Positions 1 to 64,000 of a stretch of 64,000 nucleotides of DNA are shown here, in pieces. The stretch lies in NCBI GenBank assembly GCA_004010535.1, contig RQYE01000005.1:124001-188000 (forward strand), given 5' to 3'. The stretch comes from Coriobacteriales bacterium OH1046. Its GTDB lineage: Bacteria > Actinomycetota > Coriobacteriia > Coriobacteriales > Atopobiaceae. The position numbers and the translations under genes were made by a program. Position 1 is the first letter of the stretch; the number at the start of each line of letters is the position of its first letter. The notes beneath the pieces are model-generated. The model had not been told where the DNA came from. It saw only the letters and a program-made list of their open reading frames with translations, and made no database searches.

Positions 1-1
1 C

Positions 2-847
2 GAATTCTTCGATGCCATGGGCATCAAGCTGGTCGAGGGGCGCATCTACACGGATCGCGAGGTCGACCGAGGCTCGCTCGTCATCGTGATCGACGAGACC
101 ATCGCCAAGACCCTCTTCGGCGAGGGCGGCGCGTATGTAGGCAGGACCGTCAAGATCGGCAGCAACGAGTACTCGGTGATCGGCGTGACGGAGGCATCCG
201 GCATGACGTCGAACTCCTCCTACATGCCCTTCACCACATTGAACACGCGTGTGAACGGCTATGAGAGCATGGACCAGATCCTCGGCTACGCGCGCGACGG
301 CGTCGACGCGGACGCGCTCGCCGAGCAGACCACGGCCTATCTTACGAGCACGTACGATATCGACGAGGAGCAGGGCAACGGCTACGTGTACGTCTACACC
401 ATGGCGTCGATCACGCGCCAGCTCGACTCCACGATGATGTCGTTCCAGCTGCTCATGACCTCGGTGGCCTCGATCTCGCTCGTGGTGGGCGGCATCGGCA
501 TCATGAACATGATGCTCACCAACGTGACCGAGCGCATCCGCGAGATCGGCCTGCGCAAGGCGCTGGGAGCGCGGAGCTCCGACATCACGAAGCAGTTCCT
601 GCTCGAGAGCGTCACGCTCTGCATCGCGGGCGGCATCATCGGCATCCTCGCCGGATACGGCGGGGCGTGGGCGCTTGCGGGCGCGGCGAGCAACTTCGCG
701 GGTATCGAGGGCGTGGCCCCGATCATCACGGCGAACTCGGTGATGCTGGCAACGGGCATCTGCGTGGGCATCGGCATCATCTTCGGCTACTATCCCGCAC
801 GCCGTGCCGCGAAGCTCGACCCCGTGGAATCGCTCAGGTACCAGTAA
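2..847 (+). CDS. MacB-like ABC transporter permease, C-terminal part (5' end outside window)
   Basis: The reading frame is open from the first bases of the window, so only the C-terminal 281 residues are visible. They contain part of the extracytoplasmic MacB core domain followed by an FtsX domain with three hydrophobic segments. The typical sequence IMNMMLTNVTERIREIGLRK and the ending PARRAAKLDPVESLRYQ mark the MacB/LolCDE-type permease family, which couples a cytoplasmic ABC ATPase to export of peptides, drugs or lipoproteins. The ATPase partner is presumably upstream, outside the window. The substrate cannot be told from this fragment. Confidence 0.9.
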   Translation, partial: EFFDAMGIKLVEGRIYTDREVDRGSLVIVIDETIAKTLFGEGGAYVGRTVKIGSNEYSVIGVTEASGMTSNSSYMPFTTLNTRVNGYESMDQILGYARDGVDADALAEQTTAYLTSTYDIDEEQGNGYVYVYTMASITRQLDSTMMSFQLLMTSVASISLVVGGIGIMNMMLTNVTERIREIGLRKALGARSSDITKQFLLESVTLCIAGGIIGILAGYGGAWALAGAASNFAGIEGVAPIITANSVMLATGICVGIGIIFGYYPARRAAKLDPVESLRYQ

Positions 848-935
848 GCATGTCTTTTCGACTGGTCGGGTATTCCATCGCCCCGAATTGCTACACTTCT
901 TTTGGAGTGTCAATTCCGCAATGAAAGGACGATGC

Positions 936-1610
936 ATGCAATACGAGATCAGAGGCGGGCAGTTCCCCGTCGTCATCTGCACCCTCGCCGCCGGCGAGAC
1001 CATGGTCACCGAGCGGGGTTCCATGGTATGGATGACCCCCAACATGACCATGGAGACCAAAGGCGGCGGCATCGGCAAGATGTTCTCCAAGGCCTTCTCG
1101 GGCGAGAGCATGTTCCAGAACCTCTACACCGCGCAGGGCGGACCCGGCATGATCGCCTTCGGTTCCAGCTTCCCCGGCAAGATCATGGCCATCGAGCTTG
1201 CGCCCGGACGTGAGTTCATCCTCCAGAAGCGGGCGTTCTTGGCAAGCGAGGCCAGCGTCCAGCTCGATATCCACTTCAACAAGCGGGCGAGCGTGGGCAT
1301 CTTCGGCGGCGAGGGCTTCATCATGCAGCGCATCTCAGGCTCCGGCATGGTCTTCGCCGAGATCGACGGCGAGCTCGTGGAATACCAGCTCGAGCCCGGC
1401 CAGCAGATGGTCGTCGACACCGGCAACGTAGCCGGTTTCGAGCCGTCCGTCTCGATCGAGATCCAGCAGGTCCCGGGCATCAAGAACAAGGTGCTCGGCG
1501 GCGAGGGCCTCTTCAACACCATCCTCACGGGACCCGGCCGCATCTGGCTGCAGACCATGCCCATCACGAGCGTGGCCGGAGCCATCCAGCCCTACATCGT
1601 CACCGGCTGA
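936..1610 (+). CDS. AIM24/TIGR00266 family protein
   Basis: This 224-residue protein is rich in glycine and beta strand. It has the family pattern of an N-terminal YEIRGGQFPVVICTLAAGE, a central GPGMIAFGSSFPGKI and a late GEGLFNTILTGPGRIWLQT. AIM24 proteins form a compact beta-sandwich; their biochemical role is not established. I chose the ATG at 936 because AAAGGA lies 7 bases upstream. An in-frame ATG at 921 would overlap that ribosome binding site. It stands alone after the ABC permease gene and faces hisS tail to tail. Confidence 0.85.
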   Translation: MQYEIRGGQFPVVICTLAAGETMVTERGSMVWMTPNMTMETKGGGIGKMFSKAFSGESMFQNLYTAQGGPGMIAFGSSFPGKIMAIELAPGREFILQKRAFLASEASVQLDIHFNKRASVGIFGGEGFIMQRISGSGMVFAEIDGELVEYQLEPGQQMVVDTGNVAGFEPSVSIEIQQVPGIKNKVLGGEGLFNTILTGPGRIWLQTMPITSVAGAIQPYIVTG

Positions 1611-1672
1611 TCCGCGCTCGGGAGTGCCCTCCCTGAACCTGCACGCACAAACGGGACAGGGCGGCGCGCAGG

Positions 1673-2986
1673 CTAAGCTTCCAGCCGGGCCTTGATCGCC
1701 TCGGCCAGCTCGGCGAGCGACACCAGAACCTGCTCGTGCGTCTCCATGTCGCGCAGCGTTGCAGAGCCAGCAGCCGCCTCGTCGGGACCGAGCACCACGC
1801 ACAGGCGCGCTCCGAGCTTATCGGCCAGCTTGAACTGGCTCTTGAGCGAACGGCCCTGATAATCGGCCTCGGTACGGATCCCGGCGGCGCGCAGGGCATG
1901 CGTGGCCGAGAAGGCCGCCTGCCGCTGATCGGGCGTGCAGGCCACGAACACGCAGGGCTCGGGTTCGGGCGCGGGCGAGGATCCGAGGGCTCTCAGGGCA
2001 AGCGAGATACGCTCGAAGCCCACGGCGAACCCGATGCCGGGGGTGGGTTTGCCGCCCTCGAGCTCCACGAGGCCGTCGTAGCGGCCGCCGCCGCCGATAG
2101 CGCCCACGCCCGCCTCCTCGACGTCCACCTCGAAAACGGTGCGAGTGTAGTAGTCGAGGCCGCGCACGAGCGTGGGATCTTCCTCATAGGCGATGCCCGC
2201 CTCATCGAGATAGGCTTTGACCTGCGCGTAATGCGCCGCACATGCCGGGCAGAGCTGGTCGGTGACGAGCGGGGCGCCTTGCATGATCTCGCTGCAGGCA
2301 GGGTTCTTGCAATCGAAGGCGCGCAGCGGGTTGAGCTCGGCGCGCTCGCGGCAGTCATCGCACATCCCGTCGGCATGGGCGAGGATGAACGCGCGCACGC
2401 TCGCGCGGTAGGCGGGACGGCAGATGGCGTCGCCCATGGAGTTGATGCGGAGCTTGAGCGACTCCGCAGGGAAGCCGAGCTTCACGAAGAACTCGATGAG
2501 CATGATGATGAGCTCGGCATCGAGGGCGGGGTCGGAGGCGCCGAGCACCTCGGCACCCACCTGGTGGAACTGGCGCAGGCGCCCCTTCTGGGGACGCTCT
2601 CCCCTGAACATCGGGCCAGCGTACCAGGCTTTCACCGGAGCGGCGCCCTGCGGCACGAGGTTGTTCTCGATGGCAGCGCGCACGAAGCCGGCCGTACCCT
2701 CGGGACGCAGGGCAAGACGCTGGCGGGCCTTGAGGCCGCTCTCGTTGCCGACGGCCAGAAGGTCGCCGAGCAGCGCACCCGAGACCACGCGGAACATCTC
2801 TTTGCGCACGACGTCGGTGGACTCGCCGATGCCGTGGACGAAGGTATCGACCTGCTCGAGCGCGGGCGTCTCGACAGCATCGAAGCCATAGGTGCCGAAG
2901 ACCTCGCGCGCAATGGCGAGCATGCGCTCCCACTCGCGCATATACGAGCCGATCAGATCCTCGGTCCCCTGAACCTTCTGCGGCAT
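1673..2986 (-). CDS. hisS: histidine--tRNA ligase
   Basis: This class II aminoacyl-tRNA synthetase attaches histidine to tRNA-His in the cytoplasm. The 437-residue protein shows motif 2 (GPMFRGERPQKGRLRQFHQ), the histidine-binding sequence LVRGLDYYTRTVFE, motif 3 (GIGFAVGFER) and a C-terminal anticodon-binding domain. A cysteine-rich insert around CDDCRERAELNPLRAFDCK is usual for bacterial HisRS. The start at 2986 (MPQKVQGTEDL) has GGAG a few bases upstream and matches the family N-terminus. The frame runs open further upstream, but without family similarity. Confidence 0.97.
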   Translation of the reverse strand: MPQKVQGTEDLIGSYMREWERMLAIAREVFGTYGFDAVETPALEQVDTFVHGIGESTDVVRKEMFRVVSGALLGDLLAVGNESGLKARQRLALRPEGTAGFVRAAIENNLVPQGAAPVKAWYAGPMFRGERPQKGRLRQFHQVGAEVLGASDPALDAELIIMLIEFFVKLGFPAESLKLRINSMGDAICRPAYRASVRAFILAHADGMCDDCRERAELNPLRAFDCKNPACSEIMQGAPLVTDQLCPACAAHYAQVKAYLDEAGIAYEEDPTLVRGLDYYTRTVFEVDVEEAGVGAIGGGGRYDGLVELEGGKPTPGIGFAVGFERISLALRALGSSPAPEPEPCVFVACTPDQRQAAFSATHALRAAGIRTEADYQGRSLKSQFKLADKLGARLCVVLGPDEAAAGSATLRDMETHEQVLVSLAELAEAIKARLEA

Positions 2987-3300
2987 ATGCGTCTCCAATC
3001 CAACGATGATGTGCAATGGACCAGTATACCGTACCGCCGCGATGGGCCTGCACGTGAAGCTATGGGGCCGGGTCGAATGCCTGCGGTTCAACTCTGCGGA
3101 TACCAAGAAGCACCCGTTTATCTTCAATATCCGCCCTGCAGCCAACTGGAGGGATTCGACGGCACCATTCAATAACAGGCAGGTGCTTGGTGAATTCAAT
3201 ACGCCGGACCGGTCGATGAAATCCCCTGCAGGGCCGCAGCGCGATGATGCCCGCACCTCCAACCGAGATGCGGGCATCATCAGCACAGGACACGATGACG
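2987..3300. other. hisS-ilvE spacer
   Basis: This 314-bp stretch has no convincing gene. It must hold the hisS promoter; TATACT on the minus strand at about 3022-3027 is a fair -10 box, but I see no good -35. The ilvE end of the spacer carries a strong hairpin, listed separately. I see no T-box specifier hairpin or T-box sequence before hisS. Confidence 0.5.
3243..3281 (-). terminator. hairpin after ilvE
   Basis: A perfect 13-bp inverted repeat (GATGATGCCCGCA with TGCGGGCATCATC) encloses a 13-base loop, starting 20 bases past the ilvE stop. There is no T-tract on the minus strand, so it is either a U-less terminator or a 3' stabilising hairpin. Confidence 0.6.
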
Positions 3301-4335
3301 TTATGCGACCTCGACGACCCAGCCTGCAGGACCCTCGATCTCGCCGGTCTGGATGCCGGTGAGCGTGGCGCGGAGCTTCTCCATGACGGGCCCGACATGC
3401 TCCATGCCGCTCGCGAAGACGTGCTCGACGCCCTCGGTATCGACGACCTTGCCCACCGGGCTGATGACGGCTGCGGTGCCGCACATGCCGCACTCGGCGA
3501 AGGCGTCGATCTCGTCGAAGCGCACCGGGCGCTCCTCGACCTTCATGCCGAGCATCTCGGCGGCCACGGTCACGAGCGAGCGGCGCGTGATGGAGGGCAG
3601 GATGGAGTCGGTGAGGGACTGGGGAACGACGAGCGTGCCGTCCTTATCGACGAAGAGGAAGTTCGCACCGCCGGATTCCTCCACGTAGGTACGGGTCTGG
3701 GAATCGAGGAACATGTTGTCGGCATAGCCCTCGGCATGCGCCTCGACACTGGGATAGAGCGACATGGCATAGTTGAGGCCGGCCTTGATGTTGCCGGTAC
3801 CGCGCGGTGCGGCGCGATCGTATTCCGACACCTTGAGGGCGACGGGCTTGACACCGCCCTTGTAGTAGGGTCCGACAGGCGTGACGAGGATGCGGAACTG
3901 GTACTCGAGGGCCGGTTTGACGCCGATGACATCGCCGGTGGCGATCATGAACGGGCGGATGTAGAGCGCAGCACCCGAGCCGAACGGCGGCACCCATGCG
4001 GCATTGGCCGCGATGACTTGCCTGACGGCATCGACGAAGCGTTCGACCGGGAACGGCGGCATGCAGAGGCGCTGGGCGGAGTCGTACATGCGCTGGGCGT
4101 TCATGGCGGGACGGAAGCAGACGATGCGGCCGTCCTTGGCGGTGTAGGCCTTGAGGCCCTCGAAGACCTCCTGGCAGTAATGGAGCAGCCCGGCGCACTC
4201 GCTCATGACGATGGTGTGATCGGGGGTGAGGCCGCCCTCATCCCACGCGCCGTCCTGGTAATTCGAGACGTAGCTGTAATCGGTATGCAGGTAGGCGAAG
4301 CTCAGGGCCCCCCAGTCGATATCCTTCTTCTCCAT
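3301..4335 (-). CDS. ilvE: branched-chain amino acid aminotransferase
   Basis: This class IV PLP enzyme exchanges amino groups between Leu, Ile or Val and 2-oxoglutarate. The 344 residues are full length for the BCAT family. The pattern includes EVFEGLKAY near residues 56-64, RPFMIATG, the PLP-binding lysine K184 in GTGNIKAGLNYA, and ESGGANFLF near the cofactor phosphate. The ATG at 4335 has GGGAG upstream. It is a single gene, divergent from the threonine-aldolase-like gene and followed by a long hairpin. Confidence 0.95.
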   Translation of the reverse strand: MEKKDIDWGALSFAYLHTDYSYVSNYQDGAWDEGGLTPDHTIVMSECAGLLHYCQEVFEGLKAYTAKDGRIVCFRPAMNAQRMYDSAQRLCMPPFPVERFVDAVRQVIAANAAWVPPFGSGAALYIRPFMIATGDVIGVKPALEYQFRILVTPVGPYYKGGVKPVALKVSEYDRAAPRGTGNIKAGLNYAMSLYPSVEAHAEGYADNMFLDSQTRTYVEESGGANFLFVDKDGTLVVPQSLTDSILPSITRRSLVTVAAEMLGMKVEERPVRFDEIDAFAECGMCGTAAVISPVGKVVDTEGVEHVFASGMEHVGPVMEKLRATLTGIQTGEIEGPAGWVVEVA

Positions 4336-4499
4336 AGCTGATCTCCCTCGGCGAGAATCCGATCGATGCCCTTACGATACCGCTGGGATATGTGCGGGGC
4401 CGAGCTGTTGCCGAACCATTTACATTGGCATCGGGCGCTGCGGCCCGAAGGGTTCTGGGCGTACAATCTCCTTGATCCCGTACGGCGAGGAGGATGCCC

Positions 4500-5549
4500 A
4501 TGCGTATGTTCCGCAACGATTATTCCGAAGGGGCCGCCCCCGAGATCCTCGAGGCGCTCGTCGCCACCAATGACGAGCAGCACCCCGGCTACACCGAGGG
4601 CGATCCGCACTGCGAACGCGCCCGGGAGCTCATCCGCGAGGCCTGCGGCCGCGATGATGTGGACGTGGAGTTCTGCATCGGCGGCACCAGCGCGAACATC
4701 GTGGGCGTCACGGGGATGCTGCGCGACTGGGAGGGCGTCATCTGCACGCGCGACGGCCACATCAACGTGCATGAGACCGGTGCTATCGCCGCTTGCGGCC
4801 GCACGGTGCTCGCCACGCGCGATGCGGACGGGTTCCTCTCCCTTGAGGAGGCCGAGCGCGTGCGGCGCTTCCAGACCGGCACCGGCCGCCATATGACGCG
4901 GCCCGCCGCCATCTACATCTCCAACACCACCGAGCTCGGCGGCGTCTGGGACAGGGAGCGTTTCGATGCGATCTGCGATTGGGCCGACAGCTGCGGGCTC
5001 AAGATCTTCCTCGACGGGGCGCGCTTGGGAAGCGCCCTCGCCTCCCCTGCGGCAAAGGGCCTCACGCTTGGGCACATCGCAAAGCGTACGAGCGCCTTCT
5101 CCATCGGCGGCACCAAGAACGGGATGCTCTTCGGCGAGGCCATGGTCATCGCCGATCCGGATCTCAAGGAGAGCTTCCCCTACCTCGTCAAGGAACGCGG
5201 CGGCCTCTTGGCCAAAGGACGCCTGCTCGGCGTGCAGTTCGCACGCGCATTCGAGAAGGACGGCCACGATGAGGCGCTGTACTGGAGGCTCGCGCGCACC
5301 GCGAACGAATGCGCCGCCCACCTGCGCGAGGGCCTCATCGCGCTCGGTTTCGAGCCGGCAGGCGATGCGCCCTCCAACCAACAGTTCTTCCTCTTCGAGC
5401 CCACCTTGGCAGAGAGGTTCGCCGAGCTTGCGGGCTGCGAGATCTTCGAGAGCCGTCCCGACGGCCGCCAGCTCACGCGCTTCGTCTGCTCGTGGGCGAC
5501 GCGCCTCGACGACGTGGAGGAGCTGCTCGCCAGCGCCGCAACGCTTTAG
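4500..5549 (+). CDS. threonine aldolase-like PLP lyase
   Basis: This 349-residue member of the beta-eliminating lyase family matches low-specificity L-threonine aldolases, which split threonine into glycine and acetaldehyde. The PLP lysine is K206 in SIGGTKNG, and the cofactor-contacting aspartate is D172 in LDGARLG. The start at 4500 lies 6 bases from AGGAGG; the ATG at 4494 abuts that site and 4506 is 12 bases away. A TACAAT box at 4462-4467 may be its -10. Substrate range is inferred from family only; related lyases act on other beta-hydroxy amino acids. Confidence 0.88.
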   Translation: MRMFRNDYSEGAAPEILEALVATNDEQHPGYTEGDPHCERARELIREACGRDDVDVEFCIGGTSANIVGVTGMLRDWEGVICTRDGHINVHETGAIAACGRTVLATRDADGFLSLEEAERVRRFQTGTGRHMTRPAAIYISNTTELGGVWDRERFDAICDWADSCGLKIFLDGARLGSALASPAAKGLTLGHIAKRTSAFSIGGTKNGMLFGEAMVIADPDLKESFPYLVKERGGLLAKGRLLGVQFARAFEKDGHDEALYWRLARTANECAAHLREGLIALGFEPAGDAPSNQQFFLFEPTLAERFAELAGCEIFESRPDGRQLTRFVCSWATRLDDVEELLASAATL

Positions 5550-5570
5550 GAGCGGTGCAGGACGGCCGTC

Positions 5571-6212
5571 TCAGATGCGGGCTTCCCGCCAACAGGAGAC
5601 GGTCTCGTCTGCCGATGGGAGTTCCTGGACGATGGAACTTCCCCTGAAACCGACGGTATAGATGCCGGCCGCTTGGGCTGCGGCGACGCCCGATGGGGAA
5701 TCCTCGAAGGCCACGCAGGATGCCGCCGTGACACCGAGGAACTCCAGCGCGCGGCGGTAGAGCAGGGGCTCGGGCTTGGGAAGCTCGGCCATCTCCCGGC
5801 ACACGATCGCGTCGAAGAGGGACAGCATCCCCATGCGGTTGAGCGCCATGATCACATTCGCCGATGACGATGACGAGACCACCGCGCATGCGATGCCCCG
5901 TCCTCTGAGCCCCTCGATGAAGCCGACGGAACCCTCCATGGGCTCGAGCGGACCATTGAAATAGTAGTTGGGACAGGCCGCGAGGTCGCGGAGGAAATCA
6001 TCGATGGCCTGCGGCACGCCCGCCCGCTCCAGGAAGGGCGGGATGGTCACGCGGTCGTCATGGCCCGCCAGCGAGATGAGCTCGTCGCGGCTGAGCACCA
6101 CACCATACGAGCGGAGCACCGCATCGATCTGCGCGATGCCTGCGGGCTCGGTATCGCACAGCGTGCCATCGAAATCGAACAGCACGCACGACGGACAGGC
6201 GGGACGACCCAT
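5571..6212 (-). CDS. HAD phosphatase, beta-phosphoglucomutase-like
   Basis: This 213-residue HAD-superfamily hydrolase has the catalytic DxD (D13 and D15 in LFDFDGTLCDTE), a small helical cap, motif II in VVSSSSS, the motif III lysine in LPKPEPLLY and motif IV in FEDSPSG. Such enzymes dephosphorylate or isomerise small sugar phosphates; the substrate is not predictable. Its ATG begins one base after the TAG of the DUF47 gene, so translation is probably coupled. It is the last gene of the phosphate-transport operon. Confidence 0.88.
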   Translation of the reverse strand: MGRPACPSCVLFDFDGTLCDTEPAGIAQIDAVLRSYGVVLSRDELISLAGHDDRVTIPPFLERAGVPQAIDDFLRDLAACPNYYFNGPLEPMEGSVGFIEGLRGRGIACAVVSSSSSANVIMALNRMGMLSLFDAIVCREMAELPKPEPLLYRRALEFLGVTAASCVAFEDSPSGVAAAQAAGIYTVGFRGSSIVQELPSADETVSCWREARI

Positions 6213-6213
6213 G

Positions 6214-6834
6214 CTATGCGCTCTTCATCACCACGGAGCGGACCATGCGGGCGGCATACTCGCAGGCATCGATGCTGCTCTCCATGCGGTCGAAGAGGCG
6301 CAGCCAGCTGAGGCGCTCGGTATCGTCCACCTCGTCGCGGAAGAGGCAGCGCAGCGCGTTCTCGTACACCCCATCGCCCTCGTCCTCGATGAGGCCGACC
6401 GCACGGGCCTTCTCCATGACGACGGGATCGCTCTTGTAATTGGGCAGGTGGTCGATCATGATCTCGAGCTCGTGCACGGCGGTAAGCGTGAGCTCGGCCA
6501 TCTGCATCGCCTCCTCGCGCATCGACTGCACGTTGAACAGGTCGAAGCGGATGGCGATGCTCGTCGTGTAGTCGATGATGTCGTCGAGCATGAACGTAAG
6601 CTCGGAGATGTCCTCGCGATCGAACGGCGTGATGAACGATACGTGGAGCTTCTCGAAGATGGCGCGCGCCTTGTCATCGCACTCCGATTCATAGACCTTC
6701 ATCTGCGGGATCTTGCTCTGGGACGCGGGAAACCCATCGATGATGCCGGCATAGAGCTCGGTCGATGCGACGATCGTCGACATGAGGTCCTTCAGCATCG
6801 TGTAGAACTCGTCTTCTTTCTTCAGACGTGCCAT
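6214..6834 (-). CDS. DUF47 / PhoU-like phosphate transport accessory protein
   Basis: This 206-residue all-helical protein of the DUF47 (TIGR00153) family is related to PhoU and is usually found beside Pit transporters. N-terminal KKEDEFYTMLKDL and the middle segment EHELEIMIDHLP-like charged helices fit the family. The gene lies 11 bases after pit and one base before the HAD phosphatase gene, in one transcription unit. Its expected role is to control or assist low-affinity phosphate uptake on the cytoplasmic side. Confidence 0.9.
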   Translation of the reverse strand: MARLKKEDEFYTMLKDLMSTIVASTELYAGIIDGFPASQSKIPQMKVYESECDDKARAIFEKLHVSFITPFDREDISELTFMLDDIIDYTTSIAIRFDLFNVQSMREEAMQMAELTLTAVHELEIMIDHLPNYKSDPVVMEKARAVGLIEDEGDGVYENALRCLFRDEVDDTERLSWLRLFDRMESSIDACEYAARMVRSVVMKSA

Positions 6835-6845
6835 CTTTCAGCTCC

Positions 6846-7895
6846 TTAGAACAGGATGAGGAACAGCTTGGCGAGGATGAAGCCGATGAGGCCGCAGCAG
6901 GGGAAGGTGATGACCCAGGTGAGCACCATCTCCTTGGCGATGGTCCAGTTGACCGAACGGATATTCTCAGCGGAACCCGAACCCATGATGGCTGCGGTCT
7001 TGGTATGGGTAGTCGAGACGGGGAGGCCGGTGAAGGTGGCGATGAGCAGGGCGACCGTCGTGGAAACCGACGCGGCGAATCCCTGGTACTTGTCGAGCCT
7101 CACCATCGACATGCCCACCTTCTTGATGATCCTCTTGCCGCCGACCGCGGTCCCGATGGCCATGACGCCGGCGCAGAGGACCTCGAGCCACAGCGGGAAA
7201 CCGCCCATCTCCTGGATGCCCATGCCCCGCGATAGCGCGAGGGCGAGCATGGCGGTGGACATGAACTTCTGGCCGTCCTGCGCGCCGTGCATGAGAGCCA
7301 CGCCTGCGGCACCGAGCACCTGCATCCTGCCGAAGAAGTCGTTGGCCTTGCGCCTGTCGGCATTCCGGCAGGCGATGGGTATGATCTTGGATATCCCCCA
7401 GCCCATCGCGAAGCCCAGGATGGTCGAGAGGACCAAGCCGTAGACGACCTTGACCCACTCCCCCATGTTGATGCCCGCAAGCGATCCCGAAACGGCGATG
7501 GCCCCGCCGGTGAGGCCCGCGATCAGGGCGTGGCTCTCGGAAGTGGGGATACCGAAGAGCCAAGCGCCCAAGCCCCATCCGACGATGCCGACGGTCGCCG
7601 CCGCGAGCGCGATCAGCGCAGCGTGGGCATCCCCGCCGAAATCGACCATGCCCGAGATGGTATCGGCGACAGCCGTGGAGATGAGGCTCATGCCGACCAG
7701 ACCGACGAAATTGCAGATGACGCTCATGATGATCGCCTGATCGATACCGATCGAGCGTGTGCCGACGGGTTCCGCGATGGCATTCGCCGCATCCGTGGAG
7801 CCGTTCACGAAAATCGAACCCATGATGAGGAGCATGACGATTATGAGGAATGGATTGGAAGCCACCAGCCCCATCGCTTCAGAGAAACCGATCAC
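6846..7895 (-). CDS. pit: PiT family inorganic phosphate transporter
   Basis: This 349-residue polytopic membrane protein is a proton- or cation-coupled phosphate permease. The duplicated PiT signature appears twice: NGSTDAANAIAEPVGTRS (residues 31-48) and LMHGAQDGQKFMSTAML in the C-terminal half, each followed by long hydrophobic helices. PTSESHALIAGLTGG and LPVSTTHTKTAAIMG are also family landmarks. It is the first gene of the pit-DUF47-HAD operon. No Pho box is recognisable upstream. Confidence 0.95.
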   Translation of the reverse strand: MIGFSEAMGLVASNPFLIIVMLLIMGSIFVNGSTDAANAIAEPVGTRSIGIDQAIIMSVICNFVGLVGMSLISTAVADTISGMVDFGGDAHAALIALAAATVGIVGWGLGAWLFGIPTSESHALIAGLTGGAIAVSGSLAGINMGEWVKVVYGLVLSTILGFAMGWGISKIIPIACRNADRRKANDFFGRMQVLGAAGVALMHGAQDGQKFMSTAMLALALSRGMGIQEMGGFPLWLEVLCAGVMAIGTAVGGKRIIKKVGMSMVRLDKYQGFAASVSTTVALLIATFTGLPVSTTHTKTAAIMGSGSAENIRSVNWTIAKEMVLTWVITFPCCGLIGFILAKLFLILF

Positions 7896-7959
7896 AGCGC
7901 GAATCCTTTCGAATCCGATCTCGGCGCCCTTCCAGCACCCTTTTCAGCACCCTCGGGTG

Positions 7960-7985
7960 AAAAATCACGGGCTGTAAGCCCGTGA
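7960..7985 (-). terminator. Rho-independent terminator of tRNA-Thr
   Basis: On the minus strand TCACGGGCT and AGCCCGTGA form a 9-bp stem with a 3-base loop, followed at once by five T. It starts 16 bases past the tRNA 3' end. Confidence 0.92.
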
Positions 7986-8000
7986 CCTGCGAAAACGTGG

Positions 8001-8073
8001 AGCCGGATAGCAGACTCGAACTGCTGGCCTACGCATTACGAGTGCGTCGCTCTACCAACTGAGCTAATCCGGC
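8001..8073 (-). tRNA. tRNA-Thr(CGT)
   Basis: The minus strand folds into a complete cloverleaf. The acceptor arms are GCCGGAT and ATCCGGC, the D arm holds TAGCTCAGTTGGTAGAGC, the anticodon stem ACGCA/TGCGT frames loop CTCGTAA with anticodon CGT, and the T arm holds GTTCGAGTC. The discriminator base is U and CCA is not encoded. It reads ACG threonine codons. Confidence 0.96.
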
Positions 8074-8083
8074 GCGCGTACAG

Positions 8084-8113
8084 ACTATAGCAGACGAAGC
8101 ACCTCCCGAACAA
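8084..8113 (-). promoter_or_regulatory. promoter of tRNA-Thr
   Basis: On the minus strand TTGTTC (8113-8108) and TATAGT (8089-8084) are 18 bases apart and lie 10 bases ahead of the tRNA. The -10 box overlaps the stop codon of the DUF523 gene, so the tRNA can be transcribed independently. Confidence 0.7.
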
Positions 8114-8828
8114 GCGCGACGAGCGAATAGCCCGAAAGATCTTCCGCACGGGCAGGCTCCGGACGGGGGTCCCCGGCCAGCCCCCGCATAAGCGCCGAGA
8201 TGAACGGGTTGCTCGAGCGCGGGCAGCCCGCCACGTTCGAGATCCATACCCCGCAGCCCCGTGCCTGCGCCCGAGCGCACGCCGCCGCGAAGCTGCGGGG
8301 AGAGACCTGCGGAATGACCATGACGGGCGCTTCCGGAGGCAGCGCGGCGAACCGTCCCCCATCGCTCCCCACGAGAAGGGCCCAAGGCCGTTCCGGATCC
8401 GGCTGGGCCGAGATCACATCCTCCTCGGTGAATACGGCGATGCCTGCAGCGCGCAGACGCGCCGCGAAGACCCCCCATCCGGGCACGAGCGCGCCCGTAT
8501 GGCTGCCGTCGTAGATCTCGCCCGCACCGCACGAGGGGCTCCGCGCCTTGAGCACGGCGCACAAGACGCCCGCAGCGAGGACGTGCGCCAAGCAGCGCCC
8601 GCTGCCATAGGCGAAGGCCTCGGTCACATCGGTTCCATCGGCGAGGAAGACCCTTCCATCACGCTGCTCCGCCGGCGGACGCGGGACGGGAAGGCCGGCT
8701 GCGGCCTCGGGGCACACGTGCACGACCTCGACGTCCTCAGCCAATGAGAGGACGGCGGGGCAGGGCTTCGCCCCGCCATCGTAGCGTACCGGTTTTCCGA
8801 GCAGGCAATCGCTGATGGCGATCCTCAT
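8085..8828 (-). CDS. DUF523 protein with a C-terminal extension
   Basis: Residues 1 to about 150 match the DUF523 family, with the N-terminal signature AISDCLLGKPVRYDGG and the later KARSPSCGAGEIYDG containing the conserved SPSCG. The family function is not established; the conserved cysteines suggest metal or cluster binding. The protein is 247 residues, about 100 longer than the usual core. The extra part, ending SNVAGCPRSSNPFISALMRGL, is unrecognised. The ATG at 8828 gives the family N-terminus, with GGAGGA about 12 bases upstream. Confidence 0.85.
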   Translation of the reverse strand: MRIAISDCLLGKPVRYDGGAKPCPAVLSLAEDVEVVHVCPEAAAGLPVPRPPAEQRDGRVFLADGTDVTEAFAYGSGRCLAHVLAAGVLCAVLKARSPSCGAGEIYDGSHTGALVPGWGVFAARLRAAGIAVFTEEDVISAQPDPERPWALLVGSDGGRFAALPPEAPVMVIPQVSPRSFAAACARAQARGCGVWISNVAGCPRSSNPFISALMRGLAGDPRPEPARAEDLSGYSLVALVREVLRLL

Positions 8829-8851
8829 GGGGACCCGGGTCCTCCCCCATC

Positions 8852-9709
8852 TTACGAGCAGAGCGTGGCGATCTCGATGGAGGCGCTGCCCAGAAGGCCG
8901 TTCACGAAGTTGGTCCATTCCTGAGCTGCGTTGCTCGTGGCAGTGGAATAGGCCGTATAGGCGATGTAGTAGGCTTGCTCGGCCGCCTCGTAGCTGGCCT
9001 CCTCGTTGGAGATGGGATAGGTCTGCAGCGTGGCATAGTAGGTGCCGTCGGTGCGTGCCCAGGTGTTATTCTCGGTATCCCATTCATCGCCGAGCAGGGC
9101 GATCACGTAGTCCGCCCATTCCTTGGAGGTGGCATCGCCGTTGCCATCCTCGGGCGCGGTGGGGGGAGCGGGGGCCTCGCCGACACCGGTATCGGCGATG
9201 ACCTGATCGCGGAGCTGCTTCATCATCGCCGCCTCGCCGAGCATGCGCTTGGCGACCTCCTCGGTGAGGCCGTAGGTCGATGCGATGGCGGCGTAATCGT
9301 CGGTGCCGAGGATCTCGAGCGCATAGGCGGAGACATCCTCGTCGGTGACCGTGATGCCGCGCGACTCCGCTTCGTGCATGATGATGGCGTTGCGGACATA
9401 GCCCAGGATGGCATCGGCCGTGGGAACATCATAGGTGCCATCCTCTTTCACGGCAGCCGCAAGCGACGAGCTATCCTCGATGACCTCCCGCGCGGTGATC
9501 GCATGGGTCTCGCCGCCATAGGTGTAGGTACCGACGACGGTTTCGAGCTCGCCTGCCGTGATGGCGGTCTTGTTCAGGGGGTCTGCCGCCGTGGGCGTGC
9601 CCAGCACGAAGCGGCCCACGAGCAGGCCGACCGCCAGGCAGCATACGCTCAGGATAAGCGCTGCCGCCGCACTCACGCCCTTCTTCGCCGGTCTTTGGTT
9701 CTTGGCCAT
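8852..9709 (-). CDS. membrane-anchored SurA/PpiC-like protein, no catalytic domain seen
   Basis: This 285-residue protein has a short basic N-terminus and one hydrophobic anchor (residues about 12-35, AAALILSVCCLAVGLLVGRFV). A mostly helical extracytoplasmic part follows, with IMHEAESRGITVTDEDVSAYALEILG, the usual look of SurA_N chaperone-like domains. I see no parvulin rotamase domain. A proline/acidic linker near residue 170 separates two halves. The start at 9709 has GAGAGGA upstream. It probably acts as a chaperone or structural protein outside the membrane, but this is inference from composition. Confidence 0.7.
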   Translation of the reverse strand: MAKNQRPAKKGVSAAAALILSVCCLAVGLLVGRFVLGTPTAADPLNKTAITAGELETVVGTYTYGGETHAITAREVIEDSSSLAAAVKEDGTYDVPTADAILGYVRNAIIMHEAESRGITVTDEDVSAYALEILGTDDYAAIASTYGLTEEVAKRMLGEAAMMKQLRDQVIADTGVGEAPAPPTAPEDGNGDATSKEWADYVIALLGDEWDTENNTWARTDGTYYATLQTYPISNEEASYEAAEQAYYIAYTAYSTATSNAAQEWTNFVNGLLGSASIEIATLCS

Positions 9710-9759
9710 ATCGCATCCTCTCTTCCATGCGCGCACGGGTTTCCTCGCCCGAGCGGGGA

Positions 9760-10410
9760 TCATGCCTTCTTATCCTCCGCTGCCCTGATGATCTCGGCGG
9801 AATAGGTCTTGATGAATGACGCGCCGTTGCCCGCATCGAAGCCCACGCGCTCGGTAAGGGCGGCGGCGCATGCGGGCGAGATGGAGCCTTGCGCCAGCTC
9901 GAGGAGGCCCACCAGCATGTCATGGTACTCGGCATCGCCGTGGAAGCACTGGATGGCCTCGTCGAGGAGCGGCCATGCCTCATCGGAGCGCCCGGGCGCG
10001 GAGGCGCCGTAACGGCACAGGAACAGGAAGGCCGCAAGGCGCACCGTAGCGGAACCCTCGTCGAAAAGCGACGCCTCGGCCCCCTCGAAGGCGGCGAAGG
10101 TCTTCTCGCCGTAGAGCGAGGCGAGCACCGTGAGGGCATCGAGCACCTCCCAGCGCGTCTGCGCCTCGGGACGGTAGAGGGCGTCGACCAGAGCATCGAT
10201 ATGGTCCCCGAGCAGTTCGGGGGCGGCATGCGCGATCGCCGCGATCTCGAAGCCGACCTCTTGGCGGCGTCGCCTGCTGTAGCCGGAAAGATCCTCGATC
10301 AGGGCCTTGACCGAGTCGGAGGTATAGGGCTGAGCCCCGGATTCGGAAGCCGCAGGCTCCGTGAGCTCAACCGATGCAGCATCTGCCTCGATATTCGTCT
10401 CTTCTGCCAT
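9760..10410 (-). CDS. hypothetical HEAT-like helical protein
   Basis: This 216-residue acidic protein is rich in alanine and leucine helices, for example EAQTRWEVLDALTVLASLYGEKTFAAFEG, which resemble HEAT-type repeats used for protein binding. It has no signal peptide and no catalytic motif I recognise. The start at 10410 sits 7 bases after AAAGGA; the ATG at 10416 overlaps that site. It follows the beta-hydroxyacid dehydrogenase gene by 11 bases and precedes the anchored protein gene, so it is probably cotranscribed with both. Confidence 0.7.
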   Translation of the reverse strand: MAEETNIEADAASVELTEPAASESGAQPYTSDSVKALIEDLSGYSRRRRQEVGFEIAAIAHAAPELLGDHIDALVDALYRPEAQTRWEVLDALTVLASLYGEKTFAAFEGAEASLFDEGSATVRLAAFLFLCRYGASAPGRSDEAWPLLDEAIQCFHGDAEYHDMLVGLLELAQGSISPACAAALTERVGFDAGNGASFIKTYSAEIIRAAEDKKA

Positions 10411-10421
10411 GTTCATCCTTT

Positions 10422-11426
10422 CTAGCAGCGGTGCCCGCAGCATCCATCGCCATCATGGTCATGGTCGCACGGGCATCCTCCGTCATCGCACCCATCGGAC
10501 TGCTCGGCGCGCGACCAGTCGAGACCGGCGGCGGCACCTTCCGCCTCATCGGCGTAGAGCAGGGTGATGGCCTGCGTGCCGAGGCGCGCGCCGCCGATCT
10601 GGCAGAGCAGGTCGAACAGCGCGTAGGCGGTCTCGGCACCCGGCATGCTGAGGCCGAGCTCCTCGGAATGGGCGAGCGCGAGGCCGATGTCCTTGCGCAG
10701 ATGCTCGGCAAGGAATCCGGGTGCATAGTCGCCCGCGACCGACTTGGGCCCGAGCACCGCAGACGCGCCCGAGCCGCCGGTACCCGAGCCCATGAGCTCG
10801 AGCACGGCCCCGGCATCGAGGCCCGCCTGCTCGGCGAGGGCCAGCGCGTCGGCATAGCCCACCATGCATGAGGCCAGCGAGACCTGGTTGCAGAGCTTGG
10901 CGGACTGGCCCGCGCCTGCACGTCCGAAGAAGCACCGCTTCGCCGAGAAGCACGAGAGGAGCTCCAGGAGCTCTTCGGGAAGCTCCTCCTCGGCAGCGCC
11001 TATGATGAGGGTGAGGGTACCTGCACGGGCACCGCCCTGGCCGCCCGTGACCGGGCAGTCGAACGCGTGGAGGTCCTCGATCTCCGCCGCCTCGTGGATA
11101 TCGCGCGCGAGCTCGGGCGAGGAGGTGGTGAGATCGATGAGCCAGGCGCCCTTCTCGGCGCAGGCGAGCACGCCCTCCGATGAGAGGTATACATCCTCGA
11201 CATCCTCAGGATATCCCACCATCGTGAAGACCACGTCGGCACCCGCGACGGCACCCGCCACATCCTCGGCCCAAGAGGCGCCGCACTCTACCAGAGCCCG
11301 CGCCTTTCCGGGCGTGCGCGTGTTCACGGTAAGCGCGTACCCCGCATCGAGGATATGGCCGGCAATGGCCGAGCCCATGATGCCCGTGCCGATGAACGCC
11401 ACCTTGGAGATGGTCTTATGGATCAT
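10422..11426 (-). CDS. beta-hydroxyacid dehydrogenase (3-hydroxyisobutyrate dehydrogenase family)
   Basis: The 334-residue NAD(P)-dependent enzyme opens with a Rossmann GxGxxG (VAFIGTGIMGSAIAG). It carries the family substrate-binding sequence DCPVTGGQGGARAGTL and the catalytic lysine in GAGQSAKLCNQ. Members oxidise 3-hydroxyisobutyrate, tartronate semialdehyde or similar acids. The last 22 residues are unusual: CDDGGCPCDHDHDGDGCC then GHRC, holding six Cys and three His in an Asp/Gly background. The start at 11426 is MIHKTISK; no classical ribosome binding site is obvious. It is downstream of degV. Confidence 0.88.
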   Translation of the reverse strand: MIHKTISKVAFIGTGIMGSAIAGHILDAGYALTVNTRTPGKARALVECGASWAEDVAGAVAGADVVFTMVGYPEDVEDVYLSSEGVLACAEKGAWLIDLTTSSPELARDIHEAAEIEDLHAFDCPVTGGQGGARAGTLTLIIGAAEEELPEELLELLSCFSAKRCFFGRAGAGQSAKLCNQVSLASCMVGYADALALAEQAGLDAGAVLELMGSGTGGSGASAVLGPKSVAGDYAPGFLAEHLRKDIGLALAHSEELGLSMPGAETAYALFDLLCQIGGARLGTQAITLLYADEAEGAAAGLDWSRAEQSDGCDDGGCPCDHDHDGDGCCGHRC

Positions 11427-11440
11427 ATATGCTCCCCTGC

Positions 11441-12508
11441 CTATTCCTGAGCACGCACCTTGCGGGCGATACGGTCGGCAAGCGAGAGCTTCTCGCGACG
11501 GTCGCCACCCCAGAATGCCACCGCGACCATGCCCGGACCCACATGGGCGCCGAGCACCGGCGAGATGACGCTGCGGATGATGAGCAGGCCCTCGCAGCCC
11601 TTCTCCTTGCGCAGGTGATCCTCGAGCCAATCCGCATCCTTCTTGGCATCGGCGTGCATGACGGCAACCGGAAGCGACAGGTCCTGGCACCAGTTCTCGC
11701 GGAAATCGGACACGAGGGCGCGCAGGGCCTTCTTGCGGCCGCGGCAGACGCCCTTCAGGGTGAGCGAGCCGTTGAGATCGTAGGAGAGCACCGGCTTGAT
11801 ATCGAGCTTGCCGCCCAGCTGCGCCGCAGCCGGGGGAATACGTCCGCCTGCTGCCAAGGCATCGAAGCTATCGAGCGTGAAGTAGCCTTGGATGTAGTAG
11901 CGCGCCTCCTTGGCCCACTCGTAAAGCTCGGCTGCGCTAGCGCCGTTGCCGGCAAGGCGGACCGCCTCGACGGTTAGGAGCTCCGCTGCAGCAGAGGGGC
12001 AGAGGTTGTCGATCACGTAGAACTCGAAATCCGGATAGGCCTCGGCGATCATATCCCGGGCCTGCTCGGCGGAGTTGATGCTCGATGAGAGGCCCCCCGT
12101 GAAACCGAGATAGAGGGTGGGCGTGCCTGCCTTGGCAGCGCGCTCGAAGACCTCGTAGTAATAACCGGGCGTGACGGCAGACGTGGTGATGCGGACACCG
12201 GCGCGCATCTTCGCATAGAAATCCTGGTAGGCGGTCGACTGCCAGATGTCGTCGATATGCTCGACGCCGTCGACCACATAGGGGAACCCGATGATCTCGA
12301 CGCCGAGGCGATCGGCGACCTTGGGGGCGAAATCCGCGCAGGAATCGACGATGATATGGACATCGCGGTGCGCCTTGAACGCACGCACCGCCTTGACGAC
12401 CTCCGTGGGGACGAAGTTATGGTTCGGAGTGGTCACGCCCTCAAGATCGTAGGCATCCTCCGGTTTACGGACGTAAGCGCCTTGCCCCTCTTGGTTCAGC
12501 TCAGTCAT
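11441..12508 (-). CDS. DegV family fatty-acid-binding protein
   Basis: This 355-residue DegV protein binds a fatty acyl chain. It contains VHIIVDSCADFAPKVADRLGV, ITTSAVTPGYYYEVFERA with the TS acyl-contacting motif, FTGGLSSSINSAEQA, and the domain-2 sequence LDSFDALAAGGRIPPAAAQLGGKLDIKPVLS. DegV-type proteins (FakB) can hand exogenous fatty acids to a FakA kinase; no fakA is in the window. It has an N-terminal extension of about 45 residues. The start at 12508 follows GAGGAGGAG and overlaps the end of the hpf gene by 8 bases. Confidence 0.9.
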   Translation of the reverse strand: MTELNQEGQGAYVRKPEDAYDLEGVTTPNHNFVPTEVVKAVRAFKAHRDVHIIVDSCADFAPKVADRLGVEIIGFPYVVDGVEHIDDIWQSTAYQDFYAKMRAGVRITTSAVTPGYYYEVFERAAKAGTPTLYLGFTGGLSSSINSAEQARDMIAEAYPDFEFYVIDNLCPSAAAELLTVEAVRLAGNGASAAELYEWAKEARYYIQGYFTLDSFDALAAGGRIPPAAAQLGGKLDIKPVLSYDLNGSLTLKGVCRGRKKALRALVSDFRENWCQDLSLPVAVMHADAKKDADWLEDHLRKEKGCEGLLIIRSVISPVLGAHVGPGMVAVAFWGGDRREKLSLADRIARKVRAQE

Positions 12509-13088
12509 GCTCCTCCTCGATCTTGGGCTTGATGATGCCGTAGCCTCCATTCTTACGATGGTAGATGACATTGATAAGCCCTGTGGTGGCATTCGTAAAC
12601 ACATAGAAATCATGGCCGAGCAGGTCGGTCTGGACGAGGGCCTCCTCCTCGGTCATGGGCGGCAAGTCGATGACCTTCTCGCGGACGAGCACCTCGTCAT
12701 CCTCATCCTCGCCGGATCCGACGATGAGATCGGCGAGATCCTCGATATTGGCGGGAACGGCGATGCGGCCGCCCTTCTGGCGGCGATCGACCACGCGGGT
12801 CTTGTATTTGCGGAGCTGGCGCGAGGCCTTGTCGGCGGCGGCATCGATGGCGGCGTACATATCGTCTCCCGAGGCGACCACGCGCACGACGTTATCGCGG
12901 ACGAAGACCGTGACCTCGCACGATTTGCGTTCGAGATTGGAGGGGTTCTTGTCGACACGCAATACGCAATCGCAGGTCATAGGCGAGATGTCGAAGACCT
13001 TGAGCGCGGACCCCAGCTTGTCTTCCACATGGGAACGCAGGGCATCGGTGATGGTGACCTTGCGACCGGAGATTCTGATATCGACCAT
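12501..13088 (-). CDS. hpf: long-form ribosome hibernation-promoting factor
   Basis: At 195 residues this is the long HPF type found in most Gram-positive bacteria. The N-terminal RaiA/YfiA domain binds the 30S decoding region (MVDIRISGRKVTITDALRSHVEDKL, SCEVTVFVRDNVVRVVASGDDMYAAIDAAADKASRQLRKYK). After an acidic linker the C-terminal dimerisation domain ends DFYVFTNATTGLINVIYHRKNGGYGIIKP, which drives 100S ribosome dimers in resting cells. It is transcribed with degV, whose start it overlaps. Confidence 0.95.
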   Translation of the reverse strand: MVDIRISGRKVTITDALRSHVEDKLGSALKVFDISPMTCDCVLRVDKNPSNLERKSCEVTVFVRDNVVRVVASGDDMYAAIDAAADKASRQLRKYKTRVVDRRQKGGRIAVPANIEDLADLIVGSGEDEDDEVLVREKVIDLPPMTEEEALVQTDLLGHDFYVFTNATTGLINVIYHRKNGGYGIIKPKIEEEHD

Positions 13089-13224
13089 ATAAGCCTCCTC
13101 GTTGCGGTTACTACTATGCGCACCCGGCGAAAAGCGGGGTGGTGCCCTTCTCTAGAAGATACCCGAGAATCGGCCCCGATTCGCCTGAGTTCGAGATGCG
13201 GCGCCAAGGGAACGGTAAAGCACG

Positions 13225-13249
13225 GTCGGCGGATGCCGATGCCGCCGAC
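13225..13249. terminator. hairpin in the hpf-lipoprotein spacer
   Basis: GTCGGCGG and CCGCCGAC form an 8-bp stem around a 9-base loop. It lies 39 bases after the stop of the minus-strand binding-protein gene and has no T-tract. It may end that transcript. Confidence 0.45.
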
Positions 13250-13287
13250 TCGACAGTTTCTTCAAAAACGCGCGGTATGCGCATGCG

Positions 13288-14163
13288 CTACCCGAGCCCT
13301 TGGATCACGCTCGCGTTGGTGGCATTGGGCATACCCGCGATCCATGCGGCGCGCACGAGCGCCACAAGGCCGTTGGTTTGGATGGTATCGAGTGCGGATT
13401 GGACGTTGACCTGCAATGCCGTATTATCGGCCGCGACGGCGATACCCTCGGCGGTGGGCACATCGAGCGTCCCGGCCAAGGAGATACTGGGGTAGAAGGA
13501 GGCCAGGTAGGCACCCGAATAGAGATCGCAGCACACATAGTCGACCTCGCCGGCGGCAAGCGCCTCGAAGGCCTCGTTAAGGTTGCCGTAGCTGGTCTCG
13601 AGCATGCGCAGATCGGTCTGGGAGAGCAGGCGCTGCGAGATGGAGCCGCCCTGCAGGCCGACGGTCCTGCCCGTGAGGTCCTCGGTGGAGAGCGTTGCCG
13701 CCTCGCCCACGCGGAAGATGGCCGAGGCGCTCTCGGAGTACGCGCCCACGACGGTTGCGCTGCCGGCGTCGCCCACCTCGACGTTCATGACGATATCGCA
13801 CTCGGTGCCGAGCGCCGCATCGACGGTGGTGACGTTGACGAAGCGCACCTTGAGGCCCATGGCGTCGGCGAGCAGGGAGGCGATCTCGATGTCCATGCCC
13901 ATGACCTCGCCGCCTGCCTGGGTGATGCAGAAGGGCGCAGTGGTCTCCGCCGTGCGCAGGCCCACGGTGAGATAGCCCTCCTCGAGGATGACCGGGGTGG
14001 AGACGGTGGGTGCATGCTGGGCCTCCTTGGCGGCGATGGCCTCCTCGACCGACGTGGGCGTGAGGATCCCGTCGATCGTCCCCTTGGGATCGCAGGCGGT
14101 CGTGCCGAGTGCCACGGCGCATGCCACGGCGCAGCTTGCAAGGATGCGGATGTAGGTTCTCAT
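13288..14163 (-). CDS. amino-acid-type ABC transporter substrate-binding lipoprotein
   Basis: This 291-residue family 3 solute-binding protein has a lipoprotein signal peptide (hydrophobic stretch then ALGTTAC, lipid-modified Cys24). The two-lobe binding fold follows with VGLRTAETTAPFCI, GMDIEIASLLADAMGLKVRFVNV, LTGRTVGLQGGSISQRLL and GEVDYVCCDLYSGAYL. It should sit on the outer face of the membrane and bind an amino acid or related polar compound. No permease or ATPase is adjacent, so partners are elsewhere or it is a sensor. The start at 14163 has GAGAGG upstream. Confidence 0.88.
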   Translation of the reverse strand: MRTYIRILASCAVACAVALGTTACDPKGTIDGILTPTSVEEAIAAKEAQHAPTVSTPVILEEGYLTVGLRTAETTAPFCITQAGGEVMGMDIEIASLLADAMGLKVRFVNVTTVDAALGTECDIVMNVEVGDAGSATVVGAYSESASAIFRVGEAATLSTEDLTGRTVGLQGGSISQRLLSQTDLRMLETSYGNLNEAFEALAAGEVDYVCCDLYSGAYLASFYPSISLAGTLDVPTAEGIAVAADNTALQVNVQSALDTIQTNGLVALVRAAWIAGMPNATNASVIQGLG

Positions 14164-14206
14164 GGCGTGCCTCTCGTTCGCCGTTCGTCGGAACATGCGG
14201 TGTACG

Positions 14207-14473
14207 CGACCTGTTTCCCCCTGGCTGACCTGGTCTTTGCCCCCACACTCGCGCACCGGGGCCTTCGCTTCGGGGCCACGGCCCCTCACTGGCAACCCTC
14301 TCGCTCGCGAGGCGGCATGCCTCTGGATAGGAGAACGAGCGGTGCGGCTTACCTCTAGGACGAGCCATGCTCGCAGGCGCGCTCACGCCCCTGCTTACGT
14401 GGATCCTTTCGGCCTCGTCTGCCATGGACTAGGATGTGCATCCGCAACCACAGACCCAGGGTGAAACAGATAC
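14207..14473 (-). ncRNA. candidate structured RNA, about 267 nt, class unknown
   Basis: The minus strand between comF and the binding-lipoprotein gene folds into a closed structure. Bases 14473-14456 pair with 14224-14207 (CTGTTTCACCCTGG with CCAGGGGGAAACAG plus four outer pairs, one A-G mismatch). A second helix pairs TGGTTGC near 14450-14444 with GCAAAGACCA near 14240-14231. Inside lie the hairpins GGAT-GCAC-ATCC, GCAGG...CCTGC and CGAGC-ATG-GCTCG. The first paired base falls six bases after a TATAAT box. It could be a 6S-like or other free RNA, or a structured 5' leader of the lipoprotein gene. I could not match it to SRP RNA, RNase P RNA, tmRNA or a riboswitch. Confidence 0.6.
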
Positions 14474-14478
14474 TGGCT

Positions 14479-14484
14479 ATTATA
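14479..14484 (-). promoter_or_regulatory. -10 box of the candidate RNA
   Basis: A consensus TATAAT, preceded by TTGC, lies on the minus strand six bases ahead of the closing stem of the candidate RNA. No good -35 is visible at 17 bases; the upstream part overlaps the 3' end of comF. Confidence 0.6.
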
Positions 14485-14493
14485 GCAACTTAC

Positions 14494-15234
14494 TCACCAA
14501 ACGCGGCACAAAGCGCAGGCGGTGACCGCTGCGGCACCGCGAGACAAGAGGGCCCGGGCCCCCTCGCGCAGGGACGCGCCCGTGGTGATGACATCGTCGA
14601 TGAGAAGGATCCGCAGGTCGGAGAGATCTTCGAGAGCATAGATGGAGCCCTCCAGATTGGCCGCGCGTTCCTCGCGGGAGAGGCCGCGCTGGTCGCGGAC
14701 GCTCGAGCGCACGAGGATGTCGGCAAGAGGCAGGCCCGTCTCGTGCGCGAGCTCGCGGGCGACGAGTTCCATGTGGTCGTATCCGCGGCGGGCATAGGCC
14801 CCGGCGGTGGCAGGCACGAAGGCGAGGGCGTCGAGTCCGCCGGGATCGTAGCGCGGACGACCGTCGCGGGCGGGCCAGGAGGATGCCTCGTCGAGAGTTG
14901 TGGCGAGGGCGGCCGCGATGACGGGCGCCAGGCGAAGCTCATGATGGTCCTTGAAGGCGGTGACTGTCCGTGCAGCCGCATCCCCGAAGGTCCACGCGCA
15001 GACGGTTGCGCGCAGCTCCCATTCGTGCGCGCATTCGGTGCAGGTCAGCCAGCCGAATGGCGCGCCGCAGTCGGGACAGGCCCACCGCTGGGCGATCCAC
15101 GGCAGATCCGTGCGGCAGCGCTCGCAGAGAAGCTCATCGGGATACCCGCATCCGATGCAGCAGGTGGGCCAGAGGAGCTCGGCGAGCGTGTCGGCGAGAC
15201 TGCGGCAGATGCGGGGAAGGGATCTCATGGGCAT
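14494..15234 (-). CDS. comF: ComF family phosphoribosyltransferase-like protein
   Basis: This protein of about 246 residues has an N-terminal zinc-finger region (CCIGCG, CERC, CPDC, CTEC) and a C-terminal type I phosphoribosyltransferase fold. The PRPP loop is ILLIDDVITTGAS, and YDHMELVARELAHETGLPL precedes it. ComF proteins take part in natural DNA uptake in competent bacteria, although many carriers are not known to be competent. The start at 15234 lies 6 bases after GAGAGG; the ATG at 15240 abuts that site. Confidence 0.88.
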   Translation of the reverse strand: MPMRSLPRICRSLADTLAELLWPTCCIGCGYPDELLCERCRTDLPWIAQRWACPDCGAPFGWLTCTECAHEWELRATVCAWTFGDAAARTVTAFKDHHELRLAPVIAAALATTLDEASSWPARDGRPRYDPGGLDALAFVPATAGAYARRGYDHMELVARELAHETGLPLADILVRSSVRDQRGLSREERAANLEGSIYALEDLSDLRILLIDDVITTGASLREGARALLSRGAAAVTACALCRVW

Positions 15235-15352
15235 GCGCATCCTCTCGCGTGGCGCGAGCAGAGATGCGGTACGTGCAAGGATAGCATACGCGCAGCCGAT
15301 GGCGGCTGCGATCGATCGCAGCCCGGAGAAGCGGCGTGCGCACCCCTTTGTG

Positions 15353-16075
15353 CTAGACGCCTCTCGTCGCCGTGCTGTAGAAGGTGAAGTGATCGGGACG
15401 ATGGCGCGATTGCGTGCACTCGATCATGATCCCATCGCTCCTGAAGACCTGGCCCGTCACCACCGCGAGGAAGTCGTATCCGTCGAGGTCGAGCAATCTC
15501 GCGTCGAGCTCCGTGGCGCGCTCCGCGGTGATGGCGCGCTTGGAGGTGGCGATCGCGATGCCGAGCTCGTTCTCGAAGAACTCGTAGATGGATTTCTCGG
15601 CGATCTCGGGCGTGAGGCCATCCACCGCGCTTTTGAGGAAATAGCTCCTGTCGAGGATGAGAGCGGCACCATCGAGCAGGCGGATGCGCTCCACATATAC
15701 GAGCTCCTCCCCCCGCGCGAAGCCGGTGGCCTTCGAGATGCGGGCGTCGGCAACGGCATCGTGGAAGGCGCTCACGCGCGTGGCGACGTTAAGGCGGTTG
15801 CGAGCCGCCGTCTCCTTGAACGATTCGATACCGCCGAGCACGAAACCGGCACGTTCGAGCGGCCGGTAGATAACGCGGACGCCCTTGCCCTGGATGGGAT
15901 GCACATAGCCCTCGCCGGCAAGGAGGCCGAGGGCTTTGCGGATGGTGTTGTGCGAGCAGCCGAATTCTGCGATGAACTCGTTCTCGGAGGGGAGGAAGCC
16001 CTGATAGGCGTAATCCCCCGCCTCGATGCGGCTGCGGATTATCCGATAGATGCCGTCGTATACTGCACGTACCAT
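15353..16075 (-). CDS. treR: trehalose operon repressor, GntR/HutC family
   Basis: The 240-residue regulator has an N-terminal winged helix (residues about 1-70, with SENEFIAEFGCSHNTIRKALGLLAGEGYVHPIQGKG) and a UTRA ligand-binding domain ending YDFLAVVTGQVFRSDGIMIECTQSRHRPDHFTFYSTA. It is divergent from the trehalose PTS and hydrolase genes, which identifies it as TreR, expected to release DNA on binding trehalose 6-phosphate. The start at 16075 has AGGAAG upstream. Its own promoter overlaps the two operators, so it is probably autoregulated. Confidence 0.92.
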   Translation of the reverse strand: MVRAVYDGIYRIIRSRIEAGDYAYQGFLPSENEFIAEFGCSHNTIRKALGLLAGEGYVHPIQGKGVRVIYRPLERAGFVLGGIESFKETAARNRLNVATRVSAFHDAVADARISKATGFARGEELVYVERIRLLDGAALILDRSYFLKSAVDGLTPEIAEKSIYEFFENELGIAIATSKRAITAERATELDARLLDLDGYDFLAVVTGQVFRSDGIMIECTQSRHRPDHFTFYSTATRGV

Positions 16076-16162
16076 GGTGGATGCTCTTCCTGCAAGGCGG
16101 GTTGCCGACTTACTCCGATATGATACGGCAATCTCGTCCACCGTTCTCCGAAATAACCCTTT

Positions 16163-16178
16163 ACTTATTTGAATAAGT
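16163..16178. promoter_or_regulatory. TreR operator 1
   Basis: ACTTATTTGAATAAGT has perfect 7-base arms around TG. The same palindrome recurs 33 bp away, about three helical turns, between the divergent treR and treP starts. Confidence 0.85.
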
Positions 16179-16205
16179 ATGCCATCATCATCTCAACTTA
16201 TTCAA
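16176..16205 (-). promoter_or_regulatory. treR promoter
   Basis: On the minus strand TTGAAT (16205-16200) and CATACT (16181-16176) are 18 bases apart. The -35 lies inside operator 2 and the -10 touches operator 1. Confidence 0.6.
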
Positions 16206-16213
16206 ATAAGTTG
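16194..16213. promoter_or_regulatory. TreR operator 2
   Basis: CAACTTATTCAAATAAGTTG has 9-base arms around CA and shares ACTTATT/AATAAGT with operator 1. It lies 60 bases ahead of the treP start. Confidence 0.85.
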
Positions 16214-16272
16214 TCCAAAGCTCGACCCAAGAGCATCCAGGCAAGGGGTCGTCCCCGGAAAAGGAGGAGAGG

Positions 16273-18237
16273 GTGGCAAAGTATACTGAGGATGCGGAGA
16301 AGCTCCTTGGCCTCGTCGGAGGCAAAGACAACATCTCCCAAGCAGCGCACTGCATGACCCGTATGCGCTTCGTGCTCGTCGACCCCGCCAAGGCGGATGT
16401 TGCCGGCATCGAGGCCCTGCCCAGCGTCAAGGGCAGTTTCACCCAAGCCGGCCAGTTCCAAGTCATCATCGGTAACGACGTCGCGGATTTCCACAAGGAG
16501 TTCGTCGCCGTATCCGGCGTCTCCGAAGCTTCAAAAGACGACGTCAAGAGCGCGGCTGCAGCCAACCAGAACCCCATCCAGCGCGTCATGGGCGAGATCG
16601 CGGCCATCTTCGCCCCGCTCATCCCCGCCATCATCACCGGCGGCCTGATCCTGGGCTTCCGCAACGTCCTCGGCGACATGCCCTACTTCGGTCCCGACGG
16701 CACGAGCACCCTCGCCTCGCTCTCGCAGTTCTGGACCGGGGTCAACCACTTCCTATGGCTCATCGGCGAGGCCGTCTTCCATCTCGGCATCCCCGTGGGC
16801 ATCTGCTGGTCGATCACCAACCGCATGGGCGGAACCCCCATGCTGGGCATCGTGCTCGGCCTCACGCTCGTCTCGAGCCAACTCTTGAACGCCTACGGCG
16901 TGCCCAGCGCAACCGCCGAGACGTGGGCGACCTACTCGTGGAACTTCGGCGTCGCCCAGGTTCACATGGTGGGGTATCAGGCACAGGTCATCCCCGCTAT
17001 CCTCGCCGCCGTGGTCTTCAACTACCTCGAGCGTTTCTTCAAGAAGATCACTCCCACCGTGGTGCAGATGATCGTCGTTCCCTTCTGCTCGCTGCTCCTC
17101 GGCGTCATCGCCGCCCACTTCATCCTCGGCCCCATCGGCTGGGCGATCGGCTCCTGGATCTCCGACATCGTCATGGCGGGCATCACGAGCCCCTTCCGCT
17201 GGCTCTTCGGCATCATCTTCGGCGCCTTCTACGCCCCGCTGGTGATCACCGGTCTGCACCATATGACCAACGCGGTTGATATGCAGCTCATCGCCGCCTC
17301 CGGTGGCACTATGCTCTGGCCCATGATCGCCCTCTCCAACATCGCTCAAGGTTCCTCGGTCCTCGCCATGTCCGTCCTGCAGAGGAGAAACGAGGGTGCC
17401 CAGCAGATCAACATCCCCTCCTGCATCTCCTGCTACCTCGGCGTCACCGAGCCCGCCATCTTCGGCGTCAACCTCAAATACATCTTCCCGTTCGTATGTT
17501 CGATGATCGGTTCCGGCATCGCAGGCGGCCTCTGCACGCTCACCTCCGTCACGGCCAATGCCATCGGGGTCGGCGGGCTTCCCGGCATCCTCTCCATCCA
17601 GCCTCAGTTCATCCTCAGCTTCGCCCTGTGCATGCTCGTCTCCATCGCCGTGCCCTTCGCCCTCACCTACATAGTGGGCAAGCATCGCGGGATCGGGAAT
17701 GAAGCCGGTCGTGCCGCCGCGCCCGCCGGTACGGGCGATAGCGTTGCCGCCCCTTTCGCGGCTCCGGCGGCACGCCTCGAGACCGCATCCGCCGTATCTC
17801 CCGTGAGCGGGGATCTCATGGAGCTCTCCCGCGTGGATGACGGCGTCTTCTCTGCCGGCATGATGGGCGAGGGCGTGGCCATCGTCCCCACCGGCTCCGT
17901 GGCCGTATCCCCTGTCGCGGGAACCGTCACCGCCGTGATCGAGGATTCCAAGCATGCCGTGGGCATCACCACCGACGACGGGATCGAGTTCCTCGTGCAC
18001 GTGGGGCTGGATACCGTCGACATGAAGGGCAAGGGCTTCGAGCTCTTCTGCCGGCAGGGCGATCGCGTGGCCGTCGGCGACAAGCTCCTCTCCTTCGACC
18101 GTGCCGCCATCGCCGAGGCCGGTCATCCCGACATCGTTGTGCTCATCGTGACGGATAGGGGCAGGGCCTCGGGTCTCGACATCAAGAGCAAAGGGCACGT
18201 CAGGGCAGGCGATGACAAGATCATCTCCTTCTCGTGA
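16273..18237 (+). CDS. treP: PTS trehalose-specific EIIBCA
   Basis: This 654-residue permease imports trehalose and phosphorylates it to trehalose 6-phosphate. Domain order is EIIB (phospho-Cys27 in ISQAAHCMTRMRFVL), then EIIC with about ten membrane segments and GLHHMTNAVDMQLI, then a full EIIA of the glucose type (GEGVAIVPTGSVAVSPVAGTV, active-site His in FLVHVGLDTVDM). The covalent EIIA means no separate Crr-like protein is needed. The GTG start at 16273 follows AGGAGG. Twin TreR operators lie upstream. Confidence 0.95.
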   Translation: MAKYTEDAEKLLGLVGGKDNISQAAHCMTRMRFVLVDPAKADVAGIEALPSVKGSFTQAGQFQVIIGNDVADFHKEFVAVSGVSEASKDDVKSAAAANQNPIQRVMGEIAAIFAPLIPAIITGGLILGFRNVLGDMPYFGPDGTSTLASLSQFWTGVNHFLWLIGEAVFHLGIPVGICWSITNRMGGTPMLGIVLGLTLVSSQLLNAYGVPSATAETWATYSWNFGVAQVHMVGYQAQVIPAILAAVVFNYLERFFKKITPTVVQMIVVPFCSLLLGVIAAHFILGPIGWAIGSWISDIVMAGITSPFRWLFGIIFGAFYAPLVITGLHHMTNAVDMQLIAASGGTMLWPMIALSNIAQGSSVLAMSVLQRRNEGAQQINIPSCISCYLGVTEPAIFGVNLKYIFPFVCSMIGSGIAGGLCTLTSVTANAIGVGGLPGILSIQPQFILSFALCMLVSIAVPFALTYIVGKHRGIGNEAGRAAAPAGTGDSVAAPFAAPAARLETASAVSPVSGDLMELSRVDDGVFSAGMMGEGVAIVPTGSVAVSPVAGTVTAVIEDSKHAVGITTDDGIEFLVHVGLDTVDMKGKGFELFCRQGDRVAVGDKLLSFDRAAIAEAGHPDIVVLIVTDRGRASGLDIKSKGHVRAGDDKIISFS

Positions 18238-18248
18238 CGTCGGCTCCG

Positions 18249-18274
18249 GACGGCTCGGCATAAGCCGAGCCGTC
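18249..18274 (+). terminator. intercistronic hairpin between treP and treC
   Basis: GACGGCTCGGC and GCCGAGCCGTC form a perfect 11-bp stem with an ATAA loop, followed by a pyrimidine-rich run (CCTTCCCCCTATT). It starts 11 bases after the treP stop. It may act as a partial terminator or stabilise treP mRNA so that treP and treC levels differ. Confidence 0.75.
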
Positions 18275-18357
18275 CCTTCCCCCTATTCGATACCTGCCAT
18301 GTGTGGTACACAATGTGCATAGGATGGCAGCCAGATTGCGCAGAGAGGTTCGGGAAC

Positions 18358-20034
18358 ATGACAGATCAGGAGCTCGGCCTTGGCCGCTGCGTGGTGTACC
18401 AGGTGTATCCCCGCTCCTTCCAAGATTCCAATGGAGACGGGATCGGCGACCTCCCCGGCATCACGAGCCGGCTCGACTACCTTGCCGACCTCGGCATCGA
18501 TTACCTATGGCTCACGCCGATCTTCGTCTCGCCGATGAACGACAACGGTTACGATATAGCCGACTACCGCTCGATCGACCCCGTCTTCGGTACCATGGCC
18601 GATTTCGAGGAGCTGGTCTTCGAGGCGGGTAAGCGCGGCATATCCATCATGCTCGACATGGTCTTCAACCACAGCTCCACGAGCCACGAGTGGTTCAGGC
18701 GGGCCGTCGCGGGCGAGAAAAGGTACCAAGACTACTATCTCTTCCGCGAGGGCGCACCGGACGCCCCCCCGACCAACTGGATCTCCAAATTCGGCGGCAG
18801 CGCCTGGGCATGGAGCGCGGAGGTCGGCAAATGGTATCTGCACCTTTTCGATGCCTCGCAGGCGGATCTCAACTGGGAGAATCCGGCCGTCATCGACGAG
18901 CTCGCCGACATCGTGCGCTTCTGGCGCGACAAGGGCGTGGGCGGGTTCCGCTTCGACGTGGTCAACCTCATCTCGAAACCAGATGCGCTTGAAGACGACT
19001 TCGAGGGGGATGGGAGGCGTTTCTATACCGATGGCCCCCGCGTGCACGAGCATATCCGGAAGCTGGTCGAGAAAGCCCGTATCTCCGATATGCTCACCGT
19101 CGGCGAGATGAGCTCGACTTCCATCGATAACTGCGTGCTCTACTCCGCCCCCCAAAACGAGGAGCTCGCGATGACGTTCTCCTTCCACCATCTCAAGGTG
19201 GACTACGGCGACGGCAACAAGTGGACGCTCAAAGAACCCGATATCGCCGAGCTGCGCCGGCTCTTCACGAGCTGGCAGGATGAGATGACCGAGGGTGGTG
19301 GATGGAATGCCCTCTTCTGGTCCAACCACGATCAACCGCGTCCGGTGACGCGGTTCGCCTGCGGTGGAGAGCTTCGCGCAACGAGCGCTAAGATGCTCGC
19401 CACCTGCATCCACCTCATGCGCGGCACGCCCTACATCTACCAGGGCGAGGAGCTGGGCATGGTCAATCCCGGTTTCACGCGCATCGACCAGTACCGCGAC
19501 GTGGAGAGCACCAACTACTACGGGATCCTGCGGGGCGAGGGCATGGGCGAGGGCGAGGCGCTGGCCATCCTCGCCGAGCGCTCGCGCGACAACGCGCGCA
19601 CGCCGATGCAATGGTCCGCCGAGAAGTGCGCGGGCTTCACCGCGGGCACGCCGTGGATCGAGGTCGCGGGCAACTACCACGAGATCAACGCCGAGAGCCA
19701 GCTGGGGGATGAGGATTCCGTTCTTGCCTACTACCGCCGCCTCATCAGGCTGCGCCGCCGGATGACGATCATCCAGTCGGGAGATGTGCGCTTCCTATCC
19801 GAGGACGAACTGGGCGGAGCCGAGAAGATCATCGCCTACGAGCGCTCGTATGGCGGCGAACGCCTGCTCGTGCTCTGCTCCTTCGATGAGCGCGAGGCCC
19901 TGCTCCCGCGTGGTCTTGTGACGGACGGCGCGCGCGTGCTCATCGGCAATCGTGCCGATAGCGTGGCGGGCCTCGCACTCGATGGCGAGACGTTCACGCT
20001 GCGCCCCTTCGAGGCCGTGGCGCTCATCAGCTAG
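18358..20034 (+). CDS. treC: alpha,alpha-phosphotrehalase (trehalose-6-phosphate hydrolase)
   Basis: This 558-residue GH13 enzyme splits trehalose 6-phosphate into glucose and glucose 6-phosphate in the cytoplasm. The (beta/alpha)8 active site is intact: nucleophile D200 in GGFRFDVVNLIS, acid/base E250 in TVGEMSS, and D325 in WSNHDQPRPVTR. FNHSSTSHEWF near residue 103 is also conserved. The start at 18358 (MTDQELG) has AGAGG upstream. An open frame extends to 18301 without family similarity. The stop overlaps the tatD stop on the other strand in CTAG. Confidence 0.93.
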   Translation: MTDQELGLGRCVVYQVYPRSFQDSNGDGIGDLPGITSRLDYLADLGIDYLWLTPIFVSPMNDNGYDIADYRSIDPVFGTMADFEELVFEAGKRGISIMLDMVFNHSSTSHEWFRRAVAGEKRYQDYYLFREGAPDAPPTNWISKFGGSAWAWSAEVGKWYLHLFDASQADLNWENPAVIDELADIVRFWRDKGVGGFRFDVVNLISKPDALEDDFEGDGRRFYTDGPRVHEHIRKLVEKARISDMLTVGEMSSTSIDNCVLYSAPQNEELAMTFSFHHLKVDYGDGNKWTLKEPDIAELRRLFTSWQDEMTEGGGWNALFWSNHDQPRPVTRFACGGELRATSAKMLATCIHLMRGTPYIYQGEELGMVNPGFTRIDQYRDVESTNYYGILRGEGMGEGEALAILAERSRDNARTPMQWSAEKCAGFTAGTPWIEVAGNYHEINAESQLGDEDSVLAYYRRLIRLRRRMTIIQSGDVRFLSEDELGGAEKIIAYERSYGGERLLVLCSFDEREALLPRGLVTDGARVLIGNRADSVAGLALDGETFTLRPFEAVALIS

Positions 20035-20936
20035 ATTCCGAGCGGCGCCCGAAGCGAGAAGAAGCGGCAGGCGTTCTCCCAAAGGGCGGCATAGGTATCC
20101 GCCCGGGATACCCCGAGGACCTCTGAACGCACGTCGGCCACGCAAGCGGCCGTGAAGGCTACCATAGCCGGCTCGCAGCGCTCGCCGCGCAGGGGGACGG
20201 GCGCCATGTAGGGGCAGTCCGTCTCGGTAAGCATGAGCTGGGCGGGACAGGCCGCAGCCGCAGCACGGATGTCATCGGAGCGACCGAAGGTGATCGCCCC
20301 GCCGAAGGCGATGTAGCAGCCCGAATCGGTGAAGGGTGCCATGACTTCGGGACCGCTTGTGAAGCAGTGGAGATCGCAGCCGGCAGAGGGCACGCCCTCA
20401 TCTCGGAGGATCCTCAGGGCATCGATATGGGCTGTAGGCGTTCCCTCGTTCGGATCGCGGAGGTGCAGCTCGACGGGAAGCCCGCGCTCATGAGCGATAC
20501 GGAGCTGGATGCGGAAGGCCGCCTCCTGCACGTCCGGTGGAAGCTCGTTCCAAGGTCCGTAATCGAGGCCGATCTCGCCGACGCCTCGGCAGCGCGGGTG
20601 ATCGAGCAGGCGCTCCAAGCGCGCGAGGGCCTCACCGTCCAGCGCGGCGGCACCGTAGGGATGCGCCCCTGCGATGAAGCAGGTATTCTCCCCCAGCTCG
20701 CCGGCACGCGCACAGGTTTCCTCGAACCAGGCGAAGAAGGCGCCGGCATCGGGCACGTCGTCGGTAGGGTCGACGGGGATCGCCTGAAGGCGCACACCTG
20801 CCGCATGGGCACGCATGAGCGCGGCGGCAGCATCTTCGGGCGTTCGCTTGGAAAGATGGCCATGGGTGTCGGCGAGCGGCGCGGATGCGGGGGGCAGCTC
20901 GTATTCGCGGCCCTTCTTGTCGGCGATGATCAGCAT
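20031..20936 (-). CDS. tatD: TatD family metal-dependent hydrolase
   Basis: The 301-residue amidohydrolase-fold protein has metal ligands H25 and H27 in LADTHGHLSK, a glutamate in GVGEIGLDYG, histidines in VELHLRD and LHCFTSG, and aspartate in TETDCPY. TatD enzymes are metal-dependent DNases, often acting 3'-5' on single-stranded or damaged DNA. The order metG-rsmA-tatD is unusual but all three are typical neighbours in Gram-positive genomes (metG-tatD-rsmA). The start overlaps the rsmA end by 7 bases. Confidence 0.92.
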   Translation of the reverse strand: MLIIADKKGREYELPPASAPLADTHGHLSKRTPEDAAAALMRAHAAGVRLQAIPVDPTDDVPDAGAFFAWFEETCARAGELGENTCFIAGAHPYGAAALDGEALARLERLLDHPRCRGVGEIGLDYGPWNELPPDVQEAAFRIQLRIAHERGLPVELHLRDPNEGTPTAHIDALRILRDEGVPSAGCDLHCFTSGPEVMAPFTDSGCYIAFGGAITFGRSDDIRAAAAACPAQLMLTETDCPYMAPVPLRGERCEPAMVAFTAACVADVRSEVLGVSRADTYAALWENACRFFSLRAPLGI

Positions 20937-21778
20937 GGAGCAGCCTCGCCAAGGGCAGCGGAAAGCTCGATGAACTGCTCGGGCGCAAGCGTCTCGGCAC
21001 GGATGGCGGGAGCGATGCCGCAGGCGGCAAAAGCAGCATCGAGCGCATCTTTCTCAAAGCCCGAAGCCGCCATCGAATTGCGGATGGTCTTGCGACGCTG
21101 GGCGAACGCGGCGTCGATGACAGGCGCGACCATGCGGGCCGCCTCCGCATCGCAGAGCGGTGCCCGATCGATGCGGACCACGGCGGAATCCACATGCGGC
21201 GGCGGCATGAAGTTGCCGGGACCGACCTCGAAGCGGCCCGCGACCTTGCCGTAGAGCGCGAGCTTGGCGGTATACGCTCCGTAGGCCCTGGTGCCGGGTA
21301 CGGCGGAGATGCGGTCGGCGACCTCGGCCTGCACCATCACGACAGAACGTGTGATAGAGGGCATCCTCTCGAGGACTTTGAGGACCAACGTGGCCGCAAC
21401 CTGATAGGGTAGGTTCGATACGAATGCATTGGGCTCGCAGCCCGCAGGAAGTCCCGCAGGAACAACCTTCAGGGCGTCGCCCAGCACGAGCGAGAAATTC
21501 TCACCCGAGCAGGTCTCGGCCAACACCGGCTCGAGGGTGCGATCGGCTTCGACGGCCACCACGCGTGCCTCCGCCGCGAGCAATGCCACCGACAGGGTAC
21601 CGATGCCGGGACCCACCTCGAGCACGAGCTCGCCGGGCACAAGATCGGAAAGCGCGAGGATGCGCCCGACGATAGCATCGTTCACCAGGAAGTTCTGGCC
21701 CAGACGATGCTTGGTCGCCAAATCGAAGCGCTCGAGAATCCCGCGCGTGGCCTGCGGTGTCGCCAGATACGAGTTCAC
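20930..21778 (-). CDS. rsmA: 16S rRNA (adenine1518-N6/adenine1519-N6)-dimethyltransferase
   Basis: RsmA/KsgA dimethylates two adjacent adenines in helix 45 of 16S rRNA late in 30S assembly. The 282-residue protein shows RLGQNFLVND at the N-terminus, the SAM-binding LEVGPGIGTLSVALL, the catalytic NLPY in VSNLPYQVAATLVLK, and FMPPPHVDSAVVRI. The GTG start at 21778 overlaps the metG TGA in a GTGA junction, so translation is coupled. Confidence 0.95.
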   Translation of the reverse strand: MNSYLATPQATRGILERFDLATKHRLGQNFLVNDAIVGRILALSDLVPGELVLEVGPGIGTLSVALLAAEARVVAVEADRTLEPVLAETCSGENFSLVLGDALKVVPAGLPAGCEPNAFVSNLPYQVAATLVLKVLERMPSITRSVVMVQAEVADRISAVPGTRAYGAYTAKLALYGKVAGRFEVGPGNFMPPPHVDSAVVRIDRAPLCDAEAARMVAPVIDAAFAQRRKTIRNSMAASGFEKDALDAAFAACGIAPAIRAETLAPEQFIELSAALGEAAPC

Positions 21779-23388
21779 GCGCTTTCCGCCTGCTTCGAGG
21801 CGAGGCGCGGGAAGAGCGCATCGCCCTTGGCAACGGCAACGCCGCCGGCAAGGCCGCCCCATACGCATACGGCGGCGGCATCGGTCGCTGCGATCTCGGC
21901 ATCGAGCGACATGCGGCGGAGGACTTCCGCGCTGGTCTCCGGCATGAACGGGGAGAGCAGGTGCGCGCAGATGCGTATGGACTCGAGGAGGTTCGCGATG
22001 ATGTCGGCGAGCTCTCCGGCACGCTCCTCATCCTTGGCGACGGCCCACGGCGCAGTATCCTCGATGTAGTGGTTGGCAGCGTGGACGAGCTCCATGATCT
22101 CATCCTTGGCAGCCACATACTCCATCTTGTCCATATGCGCGGCATAGCGCTCGAACAGGCCGACGGCGATGGTCTTGAGGGGGTTCTCGCGCGTCTCCCA
22201 GCCTTCGGCGGGCGCGGGGGTCTTTCCATCGAAGTACTTGGCACTCATGTTGAGCGTGCGCGAAACGAGGTTGCCCCAGCTGTTGGCCAGATCGGCGTTG
22301 TAGACCTGCTCCATGCGTGCGAAGGAGATGGCTCCGTCCTCGCCGGGCACGCAATCGGTCATGAAGTAGTAGCGGTAGCCTTCGACTCCGAGCATATCGA
22401 TGACGTCTTGGGGCGCGATGGCGTTGCCGCGGCTCTTGGACATCTTCTCTCCCTGACCGGTCTCCTCGTTCCTGACCATGAGGAAGCCATGTGCGAAGAC
22501 ATGCTCGGGAACCGCCTCGCCGATGGCCATGAGCATGGCCGGCCAGATAACGCAGTGGAAGCGGATGATGTCCTTTCCCACGACATGGAACTGGGCGGGC
22601 CAGCGGCGAGCGTACTCGTCCGCAAGGTCGGGATCGCCGAAGCCGACCGCAGTGGCGTAATTGAGCAGGGCGTCGAACCAGACGTAAGTGACGTGGTCGG
22701 CATCGAAGGGCACCGGGATACCCCAATCGAAGCTGGTGCGCGAAACGGAGATGTCCCTGAGACCGCTGGCAACGAAAGCGCGGACCTCGTTCATACGGAA
22801 GGCGGGCATGACGAAGTCGGGATGCTCATCATAGAGGGCAAGGAGGCGGCCCTGGAAAGCGGACAGCTTGAAGAACCAGCTCTCCTCCTCGACACGCTCG
22901 AGCGGACGAGCGCACTCGGGACAGAGATGCTGCCCCTCGGTATGATGCTCCTCGTCGGCGTGCGCAACCTGGGTCTCGGTGTAGTAGGTTTCCTCGTGGA
23001 CGCAGTACCAGCCATCGTAGCTGCCCTTATAGATATAACCGGCTTCCTTCATGCGCTGCCAGAGGGTTTGGACCGCCACGGTCTGGCGCGGTTCGGTGGT
23101 GCGGATGAAATCATCGTTCGAGACCTCGAGGGTGTCCCAGATGTCTTCGAACGCGGGAGCGAGCGAGTCGCACCACTCCTGAGGCGTCATGCCGTGATCT
23201 TCGGCGGCAAGCTGGACCTTCTCGCCATGCTCATCGAGGCCGGTAAGGAATTTCACGTCGTATCCGCACAGGCGCTTATAGCGCGCCATGACATCGCACA
23301 GGATGGTGCAGTAGGCGGTACCCAGATGCGGGGCGGCATTGACGTAGTAGATGGGGGTCGTGATGTAGAAGCTGGGTTCATCGGCCAT
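21775..23388 (-). CDS. metG: methionine--tRNA ligase
   Basis: This 537-residue class I synthetase has the HIGH-type sequence PHLGT at residue 20 and the KMSKSRG loop. The connecting domain has a single zinc-knuckle region around HLCPECARPL, and the protein lacks the C-terminal dimerisation/tRNA-binding domain found in some MetRS. It charges both initiator and elongator tRNA-Met. The start at 23388 has TAGGAGGA upstream. TACAAT on the minus strand near 23443-23448 is a likely -10. Confidence 0.95.
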   Translation of the reverse strand: MADEPSFYITTPIYYVNAAPHLGTAYCTILCDVMARYKRLCGYDVKFLTGLDEHGEKVQLAAEDHGMTPQEWCDSLAPAFEDIWDTLEVSNDDFIRTTEPRQTVAVQTLWQRMKEAGYIYKGSYDGWYCVHEETYYTETQVAHADEEHHTEGQHLCPECARPLERVEEESWFFKLSAFQGRLLALYDEHPDFVMPAFRMNEVRAFVASGLRDISVSRTSFDWGIPVPFDADHVTYVWFDALLNYATAVGFGDPDLADEYARRWPAQFHVVGKDIIRFHCVIWPAMLMAIGEAVPEHVFAHGFLMVRNEETGQGEKMSKSRGNAIAPQDVIDMLGVEGYRYYFMTDCVPGEDGAISFARMEQVYNADLANSWGNLVSRTLNMSAKYFDGKTPAPAEGWETRENPLKTIAVGLFERYAAHMDKMEYVAAKDEIMELVHAANHYIEDTAPWAVAKDEERAGELADIIANLLESIRICAHLLSPFMPETSAEVLRRMSLDAEIAATDAAAVCVWGGLAGGVAVAKGDALFPRLASKQAESA

Positions 23389-23482
23389 CTCAAGATCCTC
23401 CTAATGGCGAAGGTGCGCGCCGGATTGCGCGCGGATATTGATTGTAGCGCTAGATACGAGCCAGATGGACCGTCTCGGCAAA

Positions 23483-23686
23483 GTGTTGGCAGCCGGGGAG
23501 GCGGGAAATGGCACGGAGGGCACTTATTCCGCAAGATTTGGGTATCGAATCGCCATCGGAGCCATACTGGGTCCACGTTTGCCCAGCTCAACGAAAGCCA
23601 TGTATAGCCTCGATGAGCAAACCACACTCAAATCTTGCGGAATAAGTGCCCTCCGTGCCATTTCCCGCCTCCCCGGCTGCCAACAC
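23483..23686. repeat. 204-bp element with perfect 58-bp terminal inverted repeats
   Basis: Bases 23483-23540 (starting GTGTTGGCAGCCGGGG) are an exact reverse complement of 23629-23686, with no mismatch in 58 bases. The 88-bp centre has no open frame of note. No target-site duplication is visible. The right arm ends 2 bases before the stop codon of the next gene, and the left arm lies just upstream of the metG promoter. It could be a MITE, an invertible segment, or the origin of a very stable RNA hairpin. Confidence 0.95.
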
Positions 23687-23688
23687 GG

Positions 23689-24684
23689 TTAGCAATCCGA
23701 ACTGAACATCGCTTTTCTAAGCTCGGTGCGCTTCGCTTCCCATGCAACCTCAAGACAGCGCACACGTATTTTCAGTAGCTTATGCAGGCCGATTGCCAGC
23801 TCATGAAAATCATCGGTGTTCTTGAGCTGCGCTTTCGTAAGCGGAAGCACCGTGATCCTGTTCACCGTGAGCTGGACCTGGCGCTTGGAATCCTTATAGC
23901 GCTTCCAGTTCCCACTGTGGGCTAGGTCGCTCTGATACTCGATATCGATTGCATTGTCCTTCATCTTCCAGAACAGGTCGGGAAAGCGGTCCTCGGCACC
24001 GTTCGGGGTGTCGACCGTGACCTTGGGATTGAACACCGGCTTGGGCAGTCCATAGCCGCCCATGCGTTTGGGCAGGCAGAGCAGCAGATACGTTGCGCTT
24101 TCCATAGGCGAGGCCGCACCGTCTGCCAGCCATCCTGCGACCATACGGGCCTTGCGCATACCCGGCACCGCACTGGAGGCCGCCTCGCACAACGAGACGA
24201 TCTTCCTCGCACTGGCCACTGCCTGAATCTCATACTCGGTCTCGTCGACGCTTGCGGGAACGTAGGGCGTATGCTTCTCGGGCAACGCATAGAAACCGCA
24301 GAGCTCCATCCCTAGCTTGGCAAGCTCGATGGGCTCGAGCTCGCGCGCCATCTGCAGGAAGACGAACGCCGGCGAGCTGAGGAAGAGATCGTCGGTCAAC
24401 CTGATGAACGCGCCGCCCGGCACCTTGGTGCTCCACAGATGCGTGGCAAGCCCACCGCGTGCAATCACCATCCCCTTCTTGGGTACCAGGGCATGGATGG
24501 TCTCGCCGGCATGCCCGAGCATCCACTCGGCGCTGCCCGAAAGCTCCTCGACGTGCCGAGGCGTATGCATCGGCTGCACCAGTGTGCGAACGCGCACGGA
24601 AGTCTCCTCGAGGCGATCATCGCGGATCGAGCGCAGGTAGCGTAGAACGGAAAGGGCGGATTTCCCGCACAGGTACAATCGCAT
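23689..24684 (-). CDS. hypothetical protein with endonuclease-like C-terminal domain
   Basis: The 331-residue protein has no signal peptide or membrane segment. The C-terminal third reads EDRFPDLFWKMKDNAIDIEYQSDLAHSGNWKRYKDSKRQVQLTVNRITVLPLT. The order aspartate, E-Y, H, D, R, N resembles the PD-(D/E)XK folds of DUF559/AbiEi-associated proteins (inference from pattern only). The first 200 residues are unrecognised. The start at 24684 follows GGGAGG by 5 bases. It could be a defence or mobile-element protein; its stop is 2 bases from the 58-bp inverted repeat. Confidence 0.6.
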   Translation of the reverse strand: MRLYLCGKSALSVLRYLRSIRDDRLEETSVRVRTLVQPMHTPRHVEELSGSAEWMLGHAGETIHALVPKKGMVIARGGLATHLWSTKVPGGAFIRLTDDLFLSSPAFVFLQMARELEPIELAKLGMELCGFYALPEKHTPYVPASVDETEYEIQAVASARKIVSLCEAASSAVPGMRKARMVAGWLADGAASPMESATYLLLCLPKRMGGYGLPKPVFNPKVTVDTPNGAEDRFPDLFWKMKDNAIDIEYQSDLAHSGNWKRYKDSKRQVQLTVNRITVLPLTKAQLKNTDDFHELAIGLHKLLKIRVRCLEVAWEAKRTELRKAMFSSDC

Positions 24685-24900
24685 AGGGCCTCCCGAAAAA
24701 ATTGGGAGCCTCAATGATAGCGTGTGAATTCAGGAGATGGGAATGCGCCGGCAAGCGGCTGAGGAGACCGATGTAAGAGAAGTTCCTAGAGCCAAGGTGT
24801 CATACAACGGCCGATGAGGCCTTGGCGGAGCCTGGAGACAGCGCAGCTGTTGAAGCTCCTCGGTATGCGGCAAACGACCCGCAGCAACCACCAACGCAAT
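24685..24900. other. spacer without recognised gene
   Basis: This is where a toxin gene would be expected after the minus-strand antitoxin gene. I translated it in the relevant frames and found no YafQ/RelE-like sequence and no start with a ribosome binding site. Confidence 0.5.
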
Positions 24901-25104
24901 CTATCGGCCATGCCTCGCGTCACGCTCCCCCGCTGCCTCGGGCGCCAGAATCTCAAAGGGGAAAGTCCCCGCGCGATTGAACGCACAGATGAACATGCGA
25001 ATCGCATTTGAGGGTGTAGTACCTATCAGCTCAGTGGCCTCGAAGAAACGATCCTTCTCCGCCGGCGAGACCTTTGCTACGACTGGCGTCATTTTTTCTG
25101 TCAT
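24901..25104 (-). CDS. RelB/DinJ family antitoxin, no toxin partner seen
   Basis: This 67-residue protein reads KVSPAEKDRFFEATELIGTTPSNAIRMFICAFNRAGTFPFEI, the ribbon-helix-helix DNA-binding domain of DinJ/RelB antitoxins. The C-terminal toxin-wrapping part is short (LAPEAAGERDARHGR). AGGACA lies about 9 bases upstream of the ATG. A palindrome ahead of the gene is a probable autorepression site. No toxin gene follows, so it is orphan or its toxin has been lost. Confidence 0.75.
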   Translation of the reverse strand: MTEKMTPVVAKVSPAEKDRFFEATELIGTTPSNAIRMFICAFNRAGTFPFEILAPEAAGERDARHGR

Positions 25105-25398
25105 ATGACCCGTGTCCTACGTTTCTGGCTGCGTTTAGGTATTACTTAGTATAATTTTGTTATACCCTCGGACATCAGTATGCCACAAGAAACGGCTACG
25201 TCAACAGCCGTCGTCAAAAAGATGCGAACGGTAATAAAAGCGCGCGGAGCGGTCGTTTCCCTGTCGGGGAGCCCCGCAGCAACCTCCCCGCGCCCGACGT
25301 TGGCACACCGAACCGGCAATTGTTCTCGCGCCGCCGCAGACAGCGCGAACATCCCCGCCGCTATACTGGACATCACTATATATGCAGCTGGAGGATTT
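25105..25398. other. spacer between antitoxin and GNAT genes
   Basis: The spacer holds the antitoxin operator near 25149-25165 and the promoter of the plus-strand GNAT gene, for which TATACT and TATATA near 25360-25383 are possible -10 boxes. Nothing else is recognised. Confidence 0.4.
25149..25165. promoter_or_regulatory. probable antitoxin operator
   Basis: GTATAA-TTTTG-TTATAC is a perfect 6+6 palindrome 45 bases ahead of the DinJ-like gene. A minus-strand -10 box TATACT (25153-25148) overlaps its left arm, as expected for autorepression by a ribbon-helix-helix antitoxin. Confidence 0.6.
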
Positions 25399-25983
25399 AT
25401 GGACACGACACCTGATATCACGGCTAACGCGCAGCAGACCGATCTTGTCAACCGCCGTTTCGACAGGATGACGGTCTCCATGAGGCAGCTGGGGCCGGAC
25501 ATGCTCGATGCCTGCTTGGATCTTCAGGAGGAGGTCAAGGCGGGCATCGAGGACAACGGCGAGCCCAGCATCTACGAGCCGCTCGCACGAGACGAGATGA
25601 GCTACTCCCTCGAGCACGATATCTGCATCGGCTTTTTCAACAGCGGGGATCTGATCGGACAGCTCAACCTCATCCTCGAACCGACGGAACCGAAAGATCT
25701 GCTACCCGATGTGCGCGACCTTGTGCCTGCGCGGATCACCTCGGCAGGAGTGATCGATTGCACCTACGTCGCACAACGCTGCCGCGGCTTCGGCCTACAG
25801 CGGCGCATGATCGATATCTCGGTGTCTCTGGCCAAGCGCCATGGGCTGCAGGCGTTGCTGGCAACCGTGTCGCCGAACAACGTGCACAGCGCGCGCAACT
25901 TCATCCTCGGCGGATTCCATGCGGTGGGAACCCGCCCTAAATACCATGCGCAACGCGACTTTTACCTGCGGGAGATCGGATAG
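25399..25983 (+). CDS. GNAT family N-acetyltransferase
   Basis: The 194-residue protein has the GNAT core: a beta-strand segment GVIDCTYVAQRCRGFGLQRRMIDISVSLAKRHGLQALLATVSPNNVHSARNFILGGFHAVGT, in which RCRGFGLQRR is the acetyl-CoA pyrophosphate loop and NVHSARNFILGGF is motif B. Acceptor substrate is unknown. The start at 25399 follows GGAGG by 5 bases. It faces a lipase-like gene across a shared hairpin terminator. Confidence 0.82.
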   Translation: MDTTPDITANAQQTDLVNRRFDRMTVSMRQLGPDMLDACLDLQEEVKAGIEDNGEPSIYEPLARDEMSYSLEHDICIGFFNSGDLIGQLNLILEPTEPKDLLPDVRDLVPARITSAGVIDCTYVAQRCRGFGLQRRMIDISVSLAKRHGLQALLATVSPNNVHSARNFILGGFHAVGTRPKYHAQRDFYLREIG

Positions 25984-26002
25984 GCGTCCCCCATATCCGC
26001 GA

Positions 26003-26036
26003 AGGGGCTTGCGAGGCGAGTGCCCCGCAAGCCCCT
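26003..26036. terminator. bidirectional hairpin terminator
   Basis: AGGGGCTTGCG and CGCAAGCCCCT form an 11-bp stem with a 12-base loop between the convergent GNAT and lipase-like genes. Neither side has a clear T-tract. Confidence 0.65.
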
Positions 26037-26076
26037 ATGAGCCCTCACGTCAGCTCCATAGCCTCGGATGCTACGC

Positions 26077-27006
26077 TTAGAACTGCTCGTAGAGCCAGTC
26101 GATGATATACTCCGCGACCTCATCCTTGATGTCAGCGTAGTTGTGGATCTCATGGCGGTATCCGCTCCAGAGCTTGGTGCTGACGATATGGCCGGTATCG
26201 ACGAGCCAATTGGCGCACTGGTAGACGCCCTCGCCGAAGCAGCCCACAGGATCCTGATCGCCGGCGATGAGAAGGACGGGGAGGTCTTTGGGAACCTTCC
26301 AGGCCCAGTCGAGGCCCTCGATGCAGAGCATCATATCGATGAAGTCGCGCAGGCTGATGTTGTGGACGGGATGGGTGAACGCATCGAACGGGTCGGCGGC
26401 ATGGTCCTTCTGGACGGCGGGATCATGGCAGATCCACTCGTTGCCCAGCGTGACGCCCTCCTCGCAGCGCGAGAACATCCATCCGAAGAGCTCGCCCACA
26501 AAAGCCGGATCGGCATCGTGCGCGCCGCCCGCCTGGATCGCGGCATCGACCTTGGCGCGCACGTCGGCCGTGTTGGCGAAGATGCCCGTGGTGCCGCAGT
26601 AGATGGCACCCGTGAGCAGGCCTCCGTATGCGGCGGAGAAGTCACGCGCGATCATGGAGCCCATGGAGTGGCCGAACATGAAGTAGGGAAGATCGGGGTA
26701 CTTCCCGCAGACGGCATCGTGGAAGATCTTCTCATCTTCCATCATGGTGTGCGGGCCGGCATCGCCCCAGTCGCCCCAGCTGTTATTGGCGATAGCCGTG
26801 GCACCATGGCCAACATGGTCGTTCGCGGCCACGATGTAGCCGGCCTCCATGAGCGAGACGATCAGATGGAAATAACGGCGCGAATGCTCGCCGAAGCCAT
26901 GGACGAGCTGGACGATGCCCTCGGGCTCCTCGACGGCGGGGACGTAGATCCAACCGGTCACCTCATCGCGGCCGTTGGACGATGCGAACTTGATCTCATG
27001 CAGCAT
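26077..27006 (-). CDS. alpha/beta hydrolase, monoacylglycerol lipase-like
   Basis: This 309-residue serine hydrolase has the nucleophile S114 in the elbow FGHSMGSMIARDFS, the oxyanion sequence VHGFGEHSRRY, ANDHVGHGAT, and a late DQDPV and YRHEIHNY that supply Asp and His. It belongs to the 'serine aminopeptidase S33' group (lysophospholipase/monoacylglycerol lipase). There is no signal peptide, so it is cytoplasmic. The start at 27006 follows GAGGAGGGG. Confidence 0.9.
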   Translation of the reverse strand: MLHEIKFASSNGRDEVTGWIYVPAVEEPEGIVQLVHGFGEHSRRYFHLIVSLMEAGYIVAANDHVGHGATAIANNSWGDWGDAGPHTMMEDEKIFHDAVCGKYPDLPYFMFGHSMGSMIARDFSAAYGGLLTGAIYCGTTGIFANTADVRAKVDAAIQAGGAHDADPAFVGELFGWMFSRCEEGVTLGNEWICHDPAVQKDHAADPFDAFTHPVHNISLRDFIDMMLCIEGLDWAWKVPKDLPVLLIAGDQDPVGCFGEGVYQCANWLVDTGHIVSTKLWSGYRHEIHNYADIKDEVAEYIIDWLYEQF

Positions 27007-27391
27007 GGCCCCTCCTCTCGTCGGCGCAGGTATCGGGCGGTGTCTCCTCCCAAAATAATTATCTGACGAGAGGGAGTATTCGGCGTTCTCTCTTAGGCGA
27101 GAGCACTGCGGGATGCGGAGAGTGGAGGGACGCCGCCCTTCAGGCATCCTTCTGATGGGGCCGCATCCCATCAGAAGGAGAATGCTCGGGCAAAGACCAT
27201 TTCCCGTAGCCGCTTGAAGGCAGCGGGGCTCTCCCTGCCTTGAGGCTTCACCCCATCGAGCTGCACCTCCTTCCGGCCGTTCCCGCGCAGAGCCGTGTAT
27301 TCTCAGCATGAGCGCCACAGGACAGCAGAGGTGCGCAGACTCCGTGCTGCGCTATCCTTGGGATAGGCATCGATCGCCTGAAGGAGGGTCT
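27007..27391. other. divergent spacer between lipase-like and metallo-hydrolase genes
   Basis: This 385-bp stretch holds both promoters. A perfect 13-bp inverted repeat lies at 27147-27179. The AT-rich block around 27050-27065 (CAAAATAATTATCTGACG) is a likely promoter for the minus-strand gene. No gene is supported. Confidence 0.5.
27147..27179. repeat. perfect 13-bp inverted repeat
   Basis: TCCTTCTGATGGG and CCCATCAGAAGGA are separated by 7 bases, between divergent genes, where a terminator is not expected. There is no T-tract on either side. Confidence 0.7.
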
Positions 27392-28036
27392 ATGGACGCC
27401 GGCTTCATCACCATCAACACGCATTCGTCCATCCGCATCGACGCAGGTCCTGGCGCACTATGCTATGTCGATCCGTTCCGTTTCGAAGCCGCACCGCACG
27501 ATGCCGATGCCGTGCTGGTAACCCACGCTCATTTCGATCACTTCTCGCCGGAAGACCTCATGCGCGTGATACGGGAGGATACCGTATTCGTCGCCCCTGC
27601 CGGCATGGAGGGAAACTTCATCGGCACCGGCATCGATCTGGGCAACGTGACGTTCATCTCGCCGCGCAGCGCCTGCGAGCTGCTTCCCGGACTGCACGTC
27701 GAAGCCGTACCGGCCTATAATCTGGACAAGCCGTTCCATCCGGAGGACGAAGGCTGGCTGGGTTACATCATCACATGCGCAGACGGCACGCGCACCTACG
27801 TGGCCGGCGACACGGACGATCTCCCCGAGAACCGCTCTCTCGTCTGCGACATCGCACTCGTGCCTGCAGGCGGCACCTACACCATGGATGCTGTCGAGGC
27901 GGCAGCGTTCGTCAATGCGCTCGCTCCCAAGATCGCCGTCCCCACGCATTACGGATCTGTGGCGGGAGTACCCGAAGATGGGCGCGTCTTCGCCGCAGCA
28001 GTCGATCCCGCAATCGAGACCGTCCTCAAGCTGTAG
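27392..28036 (+). CDS. metallo-beta-lactamase-fold hydrolase
   Basis: The 214-residue protein has the zinc motif THAHFDHFS (HxHxDH), a later GDTDDLPE aspartate and PTHYGS histidine, the order seen in UlaG-like and other small MBL-fold hydrolases. Substrate cannot be assigned; UlaG acts on ascorbate-6-phosphate lactone, others on phosphonates or cyclic nucleotides. The ATG at 27392 follows AAGGAGG. Confidence 0.85.
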   Translation: MDAGFITINTHSSIRIDAGPGALCYVDPFRFEAAPHDADAVLVTHAHFDHFSPEDLMRVIREDTVFVAPAGMEGNFIGTGIDLGNVTFISPRSACELLPGLHVEAVPAYNLDKPFHPEDEGWLGYIITCADGTRTYVAGDTDDLPENRSLVCDIALVPAGGTYTMDAVEAAAFVNALAPKIAVPTHYGSVAGVPEDGRVFAAAVDPAIETVLKL

Positions 28037-28161
28037 CAGAAAGGTCCGCGCCTCGGACCAGAATCGCGCTTCCTCCTCATAGGATCCCGCGCATGCAGCT
28101 GCGCGCGGAACCCATCCGCGTGCAGTATCCGAACCGCGATGCATCTTATGACGAGAAAAGC

Positions 28162-28785
28162 TTACTTCCCGCCGAGCAGCGTGCCGGCGATGCCGATCAC
28201 ATCATCGAGGCCGACGCCGTCGGAGAGGTCGACCGCAGGCTTGGAGGCGGCCTTCTTGGAGCTTTTCCTGCCGGCGGTCGTTGCGGTGCCGTCCATCAGC
28301 GTGGAAGCCACGCCGGCGATATCGTCGAGGCCGATGCCGTCGGAGAGGTCGACGCCGCCCTTCTTGGTCTTCTTGGTGGCGATGCCGGTCGCATTGGCGA
28401 TGGTCAAAAGCGATCCGGCGATGGTGGCGAGTTGGCCGAGATCGAGGTTGAAACCGGCTGCGGGAGCCTCTGCAGATGCCTCCTGCTTGTCGGCACCGCC
28501 GCCGAGCAGGCTCCCGAAGAGCGATCCCGCAAGGGTGTGGACGGAGTTGTCGTTCTGGCCGAGCAGCAGCGACGCCATGCCGCCGAGCGCATCGAAATCA
28601 ACCGCCTTGCCCTGGGCAAGGGACGAGACGGCGGTGACGACCTGGCTGGCTTCCTCGCGGCTGACATCCTCGGCACCCGAGATCGTGCGAACCGTAGAAT
28701 ACGGATGCTCGATAAGGCTACCCAGAATAGAAGGATTGTCTTGCGCAAGCCCGATGATGTTGCCGACGATACTTCGGATATCCAT
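28162..28785 (-). CDS. hypothetical protein with two tandem VDLSDGxGLDD repeats
   Basis: This 207-residue protein has no signal or transmembrane segment and I cannot name its family. Residues about 1-110 are helical. The C-terminal third contains the repeat VDLSDGIGLDDIAGVASTLM and, about 45 residues later, VDLSDGVGLDDVIGIAGTLL, joined by a lysine-rich linker (TKKTKKGG, RKSSKKAASK). The repeat is also visible in the DNA. The start at 28785 follows AAGGAAG. Confidence 0.65.
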   Translation of the reverse strand: MDIRSIVGNIIGLAQDNPSILGSLIEHPYSTVRTISGAEDVSREEASQVVTAVSSLAQGKAVDFDALGGMASLLLGQNDNSVHTLAGSLFGSLLGGGADKQEASAEAPAAGFNLDLGQLATIAGSLLTIANATGIATKKTKKGGVDLSDGIGLDDIAGVASTLMDGTATTAGRKSSKKAASKPAVDLSDGVGLDDVIGIAGTLLGGK

Positions 28786-28889
28786 AGCTGCTTCCTTTTC
28801 GAAAGAGAAAACCGACCATGCCACAATCATATACCGTAGTGCGGGCGACAAGGTGCCTTCATGATCATTTTGGTTGGCGGGCGAAAACG

Positions 28890-30176
28890 CTATGAATCGT
28901 CTGCGGCCTGCTTTCCGGGCGCGGATGCGGAGGCTGCATTGAGGCCGCCGGTACCGGCCTTGGTGCGGGCAACCTTCTTAGGCGTGATCTTGATGCCTCC
29001 CGAAATCTCGTGTCCCTTCTGGCCGGGCAGGCCGCGCCGGAAGTTGTCGAGACCCTGGCGTATACGGGCGAGACGCTGGTACACGTTGCGGCCTCCGCGG
29101 CTGCGCAGGCCCAGCAACGGCACCATGGCCACGATCGGCCCGATGTACTCGATGAAGCGCCATACCACGAACGCTGCGGTGATAGTCGAGCCGAACAGGG
29201 GATAGAACAGCATCGCGAAACCGCCCTCGGCGCCGAGGGCACCTCCCGGCAGCGGGATCGCCGACGTCAGGAGCTCGAGCATCGAGCCTGCGGCAAGGCA
29301 GGTGACGAGGTCGGCGGATTTGCCGAATGCGTGCGCCACGAACCACGCAAGCGCGTATTGGCAGCCCAGCTGGAGAAGCGATACGAGCATCGCGAGCAGC
29401 ATCATGGGCAAATCCTTTGCCGCATCCTTGAAACCGTCTGAGAACTCATGCACCTGATTGTCGACAACACTGTGCCAGTGCGCGAAATCGGCCTTGATCG
29501 GCGTCTTCCCCAGCAGATTGATGAGGGCGTTGCCCGCGCGCAACACGAATCCCGGGCAGAGGCAGATCACGAGCAGGACGAGCACCTCGATGATCTTCAC
29601 ACCGAAGAGCACCAGTCCGATCACCGCGAAATTGCCCACGGTATCGATGAGGTAACGGTAGCGGAAGATGAGCATGATCGCTGCGAAGATGCCCTCGGCT
29701 GCTTCGTAGACTATGAAACGCGTGTATTGCAGCGCACTCGAGGCACCCACCGACAGGCCCGCACGCGTGAGGCGGTAGATCTGCGCAGGAGCAGCACCTG
29801 TCCCCCCCGGCGAGAGGAACGAGAAGAAGATGCCCGCCGCCTCGACGCTCATGAGGTCGCGGAAGCCGAGCGGCGAGTGCTTCTCGCGCGCAACGGGGAT
29901 CGCATAGCCCACCACGCCCAAAGCGTAGTAAAAGAACATGCACAGACCGCCGCGCAGCACCCAGGTGATATCGACGCCGCTCAGAGATGAGACGAACTCG
30001 TCCATCTGACCGGAGAAGATGACGTAGAGGATGTAGATGACCATGACCGCGCCGAGGAACAGCACGCTCTTGCGCACCGACCCGAACTCGCTGCGCTCAT
30101 GCTTGGTCGTCGCCTGCACCGTGGTCTTGGGGGCGGCCTTGGGTGCATGCCGCTCTTTTGTCTGCGGTCCGCTCAC
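28890..30176 (-). CDS. flippase-like / lysylphosphatidylglycerol synthase-type membrane protein
   Basis: This 428-residue protein has a charged N-terminus and about eight hydrophobic segments. The family landmarks are FFSFLSPGGTGAAPAQIYRL, and LLTSAIPLPGGALGAEGGFAMLF in the second half, as in the UPF0104/AglD/MprF flippase-like domain. Such proteins move or modify lipids across the membrane; the synthase domain of MprF is absent. The GTG start at 30176 is preceded by GGGGAAG. It follows enolase on the minus strand behind a terminator. Confidence 0.85.
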   Translation of the reverse strand: MSGPQTKERHAPKAAPKTTVQATTKHERSEFGSVRKSVLFLGAVMVIYILYVIFSGQMDEFVSSLSGVDITWVLRGGLCMFFYYALGVVGYAIPVAREKHSPLGFRDLMSVEAAGIFFSFLSPGGTGAAPAQIYRLTRAGLSVGASSALQYTRFIVYEAAEGIFAAIMLIFRYRYLIDTVGNFAVIGLVLFGVKIIEVLVLLVICLCPGFVLRAGNALINLLGKTPIKADFAHWHSVVDNQVHEFSDGFKDAAKDLPMMLLAMLVSLLQLGCQYALAWFVAHAFGKSADLVTCLAAGSMLELLTSAIPLPGGALGAEGGFAMLFYPLFGSTITAAFVVWRFIEYIGPIVAMVPLLGLRSRGGRNVYQRLARIRQGLDNFRRGLPGQKGHEISGGIKITPKKVARTKAGTGGLNAASASAPGKQAADDS

Positions 30177-30322
30177 GAGCTTCCCCGGTCCTCCTCAGCG
30201 CAGCCCTCAAGGCCCTCAAGGATTGTTTTGCCAATGCTTAAGGATACCTAAATGATTTGTTCGTTATGTGGCGGGACGGTGACAGGCTGCGCCGATGGAG
30301 CAGAAGGCGCTTTGGGGAAGAA

Positions 30323-30344
30323 GGGCGCCGGTTCTCCGACGCCC
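30323..30344 (-). terminator. terminator after eno
   Basis: On the minus strand GGGCGTCGG and CCGGCGCCC form a 9-bp stem (one G-T pair) with an AGAA loop, followed by TTCTTCCCC. It lies 43 bases past the eno stop. Confidence 0.8.
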
Positions 30345-30387
30345 TCCAGACAATACGAACCTGCGCCGCGGCAGGGCGGCATACGAT

Positions 30388-33397
<3,010 letters not shown>

Positions 33398-33512
33398 GGC
33401 ATCCCCTCTCTGATCGCCTGCTATCAACAACACGAGCATGGGGATGCGAATGTCGGACGCTTGCCCGGACCGATAGGATTCGGCCTCTTTTGCATCTTGT
33501 GCGCGGGCGCGT

Positions 33513-34181
33513 TTATGAAAGGAGGCTGAGCCACGCGCCGAGCGTGCCCGTCGCCATGAGGATGCCCACGATGATGAGCAGCGCACCGCTGACCTTATCG
33601 ATCACGGCGTAGTGGGCCTTGACCCACGAGAAGGCGCCTTCAAGCTGGTCTACAAGGATTGCCGAGAGGATGAAGGGCACGCCGAGGCCGAACGAGTAGC
33701 AGAGCAGGAGCGCCACGCCCATGGCGGTGCTTCCCGACGAGACGGCGAGGGAGAGGGCCGAGGCGAGGAAGGTCCCCACGCAAGGCGTCCAGCTCACCGC
33801 GAAGATCATCCCGAAGATGAGCGAGCTCCCGAAGCTGCGGGGTATCACACGGGTCCCGATGCCGCCGGTACGCGCAAGAACCGGAAGGGAGAAGACGCCC
33901 AGATAGTTGAGGCCGAGCACGATGATCGCGCTGCCGCAGACGATATCGAGCACGCGCTGGTAGCGCAGAAGCACCGAACCGAGGGCGCCCGCGAAGGCAC
34001 CGAGCAGGGTGAAGAGCAGGCTGAATCCCATGACGAAGCCCAGAGCGCAGACCAGCGTGCGACCTTGCTTGTCCGCGCCGGCATCGCCCGCGAAATAGGC
34101 TAGGTAGATAGGCAGCATGGGCAGGATGCAGGGTGAGACGAAGGTGATGATGCCCTCGAGGAACGTCAGCAGGAAATCCAT
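33513..34181 (-). CDS. ccdA: CcdA-type thiol:disulfide transmembrane electron carrier
   Basis: This 222-residue six-helix membrane protein passes electrons from cytoplasmic thioredoxin to extracytoplasmic thioredoxin-like proteins. The two conserved cysteines are in TFVSPCILPMLP and VSWTPCVGTFLAS. It lies 3 bases after the TlpA-like gene, its evident partner. CcdA proteins serve cytochrome c maturation, sporulation or general disulfide reduction; no cytochrome genes are in the window, so oxidative protein repair or disulfide exchange is more likely. Confidence 0.92.
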   Translation of the reverse strand: MDFLLTFLEGIITFVSPCILPMLPIYLAYFAGDAGADKQGRTLVCALGFVMGFSLLFTLLGAFAGALGSVLLRYQRVLDIVCGSAIIVLGLNYLGVFSLPVLARTGGIGTRVIPRSFGSSLIFGMIFAVSWTPCVGTFLASALSLAVSSGSTAMGVALLLCYSFGLGVPFILSAILVDQLEGAFSWVKAHYAVIDKVSGALLIIVGILMATGTLGAWLSLLS

Positions 34182-34184
34182 CGA

Positions 34185-34793
34185 TCACACCAGCGCGTCG
34201 AGCGCATCGCGCAAAAGGATCGGGTCGATCATGCCTGCGGAGACTGCGAGGATCTCGCCGTCCGCCGAGACGAGCACGGTCGTGGGCAGCGACCGTGCTC
34301 CGTACATGGTGGTGGCCTCGAGGTCGGTATCGTAATAGACAGGCAGATCGTCGAAGCCGTTGTCGGCGAGCCATGCGGCGGCATCCTCGGCAGTCTCGCG
34401 CGTGCCGTCGGCGACATCGATGAAGGCGAAGGAGACGCGGTCCCCGTACGCGCGGTGGATCTCCTGGAAGTCGGGGAGCTCCTGGACGCAGTAGGGGCAC
34501 CACGTCGCCCAGAAGTTGATGACGAGGGGCTTGCCATCTGCGATCTCGGAAAGCGTGGCGGGGTCGCCCTGTTCGGTATAGACGCGGGCATCATAGTCGG
34601 AGAGCAGGGCGGTGCTCTCGTCGGGTGATTGCCCGGAATCGCTTGCCCGTCCGGATTGATCAGGTTGTTCGAGCTGCTCAGAATCCTGGCTGCGGCTCTC
34701 GTACCGCCCTTTGGCAAGCGTGTAGCCGGCAAAGCCCAGCACGAGCACTACCGCAAGTACGAGCAGGGTAGCCAAGGGACCGGTCTTGCGCAT
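34185..34793 (-). CDS. TlpA/ResA-like membrane-anchored thioredoxin
   Basis: The protein of about 202 residues has an N-terminal membrane anchor (TLLVLAVVLVLGFAGYTLA) and a Ser/Gln/Asp-rich linker. An AhpC/TSA-type thioredoxin domain follows, with active site FWATWCPYCVQELPDF and the cis-proline region SLPTTVLVSADG. It acts outside the membrane with CcdA, encoded 3 bases downstream. The ATG at 34793 is 8 bases from AAGGAGG and preferred; the ATG at 34799 is only 2 bases away. Confidence 0.9.
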   Translation of the reverse strand: MRKTGPLATLLVLAVVLVLGFAGYTLAKGRYESRSQDSEQLEQPDQSGRASDSGQSPDESTALLSDYDARVYTEQGDPATLSEIADGKPLVINFWATWCPYCVQELPDFQEIHRAYGDRVSFAFIDVADGTRETAEDAAAWLADNGFDDLPVYYDTDLEATTMYGARSLPTTVLVSADGEILAVSAGMIDPILLRDALDALV

Positions 34794-35026
34794 CGTCATT
34801 CCCTCCTTCTCAGGGTGTGCTGGCGGAATCCCGCTCCGCCATTATCCACATATGCCCAATTGCGTCAGGATAACGCACGTCCGCAATGCCGTACAGAAAA
34901 TGAACATCCGGATAGCACACCGAACGCAGGGCGGGTTGAAACGACCCTTGGCGGCGAACCAGGGCGTCCCAATCCCCTCCTGTGGGAAAATAGCACCGAC
35001 CATCCGCCGCGTGTTAAGGAGGGCGT

Positions 35027-36013
35027 ATGAAACTCGGTATCGTGGGAACCGGCTTGATGGCACGCTTCATCCTCCCGCACATGGCGGGTTGGGGCGTGGA
35101 CGTGCGCGCACTCTGCGGATCGCCGCGCGGCGCCGAGAAGGTCCGGGCAATGGCAGACGAGTTCGCCATCGAACGGCGCTACACCGATTATCGCGAGCTC
35201 GCGCACGATCCCAATATCGACACGGTCTACGTCGCCGTACCTAACAACCTCCACAGAGAGGTCGTACTCGCGGCGCTCGACGCCGGCAAGCACGTTGTAT
35301 GCGAGAAGCCTCTGGCGAGCAACGCGCGCGAAGCCCAAGAGCTGGCCGATCGCGCCTCCGATCTGGGTCTGTTCCTCTGGGAGGCCGCGACGACCATACG
35401 CCAACCCAATTTCCTGCTCGTGCGCGACGAGCTATTGGGACGCATCGGCGATATCAAGATCGCCATCGCCAACTTCAGCCAATACTCGAGTCGCTACGAC
35501 CGCTTCAAGGCAGGCGACATCGCACCCGCATTCGATCCCGCCAAGTCGGGCGGCGCGCTCATGGATCTGGGCGTATACTGCATTTCCTATATCGTAGGTC
35601 TCTTCGGAGAGCCCATGTCGGTGCGCTACCGCGCCAATGTGGCGCGCGGCATCGATACGAGCGGCATCGTCGACCTCGACTACGACCATTTCAAGGCGGT
35701 CTGCATCTGCGCCAAGGACTGCGGTGCTCCGAGCGGCATCCAGATCCAAGGAACGCGTGGCTATATCGCAAGCCCGTCGGCGCCCAGCATATGCGGGACT
35801 GTGACGTTGCACGCAAACGACGGCAGCGAGCAGACCTTCGACCGCTCATGCAAGACCTGGTGGGAAGCCGAGTTCCGCACATTCATGCGCCAACTGGATG
35901 AGGGGGACCTAGCAGCCTGCCGCGCCCAAATGGAGACGAGCCTCGCCGTAGCCCGCACGATAACCGCCGCGCGCCTTTCCGCAGGCGTGGCCTTCCCCGC
36001 CGACAGGGTGTAG
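35027..36013 (+). CDS. Gfo/Idh/MocA family oxidoreductase
   Basis: This 328-residue NAD(P)-dependent dehydrogenase opens with a Rossmann MKLGIVGTGLMARFILP and has the family EKP (VVCEKPLASNAREAQEL), which holds the catalytic lysine. The C-terminal alpha/beta substrate domain includes GGALMDLGVYCISYIVGLFGEP. Substrates in this family are sugars, inositols or sugar nucleotides; none can be chosen here. The start at 35027 follows AAGGAGG. It is a single gene. Confidence 0.88.
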   Translation: MKLGIVGTGLMARFILPHMAGWGVDVRALCGSPRGAEKVRAMADEFAIERRYTDYRELAHDPNIDTVYVAVPNNLHREVVLAALDAGKHVVCEKPLASNAREAQELADRASDLGLFLWEAATTIRQPNFLLVRDELLGRIGDIKIAIANFSQYSSRYDRFKAGDIAPAFDPAKSGGALMDLGVYCISYIVGLFGEPMSVRYRANVARGIDTSGIVDLDYDHFKAVCICAKDCGAPSGIQIQGTRGYIASPSAPSICGTVTLHANDGSEQTFDRSCKTWWEAEFRTFMRQLDEGDLAACRAQMETSLAVARTITAARLSAGVAFPADRV

Positions 36014-36754
36014 GACGCGCTGTCTCCGTGGACCAACTACACGTTTCATCTTGTCGATCGGGCACGCGATAACCCGAAGCGACACGACATAAGGCACTGC
36101 GATGCGCCGTTTCACAAAGAATACCCTTCACCCGGCAGCCCGGATAGCGGTCGATGGAAGGATTTCCGGCTGCAGTGCCACCCGTAAGCGGGTTGGACGG
36201 CCTCGGATGGAGGCTTGTGATGAGCAAATTGGAGTTGTAGGAAGATTCCTTGGGGATGGTACCGCTCCGCCCTAGGCAGCTCTCGGAGAACCGCAGGTAG
36301 GAGAAGCGGCCCTCGTGACGATTCAGAGCGGATGGAGCCGGATCTTCCTATAATTCCAAATGCTCATAGGTAGGGTATCCCGCCGCGTTCCTGAGCGGCA
36401 TCCTGCAGGCTTGCAGGTACGTCAGACAAGGCTCCCTAAGCCCATCACCCGTTATCCAGACTGCCAGGATGAACCTCGCTATAGTAAGCAGGCGGTGGCG
36501 CGCTCGGAGGCATCGATCAAGCATCCGCTCCGTGGCCCTCAATCTTCATCGTTTTGCTCCAGCAATATTTGCGAACATTTCGAAATCGCAGGGATACGCC
36601 GCAGCGCGAATGGAGTGCGCGGAAGTTTCTGCGGACGCACCGGCGTTCCCGGATCGGGATGCGCTGCCGCCACCGGCACACCCGGCCGACGCGCGGGAAG
36701 ATGCGGCGATGAACAATCTTCTGGCCAGACTGTCACCGGACGTCATCATCCTCC
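36014..36754. other. 741-bp region without recognised gene
   Basis: Six-frame reading gives only short frames without familiar motifs, and none has both a start with a ribosome binding site and a recognisable sequence. TATAAT at about 36349-36354 is an isolated box. Base use is mixed. The region may hold a decayed gene, but I could not identify which. Confidence 0.5.
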
Positions 36755-37606
36755 TCAGCAGTTGCCGGTGCAGACATGGAAGAGGTGCGCGCGGGCCACG
36801 TCGGCCAGCTCGTAGACACGGATGATGGGTGTGGACCCACGATCGCGCATGCGCCATGCGGGATGGAAACGCGAGACGTGCAGCACGATCCCGGTGTCGA
36901 GCAAGGCGAGCCAAGCGGCGAGCTCGTCCATCTCCCCGCGCGTGTCGTTCACGCCGGGAACGATGAGGGTCGTCACCTCGAGATGGCAGGTCGGCGTGGC
37001 GGCGAACAGCTCGATCGTCGCCTTCACCGTGGCAAGGTCTCCCCCGAGCACGCGGTAGGTCTCGGCGCGGAACGATTTGAGATCGATATTGGCAGCGTCG
37101 ATAAGGGGGGCGATGGAATCCACGACGGTATGCGACACGCATCCTGCCGAGACGAGCACGTTCTTGAGGCCGACATCGTGCACGAGCACACTGCAGTCGC
37201 GTACGAACTCCCATGCGACGAGCGGTTCGTTGTAGGTATAGGCCACGCCGACCATGCGGGGATCCTGCCCGTGGAGGCGCGTTGCGAGGGCCGCCACATC
37301 GGCGGGCAGCATCTCCCGCCAGTCCACGCCGTCCTCCCCCACCTGCGAGATCGAGGAGTTCTGGCACCACGGGCAGCGCAGGTTGCACCCGTAGGAACCG
37401 AGGCTGAGCACCGTGCTCCCCGGCATCCACCGAGCGAGGGGCTTCTTCTCCACCGGGTCGATGGCGACCGAGGTAACCCGGCCATAGCCGAGCGCGACGA
37501 TGCTGCCGTCCACGTTGCCGCGCGCGCGGCAGGCCCCCACGGCCCCCGGCTCAAGCAGGCAGCCGCGCGGACACGTGTCGCAGCGGATGGCATCGTCCGC
37601 GCTCAC
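36755..37606 (-). CDS. amrS: AmmeMemoRadiSam system radical SAM enzyme
   Basis: This 283-residue radical SAM protein has four N-terminal cysteines (C9, C12, C16, C26) and the cluster motif C74-x3-C78-x2-C81 in GCNLRCPWCQNSS, the variant spacing shared with pyruvate formate-lyase activases. TYNEPLVAWEFV and NIDLKSFRAETYR are AmrS landmarks. The reaction is unknown. The GTG start overlaps the TGA of the upstream Memo-AMMECR1 gene (GTGA), so the two are coupled and belong to one system. Confidence 0.92.
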   Translation of the reverse strand: MSADDAIRCDTCPRGCLLEPGAVGACRARGNVDGSIVALGYGRVTSVAIDPVEKKPLARWMPGSTVLSLGSYGCNLRCPWCQNSSISQVGEDGVDWREMLPADVAALATRLHGQDPRMVGVAYTYNEPLVAWEFVRDCSVLVHDVGLKNVLVSAGCVSHTVVDSIAPLIDAANIDLKSFRAETYRVLGGDLATVKATIELFAATPTCHLEVTTLIVPGVNDTRGEMDELAAWLALLDTGIVLHVSRFHPAWRMRDRGSTPIIRVYELADVARAHLFHVCTGNC

Positions 37607-39003
37607 AGGTGCCTCACGACCTCGAAACGCTCGAGGTGGTAGTCATCGCGACGCAGATCGATGCCGGCTTTGCTCGCTGCAATGGAGATCTGCTCGTCAA
37701 CGGTATCGACCCCGTCGAGGTCGGGCAGCAGGACGCCACGACGGCCGTCGGAGGTAGCCACAATCACACCATAGCGCACGGGATCGAGCTCGTCGGCCGA
37801 TGCGATCGGCTCGGGTTCGGTGAGGACATCGACATCGTATACGAGCTCTCCGAGCTCGGCAGCCGTGACCGGGGCGAAGCGCGGATCGTGCGTGCCGGCG
37901 GAGATGGCGTTGGCGCAGATCTCTTCCGCGAGGTTCGCGCGCACCGGCAGGATGGTGCCGATGCAGCCGCGCAGCTGCCCATCGACCTTGAGCGAGACGA
38001 AGCACCCCGCGCGGCGTCCGGTCAACTCGGAGGGCAGATCGCGTGGCGGATCGATGTGCCTGCGCTCGCGCACATATGCCTCGAGCGATGAGCGGGCGAG
38101 ACGCACATACGGATCCTCGGCCTCCTTCCGACGAGCAAGATCCTCGCTACGCAATCCCCCCCAGCGCTCCAGGAAGGCACGGCTCTCATCCGCTCCCTCC
38201 GCGCCCGTGGGCGTGAACGCGGCGATGCCGTACCCCACGCCGAAGGGACCTTCATATGAAAGGAGCTCCGGGCTCACCGCCGTGCGGTCGAGCGCGCCGG
38301 CCATCATCTGGAAGCTGCGCAGCCCGCACTCGGCCGCACGCTCGGCGAGCGACGGGTCGAGGGCGAGCAGGTCGAGGAAGTCGCCTGAGGCGAAGTCCGC
38401 CGTGACGCGCGAGTCGAACACGGGGCCCTCGGGCGCGAAACCGTACGGCCCGCTTTCCAGCAGCTTGTGCGAGAGATCGCCCGATGCCACGTACACCACG
38501 CGGCGGCCGAGCTCGGCGGCGACCTGTTGGATGAGCATGCCCATGCGGTAGTGCTCCCCCGCATTGAGGCCCGAGAGCCCGATGCGCACGAGCTTGAAAT
38601 CCTCGAAGTGCTTCCCGATGAAATGGACGGGGATCATCGTGGCGTGGTCGAGGCGTCTCTCGCGCTCGTAGCCGGTACCGCCGGAGATGCCCGCAGCCTC
38701 GCAGGCCTCGGCAAGGGCATCGGTGAGATCCTCGTCATAGGCCACCCGATAGGCGGCACCGTGCGCACCATAGGCCGAGAAGTCGCCCCGTGCCGAGCGG
38801 CCCGGCGAGATGTGGAAATAGTCGCGGTAGAGCGTGGCATGTGGGGACGAGACCACGATGGTCTCGGGCGCGAGCGTGGCGATGCGCCGCCCGACCTCCT
38901 CGTAGGCGTCGACGGTGGCCTGGATGCCCCGCTCGCGGCCCTGGCCTACCTCGGGAATGATGAGCGGCGGATGCGGAACGGCAAACGCGGTGAGAACGGT
39001 CAT
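37603..39003 (-). CDS. AmmeMemoRadiSam fusion protein: AmrB (Memo) + AmrA (AMMECR1)
   Basis: This 466-residue protein joins two domains. Residues 1 to about 265 are a Memo-like class III dioxygenase fold (PHPPLIIPEVGQGRERGIQATVDAYEEV, VVSSPHATLYRDYFHIS, VASGDLSHKL with metal-ligand-type histidines). Residues about 290-466 are an AMMECR1 domain with the signature GCFVSLKVDGQLRGCIGTI. All three AmmeMemoRadiSam components are therefore encoded in two overlapping genes. Comparative genomics has linked this set, but its substrate is not known. Possible roles include modification of a small molecule or RNA base. Confidence 0.92.
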   Translation of the reverse strand: MTVLTAFAVPHPPLIIPEVGQGRERGIQATVDAYEEVGRRIATLAPETIVVSSPHATLYRDYFHISPGRSARGDFSAYGAHGAAYRVAYDEDLTDALAEACEAAGISGGTGYERERRLDHATMIPVHFIGKHFEDFKLVRIGLSGLNAGEHYRMGMLIQQVAAELGRRVVYVASGDLSHKLLESGPYGFAPEGPVFDSRVTADFASGDFLDLLALDPSLAERAAECGLRSFQMMAGALDRTAVSPELLSYEGPFGVGYGIAAFTPTGAEGADESRAFLERWGGLRSEDLARRKEAEDPYVRLARSSLEAYVRERRHIDPPRDLPSELTGRRAGCFVSLKVDGQLRGCIGTILPVRANLAEEICANAISAGTHDPRFAPVTAAELGELVYDVDVLTEPEPIASADELDPVRYGVIVATSDGRRGVLLPDLDGVDTVDEQISIAASKAGIDLRRDDYHLERFEVVRHL

Positions 39004-39223
39004 GGATGCGCCTCCTTTCGTCTGCTCTTTCGCCCATTGTAAGCCCTGTGCATCCGAACGGTGTTTGATTTACGCATCAAGGCATCAAGGGCGAACAGCT
39101 CGGCAAAAGAGCGGCCAGCGAACCGTGAAGCGCCCGTGGTGCGAACATCCGCCCTCACGCGGGAGAGGACTCCCACTGCGCTGCCACTATGGAAACGTCG
39201 GGTTTCACGAGATAGGGGCTCCT

Positions 39224-39913
39224 ATGCCAAGACCGGACGGCCCGGGCGGATTTGCCGCACGCAGCTTCCTCACCGAAGAGGAGAAGACCGACGCGCCGCA
39301 CGTCACCAAGGAGCTGCTCGCAGCGGGCGGTATACACCATGGGCTCTACGAGACGCAGTTCAGGCAGGCCATCGAGAGCGAGCAAACGGATTCGGGAAAC
39401 GGCCCGGCACTCGACATCCAAGCGCTCTCTACGGGCTTCGACGTGCACCGCATCACCGAAGCCGCTATCGCCGACGTATATCTGCTTGCCCAGGCGAACC
39501 GCCTTTACTACGAGTACCTGCATACCGAACCCACCGTGGCAGGGCTCACCGAGGTCATCAGCGAGGTGCCCGAGGGGACGAGCCTCGCCGATAAGCATTT
39601 CGTGGGCTTTTACAACGAGGGTGGAGAGCTTGTGGCCATCATGGACCTCATCACGGGCTACCCCGAAACAGATAACGCCTTCATCGGCTGGTTCATGCTG
39701 GATGTCGACCATCAGCGCAAGGGCATCGGCTCCCAGCTCTTCGCCGACGTGCGTGCCGCGCTTTCGGCACAGGGCTACAACCATTTGGAGCTTGGCGTCA
39801 TCACCGACAACAAGGAGGCCAAGGGGTTCTGGGAGGCTCAAGGCTTTGCACCGACGGGCCGCATCGTCGATAACGGAGAATACAGCGTGACGGTCTACTC
39901 GCGGGATATCTGA
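39224..39913 (+). CDS. GNAT family N-acetyltransferase
   Basis: The 229-residue protein has about 65 N-terminal residues without known similarity, then a GNAT domain. It contains VYLLAQANRLYYEYLHTEPT, FVGFYNEGGELVAIMDLITGYPETDNAFIGWFMLDVDHQRKGIGSQLFADV, in which HQRKGIGSQL is the acetyl-CoA loop, and NKEAKGFWEAQGF as motif B. Acceptor unknown. The start at 39224 follows AGGGG by 6 bases; open frame further upstream has no similarity. It is divergent from the AmmeMemoRadiSam genes. Confidence 0.8.
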   Translation: MPRPDGPGGFAARSFLTEEEKTDAPHVTKELLAAGGIHHGLYETQFRQAIESEQTDSGNGPALDIQALSTGFDVHRITEAAIADVYLLAQANRLYYEYLHTEPTVAGLTEVISEVPEGTSLADKHFVGFYNEGGELVAIMDLITGYPETDNAFIGWFMLDVDHQRKGIGSQLFADVRAALSAQGYNHLELGVITDNKEAKGFWEAQGFAPTGRIVDNGEYSVTVYSRDI

Positions 39914-40272
39914 TCGGGACATCTTGCCGCGCACGCCGTCTCATGCAGAATACTCCACATCCAGTTTCGATGTCTTTCCTCTTTCAAGCTTGGCGATACC
40001 AAGGCGCGAGGGTCGCGCGAGCACCGCACTTCGCCCGTGCAAGGCCTCCGCGTCCTCGCTTGCGCCTCAAGAAACCCCAACATATAGATGGGCAGGTAAT
40101 CGACACGCCCTGTCCTCGAGACGTTAGCATCGCCGAACACAAGCGCCTCGTCGAACGCGTAGATCTCGGTTGCCAGCAGATTGTCCAGGGCGTTGTGGCG
40201 GCGATAGTCCTTACCCGACTTGATCTCGCAAAGCGTCACGCCGCCGTGCTTGCGCTGGAGTACGAAGCCGAT
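39895..40272 (-). pseudogene. 3' remnant of a DUF4143-type AAA ATPase gene
   Basis: The minus strand reads IGFVLQRKHGGVTLCEIKSGKDYRRHNALDNLLATEIYAFDEALVFGDANVSRTGRVDYLPIYMLGFL, the C-terminal nuclease-like region found in ATP-binding proteins with DUF4143. The ATPase part is missing. The sequence runs into the 3' end of the LUD gene, and its own C-terminus is followed by unrelated residues. It is a truncated leftover, distinct from the intact family member at 55742-56911. Confidence 0.75.
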
Positions 40273-40273
40273 C

Positions 40274-40903
40274 CTAGAACCCCAGGTTGTCGTTCACCAG
40301 GATCACGTGGATGCGACCCGCATGGCGCGAGAAACGCGTCATCAAGAACTGGCAGCAGATGGTATCCGGCGATTTGCAGTCGGAGCAGGCACCCGTCTTG
40401 GTGCAGGGCGTGGTGAGGCCGAAACGCTGCGTATTGATGGGTGCCGCCACGTTGCGGGCGCGCTTGTAGGCGGAGTCGATATCGGGGCAGACCTTGTTCA
40501 TGCCCACGATCAGCACGACCTTCCTGGGTCCCTGCGCGATAGCCGAGACGCGGTTTGCGTTGCCGTCGATGTTGATCATCACGCCGTCCTCGGTGATGGC
40601 GTTCGCACTGGCGAGGAACACGTCGGCATCATAGGCCGCGAGCATGGCGGCGCGTTTGTCCTCCATCTCGTCACGATCGATGAAATGGTACTCGCCCGCC
40701 TTGAGGGCTTCGACCAAACCGATCTCGTGCACGCTCATACCGCCGCCCATGGTGACGGTCGCCCCTTCGGGGATGAGCGCAAGCGCAATCGAACGCGCCT
40801 CGTCGGCATCCGCCGCATAGTAGCCGGTCATGTTCCGCGAGGCCAAGCCCTTAATGACCTTGCCTGCAAGCAGCTCGTTCCTCTTGATGATGGTGGCGTC
40901 CAT
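40274..40903 (-). CDS. LUD domain (DUF162) protein
   Basis: The 209-residue protein matches the LutC/YkgG LUD family: SRNMTGYYAADADEARSIALALIPEGATVTMGGGMSVHEIGLVEALK, LASANAITEDGVMINIDGNANRVSAIAQGPRKVVLIVGMNKV and a cysteine-rich stretch TPCTKTGACSDCKSPDTICC that may bind a metal. LutC acts with LutA/LutB in lactate oxidation; single LUD proteins like this occur widely in anaerobes without them. The start at 40903 follows a run of G. Its end abuts the DUF4143 remnant. Confidence 0.88.
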   Translation of the reverse strand: MDATIIKRNELLAGKVIKGLASRNMTGYYAADADEARSIALALIPEGATVTMGGGMSVHEIGLVEALKAGEYHFIDRDEMEDKRAAMLAAYDADVFLASANAITEDGVMINIDGNANRVSAIAQGPRKVVLIVGMNKVCPDIDSAYKRARNVAAPINTQRFGLTTPCTKTGACSDCKSPDTICCQFLMTRFSRHAGRIHVILVNDNLGF

Positions 40904-41096
40904 CCTGCCCCCCTTTACGCAGATGCAATGACATATCGATTGTATTCCACGCGCGGCCGATACGGCTATGCAACGATGGAAGCGACAGGAACGCGCCCGC
41001 TCGATACGAGCGGAGCCATGGCGAAGATGGCCATCATCGGTAGCGTCGTCATCGATGAGCATCTACGGGAAGAAGCGCTGCTATCGCAGCACATAG

Positions 41097-41404
41097 GGCA
41101 CCTCGGTTGCCAAGGTCTTCGACCTCACGGCCGCTTCCACGGGCACCCATGAGAAGGCTCTCATCGTCCGTGGAAGCGGCACCGTCGAGGACCTTGCCGA
41201 ACTCGATCTGGCCCATGCGCCGCCCTTCTCGAACGCCAAGGATCCCGTCAACATGGCGGGCTTCGTGGCCGAGAACCAGATGGCGGAACTCGTGCGCCGT
41301 CGGCGTGCGCACCTACAATGCCGCGCGCAGCCTCATGCAAGCGGGTTTCGCAAAGGCCGGCGTCTATCCGGCAAGGACGGCATTTTGGAGGACCACGCAT
41401 CTTG
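41097..41404 (+). pseudogene. remnant of a CoA-disulfide reductase/rhodanese gene
   Basis: One frame from 41097 reads GTSVAKVFDLTAASTGTHEKALIV and then DLAELDLAHAPPFSNAKDPVNMAGFVAENQM, the dimerisation domain of the NADH oxidase/CoA-disulfide reductase family. A second frame, shifted by one base, continues with VGVRTYNAARSLMQAGFAKAGVYP, matching the rhodanese domain fused to such enzymes. The FAD/NAD-binding part and the middle of the rhodanese domain are missing. It is clearly inactive. Confidence 0.8.
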
Positions 41405-41527
41405 ATGTGGCCGCCCGCACCGAAGAGCTCGTGGAAAGGTGGCGCTTTTACTACACAAGATAGAATGGGCAAGTAACGCAGGTAGGCTCTTTGCCGTTCG
41501 GATCAGTGGGGAACGTTTGCTTTTGCG

Positions 41528-41992
41528 TCACATGTACAGATGCAGGGCGAGCGCCACTCCCATGATGACAAGACCGATGATACGCGTGATGATCGTCACA
41601 CTACGGATGGGTACTGACTGGAAGGTCTCGAACGATGATATGGGGTATGGGAAGATCACCAAAAATGCCCCCGCCACAGCAAGAAACACCCGGATTGCCA
41701 CACTATGGTCATTGAAAAACGATACGATGAGAATTGCAAGAGCCGCTAAAAAGAAGCCGGCATAGAGGAAGGTCTTATATCTCCCATCCCTCTCGATATA
41801 AACCTCAACGGCGTGAGCACACGAATTGCCGCATACAGGGAAATGGCGCGTCTTTGCAAGCACGAATTGGCGCTCATCCATATTCTCGGATAGGGGTTTC
41901 CCACAATTAATGCAGCGATCATGATCGACATAACTGCTGATAGTACTAGGAACACGTGGATTGAATTTAAGGTTGCGCTTCTTCTTTGCCAT
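41528..41992 (-). CDS. small membrane protein with zinc-ribbon-like N-terminus
   Basis: The 154-residue protein starts with a basic tail (AKKKRNLKFNPRVPS), then has a cysteine motif CINCGKPLSENMDERQFVLAKTRHFPVCGNSCAHAVEVY that looks like a zinc ribbon, and then three hydrophobic segments. The function is unknown. The start at 41992 follows GGGAGGG. It is the first of several genes with visibly lower GC content than the flanking DNA. Confidence 0.65.
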   Translation of the reverse strand: MAKKKRNLKFNPRVPSTISSYVDHDRCINCGKPLSENMDERQFVLAKTRHFPVCGNSCAHAVEVYIERDGRYKTFLYAGFFLAALAILIVSFFNDHSVAIRVFLAVAGAFLVIFPYPISSFETFQSVPIRSVTIITRIIGLVIMGVALALHLYM

Positions 41993-42053
41993 GGCCCTCC
42001 CTGCAGCGAATAATCCGAGTACCTTGGATACGTATTCGAGGCTTTTCGTCCAC

Positions 42054-42698
42054 TCATTTCTTACGGTAGCTCGGATACGCATCAACGAACGGTTGCACCT
42101 GCTCAGGAGCCAAGTTCTTCCCGCCCCCTGCGAGACGCGTATTGTAGTAGAGGTGAGCAACATATTCGATCTGTTCGGCAACATCGAGCGCGTAGGCGAT
42201 ATCGGCGCCAACCGTCAGAAGCCCATGATTGCCCAGCAGACAGGCAAAGCGATCGTCCCCCATGGCATCGAACACCGTCTGCGCGAGTTCGTAGGTACCC
42301 GGCCTCACGAAGGGAATGCAGGGTACATCATGTCCGCTATAGGCGATATTATAGTGGACCGGTTCTATCGACCAATGCATGCACGCGCAGGTAGTCGCGA
42401 AGATTGAGTGGGTATGGATAACACCCGTGATCCCTGGTCGCATCTGGTAGAAGATGCGATGCAAATCGTACTCGCTCGACGGCTTCGCAGTGCCGTCTAC
42501 CTTCTCCCCATCGGGCGTGAGAACCACGACATCCTCGGGAAGGATCCGGTAATAGTCCATACCAGACGGGCAGATTGCCATCAGGCCCCTGTCAGGGTTA
42601 TAGACGCTGACGTTCCCAAACGTCCCCGACGTGAGTCCAAGCTCGCACATCTTGATACCGTACTCGACGACAAGCTCACGTTCCTCTTGAAGAATCAT
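42054..42698 (-). CDS. class II aldolase, L-fuculose-phosphate aldolase-like
   Basis: The 214-residue protein is full length for the FucA/AraD family. Zinc ligands H95 and H97 are in VIHTHSIFAT, a third His is in GNHGLLTVG, and the catalytic acid E76 is in KPSSEYDLHR, as in true aldolases. SGTFGNVSVY and CPSGMDYY bind phosphate. It should split a ketose 1-phosphate or related sugar acid phosphate into DHAP and an aldehyde. It follows the 2-hydroxyacid dehydrogenase gene by 22 bases in the sugar island. Confidence 0.88.
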   Translation of the reverse strand: MILQEERELVVEYGIKMCELGLTSGTFGNVSVYNPDRGLMAICPSGMDYYRILPEDVVVLTPDGEKVDGTAKPSSEYDLHRIFYQMRPGITGVIHTHSIFATTCACMHWSIEPVHYNIAYSGHDVPCIPFVRPGTYELAQTVFDAMGDDRFACLLGNHGLLTVGADIAYALDVAEQIEYVAHLYYNTRLAGGGKNLAPEQVQPFVDAYPSYRKK

Positions 42699-42720
42699 AT
42701 CGGCTCCAATCGATCGAGTG

Positions 42721-43806
42721 CTAAAGCTTGAGATTCCTGTAGTTCACGATACGCTCGGTCTTTCCCTGTTCGAGGATGTTGTCCACCTCTTTCATCAGGA
42801 GGAACGGAGAGCGTGAGATAGCATCCACGGTCTGTCCTGCTATATGACTCGTAATCGTCACATTATCGAGCGAAAGCAGGGGACTTGAGCTACTCAGAGG
42901 CTCGCTGTCGTAAACATCAAGTGCAGCCCCTGCAATAGCATGCTGGGAAAGAGCATCGATAAGATCCCCCTCATTGACAAGACCCCCACGGGCGGTGTTC
43001 ACGAAGTACGCCGATGGCTTCATCAGGGAGAAGAGGCGCTTGTCGAAGGAGCGTGCGTTTTCCTCGGTAAGGCGGACATGCAGGCTCACGACGTCAGCTC
43101 GCGAGAAGACCTCCTCGACACTGCCGACAAGCTCGAGGTCATCGAGGCCATTGTGTTTGAGACGTTCTCGGTCGGGATAGGGTTCATAGGCGATGAGATT
43201 CACGCCCAGAGCCTTGAGGCGCCATGCAAGCTCTATACCAACGTTACCGAGACCGATAAGACCGATAAGCATGGTATCGAGAGTCGTCACATACTCTTGG
43301 TTGGAAAACTTTTTCTGCCAGACACCCGTTTTGAGTGCAGCGTGGGAGTTAGCGATATTGCGTGTTACAGAAATGATGAGTCCAAGGGCGAATTCCGCAA
43401 CCGGTATTGCGTTGCGGATCACGTTGATGACGGGAATACCGCGTTCGGTTGCAGCAGCAATATCGATGTGTTCAAGCCCTCCTCGACTGGTAAGGATAGC
43501 TCTCAGCGAGGGAGCCCCTTCGATAACCCGACGCGGAATCGGACTGAGGTGATCAACAATTACCGTCGCATCAGCTACAGCCTTGAGAAGGCCTTCGGCT
43601 ATAGGTTCGGCCTCGGCTCCATTGCGTTCGATGTTGAGCTGATGCTCTGCGAACTCCTGGGGAGTGCGAGGAAACCACGCCAGTTTGACAACAGATGCGG
43701 CATTGACCGCAGAAGCACGTACAGCCTCCTCGATGGTGTCCGGAGAAACCATACAGTCTCCGATGACGCATACGTTCTGCGGCTCATCTTTCAGATAATC
43801 AAGCAT
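42721..43806 (-). CDS. D-isomer-specific 2-hydroxyacid dehydrogenase
   Basis: The 361-residue NAD-dependent enzyme has the flanking domain first (IVDHLSPIPRRVIEGAPSLRAILTSRGGLEHID), a Rossmann domain with IGLIGLGNVGIELAWRLKALGVNLIAYEP, the catalytic arginine and glutamate regions in VNTARGGLVNEGDL and LDVYDSEPL, and the histidine in ITSHIAGQT. It would reduce or oxidise a 2-oxo/2-hydroxy acid. A strong hairpin separates it from the upstream EIIC gene. In a sugar island its substrate may be a sugar acid phosphate or an aldehyde-derived acid. Confidence 0.88.
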   Translation of the reverse strand: MLDYLKDEPQNVCVIGDCMVSPDTIEEAVRASAVNAASVVKLAWFPRTPQEFAEHQLNIERNGAEAEPIAEGLLKAVADATVIVDHLSPIPRRVIEGAPSLRAILTSRGGLEHIDIAAATERGIPVINVIRNAIPVAEFALGLIISVTRNIANSHAALKTGVWQKKFSNQEYVTTLDTMLIGLIGLGNVGIELAWRLKALGVNLIAYEPYPDRERLKHNGLDDLELVGSVEEVFSRADVVSLHVRLTEENARSFDKRLFSLMKPSAYFVNTARGGLVNEGDLIDALSQHAIAGAALDVYDSEPLSSSSPLLSLDNVTITSHIAGQTVDAISRSPFLLMKEVDNILEQGKTERIVNYRNLKL

Positions 43807-43819
43807 CTTGCCCCTCTCG

Positions 43820-43859
43820 GAGAATCGGTCGTCGAGGGGGGTCCGACGACCGATTTCTC
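43820..43859 (-). terminator. intercistronic hairpin between the EIIC and dehydrogenase genes
   Basis: GAGAATCGGTCGTCG pairs with CGACGACCGATTTCTC (15 pairs, one bulged T) around 9 bases. On the minus strand it lies immediately ahead of the dehydrogenase ribosome binding site and has no T-tract. It may attenuate or process the message so that PTS genes are expressed more than the enzymes after them. Confidence 0.7.
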
Positions 43860-43888
43860 GGACTGAAACGCCTCATCGTGCAAAATGC

Positions 43889-45307
43889 CTACGCAGCGGG
43901 AACCTCGGCACCGGTGGAGATCAGGGCATTCTCTTCAACCCAGTCGACGATAGTAGCCTTGTTCTTCTTGAAGATGAGGTAGAGGACGAAGTAGAAAGCG
44001 ATGACCAGACCGAAGATCAGCGGATTCTGGGACCAGAATGCATAGAAGATGGCTGCGATGAGCGGATGGCACATGATGCCGAAGCTCATGATGTAGACGC
44101 CTTCTTGCGGAAGCTGGAAACCGGTGGAGATGGCGACCTCGGTGAAGGTAGGAGCCAGCTGGGAGGCAACGATGAGGCCCAAACCGAACCAGATAGCGCC
44201 CATGACAAGGGACTTGGCAACGTTGCCGTTGGATGAGGCGACGAAAACCTCGACCATATACGGCAGAGCGCAGAGGTCGGCCATGGGAAGGATCGTGTTG
44301 CCCGGAAGAACGAATGAAAGGCCGAGCATAACAGGAATCAGCAGCGTACCGGTAACGAGTGTATTGGGCTCACCGTAACCAGCAGCATCGTTGATCGAAA
44401 GGTACCAGTCGCGGCCGGCACCGGATTTGGCAGCCTTGGCCTTGTAGGCATCGGTCATAGCCGTGAAAGCTGAGGCGAAGATACCGCCAACCTTCGGGAA
44501 AATCGCCATGATGGCGGCAGTGTTGACGGCAACAGAGGTGATGGTTCCCCAAGAGGAGAGCTCGGCGAGGGCATTGAAATTACCTAGGATACCGATAATA
44601 AGGCCGACAATGAGACCGATGAACATCGGCTCTCCGAAGATGCCCAGCTTCTTCTGAATGGAATTGGCATCGAGGCGAATTCTGTTCATCCCGATCTTGG
44701 AGAGCAGCCAGTTCATACCGAGGGCATACGGCGTCGACTCGAGGTGATGCGGAGCAGTCATGCAGCACTGGGGATACTGATAGTAAGTAGACCAGCGCTT
44801 GGCCATGACTTCCGAGAAGAGAAGGATGTAGAGCAGCTGGGTGACCATGCATGCCATGGCAAGCCACATATTGCCGGTCAAAGCGTAGATCAGCGAGCCC
44901 CAGACCATGAAGGAATAGTTATTCCACAGATCGGAAGCCATGAAGACATCGGTCCACCTCGCAAAGAAGAGGATGAGTTCGAGCGCGATGGCAACGCCGA
45001 TGAACAGGATGCCAACCGTCGACGAGTAGGCGATGACTGAGGTAGACTGCCAGCCGGTATCAAGTGCGGGCAAGTTAACACCGGCATTCTCGACCATCTG
45101 GTTGACGACGGGTGCGACGATACCGGAATACGAATTGATGACCAAACTGAAGCCTGCAAGGCCGACAGCGGCAAGCAGGGCGGATCTGAACGCTTTGGCA
45201 TTGTCAAGCCCCATGAAACGACCGATAACGAAAAGAATAACTGGGACGATAACAACAGAGCCGAAAGTCGAGAAGACCGTATTCATTGCAGAGATGAAGG
45301 CTTCCAT
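43889..45307 (-). CDS. PTS EIIC, galactitol (Gat) family
   Basis: The 472-residue membrane protein is full length for the Gat-type EIIC family. It has about ten hydrophobic segments and the landmarks FVIGRFMGLDNAKAFRSALLAAVGLAGFSLVINSY, MNRIRLDANSIQKKLGIFGEP and ISTGFQLPQEGVYIMSFG. It forms the sugar channel and binding site. Gat-family members carry galactitol, ribitol, arabitol and similar polyols. It is cotranscribed after the EIIA and EIIB genes. Confidence 0.93.
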   Translation of the reverse strand: MEAFISAMNTVFSTFGSVVIVPVILFVIGRFMGLDNAKAFRSALLAAVGLAGFSLVINSYSGIVAPVVNQMVENAGVNLPALDTGWQSTSVIAYSSTVGILFIGVAIALELILFFARWTDVFMASDLWNNYSFMVWGSLIYALTGNMWLAMACMVTQLLYILLFSEVMAKRWSTYYQYPQCCMTAPHHLESTPYALGMNWLLSKIGMNRIRLDANSIQKKLGIFGEPMFIGLIVGLIIGILGNFNALAELSSWGTITSVAVNTAAIMAIFPKVGGIFASAFTAMTDAYKAKAAKSGAGRDWYLSINDAAGYGEPNTLVTGTLLIPVMLGLSFVLPGNTILPMADLCALPYMVEVFVASSNGNVAKSLVMGAIWFGLGLIVASQLAPTFTEVAISTGFQLPQEGVYIMSFGIMCHPLIAAIFYAFWSQNPLIFGLVIAFYFVLYLIFKKNKATIVDWVEENALISTGAEVPAA

Positions 45308-45392
45308 AACACTCCCTTCTTAGCGATGGATGAAATGTGTTGCATGTACGGCCGGGTTGAGCGCAGACCCCCCTCCCGAAAACCGCGCTGCG

Positions 45393-45686
45393 CTACTCGG
45401 CGTTAAGAATAGCTAGACAATCATCGACAACCTGCTGCTCTGCAAGACCAGTAAGCATACCGACGGCATTGACTTTAGGCACATCGAAGTCTTGGTACAC
45501 TGGACTCACGCACGCCATAAGTGAGAAGCCCCCTGCGGCGAGAGCGGTCTCGGCGGAATTGGGACTGCATTCCACACAGTGGACATCGTAACCATACTGG
45601 GCTAGGGCATCCTTAATCTTTTGGGCAACCATTGAGGAGCTCACGGTACCTGAGCCGCACACGCAAAGAATCTTGACTGTTTTCAT
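45393..45686 (-). CDS. PTS EIIB, galactitol family
   Basis: This 97-residue cytoplasmic phosphocarrier has the P-loop-like active site ILCVCGSGTVSSSMVAQKI, with the phosphocysteine most likely C10. It passes phosphate from EIIA to the polyol held by EIIC. It lies between the EIIA and EIIC genes. Confidence 0.93.
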   Translation of the reverse strand: MKTVKILCVCGSGTVSSSMVAQKIKDALAQYGYDVHCVECSPNSAETALAAGGFSLMACVSPVYQDFDVPKVNAVGMLTGLAEQQVVDDCLAILNAE

Positions 45687-45801
45687 TATCGATTCCTCCT
45701 AATTCCTCTTTCTTTTCGATCCGCAATGAATATCTTTTAACTACCGTTGGTTCATGTACTCGCCGTGCAATCCGCCTGCTATGTGTTGCAAGAAATATCC
45801 G

Positions 45802-46257
45802 CTACCCGATGTACCGACGAGCAGCCTCGAACAGTTCTTGAGTGCCACGAGCATTTGCAAACTCGATCATCGCCTCATCGTTCACGAAAACCCCCATCAT
45901 GTTCGAGAGCGTTTCAAGCTGCTTTTTCGGATCGGATATAGCCATCATGAACAGGATTTCCGCCGATACCCTGACATCGCCTTCTCCCATATGGCGAAAC
46001 TCGACTGGATGAGCGAGCTTAGCAACACAGACGGCGGGCGCTATTACATGGACTCCAAAGGTATGCGGCATCGCAACTCCCATGGTGCGAAGCTGCAAGC
46101 CCGTTGGATATTCCTTCTCCCGCTGAATAACGGCATCGATAAAGGTATCGCGCACATAGCCATGCTCGAGAAGCGGAGCGCCGATTTGGCGAATCGCATC
46201 TTCCGCATTTTCTGCATCCACATCGAACAAGATCAGCTCTCTATGAACTGCTTTCAC
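45802..46257 (-). CDS. PTS EIIA, fructose/mannitol-galactitol type
   Basis: This 151-residue protein belongs to the PTS_EIIA_2 family. The active-site His65 is in GVAMPHTFGVH, and REKEYPTGLQL precedes it as in GatA. The GTG at 46257 is preferred because AAAGGAGG lies 6 bases upstream; a longer frame from an ATG at 46287 would place that site inside the gene. It is the first gene of the PTS operon, divergent from the SorC-type regulator gene. Confidence 0.9.
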   Translation of the reverse strand: MKAVHRELILFDVDAENAEDAIRQIGAPLLEHGYVRDTFIDAVIQREKEYPTGLQLRTMGVAMPHTFGVHVIAPAVCVAKLAHPVEFRHMGEGDVRVSAEILFMMAISDPKKQLETLSNMMGVFVNDEAMIEFANARGTQELFEAARRYIG

Positions 46258-46414
46258 TGTTTTCCTCCTTTCGTTTTTAAACGTCATGTATCGCGCATGA
46301 ATACAAAATTCGGAGTTCTCATGTATCCCTCTCTCGGAGCTTTTCCCTCCACTTCCTGCGATCTAACCTGTTAAAAGCATCCCGCTTCCGACGTTTGTAT
46401 AAGGAGCCTAGGCT

Positions 46415-47371
46415 ATGAAAGCCCGCGAGGATCTTCTCATCCGTGCTGCCGAGCTTTACTTCGATCAAGAACTCAGCCAGAATGACGTCGCGAACATCCT
46501 GGGGATTTCCCGTCCCACGGTCTCCCGCCTTCTCGACGAGGCAAAAGCCACCGGCATCGTTGAAATCCGCGTAAACAGTCCCATCGTCAAGAACCCTGCT
46601 CTTTCCGCCGAAGTTCGCAACCTCTTCGGATTGAAGGACGCCATCGTACTTAAAGGAACCTACGGCTATCAGCAGTCTCTCTTCAGATGCTCCCGTGCCG
46701 CGCTTTCTTTCTGCGAGACAATTCTTGAGCGTTCGATGACTATCGGAACTAGCTGGGGTGCAGTTCCAAGCTATCTCTGCGATATTCTCGAAACCTCCGA
46801 AATTGATCATTCCCTCTTCAACATAGATATTGTCCAAATGGTCGGGTGTCTGGGAACGGGCAATCCCGATGTAGATGGAATCACAATTGCCCTGAGGCTC
46901 GCGAAGGCCTTCGGCGGCACGTATTCCAATATCTACGCGCCCGTTTTCGTTCAGTACAAAGAAGTCTATGATTTCCTCCTCAAGGAGCCTCAGATTGCCC
47001 AGACCCTTAAGAAATGCGAGAATCTCGACATAGCTATCATGGGAATCGGCTCGTTCGACCGCTCGACCATTCTCCAGAAAGCCGGCTACCTCAGCGACAG
47101 CAGTCGGCAGGCGCTTATCGAGGCAGGCGCAGTGGGGCATCTGCTTGCACGCCCCTTCGATAAGGATGGGAATGAGATTTTTAACGACTCTCGCCATACG
47201 GTCGGCGCTCCCCTCTCCTCAACTCGAAACGCCAAATGGTCCATCTGCGTATCTGCCGCCGAGTTCAAGGCTCCCGCTCTCCACGCGGCGATTCTTGGCG
47301 GCTATACCAATGTCGTCGTTATCGATGAACCCCTCGCCACCGCACTCATCGCCCTCGGCAACAAGGCATAG
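46415..47371 (+). CDS. SorC family sugar-responsive transcriptional regulator
   Basis: The 318-residue regulator has an N-terminal helix-turn-helix (residues about 5-50, LYFDQELSQNDVANILGISRPTVSRLLDEAKATGIVEIRV) and a C-terminal sugar-phosphate-binding domain. That domain includes TIGTSWGAVPSYL, IVQMVGCLGTGNPDVDG, IMGIGSFDRSTILQKAGYL and AGAVGHLLARPFDKDGNEI. SorC proteins respond to phosphorylated sugars and often activate PTS operons. It is divergent from the EIIA gene and converges on the dehydrogenase gene, so it is the likely regulator of the whole island. Confidence 0.92.
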   Translation: MKAREDLLIRAAELYFDQELSQNDVANILGISRPTVSRLLDEAKATGIVEIRVNSPIVKNPALSAEVRNLFGLKDAIVLKGTYGYQQSLFRCSRAALSFCETILERSMTIGTSWGAVPSYLCDILETSEIDHSLFNIDIVQMVGCLGTGNPDVDGITIALRLAKAFGGTYSNIYAPVFVQYKEVYDFLLKEPQIAQTLKKCENLDIAIMGIGSFDRSTILQKAGYLSDSSRQALIEAGAVGHLLARPFDKDGNEIFNDSRHTVGAPLSSTRNAKWSICVSAAEFKAPALHAAILGGYTNVVVIDEPLATALIALGNKA

Positions 47372-47385
47372 CGCCGTACACATTC

Positions 47386-48432
47386 CTATGCAATCGATTC
47401 GTCTACCGCGATAACGGCTTTGACACCTCTACCATCGGCAGTCATCTCGAAGCCTTCGCGCCAGTTTTCAAGAGTAACGATTTTGGAGACAATCTTTTCG
47501 GGAATGACGAGGCCCTCTTCCAGAAGACGCAGCGCAGTCATCCAAGAGCTGGGCTTCTGGCTACGCGACCCGACATAATTGATTTCCTTGTGAAGAACAT
47601 AGTCGCAACGGATGGGTACCTTCTCTTCTGCGAAAACGCCCATTTGAATGACCGAACCCTTACGACGTGTGATTTCGAGCGCTTTATTTGCAGCGGGAAC
47701 TGCTCCAGAACACTCGAAGGAGACGTCCACGCCCTCGCCACCGGTCATCTCTTTCACAATCGCAGCAAGATCTTCGGTAAACTGGTCGACCGCGCGATGA
47801 GCGCCGTTGGCAAGGGCGATATCGAAACGTTCTTTATCGGATGTAAGGCCGGCAACAATCACCTTCGCGCCGCATGCCGTCGCAACCTGAGCGACCATCT
47901 GACCAATGGCCCCAACACCAAAGATACAGACAACCATGCCCTTTTGCACGTTACCCTTCTCGATCGTAGCATGAACGCCACAGGCCAGAGGTTCGGTGAG
48001 CGCTGCAGAGAGCATGCTGACATTACCCGGCAAGATGTGAACGCTCTCCTCGCGGGACACAAGGTACTCTGCCATCGAACCGTTAATCTGGGTGCCAATG
48101 CCCCACCTATTACTGCAGAGGTTATAGTCTTTAGTCATGCAGCTGGAGCAATGACCGCATGTTGAGAAGGTCGTCTCACTAGTAACCCTATCTCCCACCC
48201 TGATATTTTTCACGTCCCGACCAACCGCAACCACAACTCCTGAGAACTCGTGACCAAGGATCACGGGGGGCTTGGTCGACGAGTAGCTTCCATTGAAAGC
48301 GTGGATATCGGTTCCGCACACACCGGAGTACGCGACCTTGATCTTAATAAGATCTCCTGTTGCCTCGGGCTCAGGAACATCCTGATAAACCATGTGATCC
48401 TTGCCAGGATCCGTCTTGACTATCGCCTTCAT
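47386..48432 (-). CDS. zinc-dependent polyol-type dehydrogenase (MDR family)
   Basis: The 348-residue enzyme has catalytic-zinc ligands C39 in GVCGTDIH and H61-E62 in LGHEFSG, structural-zinc cysteines C92, C95, C98 and C106, and a Rossmann IFGVGAIGQMVAQVA. This is the pattern of sorbitol, galactitol-1-phosphate and L-threonine dehydrogenases. Next to a Gat-type PTS it most likely oxidises the imported polyol phosphate to a keto-phosphate. The start at 48432 follows GGGAGGG. It is divergent from the transketolase genes. Confidence 0.9.
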   Translation of the reverse strand: MKAIVKTDPGKDHMVYQDVPEPEATGDLIKIKVAYSGVCGTDIHAFNGSYSSTKPPVILGHEFSGVVVAVGRDVKNIRVGDRVTSETTFSTCGHCSSCMTKDYNLCSNRWGIGTQINGSMAEYLVSREESVHILPGNVSMLSAALTEPLACGVHATIEKGNVQKGMVVCIFGVGAIGQMVAQVATACGAKVIVAGLTSDKERFDIALANGAHRAVDQFTEDLAAIVKEMTGGEGVDVSFECSGAVPAANKALEITRRKGSVIQMGVFAEEKVPIRCDYVLHKEINYVGSRSQKPSSWMTALRLLEEGLVIPEKIVSKIVTLENWREGFEMTADGRGVKAVIAVDESIA

Positions 48433-48773
48433 GGTGCCCTCCCGCACATCTGAAAAACAATGACTTTTCTATTTTTACATTTGTTCTTATAAAAAAACTT
48501 TTGTTGTTACACAGATACATGAGAACAATGCGAAACCGTTGTGTAATTCCGCCAACGGTCATTATTTTGCTCTATCCGTTATTTCCTTTTACGTCGTATT
48601 ATATTGACTATATAAAGTTTTATACTTCTATTGAAGTGTATTGAGATGCGTGTTCTTTATTGAAATTATGTAAAATATAATAAACATATGTAATATCCTG
48701 CAGGACATATTTAGAAGAAGCGGAGGCTTTTTGGGCAGAGTTGGAAAACTCGAAAGCAAAGGAGAGGTGTAGC
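48433..48773. promoter_or_regulatory. AT-rich divergent promoter region
   Basis: This 341-bp spacer, much richer in A+T than its surroundings, separates the dehydrogenase and transketolase genes. On the plus strand TATAAT at about 48677-48682 has TTCTTT 17 bases upstream. ACTTC-TATT-GAAGT near 48627-48640 is a short palindrome that could bind the SorC regulator. No gene is supported. Confidence 0.5.
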
Positions 48774-49676
48774 ATGACGAAGCATCGGTATTCCAATAGG
48801 GAGATTGCCGTCGCTGCGACGCAGATTCGCAAGCGTATCCTCAAGTTCGCTCTCGAAAGGGGGGGATGCTATCTTACACAAGCATGCTCGTCCGCCGAGA
48901 TTGTCGCAACATTGTATATGCGCATCCTGAATATCGGACCTTCTATCGGTAATCCCGAGGCGCAGCCCTTCCCAGGTGTCCCTTCTCCGAGCAACATGGA
49001 CTACCCTAAGGGCTGGTTTTATAATGGCGAGCACACCCCCGAGAGGGATCGTCTCTTTGTATCCTGCTGCCACTATGCATCGGTTATCTATTGCGCGCTC
49101 GCAGCAACCGATCGTATCTCTGAAAGCGCCCTCGATAAATTCAACGTCGATGGTTGGAACATGGAGATGATTGGCGCCGAGCATTCACCCGGTTTCGAGA
49201 ATACCGCCGGTTCTCTCGGCCAAACAGTCTCCGCTGCAGCAGGCGTCGCCCATGCCTATAAACTCAAGAACTACGCAGGCCGTATCTTTTGCATGCTCTC
49301 CGACGGTGAACTTGAAGAAGGCCAAGATTGGGAGTGCTTCCAAACTGCCTCCTTCTATAATCTCGACAATTTCATTGTCATCGTCGATGTCAACCACCAG
49401 CAGCTCGAAGGTTGGACAAAGGATGTTATGAACATCGAACCCATCGAAAAGCGCTTCGAAGCATTTGGATGGAAAGCCCTCCGCATCAACGGGCACAATA
49501 TCAACGCACTCACTGCGGCAAGCGCCATTGAGCATCCAGACCAGCCGCTTGTTATCCTCTGCGATACAAACCCTGCACAGGGTATCCCCACACTCGATTC
49601 CATTGTCCCCAAACACTTCGTCACCATCAACGAAGGCAATCGATCGGCATTCCAAGCTGAATACGACCGCATGTAG
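48774..49676 (+). CDS. transketolase, N-terminal (ThDP-binding) subunit
   Basis: This 300-residue protein equals the PP domain of transketolase. It contains AVAATQIRKRILKFALERGGCYLTQACSSAEIVATLYMRIL, HSPGFENTAGSLGQTVSAAAGVAHAYKLK and the ThDP/metal motif MLSDGELEEGQDWECFQTASFYNLDNFIVIVDVNHQQLEG (GDG variant with N). The pyrimidine-binding half is in the next gene, so the active enzyme is a two-subunit complex. The start at 48774 follows AAAGGAGAGG; the in-frame ATG at 48741 has no such site. Confidence 0.92.
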   Translation: MTKHRYSNREIAVAATQIRKRILKFALERGGCYLTQACSSAEIVATLYMRILNIGPSIGNPEAQPFPGVPSPSNMDYPKGWFYNGEHTPERDRLFVSCCHYASVIYCALAATDRISESALDKFNVDGWNMEMIGAEHSPGFENTAGSLGQTVSAAAGVAHAYKLKNYAGRIFCMLSDGELEEGQDWECFQTASFYNLDNFIVIVDVNHQQLEGWTKDVMNIEPIEKRFEAFGWKALRINGHNINALTAASAIEHPDQPLVILCDTNPAQGIPTLDSIVPKHFVTINEGNRSAFQAEYDRM

Positions 49677-49709
49677 GCGGAAGCACACGAGGAGGAAGGT
49701 CATCTACTT

Positions 49710-50699
49710 ATGATAATCGAGACCAACAGGCACTCCGCAAATATCATGCGCCTTGCCGAAAAGCACCCAGAGATTTTGGTCCTATCCGCTGACCTCGGCA
49801 GCTCCTGCGAGATAAAGGAATTCAACCAAAAGTATCCCGATCGATATCTATCCATGGGCATCGCCGAGGAGAACATGGTGTCGTGGGCCGGAGGCTTGGC
49901 ACGCGAGGGCTTCCGCCCCTTTATCCATACTTTTGCCGTCTTCTGCTATCGCCGTGTGCTCGATCAACTTGAGATGAGCGTCGCATACCCCAACCTCCCT
50001 GTTGTCTTCTGCGGCTTTGTGCCAGGTATCACAACCCCGGGTGGCGTCACCCATCAGTCAACTAATGACGTCGGTGTCCTGCGCACTGTTCCCAACCTTG
50101 CTATTTTCGATGTGGGCGATGCAACCGAAATCGATTCTGTGCTCGACCTTGCATACGAGTATAACGGTCCCGTTTATATACGCCAGCTCCGCAAGGATGT
50201 TCCAAGACTCTTCGATGCTACTGAACCTATGCGTTTCAATCGTGCACGTGTGCTATCCGAAGGAACCGATATCGCCTTGCTCTCATCCTCCATTTGCACT
50301 GAAGAAGCCATGCGCGCCACCTTGGTACTCGCCAAGAAGGGCGTCTCGATCCAGCATCTGCACGTTTCAACTCTTAAGCCCTTCACCGACCCGCAAATCA
50401 TCGAAGCATGCAAGAAAGCCAGATACGGTGTCATCACTATCGAGAACCATACCACTGTCGGTGGTCTCGGCTCTGCCGTAGCAGACGTCATAGCAGCAAA
50501 CGGCATTGGAAAGCGTCTTGTCAAGATTGGCCTCAACGACACGTATGCCCATGGAGCTTCTAAGATGTACCTCATGAAAAAGTACGGTCTTGATGCCATG
50601 AGCCTCGTCAGCGCTATCGAGAACCTCATGGGCAAGAAGCTCGGTATCGAGGAAGAAGATCTCGAAGAAGTCCGTTTCGTCGATTACACGGCGGTCTAA
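49710..50699 (+). CDS. transketolase, C-terminal subunit
   Basis: This 329-residue protein carries the Pyr domain (LVLSADLGSSCEIKEFNQKYPDRYLSMGIAEENMVSWAGGLAREGFRPFIHTFAVFCYRRVLDQ, with the ThDP-activating Glu in GIAEENM) and the C-terminal regulatory domain. It completes the enzyme begun in the preceding gene, 33 bases upstream. Split transketolases occur in many actinobacteria and in sugar islands, where they can use unusual donors such as apulose 4-phosphate. Substrate is unknown here. Confidence 0.92.
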   Translation: MIIETNRHSANIMRLAEKHPEILVLSADLGSSCEIKEFNQKYPDRYLSMGIAEENMVSWAGGLAREGFRPFIHTFAVFCYRRVLDQLEMSVAYPNLPVVFCGFVPGITTPGGVTHQSTNDVGVLRTVPNLAIFDVGDATEIDSVLDLAYEYNGPVYIRQLRKDVPRLFDATEPMRFNRARVLSEGTDIALLSSSICTEEAMRATLVLAKKGVSIQHLHVSTLKPFTDPQIIEACKKARYGVITIENHTTVGGLGSAVADVIAANGIGKRLVKIGLNDTYAHGASKMYLMKKYGLDAMSLVSAIENLMGKKLGIEEEDLEEVRFVDYTAV

Positions 50700-50723
50700 G
50701 GACCCTACGGAAGGAATAGGCCC

Positions 50724-51404
50724 ATGTTCGAAGACGAAAAACTCGCATGCATAAAGGCGGGTATGCAGCTCGACCGCTACGGACTCATCTCGCTCGCAGG
50801 CGGCAACATAAGCATGCGCATGAAGTCGGGAGAAATTCTCGTCACTCCTTCAGGCATGATCTACGAGGATATGGTTGCTGACGATATGGTTGTTATGGCC
50901 CTTGACGGCGAGATCATCGAGGGCAAACGTAAACCCTCCTCGGATACCGCTGCCATCCTCCATATCATGCGCGAGCGCCCGGATATCAACGCTGTCATCC
51001 ACACCCATCAGCCTTTCGCCACCGCCATCAGCCTTATCGAAGACGAATTCCGTGCTGACCTCACCACGCTCGGCAACTCCTGTGGCGGCAATGTGCCTAT
51101 CGCTCCCTACAGCTCCCCCGGCAGTGAAGATATGGGCAAGGACACGGTCAAATACCTCGGCGAAGGCCATGCAGTCATTCTCGCCCACCATGGTGTTATG
51201 ACCTGTGGCAACAGCCTCAAACAGGCACTCAATGCTGCCGTCTATCTTGAAGAGTGCGCCAAGGGCTACCTTGCCGCACGTGCAATCGGACCCATTAAGC
51301 ACCTTACCAACGCCCAAATCAAGCAGACTGTTGAAATATATAAGTATGTCGGCCAAGGCCACGGCAATATTCCCGAGGAATTTCTCGGGCGCGAAGGCGT
51401 CTAG
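50724..51404 (+). CDS. class II aldolase/epimerase, AraD-like
   Basis: The 226-residue protein keeps the zinc ligands H93 and H95 (VIHTHQPFAT) and a later His in LAHHGVMTCG, plus SLAGGNISMR and TPSGMIYE for phosphate binding. At the position where aldolases have Glu it has D74 (KPSSDTAAIL), as in L-ribulose-5-phosphate 4-epimerase (AraD). An epimerase feeding xylulose 5-phosphate to transketolase would fit its place 24 bases after the transketolase genes. An aldolase or decarboxylase role remains possible. Confidence 0.85.
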   Translation: MFEDEKLACIKAGMQLDRYGLISLAGGNISMRMKSGEILVTPSGMIYEDMVADDMVVMALDGEIIEGKRKPSSDTAAILHIMRERPDINAVIHTHQPFATAISLIEDEFRADLTTLGNSCGGNVPIAPYSSPGSEDMGKDTVKYLGEGHAVILAHHGVMTCGNSLKQALNAAVYLEECAKGYLAARAIGPIKHLTNAQIKQTVEIYKYVGQGHGNIPEEFLGREGV

Positions 51405-52313
51405 TAGAACGTTTTTAATGAGTGGGATTACCGCCCCGTCGGCCGACAAAAAAAGCTCGGTCGGTTCCACTGGGTCGCCGACCATGCCACCTCGTCATCT
51501 CCATCGGGCGAGCCAACGCTTCATCTCCACCTGTCTCGACAAGGTCGACGTTGATCTCGACGAGGCAGAGATTGATGACCCAGACCTTGTCAACGTCGCT
51601 GATTGTAGATTGAGGCTGCACCTTAGCGCGTCCCCGAGCACTGCGAAGATCTCTCCTCCTGGTACTTGCACAAGCAGAACGATACGGTGCCGCAGTTCAC
51701 GCCGAGTCTTGCCGATAAGGAAGTCAACGTCTACCTTTATCGGCTAGGCCGCTCAAGAGTGACGGGATATAACGTGGTCTACGACGATGCGGGCCCCGAG
51801 CAGAAGCAGGTCCGCACCAAAAGATCACGTGTTTCCCGTACTCTATCGATGGATGCGGCTAGGAGGTGTGCACCAGCACTATTTCGTTTCTCGGCAAGCA
51901 GGATTGAGGATGATGGTATGAAGAGATGCCCCTTCTCGTATGCCCTTGTCGAGCAGCTCGCAAGCAATGATGCTCGTCAGCGATTCGGGCGAGAGGATGC
52001 TTATCGCATACAGCACAGGGATGCAAAGCCTTGTCGAAAGGCCTCGAAGCGAGCGGCAGCGCCATCGATCAGGTGACATGGGAGCTCTTCCAGAAGAATA
52101 GCAAGACGCACTTGTATTGAACGTGACGATCAACGAGCCCGCCGGCAGCCATGCAAACGTTGTCAACCCAAATGCGGCCACTCGGGACTTCCCGCTCAGA
52201 AGACCGGCAACGTGACGTCCGAAGTCGCTCCGATGCTTTAACAGAATCAGATCAAAGCTTGATCACACCCGGAGCATTCCCGTCTCGGACTTTTTCACCC
52301 GTCTAAAGGCACC
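51405..52313. other. 909-bp region of unrecognised, probably decayed sequence
   Basis: No frame here has a convincing start, ribosome binding site and familiar motif together. Short plus-strand stretches look protein-like, for example LHKQNDTVPQFTPSLADKEVNVYLYRLG near 51668-51750 and VTINEPAGSHANVV near 52122-52163, but they lie in different frames and end quickly. They may be pieces of a large secreted or surface protein gene. I could not identify the parent family. Confidence 0.5.
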
Positions 52314-53405
52314 TTAATCTCTCAGAAGGTAGCTTTTGAGATAGGGGATCGTAAACCTCACGGTTCCCGATGACGGAGCCTCGATCGCTCCCGCATCGAG
52401 GAGTCTCCTACGATACCGCTGCCCATAATCGGCCGAAACGCCCATCCGTTTCGCAACCTCCGAGGTCCTGCAGGTACCGCCAAGTTCCGCCATGGCACGC
52501 AGATACTTTCTGTCGGTCGGCGAGAGCCCGCTCAAGGTCGCCTCGCAGATATCGTTCTCGTACTCCCGCTGCGCGCTCTGCATGGCCTCCTCGAACAGGG
52601 CCTCGTCAACTTTGCCGCCATCGGCATAGGCGACAAGGTAATGACCGACAAGCTGCATAAGGTAGGGAGATCCGCACGTCGCCGCCGCAGCCCTCCTGCG
52701 GAGCTCCTGCGGGATCTCGACTCCGCTCGCCCTGAATGCCTTTCGGTAGAAAGCGTCGATATCGCCGGTTTCCAAGGGACCGAGCGTGACTTTCCGCGCC
52801 CGGTTGAGAAAGGTCAGGACCCGATCGTTCAGCGTACCGGATATGCTGGAGGGAAGGCCCGCAAGCACCATGGCGACATCGAGCTTCTCGCCAACCAGCT
52901 CCTGGTATGTCCCAACGAGCCTGCGGATCTCGGAGCTGTTGCCTTGCAACTCGTCGATCAGGATGAGCGTTCCCAACTTCTGCCTGGTCAGCTCCCTGCA
53001 GATCTTGGTGAGCTTGTACTCTGCACTCTTATCCTTTTCGTCATCCGAGAATTGCAGGCTCACTGAGAAGCCGAGTGCACCCACGCTGCCGCCCGACAAA
53101 CGAACCCGGCGGTTCCCCAGTTCTTCCACCCCATCGTCCTGGAGCTTCTCGACCACGCGCTCGACAAGCCCCTCGCGCACAGACGTAGGGCTGGCCACAA
53201 CGAATCCACGCTCCTTGGCCCGCTCGGCCAACTCCAACAGCATGACCGTTTTGCCATATCCGCGCTGGCCGAGCATGACGATCGCCCGCTCCTTGCTCCC
53301 CGGCCGGGAATCGAGCCCCCCAAGGAGGGTTGAGATCAGCGGCTCCCTCCCCACAAGCTGGGAGGGCCTGTTGCCGAAAGCGGGTGTGAACTCGAATCCT
53401 GCCAT
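52314..53405 (-). CDS. AAA ATPase (archaeal-ATPase type) with C-terminal winged helix
   Basis: The 363-residue protein has Walker A at residues 46-53 (GQRGYGKT), Walker B with LGTLILIDELQG, a sensor-like VAMVLAGLPSS, and a C-terminal winged-helix segment (LSPTDRKYLRAMAELGGTCRTSEVAKRMGVSADYGQRYRRRLLDAGAIE). These ATPases resemble STAND/ORC-like proteins often carried by mobile elements; function unknown. The start at 53405 has AAGGAG 9 bases upstream; the ATG at 53414 abuts it. An AT-rich stretch upstream holds its promoter. Confidence 0.8.
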   Translation of the reverse strand: MAGFEFTPAFGNRPSQLVGREPLISTLLGGLDSRPGSKERAIVMLGQRGYGKTVMLLELAERAKERGFVVASPTSVREGLVERVVEKLQDDGVEELGNRRVRLSGGSVGALGFSVSLQFSDDEKDKSAEYKLTKICRELTRQKLGTLILIDELQGNSSEIRRLVGTYQELVGEKLDVAMVLAGLPSSISGTLNDRVLTFLNRARKVTLGPLETGDIDAFYRKAFRASGVEIPQELRRRAAAATCGSPYLMQLVGHYLVAYADGGKVDEALFEEAMQSAQREYENDICEATLSGLSPTDRKYLRAMAELGGTCRTSEVAKRMGVSADYGQRYRRRLLDAGAIEAPSSGTVRFTIPYLKSYLLRD

Positions 53406-53662
53406 CTGGCCCATCTCCTTCTCATCAACTGCTTTTATTAATATCAATCGTTTCTATTTTTTTCTATTATATCGGTTCAATGCCCGATGGTTCAGACGAT
53501 GGACGATGGGCTGCGGGGCGGTCCAGCGCGATGTGCGCGCCGTCCGCTATCTAAGCCGCCACATCTCAATGCAGGAGAACAGGAAAACGTATGCGGAATT
53601 CGCAACTCGTAGCTTTGCCGTATCCGACAGGTCCCGTCCATGCTATGGTTATTGTATACAGA

Positions 53663-53735
53663 CGCGCTGTGACTGACGGAGATTCGCGGGCAACCGCGGT
53701 GGAGCAGCGCGTTACCTACCGCCGACCGTCTGGGC
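53663..53735 (+). ncRNA. ZTP (pfl) riboswitch aptamer
   Basis: All parts of the pfl/ZTP motif are present. P1 is CGCGCTG (53663-53669) paired with CAGCGCG (53705-53711), flanking TGACTGACGG and the conserved GGTGGAGC. P2 is CGCGG-GCAA-CCGCG. The 3' domain is CCGACCGTCTGGGC, matching the family core CCGCCTGGGC. The aptamer senses ZTP/ZMP, which build up when 10-formyl-tetrahydrofolate is short. The downstream genes purO and purH use exactly that pathway, and expression should rise when ZTP binds. Confidence 0.92.
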
Positions 53736-53766
53736 AAGCCATTTCATCTTTGGAATCGGCTTGCCC
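53732..53766 (+). terminator. expression-platform hairpin of the ZTP riboswitch
   Basis: GGGCAAGCC (53732-53740), whose first bases belong to the aptamer core CTGGGC, can pair with GGCTTGCCC (53758-53766) around 17 bases, followed by TTCG. Formation would break the aptamer, so ligand binding should prevent it. The U-tract is short, so termination may be weak. Confidence 0.75.
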
Positions 53767-53804
53767 TTCGCATATCGGGGCAGGCCACGAGGAGAGGAGC
53801 ATTC

Positions 53805-54440
53805 GTGCGCAAACTCACCGACCTGCTCGCCAGCAATCCCTACCCCGGCCGCGGCATCGTGGTGGGCAGGGATTGCGTGTACTACTGGATCATGGGCCGC
53901 AGCGCCAACAGCCGCAACCGCATCTTCTCGGCAACGGATGACGGCATCAGGACCGAGGCGTACAGGCCCGAGCTCGTGGAGGATCCGAGCCTCATCATCT
54001 ACCATCCCGTACGCACGATGGGCGACGCGCTCGTGATCACGAACGGCGACCAGACCGATACCATCGTGGAGAAGGGCTGCTTCCGCTGCGGCCTCATGAC
54101 CCGTGCATACGAACCCGATGCGCCCAACTTCACCCCGCGCATCTCAGCCATCCTGAACGCCGACGGTTCCTTCGAGCTCTCGATACTCAAACACCAGGAG
54201 AACGGTCGCTGCCTGCGCGAGTTCTTCGCCTACGAGGGTGCCGACGAGGGCGTGGGCTACTTCATATCGACCTACGAGGGCGATGGCAACCCGTTGCCAT
54301 CCTTCTCGGGCGAGCCGATCGAGGTCGAGCTTGCCGCACCCGAAGCGGTCTGGGCTGCCTTGGATGACGATAACAAGGTCTCGATGTACGCCAATGTGCA
54401 CGGCGCGGTCACGCTCTTCAACAAGCATCTCGGCGACTAG
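53805..54440 (+). CDS. purO: IMP cyclohydrolase, PurO type
   Basis: PurO closes the ring of FAICAR to give IMP, the last step of purine synthesis. The 211-residue protein shows the archaeal-type family sequence: NPYPGRGIVVGRD, YYWIMGRSANSRNRIFS, TNGDQTDTI, YEPDAPNFTPRISA and GYFISTYEGDGNPLPSFSGEP. The GTG start at 53805 follows GAGAGGAG. It lies behind a ZTP riboswitch and before the AICAR transformylase gene, so the two purine genes replace the usual bifunctional PurH. Confidence 0.93.
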   Translation: MRKLTDLLASNPYPGRGIVVGRDCVYYWIMGRSANSRNRIFSATDDGIRTEAYRPELVEDPSLIIYHPVRTMGDALVITNGDQTDTIVEKGCFRCGLMTRAYEPDAPNFTPRISAILNADGSFELSILKHQENGRCLREFFAYEGADEGVGYFISTYEGDGNPLPSFSGEPIEVELAAPEAVWAALDDDNKVSMYANVHGAVTLFNKHLGD

Positions 54441-54511
54441 CACCGAGAAGGATGATCGGCAATGGAAAGGGGCGCTCCCTTTCCATTCGATAAGGATTAA
54501 GGAGGATTCCC

Positions 54512-55693
54512 GTGAACGAGATCCAGCTCAAATACGGTATGAACCCCAACCAGAAGCCGTCGCGCATCTTCATGAGGGATGGGAGCGACCTTCCGGTGAC
54601 GGTACTCCAAGGTCGTCCCGGCTTCATCAACTTCCTCGACGCCCTGAACTCCTGGCAACTCGTCCGCGAGCTCAAGGAGGCCACCGGCATGCCCGCCGCC
54701 GCGAGCTTCAAGCATGTCTCCCCCGCAGGCGCCGCCGTGGGCAAGCCCCTCTCGTCCATCGACCGGCGCATCTACTTCGTGCCCGATGACATGGCTGAAC
54801 CCAGTCCGATCTCCTGCGCCTACATCCGCGCGCGGGGAGCAGACCGCATGAGCTCCTACGGCGACTTCGCAGCCCTGTCCGATACCTGCGATGCCGATGT
54901 GGCCCGCTACCTCAAGCCCGAGGTCTCCGACGGCATCATCGCCCCCGGCTACACCGAGGAGGCCCTCGCCATCCTCGCCGGGAAGCGCGGCGGTACCTAC
55001 AACGTCATCCAGATCGACCCCGCATACGTGTGCGCGCCGAGCGAGACCAAGGATGTTTTCGGCATCACCTTCGAACAAGGGCACAACTTCTTCAAGATCG
55101 ACCGAGAGCTGCTCTCCGATGTCGTGACCGCCAACAAGGACATCCCCGAGGAAGCTCTCATCGACATGATGATCAGCCTCATCACCCTCAAATACACGCA
55201 GTCCAACTCGGTCTGCTACGTCAAGGACGGACAGGCGATCGGCATAGGCGCCGGCCAGCAGAGCCGCGTCCACTGCACGCGCCTCGCGGGCGACAAGGCC
55301 GACACGTGGTACCTGCGCCAGCACCCCAAGGTGCTTGGCTTGCACTTCGCCGAGGGCATCAAGCGCGCCGACCGCGACAACGCCATCGACGTCTACATCG
55401 GGCCCGAGCACGACGACGTGCTCGCCGAGGGCGAGTGGCAGAAGTGGTTCGCCGAGCGGCCCGAGGTGCTGTCCCGCGAGGAGAAGGCCGCGTGGATTTC
55501 AACGCAGACCGGCGTGACCGTGGGCTCCGACGCGTTCTTCCCCTTCGGCGACAACGTGGAGCGCGCCCGCAAGAGCGGCGTGTGCTACATCGCCGAGCCC
55601 GGCGGCTCCATCCGCGACGACAACGTCATCGAGACCGCCGACAAGTACGGCATCGCGATGTGCTTCACCCACATGCGCCTCTTCCACCACTAA
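54512..55693 (+). CDS. purH: stand-alone AICAR transformylase (PurH C-terminal type)
   Basis: This 393-residue enzyme formylates AICAR with 10-formyl-tetrahydrofolate to give FAICAR. It contains the AICARFT domain only: LKYGMNPNQKPSRI, the catalytic KH in ASFKHVSPAGAAVG, SNSVCYVKDGQAIGIGAGQQSRVHCTRLAGDKAD and SDAFFPFGDNVERARKSGVCYIAEPGGSIRD. The N-terminal IMP cyclohydrolase domain of bifunctional PurH is absent and is replaced by purO just upstream. The GTG start follows AAGGAGGA. A strong terminator follows. Confidence 0.93.
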   Translation: MNEIQLKYGMNPNQKPSRIFMRDGSDLPVTVLQGRPGFINFLDALNSWQLVRELKEATGMPAAASFKHVSPAGAAVGKPLSSIDRRIYFVPDDMAEPSPISCAYIRARGADRMSSYGDFAALSDTCDADVARYLKPEVSDGIIAPGYTEEALAILAGKRGGTYNVIQIDPAYVCAPSETKDVFGITFEQGHNFFKIDRELLSDVVTANKDIPEEALIDMMISLITLKYTQSNSVCYVKDGQAIGIGAGQQSRVHCTRLAGDKADTWYLRQHPKVLGLHFAEGIKRADRDNAIDVYIGPEHDDVLAEGEWQKWFAERPEVLSREEKAAWISTQTGVTVGSDAFFPFGDNVERARKSGVCYIAEPGGSIRDDNVIETADKYGIAMCFTHMRLFHH

Positions 55694-55701
55694 GCGCGAG
55701 G

Positions 55702-55732
55702 CGAGGCACCGCTCCCCAGGAGCGGTGCCTCG
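55702..55732. terminator. bidirectional terminator after the AICAR transformylase gene
   Basis: CGAGGCACCGCTC and GAGCGGTGCCTCG form a perfect 13-bp stem with a CCCAG loop, followed on the plus strand by TCCTTCTC. It lies between the convergent transformylase and ATPase genes. Confidence 0.88.
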
Positions 55733-55741
55733 TCCTTCTCA

Positions 55742-56911
55742 TCAGTACAAGAGGCCGAACGACCAGAGCGGCACGGTGCGGTCGTGGCCGTACTCGATAG
55801 CATCGGCAACCACATATCCGCGCTCTGCTCTGCCGAGCTGGCCTGCTCCCTTATTCCTGCCGCCCACCTCGAACGTGATGCCATCGATCTCGAAATCGGA
55901 GATGGGCGAGGATCTCACATCGTGATCGACGCGCATCTGGTTGAAGAAGAGCGTTTCGCGCATCGTCCCAACGTCTGCAGAATCGCCTCCCAACACCTGC
56001 AGGATATTCGTATTGTCGAGATACACCTTCTCGACCTTGCCGAGCGCACCAAGACCGGCTGCGCCGGTACGGAGCTGCGCAATCATGCCTGCCTTCTCCA
56101 TGGACGCGAGGTACTCCTCCACGTTGTTGCGGCTCGCGCCAATCTGCGAGCCGAGCTTGGTCATATTCGGCTTGAATGGGGCAATCGTGCTCACGATAGC
56201 CATGAGGCGCAAGAGCTTCTTACCCGTTGCGGCGGTCATGTTGGCGAACTGGGGGATATCGGTCTCCAACGTACGGATAACCACCTGCTCGAGCCTCAGC
56301 TCGAAATTCGGCTCCGCACCGAACGGGTAGTAGCCGTTCGCAAGGTACTCTTTGAAAAGAGGCAGTGGATGCTCGATACCGGGAAGCGCCGCATGATTGC
56401 CGAGCACGTCATCGAGCGTGCAGACCGGGATATCGATACCATGGCGGATCATCAGGAACTCCCTGAACGAGAGTCCCTGCATGTGGTAGACCGGCGCACG
56501 ACGGCTGAGATCGGCCTCGCTTTTCTCGATATCGAGGATCGATGAGCCGGTGAATAGCACCTGCAGTCCGGGAAACGAATCGTATAGCGCCTTGAGCTCG
56601 CGCGACCATCCATCGTACTTGTGAACCTCGTCGATAAAGAGATGCTTGCCGCCATACTTGTAGAAAGCCTCCGCAGTGTCGAGGAGGGTATGGTTTGCAA
56701 AGTAGAGATGGTCCGCTGTGATGTAGAGCGTGTCATCCAACGAGTGATTGTCCAAGATCCGCTGCAGGAAGAGCGTGGTCTTTCCCACGCCGCGCGGCCC
56801 CACGAGGCCGAGCATGCGGCTGTCCCAATTGATGCGCTCGTACATATATCTGCGAAGTTCCGTGGGAGCGAAATTGAGCTGACGCCTCATGTGCTCATAA
56901 AGCTTGTCCAT
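55742..56911 (-). CDS. ATP-binding protein with DUF4143
   Basis: The 389-residue protein has an AAA domain (Walker A GPRGVGKTT at residues 38-46, Walker B KHLFIDEVHKYDGWSRELK, sensor LFTGSSILDIEKSEADLSRR) and a DUF4143 C-terminal half with a winged helix (IGASRNNVEEYLASMEKAGMI) and a nuclease-like end (SDFEIDGITFEVGG). The family is common in gut anaerobes and its role is not established. Two identical palindromes lie upstream, which suggests tight control. A related gene survives only as a fragment at 39.9 kb. Confidence 0.88.
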   Translation of the reverse strand: MDKLYEHMRRQLNFAPTELRRYMYERINWDSRMLGLVGPRGVGKTTLFLQRILDNHSLDDTLYITADHLYFANHTLLDTAEAFYKYGGKHLFIDEVHKYDGWSRELKALYDSFPGLQVLFTGSSILDIEKSEADLSRRAPVYHMQGLSFREFLMIRHGIDIPVCTLDDVLGNHAALPGIEHPLPLFKEYLANGYYPFGAEPNFELRLEQVVIRTLETDIPQFANMTAATGKKLLRLMAIVSTIAPFKPNMTKLGSQIGASRNNVEEYLASMEKAGMIAQLRTGAAGLGALGKVEKVYLDNTNILQVLGGDSADVGTMRETLFFNQMRVDHDVRSSPISDFEIDGITFEVGGRNKGAGQLGRAERGYVVADAIEYGHDRTVPLWSFGLLY

Positions 56912-56953
56912 AATTCCCCCCTGCCTCCTCGCTCTGGGAAGAGTATATCATAT

Positions 56954-57001
56954 TGCACTATTATAGTGCATATATTAAAAAATTTCGCACTATAGTAGTG
57001 C
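56954..57001. promoter_or_regulatory. twin palindromic operators ahead of the DUF4143 ATPase gene
   Basis: TGCACTA-TTA-TAGTGCA (56954-56970) and GCACTA-TAG-TAGTGC (56987-57001) share GCACTAnnnTAGTGC with centres 32 bp apart, about three helical turns. On the minus strand the first contains TATAAT, a probable -10 for the ATPase gene, so a bound repressor would block it. The binding protein is not evident in the window. Confidence 0.75.
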
Positions 57002-57267
57002 AATTATAGCGCCATGGGGAGATGCGTTTACGCTTGCCCCACCGAGGAGCGGAACGCGAATAGACAAGGAGACCCCTCTGCAAACGCCCGTGCCGCATGT
57101 TCGCGCCTAGCTCACATGCACCGCTCGCCAAGCATTTTTGTGCGAGAAGCTCTGCACGGGCAATATTCTTCCCACGTGGGGTATAGAACAGGACATGCGA
57201 CGCACGGCACCTGCCCGCGCGCGAACGTACCGACAGCGGTCGCCCACCCGACCAGAAGGGAGCCATC
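57002..57267. other. leader region of the ferritin gene
   Basis: This 266-bp stretch contains the ferritin promoter. TATAGA near 57182 is a possible -10 box. I see no iron-dependent DtxR/IdeR-type or Fur-type box. No gene is supported. Confidence 0.4.
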
Positions 57268-57786
57268 ATGGCACTTGATACCCACGTTTCCGAAATGCTC
57301 AACACCCAGATCAACAAGGAGCTCTACTCCGCCTACCTCTACCTGACCTTTGCCGATTACTATGACGCACGCGGCCTCAAGGGCTTCGCCAACTGGTACG
57401 TCATCCAGTCCCAGGAGGAGGTCGACCACGCGCGGATCCTGCGCCGTTACCTGCTCGATAACGAAGTCACCCCCAAGATGGAAGCCATCGCCCAGCCCGA
57501 TCTGACCTTCTCCGATGACCTCGCCCCGCTCAAGGCCGCCCTCGAGCACGAGCAGTTCATCACCCGCAGCATCGAGGAGTGCTACGGCGCCGCCCGCGAG
57601 GTGCTCGACCTGCGCACCATGAAGCTGCTCGACTGGTTCGTGGAAGAACAGGGCGAGGAGGAGGTCAACGCCCAAGATATGATCACCAACATGGAGCTCT
57701 TCGGCACCGACCCCATGGGCCTCTACAACCTCGATCGCGAATACCAGTCCCGCGCCTACACCCAGCAGACCACCTTGGTCATGTAG
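57268..57786 (+). CDS. ftnA: non-heme ferritin
   Basis: The 172-residue protein is a full-length bacterial ferritin subunit; 24 copies form an iron-storage shell. The ferroxidase ligands are in QINKELYSAYLYLTFADYYD, QSQEEVDHARILRRYLLDN and DWFVEEQGEEEVNAQDMI. It stores iron and limits its reaction with oxygen. The start at 57268 follows AAGGGAG. It is a single gene with no clear terminator. Confidence 0.95.
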   Translation: MALDTHVSEMLNTQINKELYSAYLYLTFADYYDARGLKGFANWYVIQSQEEVDHARILRRYLLDNEVTPKMEAIAQPDLTFSDDLAPLKAALEHEQFITRSIEECYGAAREVLDLRTMKLLDWFVEEQGEEEVNAQDMITNMELFGTDPMGLYNLDREYQSRAYTQQTTLVM

Positions 57787-57965
57787 GAGGAATGGATTGC
57801 AAGACGGGCGGGTGGCAGTTTGGCTCGCCTTTCTATCTAACAGTGCAGGGATTCCCGCTTTTTTCAAGCGCACGTTCTCAGGGCGGACCGTCTTCGGGCG
57901 GCCCGCCATATTCATTATCGGCATGAAATCGGCAGTATGATACGATCTATAAAATAACCCGTCGA
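57787..57965. other. spacer after ferritin
   Basis: There is no recognised gene in this stretch before the M20 peptidase remnant, and no strong hairpin after the ferritin stop. Confidence 0.4.
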
Positions 57966-58470
57966 CTACCCTGCGCTCATCTCCAAGGTCAGGCGTGCGC
58001 CGAGCTCGTGCTTTGCCCTCGCAATCACATCGGGTGAGAGGAGCAGAGTAAGCAGCGTCCTCGCCATCGCCTTGCTTGAGGTGAGCAGACAGTGCAGGCC
58101 GCTTTCGGATGCCGCCAATTCGCGAAAGAGCGGCGTATGTCCCGATATCTTCCGGTCAGGAAGCAATGTTCCGAACATATTGATTCCAGGTATTATCCGC
58201 GATACATTTCCGAAATCCTCGCTACCATGATCAGGAGGCATTCCATCCATGCATGGCTCACCCAAAGCGCGAAGTTCGTTACGCAAGACATCTCCGATGA
58301 CTGTATTGGGTATGCGCCCAAGATAGCCAACCCTCAAAAGTGACAAAGTAGTTGGAGGACGAAGAGTATGTGCCGCCGATACGCGTCATTGCAGATGTCG
58401 GGTACATCAGGAGAATCGCATCGACCCCATCGAATGCACCTTTATTGAGATCTGGAGGATCTGCAGCTTC
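57966..58470 (-). pseudogene. remnant of an M20 family amidohydrolase/peptidase gene
   Basis: The minus strand reads DPPDLNKGAFDGVDAILLMYPTSAMTRIGGTYSSSSNYFVTF, typical of the M20 dimerisation domain. After a frame change near 58345 it continues GYLGRIPNTVIGDVLRNELRALGEPCMDG, then GSEDFGNVSRIIPGINMFGTLLPD and SSKAMARTLLTLLLSPDVIARAKHEL, the M20 C-terminus (aminobenzoyl-glutamate hydrolase type). The metal-binding N-terminal half is missing. The gene is broken. Confidence 0.8.
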
Positions 58471-58658
58471 TTCCTAGCTGCGGCACCTGTGCTCCGCCGC
58501 CGAGGACACGTCCGTCGTGTGCGTCACCCACCGCAGGGCTGCCGAGCTTATGATGGAAGAGGCGAAGCATAGGATAGAAGCTGCAGAGATGCATCCGTAT
58601 AAGAATTCATGGCGCTGGCACTGTATATACAGAACGGAAAAGCATGGCTTTTCCTACA

Positions 58659-59474
58659 TCATTGCACAGCCGCGCCGCAGAAAAGCTGTGCAAGTGTTTT
58701 CGCTACACCACCCTGAGCATTTGTCCATGCACACCGATGGGTTGCCGCCTCTTTTACAGCAAGTTCGGCATTTGCCATTGCATAACTCCGGCCAACGGCA
58801 GCGAGCATCTCGAAATCGTTGTATCCATCACCGAACGCGATGGCATTTTCCGGCAAAACGCCATAATGATTGCAGAGCAAAGACACACCATCGGCCTTGG
58901 ATACGCCGCCAGCCATTATCTCGCAAAGCATCTCGTTCGAACGAACTACAGCCAGATTAGGATACCTATCTCGAATAGTCTGTTCGGCCCCAAGAATCTC
59001 GTCCGGCCCTCCCATGAGCAAGAACTTGTGGATCCCACACCGGCCAAACACCTGCTCTATATCGCGACACTCCATCGCCGATGCCTGCACAAAGAACTCC
59101 TCGCGAGCCACACGCGGGTCGCCCCTATCGTTAACGACCCACGTATGAAAACCATACGTTCCCACGCAAATATGAGGAAGCGCCACGTCGAGAAAGCGCT
59201 TGATCGACGCAGCATCCTCAATCCCAATAACCGTGCTCGAAAGCTCTCCCCCTTGCTCATCGAGCACGTATGCGCCAGAGAAACAGACGAGCGGCCCGGA
59301 AAAACCCAGCGCTTTCTGCACAGGATACAGGCCTTCGGGAGAGCGCGCTGAAACCAAGCAGAACGGCACGGCCTGAGCAACGGCAGAAATAATGGCAGCA
59401 TCTTCGGGACGCGCATGATGCTCATCGTCAACCAGCGTACCATCTACATCGGTAAAGATAATCTGCGCCTGCAT
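58659..59474 (-). CDS. Cof-type HAD phosphatase
   Basis: This 271-residue phosphatase has the catalytic DxD in IIFTDVDGTLVDDEH, a large type IIB cap, the motif III lysine in EIMAGGVSKADGVSLL, and motif IV in AFGDGYNDFEMLAAVG. Cof/YidA proteins dephosphorylate sugar phosphates and cofactors such as pyridoxal phosphate or FMN. It lies 41 bases downstream of a MarR-family gene on the same strand and close to a mannose-type PTS, so a sugar phosphate is plausible. Confidence 0.9.
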   Translation of the reverse strand: MQAQIIFTDVDGTLVDDEHHARPEDAAIISAVAQAVPFCLVSARSPEGLYPVQKALGFSGPLVCFSGAYVLDEQGGELSSTVIGIEDAASIKRFLDVALPHICVGTYGFHTWVVNDRGDPRVAREEFFVQASAMECRDIEQVFGRCGIHKFLLMGGPDEILGAEQTIRDRYPNLAVVRSNEMLCEIMAGGVSKADGVSLLCNHYGVLPENAIAFGDGYNDFEMLAAVGRSYAMANAELAVKEAATHRCAWTNAQGGVAKTLAQLFCGAAVQ

Positions 59475-59515
59475 GGTGCCTCCTCGGCGACCGCACCATG
59501 GGGATCAGCCGCCAG

Positions 59516-59977
59516 CTATACGTTCAGATCATCAGGAACATGGGAGTTGTAGGTATTCTCATATCCCTTGCGTAAGATGCGCAATAACTCCTTCGAGTCA
59601 TCCTCGCCCAAGCTATCGATGAAATTCATAAGGCCCGCAGTTGATTTGGCATCGGTCTCGCGCAAGGTCTTGCGGCCTTTTTCCGTGGCAAATACCAGCA
59701 CGCGCCGTCTATCCTGCTTGTCGGGCACACGCTCGATCTCGCCGCGTGCCTCCAGCGCATCAAGTATGCGTGTGACCCGCGCACGCGAATACCCCAGTTG
59801 CGAGGCGATCTCGGAAGGAATAACTTCCTCACCCGGATCTTTGGAGGCGAGATATTGCAGCGTAGCGGATTCACTCGCCTGAGCACCTTTAGGCGTGCCC
59901 ACCAAACCCTTGGGCAATGCGCGCGAATATATCAGCAGCTTACGCGCTACATCTGCACTGTCCTTGGGCTTCAGCAT
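59516..59977 (-). CDS. MarR family transcriptional regulator
   Basis: The 153-residue protein has the winged-helix core EVIPSEIASQLGYSRARVTRILDALEARGEIERVPDKQDRRRVLVFATEKGRKTL, with the DRR wing arginines of MarR proteins. It would bind DNA as a dimer and respond to a small ligand. The start at 59977 (MLKPKDSAD) has GAGGG 8 bases upstream; ATGs further upstream (59995, 60019) lack such a site. Targets are unknown. Confidence 0.87.
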   Translation of the reverse strand: MLKPKDSADVARKLLIYSRALPKGLVGTPKGAQASESATLQYLASKDPGEEVIPSEIASQLGYSRARVTRILDALEARGEIERVPDKQDRRRVLVFATEKGRKTLRETDAKSTAGLMNFIDSLGEDDSKELLRILRKGYENTYNSHVPDDLNV

Positions 59978-60093
59978 CCTCACGTCCCTCAGCATCCGAT
60001 AATCAGTTGCATGCAGCAATTATGACCTACGGAGATAATTGCATGCATCAAAACGGTACCCCTTCAAAACTATTTCAAAATGCCCTTGTAAGA

Positions 60094-60522
60094 TCACTGC
60101 CTCTTGATGTCCTCACGCCGTGCAGCGTAGCTTTCGGCTTTGCTGCTCGCCCACGTCACAGCACGAGCTAGTTTGCTCTCTTTGTGCGAACCGCTCAGAG
60201 GGACTGCGTCAAGGTCGATGCCAGCTGCGGCTAAAATCGCCCTAACGTTCTTTTTTGCACGGGAAATCCCCACGGTGAGCGCGATGGATACCAGGCCGGA
60301 TATCACAACAAGCCCGATTCCTGCGGGCAAAAACCACGACGCGGCGTTAAGCGATGTTTGCCAGTAGATAAGGAGCGCACCTGCAGCCACCGCAGAATAT
60401 CCCAGACGTTTATAGACTTCGAGCCTCATGATCGCCTGGGTCTGGCGATCTGCCTCCACAATAAGCTGTTTTCGCTCTTGCGCACTTACGACATCTTGCA
60501 TCTGATGCACTTCTGCAGCCAT
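60094..60522 (-). CDS. small membrane protein
   Basis: This 142-residue protein has an N-terminal helical, charged segment (QMQDVVSAQERKQLIVEADRQTQAIMRLEVYKRLG), two hydrophobic segments (AVAAGALLIYWQ, and FLPAGIGLVVISGLVSIALTVG) and a basic C-terminus. I do not recognise the family. The ATG at 60522 follows GAGGAGAG. It lies 164 bases after the PTS IID gene on the same strand and may be part of the mannose PTS operon. Confidence 0.65.
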   Translation of the reverse strand: MAAEVHQMQDVVSAQERKQLIVEADRQTQAIMRLEVYKRLGYSAVAAGALLIYWQTSLNAASWFLPAGIGLVVISGLVSIALTVGISRAKKNVRAILAAAGIDLDAVPLSGSHKESKLARAVTWASSKAESYAARREDIKRQ

Positions 60523-60686
60523 ATGCAGCTCTCCTCCATGCCGTCGCCTCACGTTATCCCACAGGTGGTTGCCCCACATCGAGCGCGCTGTTATACGGGC
60601 AGCCGGTACGCATGAGGGCGCACCGATGGGGGTGCGCCCTACCGTGACCGGCCGCACAATCTGACAGCCGGTAGCACACAAGCAGG

Positions 60687-61538
60687 CTAATAGGACAGGC
60701 CAGGGTTGAAGAAGGACGTGTTGAGACCCGGAATAGTAATGCAGCCGATCATGGCAACAGCCACGAGGATAAGCATGACGATAGTCGGGCTGACCTTCTT
60801 CTTGGTCATAAGCCACCAGCACAGCCACACGAAGAAGAAGCTCAAGAACTTAGGCAGAATGGCGTCAAGCGTGCTTTGGAGCACAAAGGAGGATTTCTCG
60901 CTAAAGTTGATGGCAAAGCTCGTGGAGATAGAGATCCATGTCGCGGCAACCGAGCCGATGACCATGGAGCCGATCATGACGATGGAGCTGCGCAGAGCTG
61001 CAGAGTCGGGCCCCACAAGCGCCTCGACAGCCGATCCGCCCAAGGTGTAGCCCTGGTCGTAGGCATATTTCATGCCAAAGTACATGAGCACGTTCCAGAC
61101 AACCATATAGAAGAGGGGGCCGAGCGGATTTCCACCAGTCGAGAGGCCCAGTGCAATGCCAAGCAGAATGGGAATGAACGTACCGACGATAATCGAGTCG
61201 CCCAAGCCGGCAAGCGGGCCCATGAGACCGGCGCGGATACCGTTGATCGTCTCGGCATCCATCGGCTCGCCATTGGCGCGCGCCTCCTCAAGGCCAACGG
61301 TAAGACCCACAACCATGGTACCGATCTGCGGTTCCGTGTTGAAGAAAGTGGTATAGGTGCGCAGCGCATCGACCTTGTCCTCGTCCTTGTCGTACAGCTC
61401 GTCCACGATGGGCATCATCGACCAGAGATAGCCGAAGGTCTGCATATGCTCCTGGGAGAAGCAGGTGAGGTTGCCGTAGATCCAATGCAGGAAGGACTGC
61501 CTGCGTGCCTTCTCGGAGACTTTATTGATCTCTGCCAT
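60687..61538 (-). CDS. manZ: PTS mannose-family EIID
   Basis: The 283-residue membrane protein belongs to the mannose-family IID proteins: SFLHWIYGNLTCFSQEHMQTFGYLWSMMPIVDELY at the N-terminus, FFNTEPQIGTMVVGLTVGLEEARANG, and the conserved GLMGPLAGLGDSIIVGTFIPILLGIALGLS. It forms the translocator with IIC, whose stop codon is only 2 bases upstream of its start. The gene name follows the mannose system, but other hexoses or amino sugars are possible substrates. Confidence 0.92.
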   Translation of the reverse strand: MAEINKVSEKARRQSFLHWIYGNLTCFSQEHMQTFGYLWSMMPIVDELYDKDEDKVDALRTYTTFFNTEPQIGTMVVGLTVGLEEARANGEPMDAETINGIRAGLMGPLAGLGDSIIVGTFIPILLGIALGLSTGGNPLGPLFYMVVWNVLMYFGMKYAYDQGYTLGGSAVEALVGPDSAALRSSIVMIGSMVIGSVAATWISISTSFAINFSEKSSFVLQSTLDAILPKFLSFFFVWLCWWLMTKKKVSPTIVMLILVAVAMIGCITIPGLNTSFFNPGLSY

Positions 61539-61540
61539 GA

Positions 61541-62410
61541 TTAGATGTCCTCCTCTTCCTCATCGTCATCCATAGTGCCGGACCCAGCAGCCACAGGCGC
61601 ACGGCGGCCGGACTTCAGAGACTGGAGCTCGAAGTTAATAAGTGCGAAGAACACGGCGATAACCGCAGATGCAATGAGGTTGGCACCCATAACTGCCGCG
61701 AGGATGAAACCGAAGGCAAAGGTGATCCAGTCGAGCGGCTTGGCGATAACCTGTTTGCACAAAATGCCGACGCCTACGGCAGGGAGCAGGGAGCCCACGG
61801 TGAACAGCACCCTCATGGCATAGCCGTCCATAGGGAGGTATTCCTTCATGAGCTGGACCATAGGCTCACCGGCCATGCAGATGACAACAGTGGGGACGAA
61901 CGAGAAGATGATGTGGGAAATCCAGGGAAGCACGGTCTCAACCAGAGGGATGGTCCTCTTGATCTGCGACCATTTGCCCGACTCCATAGCCCTCCAGCCA
62001 ATACCCTGCCACACGAGGTTCATTGTCGCCGTGCCATAGAACAATACGGTACCCAGCGTACCCACAGCTGCACCAAGGGCAGCGGCAAGGCTTGCCGCCT
62101 CGGTAGAGTTGGGGTCAAGGCCTTGAGCCTGGATGGCCAGCATCGACAGCGGGATACCGATATAGGTGATGGCGCGCACGTCTGCGGAAACAGTGCCGCC
62201 CGGGGTGACAAGGGCGATGTAGACAATCTGAATAGCAGCGCCGACGATAATGCCGAGCTGCATATTGCCCATGATAATGCCCACGATGAGGCCACCGACA
62301 AGGGGGCGTCCCAGCGTGTAGTTGCCTACCGTGGTGCCGCCCATACCCGGCAGGGATGCCAGGCAGGCAAAGATGCCGAGCAATACCGCCTGAAAAATAC
62401 CGATCGTCAT
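61541..62410 (-). CDS. manY: PTS mannose-family EIIC
   Basis: The 289-residue membrane protein opens with IFQAVLLGIFACLASLPGMGGTTVGNYTLGRPLVGGLIVGIIMGNMQLGIIVGAAIQIVYIALVTPGGTVSADV, which is diagnostic of mannose-family IIC. A C-terminal acidic tail (MDDDEEEEDI) is notable. It makes the sugar channel together with IID. It follows the IIB gene by 15 bases. Confidence 0.93.
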   Translation of the reverse strand: MTIGIFQAVLLGIFACLASLPGMGGTTVGNYTLGRPLVGGLIVGIIMGNMQLGIIVGAAIQIVYIALVTPGGTVSADVRAITYIGIPLSMLAIQAQGLDPNSTEAASLAAALGAAVGTLGTVLFYGTATMNLVWQGIGWRAMESGKWSQIKRTIPLVETVLPWISHIIFSFVPTVVICMAGEPMVQLMKEYLPMDGYAMRVLFTVGSLLPAVGVGILCKQVIAKPLDWITFAFGFILAAVMGANLIASAVIAVFFALINFELQSLKSGRRAPVAAGSGTMDDDEEEEDI

Positions 62411-62425
62411 TGCAATTCTCCTCCT

Positions 62426-62923
62426 TTACCTCAAATCAAACTGACTGCGGAACTTGGACCAATCTCCAATGGAGACGTCGGGAAGCAAGGCAAACTGCAC
62501 CTCATAGCCCGCTTTAACCATGTCTTCAAACGCCTGCGCCTCTTCAGCGGTGATGGACTGGTTGTTCCCGAGCTTTACGGTGCCGGGACGATCGTTGCAG
62601 GGACCAACGTTGACACGCGCAACGTCTGAGGGCTTAAAGCCATAATCGATAAGGATCGTCTTCATATCCAGCGGGCTTTTCGTGACGAGAAAATACCGCG
62701 TCTTACTGGACAGAACCTTCTCCATGCTCTCCTTGAAGTGGTCGAGCGTCCAGACAAAGATCTTCTTGTCTGGTGCAGCACCCTTGTAAGCACTCTTCAG
62801 CACTGGATTAGACGCGGCGACATCATTCACGGCGATGATGCCATCGCAGGGGTACTCCAGCGCCCAACGGGTAACTGTCTGACCATGAATCATGCGATCG
62901 TCAATACGGACAAACGAAATCAT
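62426..62923 (-). CDS. PTS mannose-family EIIB
   Basis: The 165-residue cytoplasmic protein has the phosphohistidine H13 in VRIDDRMIHGQTVTRWA, the hallmark of the mannose family in which IIB uses histidine rather than cysteine. It carries phosphate from IIA to the sugar. The start at 62923 follows AAAGGAGAGG. Confidence 0.93.
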   Translation of the reverse strand: MISFVRIDDRMIHGQTVTRWALEYPCDGIIAVNDVAASNPVLKSAYKGAAPDKKIFVWTLDHFKESMEKVLSSKTRYFLVTKSPLDMKTILIDYGFKPSDVARVNVGPCNDRPGTVKLGNNQSITAEEAQAFEDMVKAGYEVQFALLPDVSIGDWSKFRSQFDLR

Positions 62924-63056
62924 TGCCTCTCCTTTCACATCTCCCGAACAGCCCACAGCAAACAGTCCAAGTCCGCAGCGTGCGAACATGGCGCCCTTAT
63001 GCCCGTCGGTTAGGACTTGTATGGATCCCCAACCGATTAGAGCCTGTTTTTACCGG

Positions 63057-63485
63057 CTAGAGGTCTTCTTCTCCATCGTCATCGCCAAGGTCGATCTCAA
63101 CCAATCGAATGGAGGCCTTGCCCTCGTCAAGAATCTGGGTGATAAGCGCCGCGTCATCCGAATCCGATTCCACGGCGGCAGTGAGGATCATGGGGAGGTT
63201 CATGCCGCCGAAGGCGGTGACGCGGGGCAGCAGGCCCTTCTCGGCCAGCTTGTTAAGCGCATTGGTAAGCGGTGATCCACCGATAACGTCGCCAAAGACA
63301 AACACGCTATCGTCTACCCCCACTGGCTCGATGGTTTCCTCAAGCGCACCGATAAAAGCATCGGCACCCATGCCATCTTCCATACTGCAGCTGAGGATAT
63401 CGTCGCGCGAACCCACCAGCATGTCGAGCACGCTGCGGAGGCCAGGTGCAAATGTCCCATGACTCACGAGGAGTAGATATCTCAT
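63057..63485 (-). CDS. PTS mannose-family EIIA
   Basis: The 142-residue protein has the active-site H9 in MRYLLLVSHGTFAPGL, and FVFGDVIGGSPLTNAL and AFGGMNLPMIL as in the EIIA-man fold. IIA and IIB are separate genes here, unlike the ManX fusion. It is the first gene of the operon; GGAGGGAG precedes the start. Confidence 0.93.
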   Translation of the reverse strand: MRYLLLVSHGTFAPGLRSVLDMLVGSRDDILSCSMEDGMGADAFIGALEETIEPVGVDDSVFVFGDVIGGSPLTNALNKLAEKGLLPRVTAFGGMNLPMILTAAVESDSDDAALITQILDEGKASIRLVEIDLGDDDGEEDL

Positions 63486-63640
63486 GGGCTTCTCCCTCCT
63501 GTTTTCCCTATCGCTGTTTTTCTTACTACCTCATAGATGGCCGAAGATTCGGAGGGCGGTCTTTGCGTTTGCGGTACTGCCGAGTTTCCATCGCCCTTAA
63601 TGAGTTAAAATAATCTATCCAGTGTAATAATTTCTCTATA

Positions 63641-63707
63641 AAATAATTTCTTATGGTAAACGGTAGGTATTTTTAAGCTGAACGGTAGTTGCCCTAAGAA
63701 ATTATTT
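63641..63707. repeat. 13-bp inverted repeat with extra partial copies upstream of the mannose PTS
   Basis: AAATAATTTCTTA (63641-63653) and TAAGAAATTATTT (63695-63707) are perfect inverted copies; a third partial copy (TAATAATTTCTCT) starts at about 63625. AACGGTAG also occurs twice between them. They lie in an AT-rich spacer between the end of the probable manA gene and the mannose PTS operon and may bind a regulator. Confidence 0.6.
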
Positions 63708-63709
63708 CG

Positions 63710-64000
63710 TTATCTGTGAGGAGCGGCCACGAGCACGCGGCAATTCCCCTCAATGGTGAGGGGAGCCGATGCTGCCGGAACGAACACCGATTCCGTGCAG
63801 GCGAGTTTCGTCATCTCCCCCTCACAGCGTAGTTGGCACGCCCCTCTTACACATGACAGCGTACGGAAGCGATCCTGATTCGCCATGAGGACATGGGAAT
63901 CTGCAATGTCTATGAGCATCACGTCAAACTCTGCTACCGAGGGAAGTGCTTTGCTTTTCGGGACGCCATCAAGTGCTGTATGCATGGAACCGGCGTGTTG
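63710..64000 (-). CDS. manA: probable mannose-6-phosphate isomerase, C-terminal part (5' end outside window)
   Basis: The minus-strand frame enters from the window edge without a start and ends at 63710, giving 96 residues. The sequence (PKSKALPSVAEFDVMLIDIADSHVLMANQDRFRTLSCVRGACQL, then TKLACTESVFVPAASAPLTIEGNCRVLVA) has the beta-rich pattern of the C-terminal cupin half of class I mannose-6-phosphate isomerases. It would turn imported mannose 6-phosphate into fructose 6-phosphate, which fits the adjacent mannose-family PTS. The catalytic part is outside the window, so this is tentative. Confidence 0.6.
   Translation of the reverse strand, partial: QHAGSMHTALDGVPKSKALPSVAEFDVMLIDIADSHVLMANQDRFRTLSCVRGACQLRCEGEMTKLACTESVFVPAASAPLTIEGNCRVLVAAPHR

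Follow-up and report, generated by a model that had tools for sequence, protein, structure and literature searches.

In the window, by which we mean the whole stretch of 64,000 nucleotides of Coriobacteriales bacterium OH1046 DNA analysed here, the spacer behind comF is almost certainly a gene for a raiA-motif (ModT) RNA of about 265 nt, with a predicted start near position 14472 at an extended -10 element and a fold closed by the long helix P1 and containing two pseudoknots. Its family membership, conserved structure, promoter box, place in the genome and single copy are established here, and by homology the RNA would be a stable, abundant, trans-acting product of housekeeping type, probably part of an RNA-protein particle, that aids the passage from growth to stationary phase. 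The spacer RNA is a copy of an already described family in its published neighborhood and is in this sense already known.

Identity, promoter box and predicted ends of the spacer RNA

Rfam models scanned over the whole window matched RF03072 (raiA RNA) on the minus strand with 163 bits (E 5.3e-41), which exceeds the gathering cut-off of 101.3 bits by 61.7 bits, and the source genome holds one raiA RNA copy. The match, the predicted RNA and the neighboring genes are placed as follows.

14494-15240, minus strand: comF (comFC-like phosphoribosyltransferase), upstream neighbor (TIGR00201 ComF family, E 1.6e-20; PF00156, Pribosyltran)
14479-14487, minus strand: extended -10 element TGCTATAAT, a perfect match; predicted start at about 14471-14473
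14207-14473, minus strand: predicted raiA-motif (ModT) RNA including the outer P1 extension, about 265 nt, its probable 3' end placed from the closing helix
14216-14464, minus strand: RF03072 match over the full model (Rfam, 163 bits, model positions 1-209 of 209)
13288-14163, minus strand: solute-binding lipoprotein (SBP, family 3), first downstream gene (PF00497, E 2.9e-10)
12501-13088, minus strand: hpf/raiA, long ribosome hibernation factor and the motif's namesake gene (PF02482, PF16321, TIGR00741)

An earlier note, made from the letters of the spacer, had described a closed structured RNA of about 267 nt with its own -10 box, and both the length and the box agree well with what was found. 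It had also taken the RNA to be undescribed; the Rfam scan that it proposed returned a known element, the outcome that it had itself named as counting against its reading, and the RNA is therefore not new. Its view that the spacer holds no RNase P RNA, SRP RNA or tmRNA was borne out. Between 14100 and 14600 no Rfam family besides RF03072 was matched with thresholds relaxed to E up to 1, including the models of 6S RNA, RNase P RNA, SRP RNA, tmRNA and other riboswitches, and ARAGORN found no tmRNA in the window; the 6S-like, tmRNA, RNase P and SRP readings were rejected on these scans. An RNA on the plus strand was likewise set aside, with its worse fold (z -1.15) and with Rfam matching the minus strand only.

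The TATAAT box lies at 14484-14479 on the minus strand, six bases before 14473, as the earlier note had it relative to the first paired base, with TGC directly in front; the predicted start falls about 22 bases past the comF stop. We read this extended -10 element by eye and then checked it in relatives, in an alignment of 30 homologs that counts the copy of the window and takes in flanks of 51 bases before and 30 bases after the RNA (41 bases before it in L016). A TAnnnT box stands at the same place in all 30 aligned sequences (T32, A33 and T37 of the alignment are invariant), which supports an independent start behind comF, and most of the 30 have TG one base upstream of the box. A sigma-70 scan called no promoter at the RNA locus because the -35 region is poor. 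A terminator scan found no intrinsic terminator behind the RNA, which may therefore also form the 5' part of an SBP-hpf message and need processing.

Occurrence and gene order among relatives

The raiA RNA was found above the cut-off in 54 of 60 related genomes (42 of 44 good assemblies) and in none of 14 control genomes. Named carriers include Olsenella profusa, Olsenella uli, Olegusella massiliensis, Thermophilibacter gallinarum, Tractidigestivibacter montrealensis, Atopobium deltae and Collinsella tanakaei; Veillonella parvula, outside the phylum, also carries it. A search with the HPF protein placed an uncultured Coriobacteriaceae bacterium (RUG14037, CADBJR010000009.1) nearest at 91% identity, followed by Olsenella species at about 75-78%. 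Four of the six relatives in which the RNA was not found (G002, G013, G050, and G054) are incomplete drafts. The apparent absence from a fifth, the good assembly G029, is due to an assembly gap at the locus, where comF is cut short by a stretch of N at the very place expected for the RNA (L135:8959-9095). The sixth, G049, is a good assembly without the RNA. In the draft G013, about 144 nt separate comF from the hpf gene behind it, and they contain neither raiA RNA nor SBP gene (L137:1740-3211); this is an apparent loss of both in a genome that is 57% complete, so that a copy elsewhere is possible.

Gene order was read over 12 kb in 19 relatives, one further extracted region (L047, whose RNA the motif search missed) being left out of the 20. 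Upstream of the RNA, comF is present in 18 of the 19. The SBP gene follows directly in 17, always on the same strand (17/17) and with 67-276 nt from the RNA to the gene match, and the other two keep the RNA without it. The hpf gene is near the RNA in all 19, in one of them on the opposite strand, and the DegV gene (degV), which also lies behind the RNA with hpf/raiA in the window, is near it in 18. This comF-RNA-SBP-hpf-degV order agrees with the published surroundings of raiA RNA, with comFC at 74% and raiA at 66% (PMC11706538) and periplasmic-binding-protein genes also among the neighbors (PMC11477304).

Two further features of the window were observed. Beside the comF-raiA RNA-hpf cluster, at 15353-20034, lies a trehalose-type set comprising a GntR/UTRA regulator close to TreR (minus strand) and genes for a PTS EIIBCA and an alpha-amylase family (TreC-like) protein (plus strand). 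A ZMP/ZTP riboswitch (RF01750, 57.8 bits) is found at 53659-53742 on the plus strand, and the open reading frames downstream of it on the same strand (53805-54440 and 54512-55693), their translations judged by eye, look like an IMP cyclohydrolase and an AICAR transformylase-like protein, which would be the expected arrangement.

Conserved fold and pseudoknots

Read on the minus strand, the two ends of the spacer pair over 14 positions with one A-G mismatch (CUGUUUCACCCUGG at 14469-14456 with CCAGGGGGAAACAG at 14224-14211), and the minimum-energy fold prolongs this closing helix by two to three pairs with a bulged U, to G14473-C14208. The earlier note had counted 18 complementary positions with one mismatch; the inner helix and hairpins it had listed were also recovered, as inner helices of the same strand. 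By folding energy, the minus-strand sequence taken singly stands out from its shuffles only to a moderate degree (z -2.34; 3 of 200 shuffles), and the plus strand is not unusual (z -1.15).

The family structure, including both pseudoknots, was set from the cryo-EM description (PMC11751092), the C. acetobutylicum numbering of which we mapped to the window sequence ourselves, and pairing was counted over the 30 homologs against 500 shuffles and slid versions of the structure. The elements, followed in the homolog alignment, are these.

14446-14469, minus strand: P1 5' strand (P1 extension, P1a, P1b, P1c), outer helix with both-side changes in 16 of 17 pairs
14432-14443, minus strand: P2 hairpin GGAU-GCAC-AUCC, covariation in 3 of 4 pairs; variable and missing in some family members
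14403-14429, minus strand: P3a/P3b with the 7-nt loop AGACGAG
14414-14419, minus strand: pk-1 5' half, GACGAG
14243-14402, minus strand: P4-closed domain, P4 being CCAC 14402-14399 with GUGG 14246-14243
14394-14373, minus strand: P5 hairpin
14366-14367, minus strand: pk-2 5' half, UG
14359-14364, minus strand: pk-1 3' half, CUCGUC
14346-14342 with 14256-14252, minus strand: P6, covaries
14341-14302, minus strand: P7 arm, covaries
14297-14260, minus strand: P8 arm, covaries
14238-14239, minus strand: pk-2 3' half, CA (in GGCAAAG, J4-1c)
14211-14235, minus strand: P1 3' strand

Standard pairs fill 94.2% of the cells over the 30 homologs, against 82.4% in the shuffles and 31-45% in the slid structures, and there are 302 double-changed cells against 103.7. 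The alignment of relatives for compensating changes that the earlier note had proposed bears its structure out, both partners having changed in 44 of 69 pairs against 29.8 in the shuffles. None of the 500 shuffles reached any of the observed pairing values. Helices P1-P8 are kept with compensating changes, except that P4 is invariant in the 30 sequences and therefore uninformative on pairing.

In the cryo-EM structure, pk-1 joins the P3 loop to the pk-Loop through seven pairs, and pk-2 joins the pk-Loop to J4-1c (PMC11751092). Judged by sequence, both are retained in the window RNA. All six positions of pk-1 pair in 30 of 30 sequences, with both-side changes at three of the six pairs. The two pairs of pk-2 form in 27 and 30 of 30 sequences, the U-A pair becoming C-G in two relatives and being broken in three.

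Compared with the raiA/ModT family (RF03072), the window RNA shares the whole model, the P1-P8 layout of large variant 2, both pseudoknots, comF upstream and hpf/raiA downstream, a predicted promoter of its own and a single copy; it is the large P6-P7-P8 domain that assigns it to variant 2 of PMC11751092. It differs in being G+C-rich and in a P1 that runs up to six pairs further outward than the Rfam model, an extension of which the innermost three pairs are well kept in relatives before it fades. It has the P2 hairpin, which the C. difficile raiA RNA is without, and lacks the terminator hairpin of the long C. difficile isoform.

Could the pairing be no more than chance inverted repeats in G+C-rich spacer DNA? 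The single-sequence energy, with a z of only -2.3, would be in keeping with that, but the RNA is present in 54 of 60 relatives and the covariation over 30 sequences lies far above the shuffled and slid controls, for which reasons we accept the structure as real and reject chance repeats as wholly improbable. An unrelated new RNA family, the novelty that the earlier note had in mind, deserves just as little credence: nothing speaks for it once Rfam has been scanned, and the full-length RF03072 match of 163 bits rules it out, with both pseudoknots and the neighboring genes fitting the raiA family.

Proposed mode of action and possible relation to ribosome hibernation

The functional work on raiA/ModT RNA drawn on here comes entirely from clostridia and other Bacillota. 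The RNA is stable and acts in trans in C. difficile (PMC11706538), and trans complementation was likewise obtained in C. acetobutylicum, as cited in that paper. If the OH1046 copy behaves as its relatives do, RNA polymerase would start at about 14472, using the extended -10 promoter next to the end of comF, and the transcript of about 265 nt would fold around P1 and the two pseudoknots. It would then be released as a stable and abundant trans-acting RNA of the housekeeping type, probably enter an RNA-protein particle and assist the cell in the change from growth to stationary phase. That it is transcribed in the source organism, and that it acts there in trans, is thus predicted from homology.

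A different reading gives the OH1046 RNA a chiefly cis-acting role, as a leader resembling a riboswitch in front of the SBP/hpf genes, which is close to the large leader of the binding-lipoprotein gene that the earlier note had offered as its alternative. Rfam labels RF03072 as cis-regulatory, RNA and SBP gene share a strand in each of the 17 relatives that have them adjacent, and no terminator was found between the two. The distance from RNA to gene match, however, varies over the relatives (67-276 nt), two of the 19 keep the RNA without the SBP gene, and hpf is on the other strand in one; moreover, trans complementation in the two clostridia (PMC11706538, for C. acetobutylicum as cited there) excludes a cis role in those two species. 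We therefore consider a leader function in the main unlikely. With no terminator between them, an additional cis role for the SBP gene is possible, though we do not favor it over the trans-acting RNA.

As such an RNA, the OH1046 copy can be set beside other large bacterial RNAs. It shares with 6S RNA a long helix closing both ends and the housekeeping type, but it has no Rfam 6S match, and its multibranched pseudoknotted core is unlike the rod with a central bubble of 6S RNA. OLE RNA offers a parallel, drawn in PMC11706538: it too is a bacterial RNA of large size, conserved, with biochemistry yet to be solved and active in phases of stress or transition. It is nonetheless unrelated in sequence and structure, about 600 nt long and without an Rfam match in the window spacer.

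The relatives also bear on what raiA RNA does in general. A GGDEF (c-di-GMP synthase) domain was detected in 31 of the 60 relatives (22 of the 44 good assemblies), and the source genome has one. Of the 22 good assemblies in which no GGDEF domain was detected, 21 carry the RNA when the lists are compared by hand, the exception being G049. The Spo0A C-terminal domain was found in none of the 60, with a positive B. subtilis control. It follows that the effects on c-di-GMP and sporulation known from clostridia cannot be what raiA RNA does in general, and that its function may dispense with both c-di-GMP synthesis and sporulation; for sporulation this had already been argued from the presence of the RNA in non-spore-formers (PMC11706538). 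We give an even chance to a further step, namely that the basic function is independent of both, the clostridial phenotypes being secondary, and is perhaps tied to ribosome hibernation, a tie suggested by hpf staying beside the RNA.

To add one copy to a family that has been described is in itself unremarkable. The interest lies in the family, a widespread Gram-positive RNA as abundant as housekeeping RNAs and with a solved structure. To this the Coriobacteriia data make a small addition, in that they constrain models centering ModT function on c-di-GMP or sporulation. With their tight comF-RNA-SBP-hpf order, the Coriobacteriia are Gram-positive hosts suited to probing a possible link to ribosome hibernation.

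Follow-up and report, generated by a model that had tools for sequence, protein, structure and literature searches.

A conserved Gat-type PTS gene cluster with a non-canonical split transketolase, possibly serving a C5-modified pentitol

What substrate is consumed by a gene cluster that joins a galactitol (Gat)-type phosphotransferase system (PTS) to two class II aldolase-fold proteins and a transketolase in two subunits? The cluster lies in a 64,000-nucleotide window, the whole stretch of Coriobacteriales bacterium OH1046 DNA that was analyzed. The open reading frame list contains the ten ORFs of the initial annotation at the same coordinates, and profile searches agree with the Pfam-type families it named: galactitol-type EIIA, EIIB and EIIC, a SorC regulator, a zinc dehydrogenase, a 2-hydroxyacid dehydrogenase and a split transketolase. 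An eleventh gene, missed earlier, lies beyond the FucA-like gene and encodes a 154-residue membrane protein with four cysteines. The features are as follows.

41528..41992 (-), ZR, four-cysteine membrane protein of 154 aa, closing the PTS operon
42054..42698 (-), AldA, class II aldolase, FucA/DrdA-like, E76 present (profile and structure-relative scores)
42721..43806 (-), HADH, D-2-hydroxyacid dehydrogenase family (profile matches)
43889..45307 (-), EIIC, Gat-type PTS, subfamily apart from GatC-like proteins (TIGR00827 score and tree)
45393..45686 (-), EIIB, PTS_IIB (profile; 27% identity to E. coli GatB)
45802..46287 (-), EIIA, PTS_EIIA_2 (profile; 29% identity to E. coli GatA)
46415..47371 (+), SorC-family regulator, Sugar-bind (profile and tree clade)
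47386..48447 (-), ZnDH, zinc-dependent MDR dehydrogenase, presumed to act on polyol phosphates (profile)
48473..48488 (+), tentative operator-like motif TTTTACATTTGTTCTT between the divergent ZnDH and TKN genes
48774..49676 (+), TKN, non-canonical split transketolase, N-terminal subunit, Transketolase_N (profile, alignment and tree)
49710..50699 (+), TKC, C-terminal partner subunit of TKN, Transket_pyr and Transketolase_C (profile, alignment and tree)
50724..51404 (+), AldB, class II aldolase fold, D74, AraD-like and lacking the AraD catalytic Asp (profile and alignment)

The cluster had been called an AT-richer stretch, which holds against the left part of the window (46-56% GC at 41-52 kb versus 57-69%) and not against the right part (56-64 kb), where GC is also low at 53-59%. 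Composition therefore fails to delimit an island.

Judged by its sequence, the window transketolase is a member of a distinct split subfamily with substitutions at several canonical substrate-contact positions. It carries the GYLSQACS-type and EMIGAEHSP motifs of split transketolases linked to RuBisCO-like protein, MtnK and MtnA genes, and falls in their clade. In all 49 subfamily rows of the alignment, Tyr occupies a position that is His in 31 of 38 other split transketolases, and in all 49 the G134, E136 and H137 of EMIGAEHSP replace GHP. TKC reads GFxPG...PGG, as opposed to ATHAG...EDG in canonical split transketolases. Of the canonical residues, TKN thus lacks the His of GHPG and that of GHP, and TKC lacks the His of ATHAG and the Asp of EDG. 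The enzyme probably has a non-canonical specificity. An earlier hint at an apulose-4-phosphate transketolase is contradicted by identities of 27% and 31.5% to AptA/AptB of E. coli SE15, by the different active-site motifs and by a separate tree branch, and apulose transketolase was ruled out. A canonical split transketolase and a true AraD are encoded elsewhere in the genome (G000:C3), so a housekeeping role for the island transketolase or AldB was rejected.

RuBisCO-like, MtnK and MtnA genes belong to 5-methylthioribose and 5-deoxyribose metabolism. At least one of them was found at 31 of 48 subfamily loci (RuBisCO-like protein at 28, MtnK at 18, MtnA at 17), compared with 0 of 36 control loci in the same scan; the other 17 loci, some on short contigs, have none. 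The clade of PTS-associated transketolases (100/100) is nested in a 45-row clade (100/98) rich in such loci. The window's PTS cluster contains no RuBisCO-like, MtnK or MtnA gene, and a genome search detected neither MtnA nor any member of the RuBisCO family, so the link to 5-deoxy and 5-thio sugars runs through relatives only. In the open-access PMC literature we found no paper tying a transketolase to these genes, no assigned function for the RuBisCO-like-linked subfamily and no paper on this PTS cluster. The transketolase's genomic company raises the possibility of a food source that has yet to be described.

These observations suggest, tentatively and with somewhat less than an even chance for the whole scheme, a PTS unit for a C5-modified (5-deoxy or 5-methylthio) pentitol or pentulose. 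The Gat-type PTS would import and phosphorylate a small polyol or ketose, and ZnDH would oxidize the resulting polyol phosphate, giving a ketose phosphate. This product would be split by the non-canonical transketolase, with AldB acting beside it, and AldA would cleave an alternative ketose 1-phosphate to dihydroxyacetone phosphate (DHAP) and an aldehyde. We infer this order of steps and the roles of AldB and ZnDH. The likeliest substrate would be 5-deoxy- or 5-(methylthio)-ribitol, or else the corresponding pentulose. Such a compound would be a reduced counterpart of 5-deoxyribose and 5-methylthioribose, both of which cells release. The stereochemistry is compatible with this: oxidation adjoining the modified carbon would yield a 1-modified L-ribulose 5-phosphate, and C4 epimerization would convert this to a 1-modified D-xylulose 5-phosphate, which may be the product of the RuBisCO-like protein pathway ahead of the same transketolase subfamily. 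Oxidation adjoining the phosphate end would instead generate the type of substrate used by DrdA and Ald2. HADH has no place in this scheme, and ZR is given no role in it. We know of no PTS uptake of such a C5-modified pentitol. 5-Deoxy-D-ribitol is reported as a mammalian metabolite (PMC6302742), and E. coli lacking the DHAP shunt excretes 5-methylthioribose and 5-deoxyribose (PMC10986504). A 5-deoxy or 5-thio pentitol substrate would show how anaerobes use by-products made by all cells and excreted by many, and would account for a transketolase subfamily found alongside RuBisCO-like proteins.

The AldA scores are compatible with this assignment. Its best solved relative is DrdA (6btd, 199.7 bits, versus 143.6 for S. 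pneumoniae FucA, 4c24), described in PMC6079011 as a 5-deoxyribulose-1-phosphate aldolase. The E76 noted earlier aligns gap-free with E76 of DrdA, and the His motif of FucA and DrdA is also present. AldA does not reach the equivalog cut-off of PRK06833 (236.7 bits, cut-off 264), and in a tree computed without DrdA it clusters with aldolases of PTS loci, showing no particular affinity to E. coli Ald2. The DHAP shunt (DrdK/DrdI/DrdA and MtnK/MtnA/Ald2; PMC6079011, PMC12632272) has, like the cluster, a class II aldolase of the DrdA/FucA type together with a sugar-binding regulator, which in E. coli is MtnR, formerly YjhU, encoded beside the shunt operon. The cluster differs from that shunt in having a PTS and dehydrogenase in place of a kinase and isomerase, and a transketolase and second aldolase-fold protein in addition. 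The MTA-isoprenoid shunt (RuBisCO-like protein and cupin; PMC5893883) resembles the setting of the window transketolase's subfamily, whose members beside RuBisCO-like proteins might use 1-(methylthio)xylulose 5-phosphate as substrate; the window itself has no RuBisCO-like protein, and a transketolase takes the place of the cupin.

A broader proposal pairs cleavage of 1-modified D-xylulose 5-phosphate by the transketolase, with its remodeled substrate site, with cleavage of the corresponding ketose 1-phosphate by the DrdA-like aldolase. The cluster would then represent a PTS-dependent arm of a more general system in which transketolases help to dispose of radical-SAM and polyamine by-products; MtnK-MtnA-transketolase-RuBisCO-like operons and a microcompartment version would belong to it too. 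This is rather doubtful. The microcompartment operon is that of an Oscillospiraceae genome (L121; MtnK-MtnA-TK-RLP-PduL-AldDH-BMC), and its transketolase belongs to the window's subfamily. In favor of the C5-modified substrate itself, PTS clusters L041-L045, whose EIICs are 50-51% identical to the window's, have in common with L121 a DeoR regulator (38-44%), aldolase 1 (50-53%) and aldolase 2 (52-57%).

The gene complement suits ribitol equally well. On that account the PTS delivers ribitol phosphate, ZnDH forms L-ribulose 5-phosphate, AldB converts it to D-xylulose 5-phosphate for normal transketolase use, and AldA splits D-ribulose 1-phosphate. The NCBIfam models point the same way: AldA has ribulose-1-phosphate aldolase as its second-best model (163.9 bits), and AldB scores highest with PRK06557 of the L-ribulose-5-phosphate 4-epimerase subfamily (190.7 bits, cut-off 251), but neither cut-off is reached. 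Alignment confirms the D74 noted earlier, an Asp at the FucA Glu position as in AraD. The Asp of the HADYF motif, which we take to be the AraD catalytic residue, is missing, since two AraDs read HADYF and QADYF where AldB reads LGNSC. AldB was therefore not retained as a secure AraD epimerase, and for the C4 epimerization of our own scheme the AldB alignment likewise offers no catalytic residue. The L-arabinose araBAD operon shares with the window the AraD fold family of AldB and D74, and differs in this Asp; the genome encodes its true AraD elsewhere. The transketolase motifs, non-canonical throughout the subfamily, and the canonical transketolase and AraD already in the genome also argue against the ribitol route, which is unlikely. 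It is also the scheme of the initial annotation.

We consider another modified or chain-altered substrate improbable too, such as a 6-deoxyhexitol (L-fucitol, L-rhamnitol) or a sugar-acid phosphate, for which HADH would be a true step and AldA would split a fuculose-like or oxo-acid phosphate. AldA does belong to the FucA family, and HADH adjoins AldA in a paralogous cluster of the same genome (L038) and in L046-L050. An iron alcohol dehydrogenase-like gene lies beside the pair in 6/6 of these clusters, with an enolase-superfamily gene too in L046-L050 (Pfam on the L049 copies only for both). Elsewhere, including plasmid neighborhoods, HADH recurs in a trio with an FGGY kinase and a class II aldolase; the plasmid trios indicate no substrate. 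Such a substrate would leave the RuBisCO-like/MtnK/MtnA-linked transketolase subfamily unexplained.

Whatever the substrate, the eleven genes very probably form one conserved PTS catabolic unit. Gene set and arrangement are repeated in L040, L088/L179 and L089+L178, where most genes are 46-81% identical to those of the window. Ten of the 11 genes recur in all three of these genomes, two being Clostridia and the third from the window's own family, and the AldA gene in two; in L088 AldA is swapped for another class II aldolase and a second dehydrogenase. ZR, which matches no Pfam family above its cut-off, has homologues (L040, 32%; L178, 40%; L088/L179, 35%) that trail the same operon in all three copies. 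This recurrence indicates one functional unit, as proposed earlier, in which the PTS feeds the dehydrogenase, aldolase-fold enzymes and two-subunit transketolase; its retention between the window's family and clostridial genomes provides a gene set for finding the substrate. Two unrelated operons that are neighbors by chance are very unlikely: the PTS block of L088 is broken by two extra genes and the operator-like motif precedes one block only, but both blocks keep the same layout in four genomes. Lack of co-regulation had been named as grounds for refutation, and here the evidence divides between that shared layout and a motif found only upstream of the dehydrogenase/transketolase block.

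The locus is not a galactitol, apiose or arabinose operon, and an undescribed route, as first suggested, is likely. EIIC scores 240.7 bits against TIGR00827, below the curated galactitol cut-off of 542.2, and falls in a clade apart from GatC-like EIICs, so a galactitol operon was rejected; EIIC relatives on Lactobacillus plasmids have no informative neighbors. The window shares the EIIA/EIIB/EIIC type and an MDR dehydrogenase with gatYZABCD, but it has a transketolase and class II aldolases instead of GatYZ: as noted earlier, no tagatose-bisphosphate aldolase occurs among the ORFs of 38-64 kb, judged by translations. The D-apiose route (AptA/AptB; PMC13001218) likewise has a split transketolase and SorC-type regulator, but of another transketolase branch, with an ABC transporter rather than a PTS, and with an apulose kinase. 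That a new host simply carries a known galactitol or apiose/apiitol operon, as the Gat-type PTS and two-subunit transketolase might suggest, is extremely unlikely given these EIIC and AptA/AptB comparisons, the missing aldolase and a cluster without apulose kinase or apiose isomerase (judged by translations).

A shared operator for both blocks was rejected. Across nine intergenic stretches, a width-12 motif scored 82.4, no better than shuffles (up to 82.4), and a width-16 motif only slightly better (97.1 versus up to 95.4). The common motif of the ZnDH/TKN intergenic regions tops leave-one-out scans, has weaker matches at 48660 and 48680 in the window and scores low in the window's EIIA/SorC intergenic region; it is tentative because the sites were chosen jointly. 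Phylogeny was dropped as a guide to the SorC ligand, the window's clade being long and isolated. The window SorC is ~25% identical to MtnR, no nearer than to other SorC proteins, and forms its own clade with those of L040, L088 and L089 (100/100).

All ten open reading frames of the island in the initial annotation were found where it had placed them and belong to the families it named. Alignment also confirmed E76 in AldA, a FucA/DrdA-like class II aldolase, and D74 in AldB, an AraD-like class II aldolase-fold protein. The PTS operon on the minus strand runs EIIA-EIIB-EIIC-HADH-AldA, where HADH is of the D-2-hydroxyacid dehydrogenase family, and terminates with a gene absent from that annotation:

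41528-41992, minus strand: small membrane protein of 154 aa with four cysteines, terminal gene of the PTS operon

This protein had no Pfam match above the cut-off. The SorC gene is on the plus strand, and an AT-rich intergenic region is the shared divergence point of ZnDH, a zinc-dependent MDR dehydrogenase, and the operon TKN-TKC-AldB, in which TKN and TKC are the subunits of a split transketolase. The AT-richer composition reported for the island holds within it (GC 46-56%), but GC is also low on its right side. The only tRNA in the window (7998-8073) is distant from the island. A LUD-domain protein is encoded on its left-hand side (40274-40936, minus strand), and 60687-62989 (minus strand) holds an apparent mannose-type PTS (EIIB, EIIC, EIID), named from translations.

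A family-wide EIIC search of 140 genomes returned one close relative (73% identity), in genome G007, and the gene arrangement at that locus (L040) matches the window. Identities to the window proteins are 81% for TKC, 75% for AldB, 73% for EIIC, 72% for TKN and ZnDH, 60% for HADH and AldA, 58% for SorC, 71% for EIIB and 60% for EIIA (the latter two by tblastn), and 32% for the small membrane protein. Scanning genome_contigs with a four-sequence TKN alignment added loci from Clostridiales Family XIII (L088) and Candidatus Agathobaculum merdavium (L089). L088, fetched again as L179 and counted as one locus, has every cluster gene except AldA; two extra genes, for an additional zinc dehydrogenase and a different class II aldolase, are inserted between its SorC and EIIA. 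The L089 contig stops within EIIC, and the end of another contig from the same genome (L178) holds the remainder of EIIC, HADH (53%), AldA (64%) and the small membrane protein (40%). EIIA/B/C, HADH, the small membrane protein, SorC, ZnDH, TKN, TKC and AldB are thus present in all four genomes, window included, and AldA in three.

Window TKN and TKC are 27% and 31.5% identical to AptA/AptB of E. coli SE15, whose apiose cluster is named in PMC13001218, and 44% and 59% identical to an Ensifer plasmid pair. In a phylum sample of 396 genomes, scores exceeded 240 bits only in the window's genome and two others; the remainder were at or below 134.2. The Ensifer operon reads ABC transporter-MtnK-MtnA-TKN-TKC-RuBisCO-like protein, and its MtnK (491.2 bits) and MtnA (443.6 bits) score above the curated cut-offs of 275 and 279. 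The neighbors of other plasmid relatives are either a RuBisCO-like protein and FGGY kinase, or a larger set in which a BisC-family S/N-oxide reductase and SorC-type regulator occur with an AraD-like protein, zinc dehydrogenase and FGGY kinase. Raw counts within 8.5 kb of the transketolase at 48 subfamily loci (window excluded, uncorrected for contig ends) were RuBisCO-like protein 28, MtnK 18, MtnA 17, FGGY kinase 7, BisC 5 and EIIC 3. At least one of RuBisCO-like protein, MtnK and MtnA occurred at 31 of the 48, compared to 0 of 36 other transketolase loci from the same scan. L040, L051 and L053 were part of the scan's own alignment; with L040 and three plasmid loci removed, the fraction is 29/44. 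In a 55-row tree, from which two rows without TKC were dropped and in which the program flagged long branches, the four PTS-cluster transketolases group together (100/100) nested in a 45-row clade (100/98).

Active-site motifs distinguish this subfamily. The TKN alignment contained 87 rows, 49 from the subfamily and 38 others. The first canonical histidine position is tyrosine in 49/49 subfamily rows, whereas the others have 31 histidines and 7 tyrosines. Gly134, Glu136 and His137 of an EMIGAEHSP motif are invariant in the subfamily, and most other rows have GHP and a longer loop at this position. His100 is retained in 42/49 rows (glutamine in 7) and His281 in 48/49 (one gap). In TKC, the subfamily has GFxPG...PGG in place of the ATHAG...EDG of canonical split transketolases (31 hand-chosen rows). 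The GHP histidine of yeast transketolase contacts the C1 hydroxyl of the donor. This residue, His103, functions in substrate recognition according to the title of a reference cited in PMC3352088. From these motifs we infer that the subfamily may use a donor lacking a normal C1 hydroxyl.

In a tree of EIICs, those of the window type separate from the GatC-like ones as a clade of their own (17 and 10 rows). One type of cluster in this clade (L038 and L046-L050; Pfam check on the L049 copies) has HADH, AldA, a zinc dehydrogenase and an iron alcohol dehydrogenase-like gene, with an enolase-superfamily gene in L046-L050. L038 is a paralogous cluster in the window's own genome (G000:C2:155000-174900), ordered EIIA/B/C-HADH-AldA-zinc dehydrogenase-iron alcohol dehydrogenase-like gene, and a different small Cys-rich membrane protein adjoins its EIIA. 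The second type (L041-L045) has a DeoR-type regulator and two class II aldolases that are 38-44% (DeoR), 50-53% (aldolase 1) and 52-57% (aldolase 2) identical to those of L121 (three loci compared for the first two proteins, four for the third). L121, from Oscillospiraceae, is a microcompartment operon: MtnK-MtnA-DeoR-TKN-TKC-RuBisCO-like-aldolase 1-PduL-EutN-AldDH-RnfC-type-BMC-BMC-EutN-FucU-aldolase 2. Judged by their sequences, the shared genes are a second, independent link between the window's EIIC clade and 5-methylthioribose/5-deoxyribose genes. The operon occurs at L121:6796-20708 (Pfam run on this copy) and L112:3-13475, where shell proteins, PduL and aldehyde dehydrogenase accompany MtnK, MtnA, the non-canonical transketolase, a RuBisCO-like protein and one or more class II aldolases; no description of this type was found in the open-access PMC literature searched.

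AldA scored 199.7 bits against 6btd, which is DrdA, a 5-deoxyribulose-1-phosphate aldolase, according to PMC6079011, compared to 143.6 for S. pneumoniae FucA and at most 110.7 for E. coli-type FucA chains. In an aldolase tree without DrdA, AldA joins the AldA of two other copies and next the L038/L048 PTS-cluster aldolases. AldB clusters with its counterparts in the three other PTS copies and with a paralogue from the window's genome (100/99). It retains D74 and has LGNSC at the position of HADYF/QADYF in both AraDs. AldB and the window transketolase are ruled out as arabinose enzymes because the genome has a separate AraD (56% to E. coli AraD) adjoining an FGGY kinase and a canonical split transketolase.

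The simplest parent compound, given the PTS, ZnDH, AldA, AldB and transketolase, is a ribo-configured pentitol phosphate. Oxidation at one side would yield a ketose 1-phosphate for AldA, and at the other a ketose 5-phosphate for AldB and the transketolase. Ribitol and its 5-deoxy or 5-methylthio derivatives fit this scheme equally. Three features tilt the balance toward the modified forms as candidate substrates: the subfamily of the transketolase, the resemblance of AldA to DrdA, and the genes common with MtnK/MtnA operons. Against the modified forms, AldB lacks the AraD Asp and HADH has no place in the scheme. A 5-deoxy-type polyol is not fanciful as a substrate, because 5-deoxy-D-ribitol is mentioned in PMC6302742 as a rat metabolite of 5'-deoxy-5-fluorouridine. 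The window's genome encodes an MTA/SAH nucleosidase (173.6 bits); a search of this genome for a RuBisCO-family gene and MtnA found neither, and among the three other cluster carriers MtnA is present in G007 only.

SorC proteins of the four cluster copies form their own clade (100/100), and the window SorC falls outside the E. coli MtnR group (100/98), which holds SorC proteins of Roseobacter-type and several MtnK/MtnA loci. A TTGACATTTGTTC-like motif in the four ZnDH/TKN intergenic regions ranked first in its own locus with a matrix of the other three sites (among 127970, 39970, 41752 and 16556 positions), the sites having been picked jointly. It was not found in the window's EIIA/SorC intergenic region, and a nine-region motif search was barely above shuffles.

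MtnK-(MtnA)-TKN-TKC-RuBisCO-like operons occur at L051, L092, L099, L101, L106, L115, L121, L123, L127, L130 and others. They have the transketolase in place of the cupin of the MTA-isoprenoid shunt, and are possibly an undescribed methionine-salvage or 5-deoxyribose route. L090 and L093 encode the transketolase as a single fused ORF adjoining a RuBisCO-like protein; L094 is also fused, and its contig ends at that point. At L052, L111, L119, L122 and L124 the transketolase accompanies an AraD-like protein, zinc dehydrogenase, MtnR-grouping SorC-type regulator and BisC-family S/N-oxide reductase, with an FGGY kinase in the same range at four of these loci and farther away at L111. This gene set suggests a sulfoxide-bearing sugar. 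Three alphaproteobacterial plasmid loci (L055, L184, L185) share a recurring trio of FGGY kinase, 2-hydroxyacid dehydrogenase and class II aldolase.
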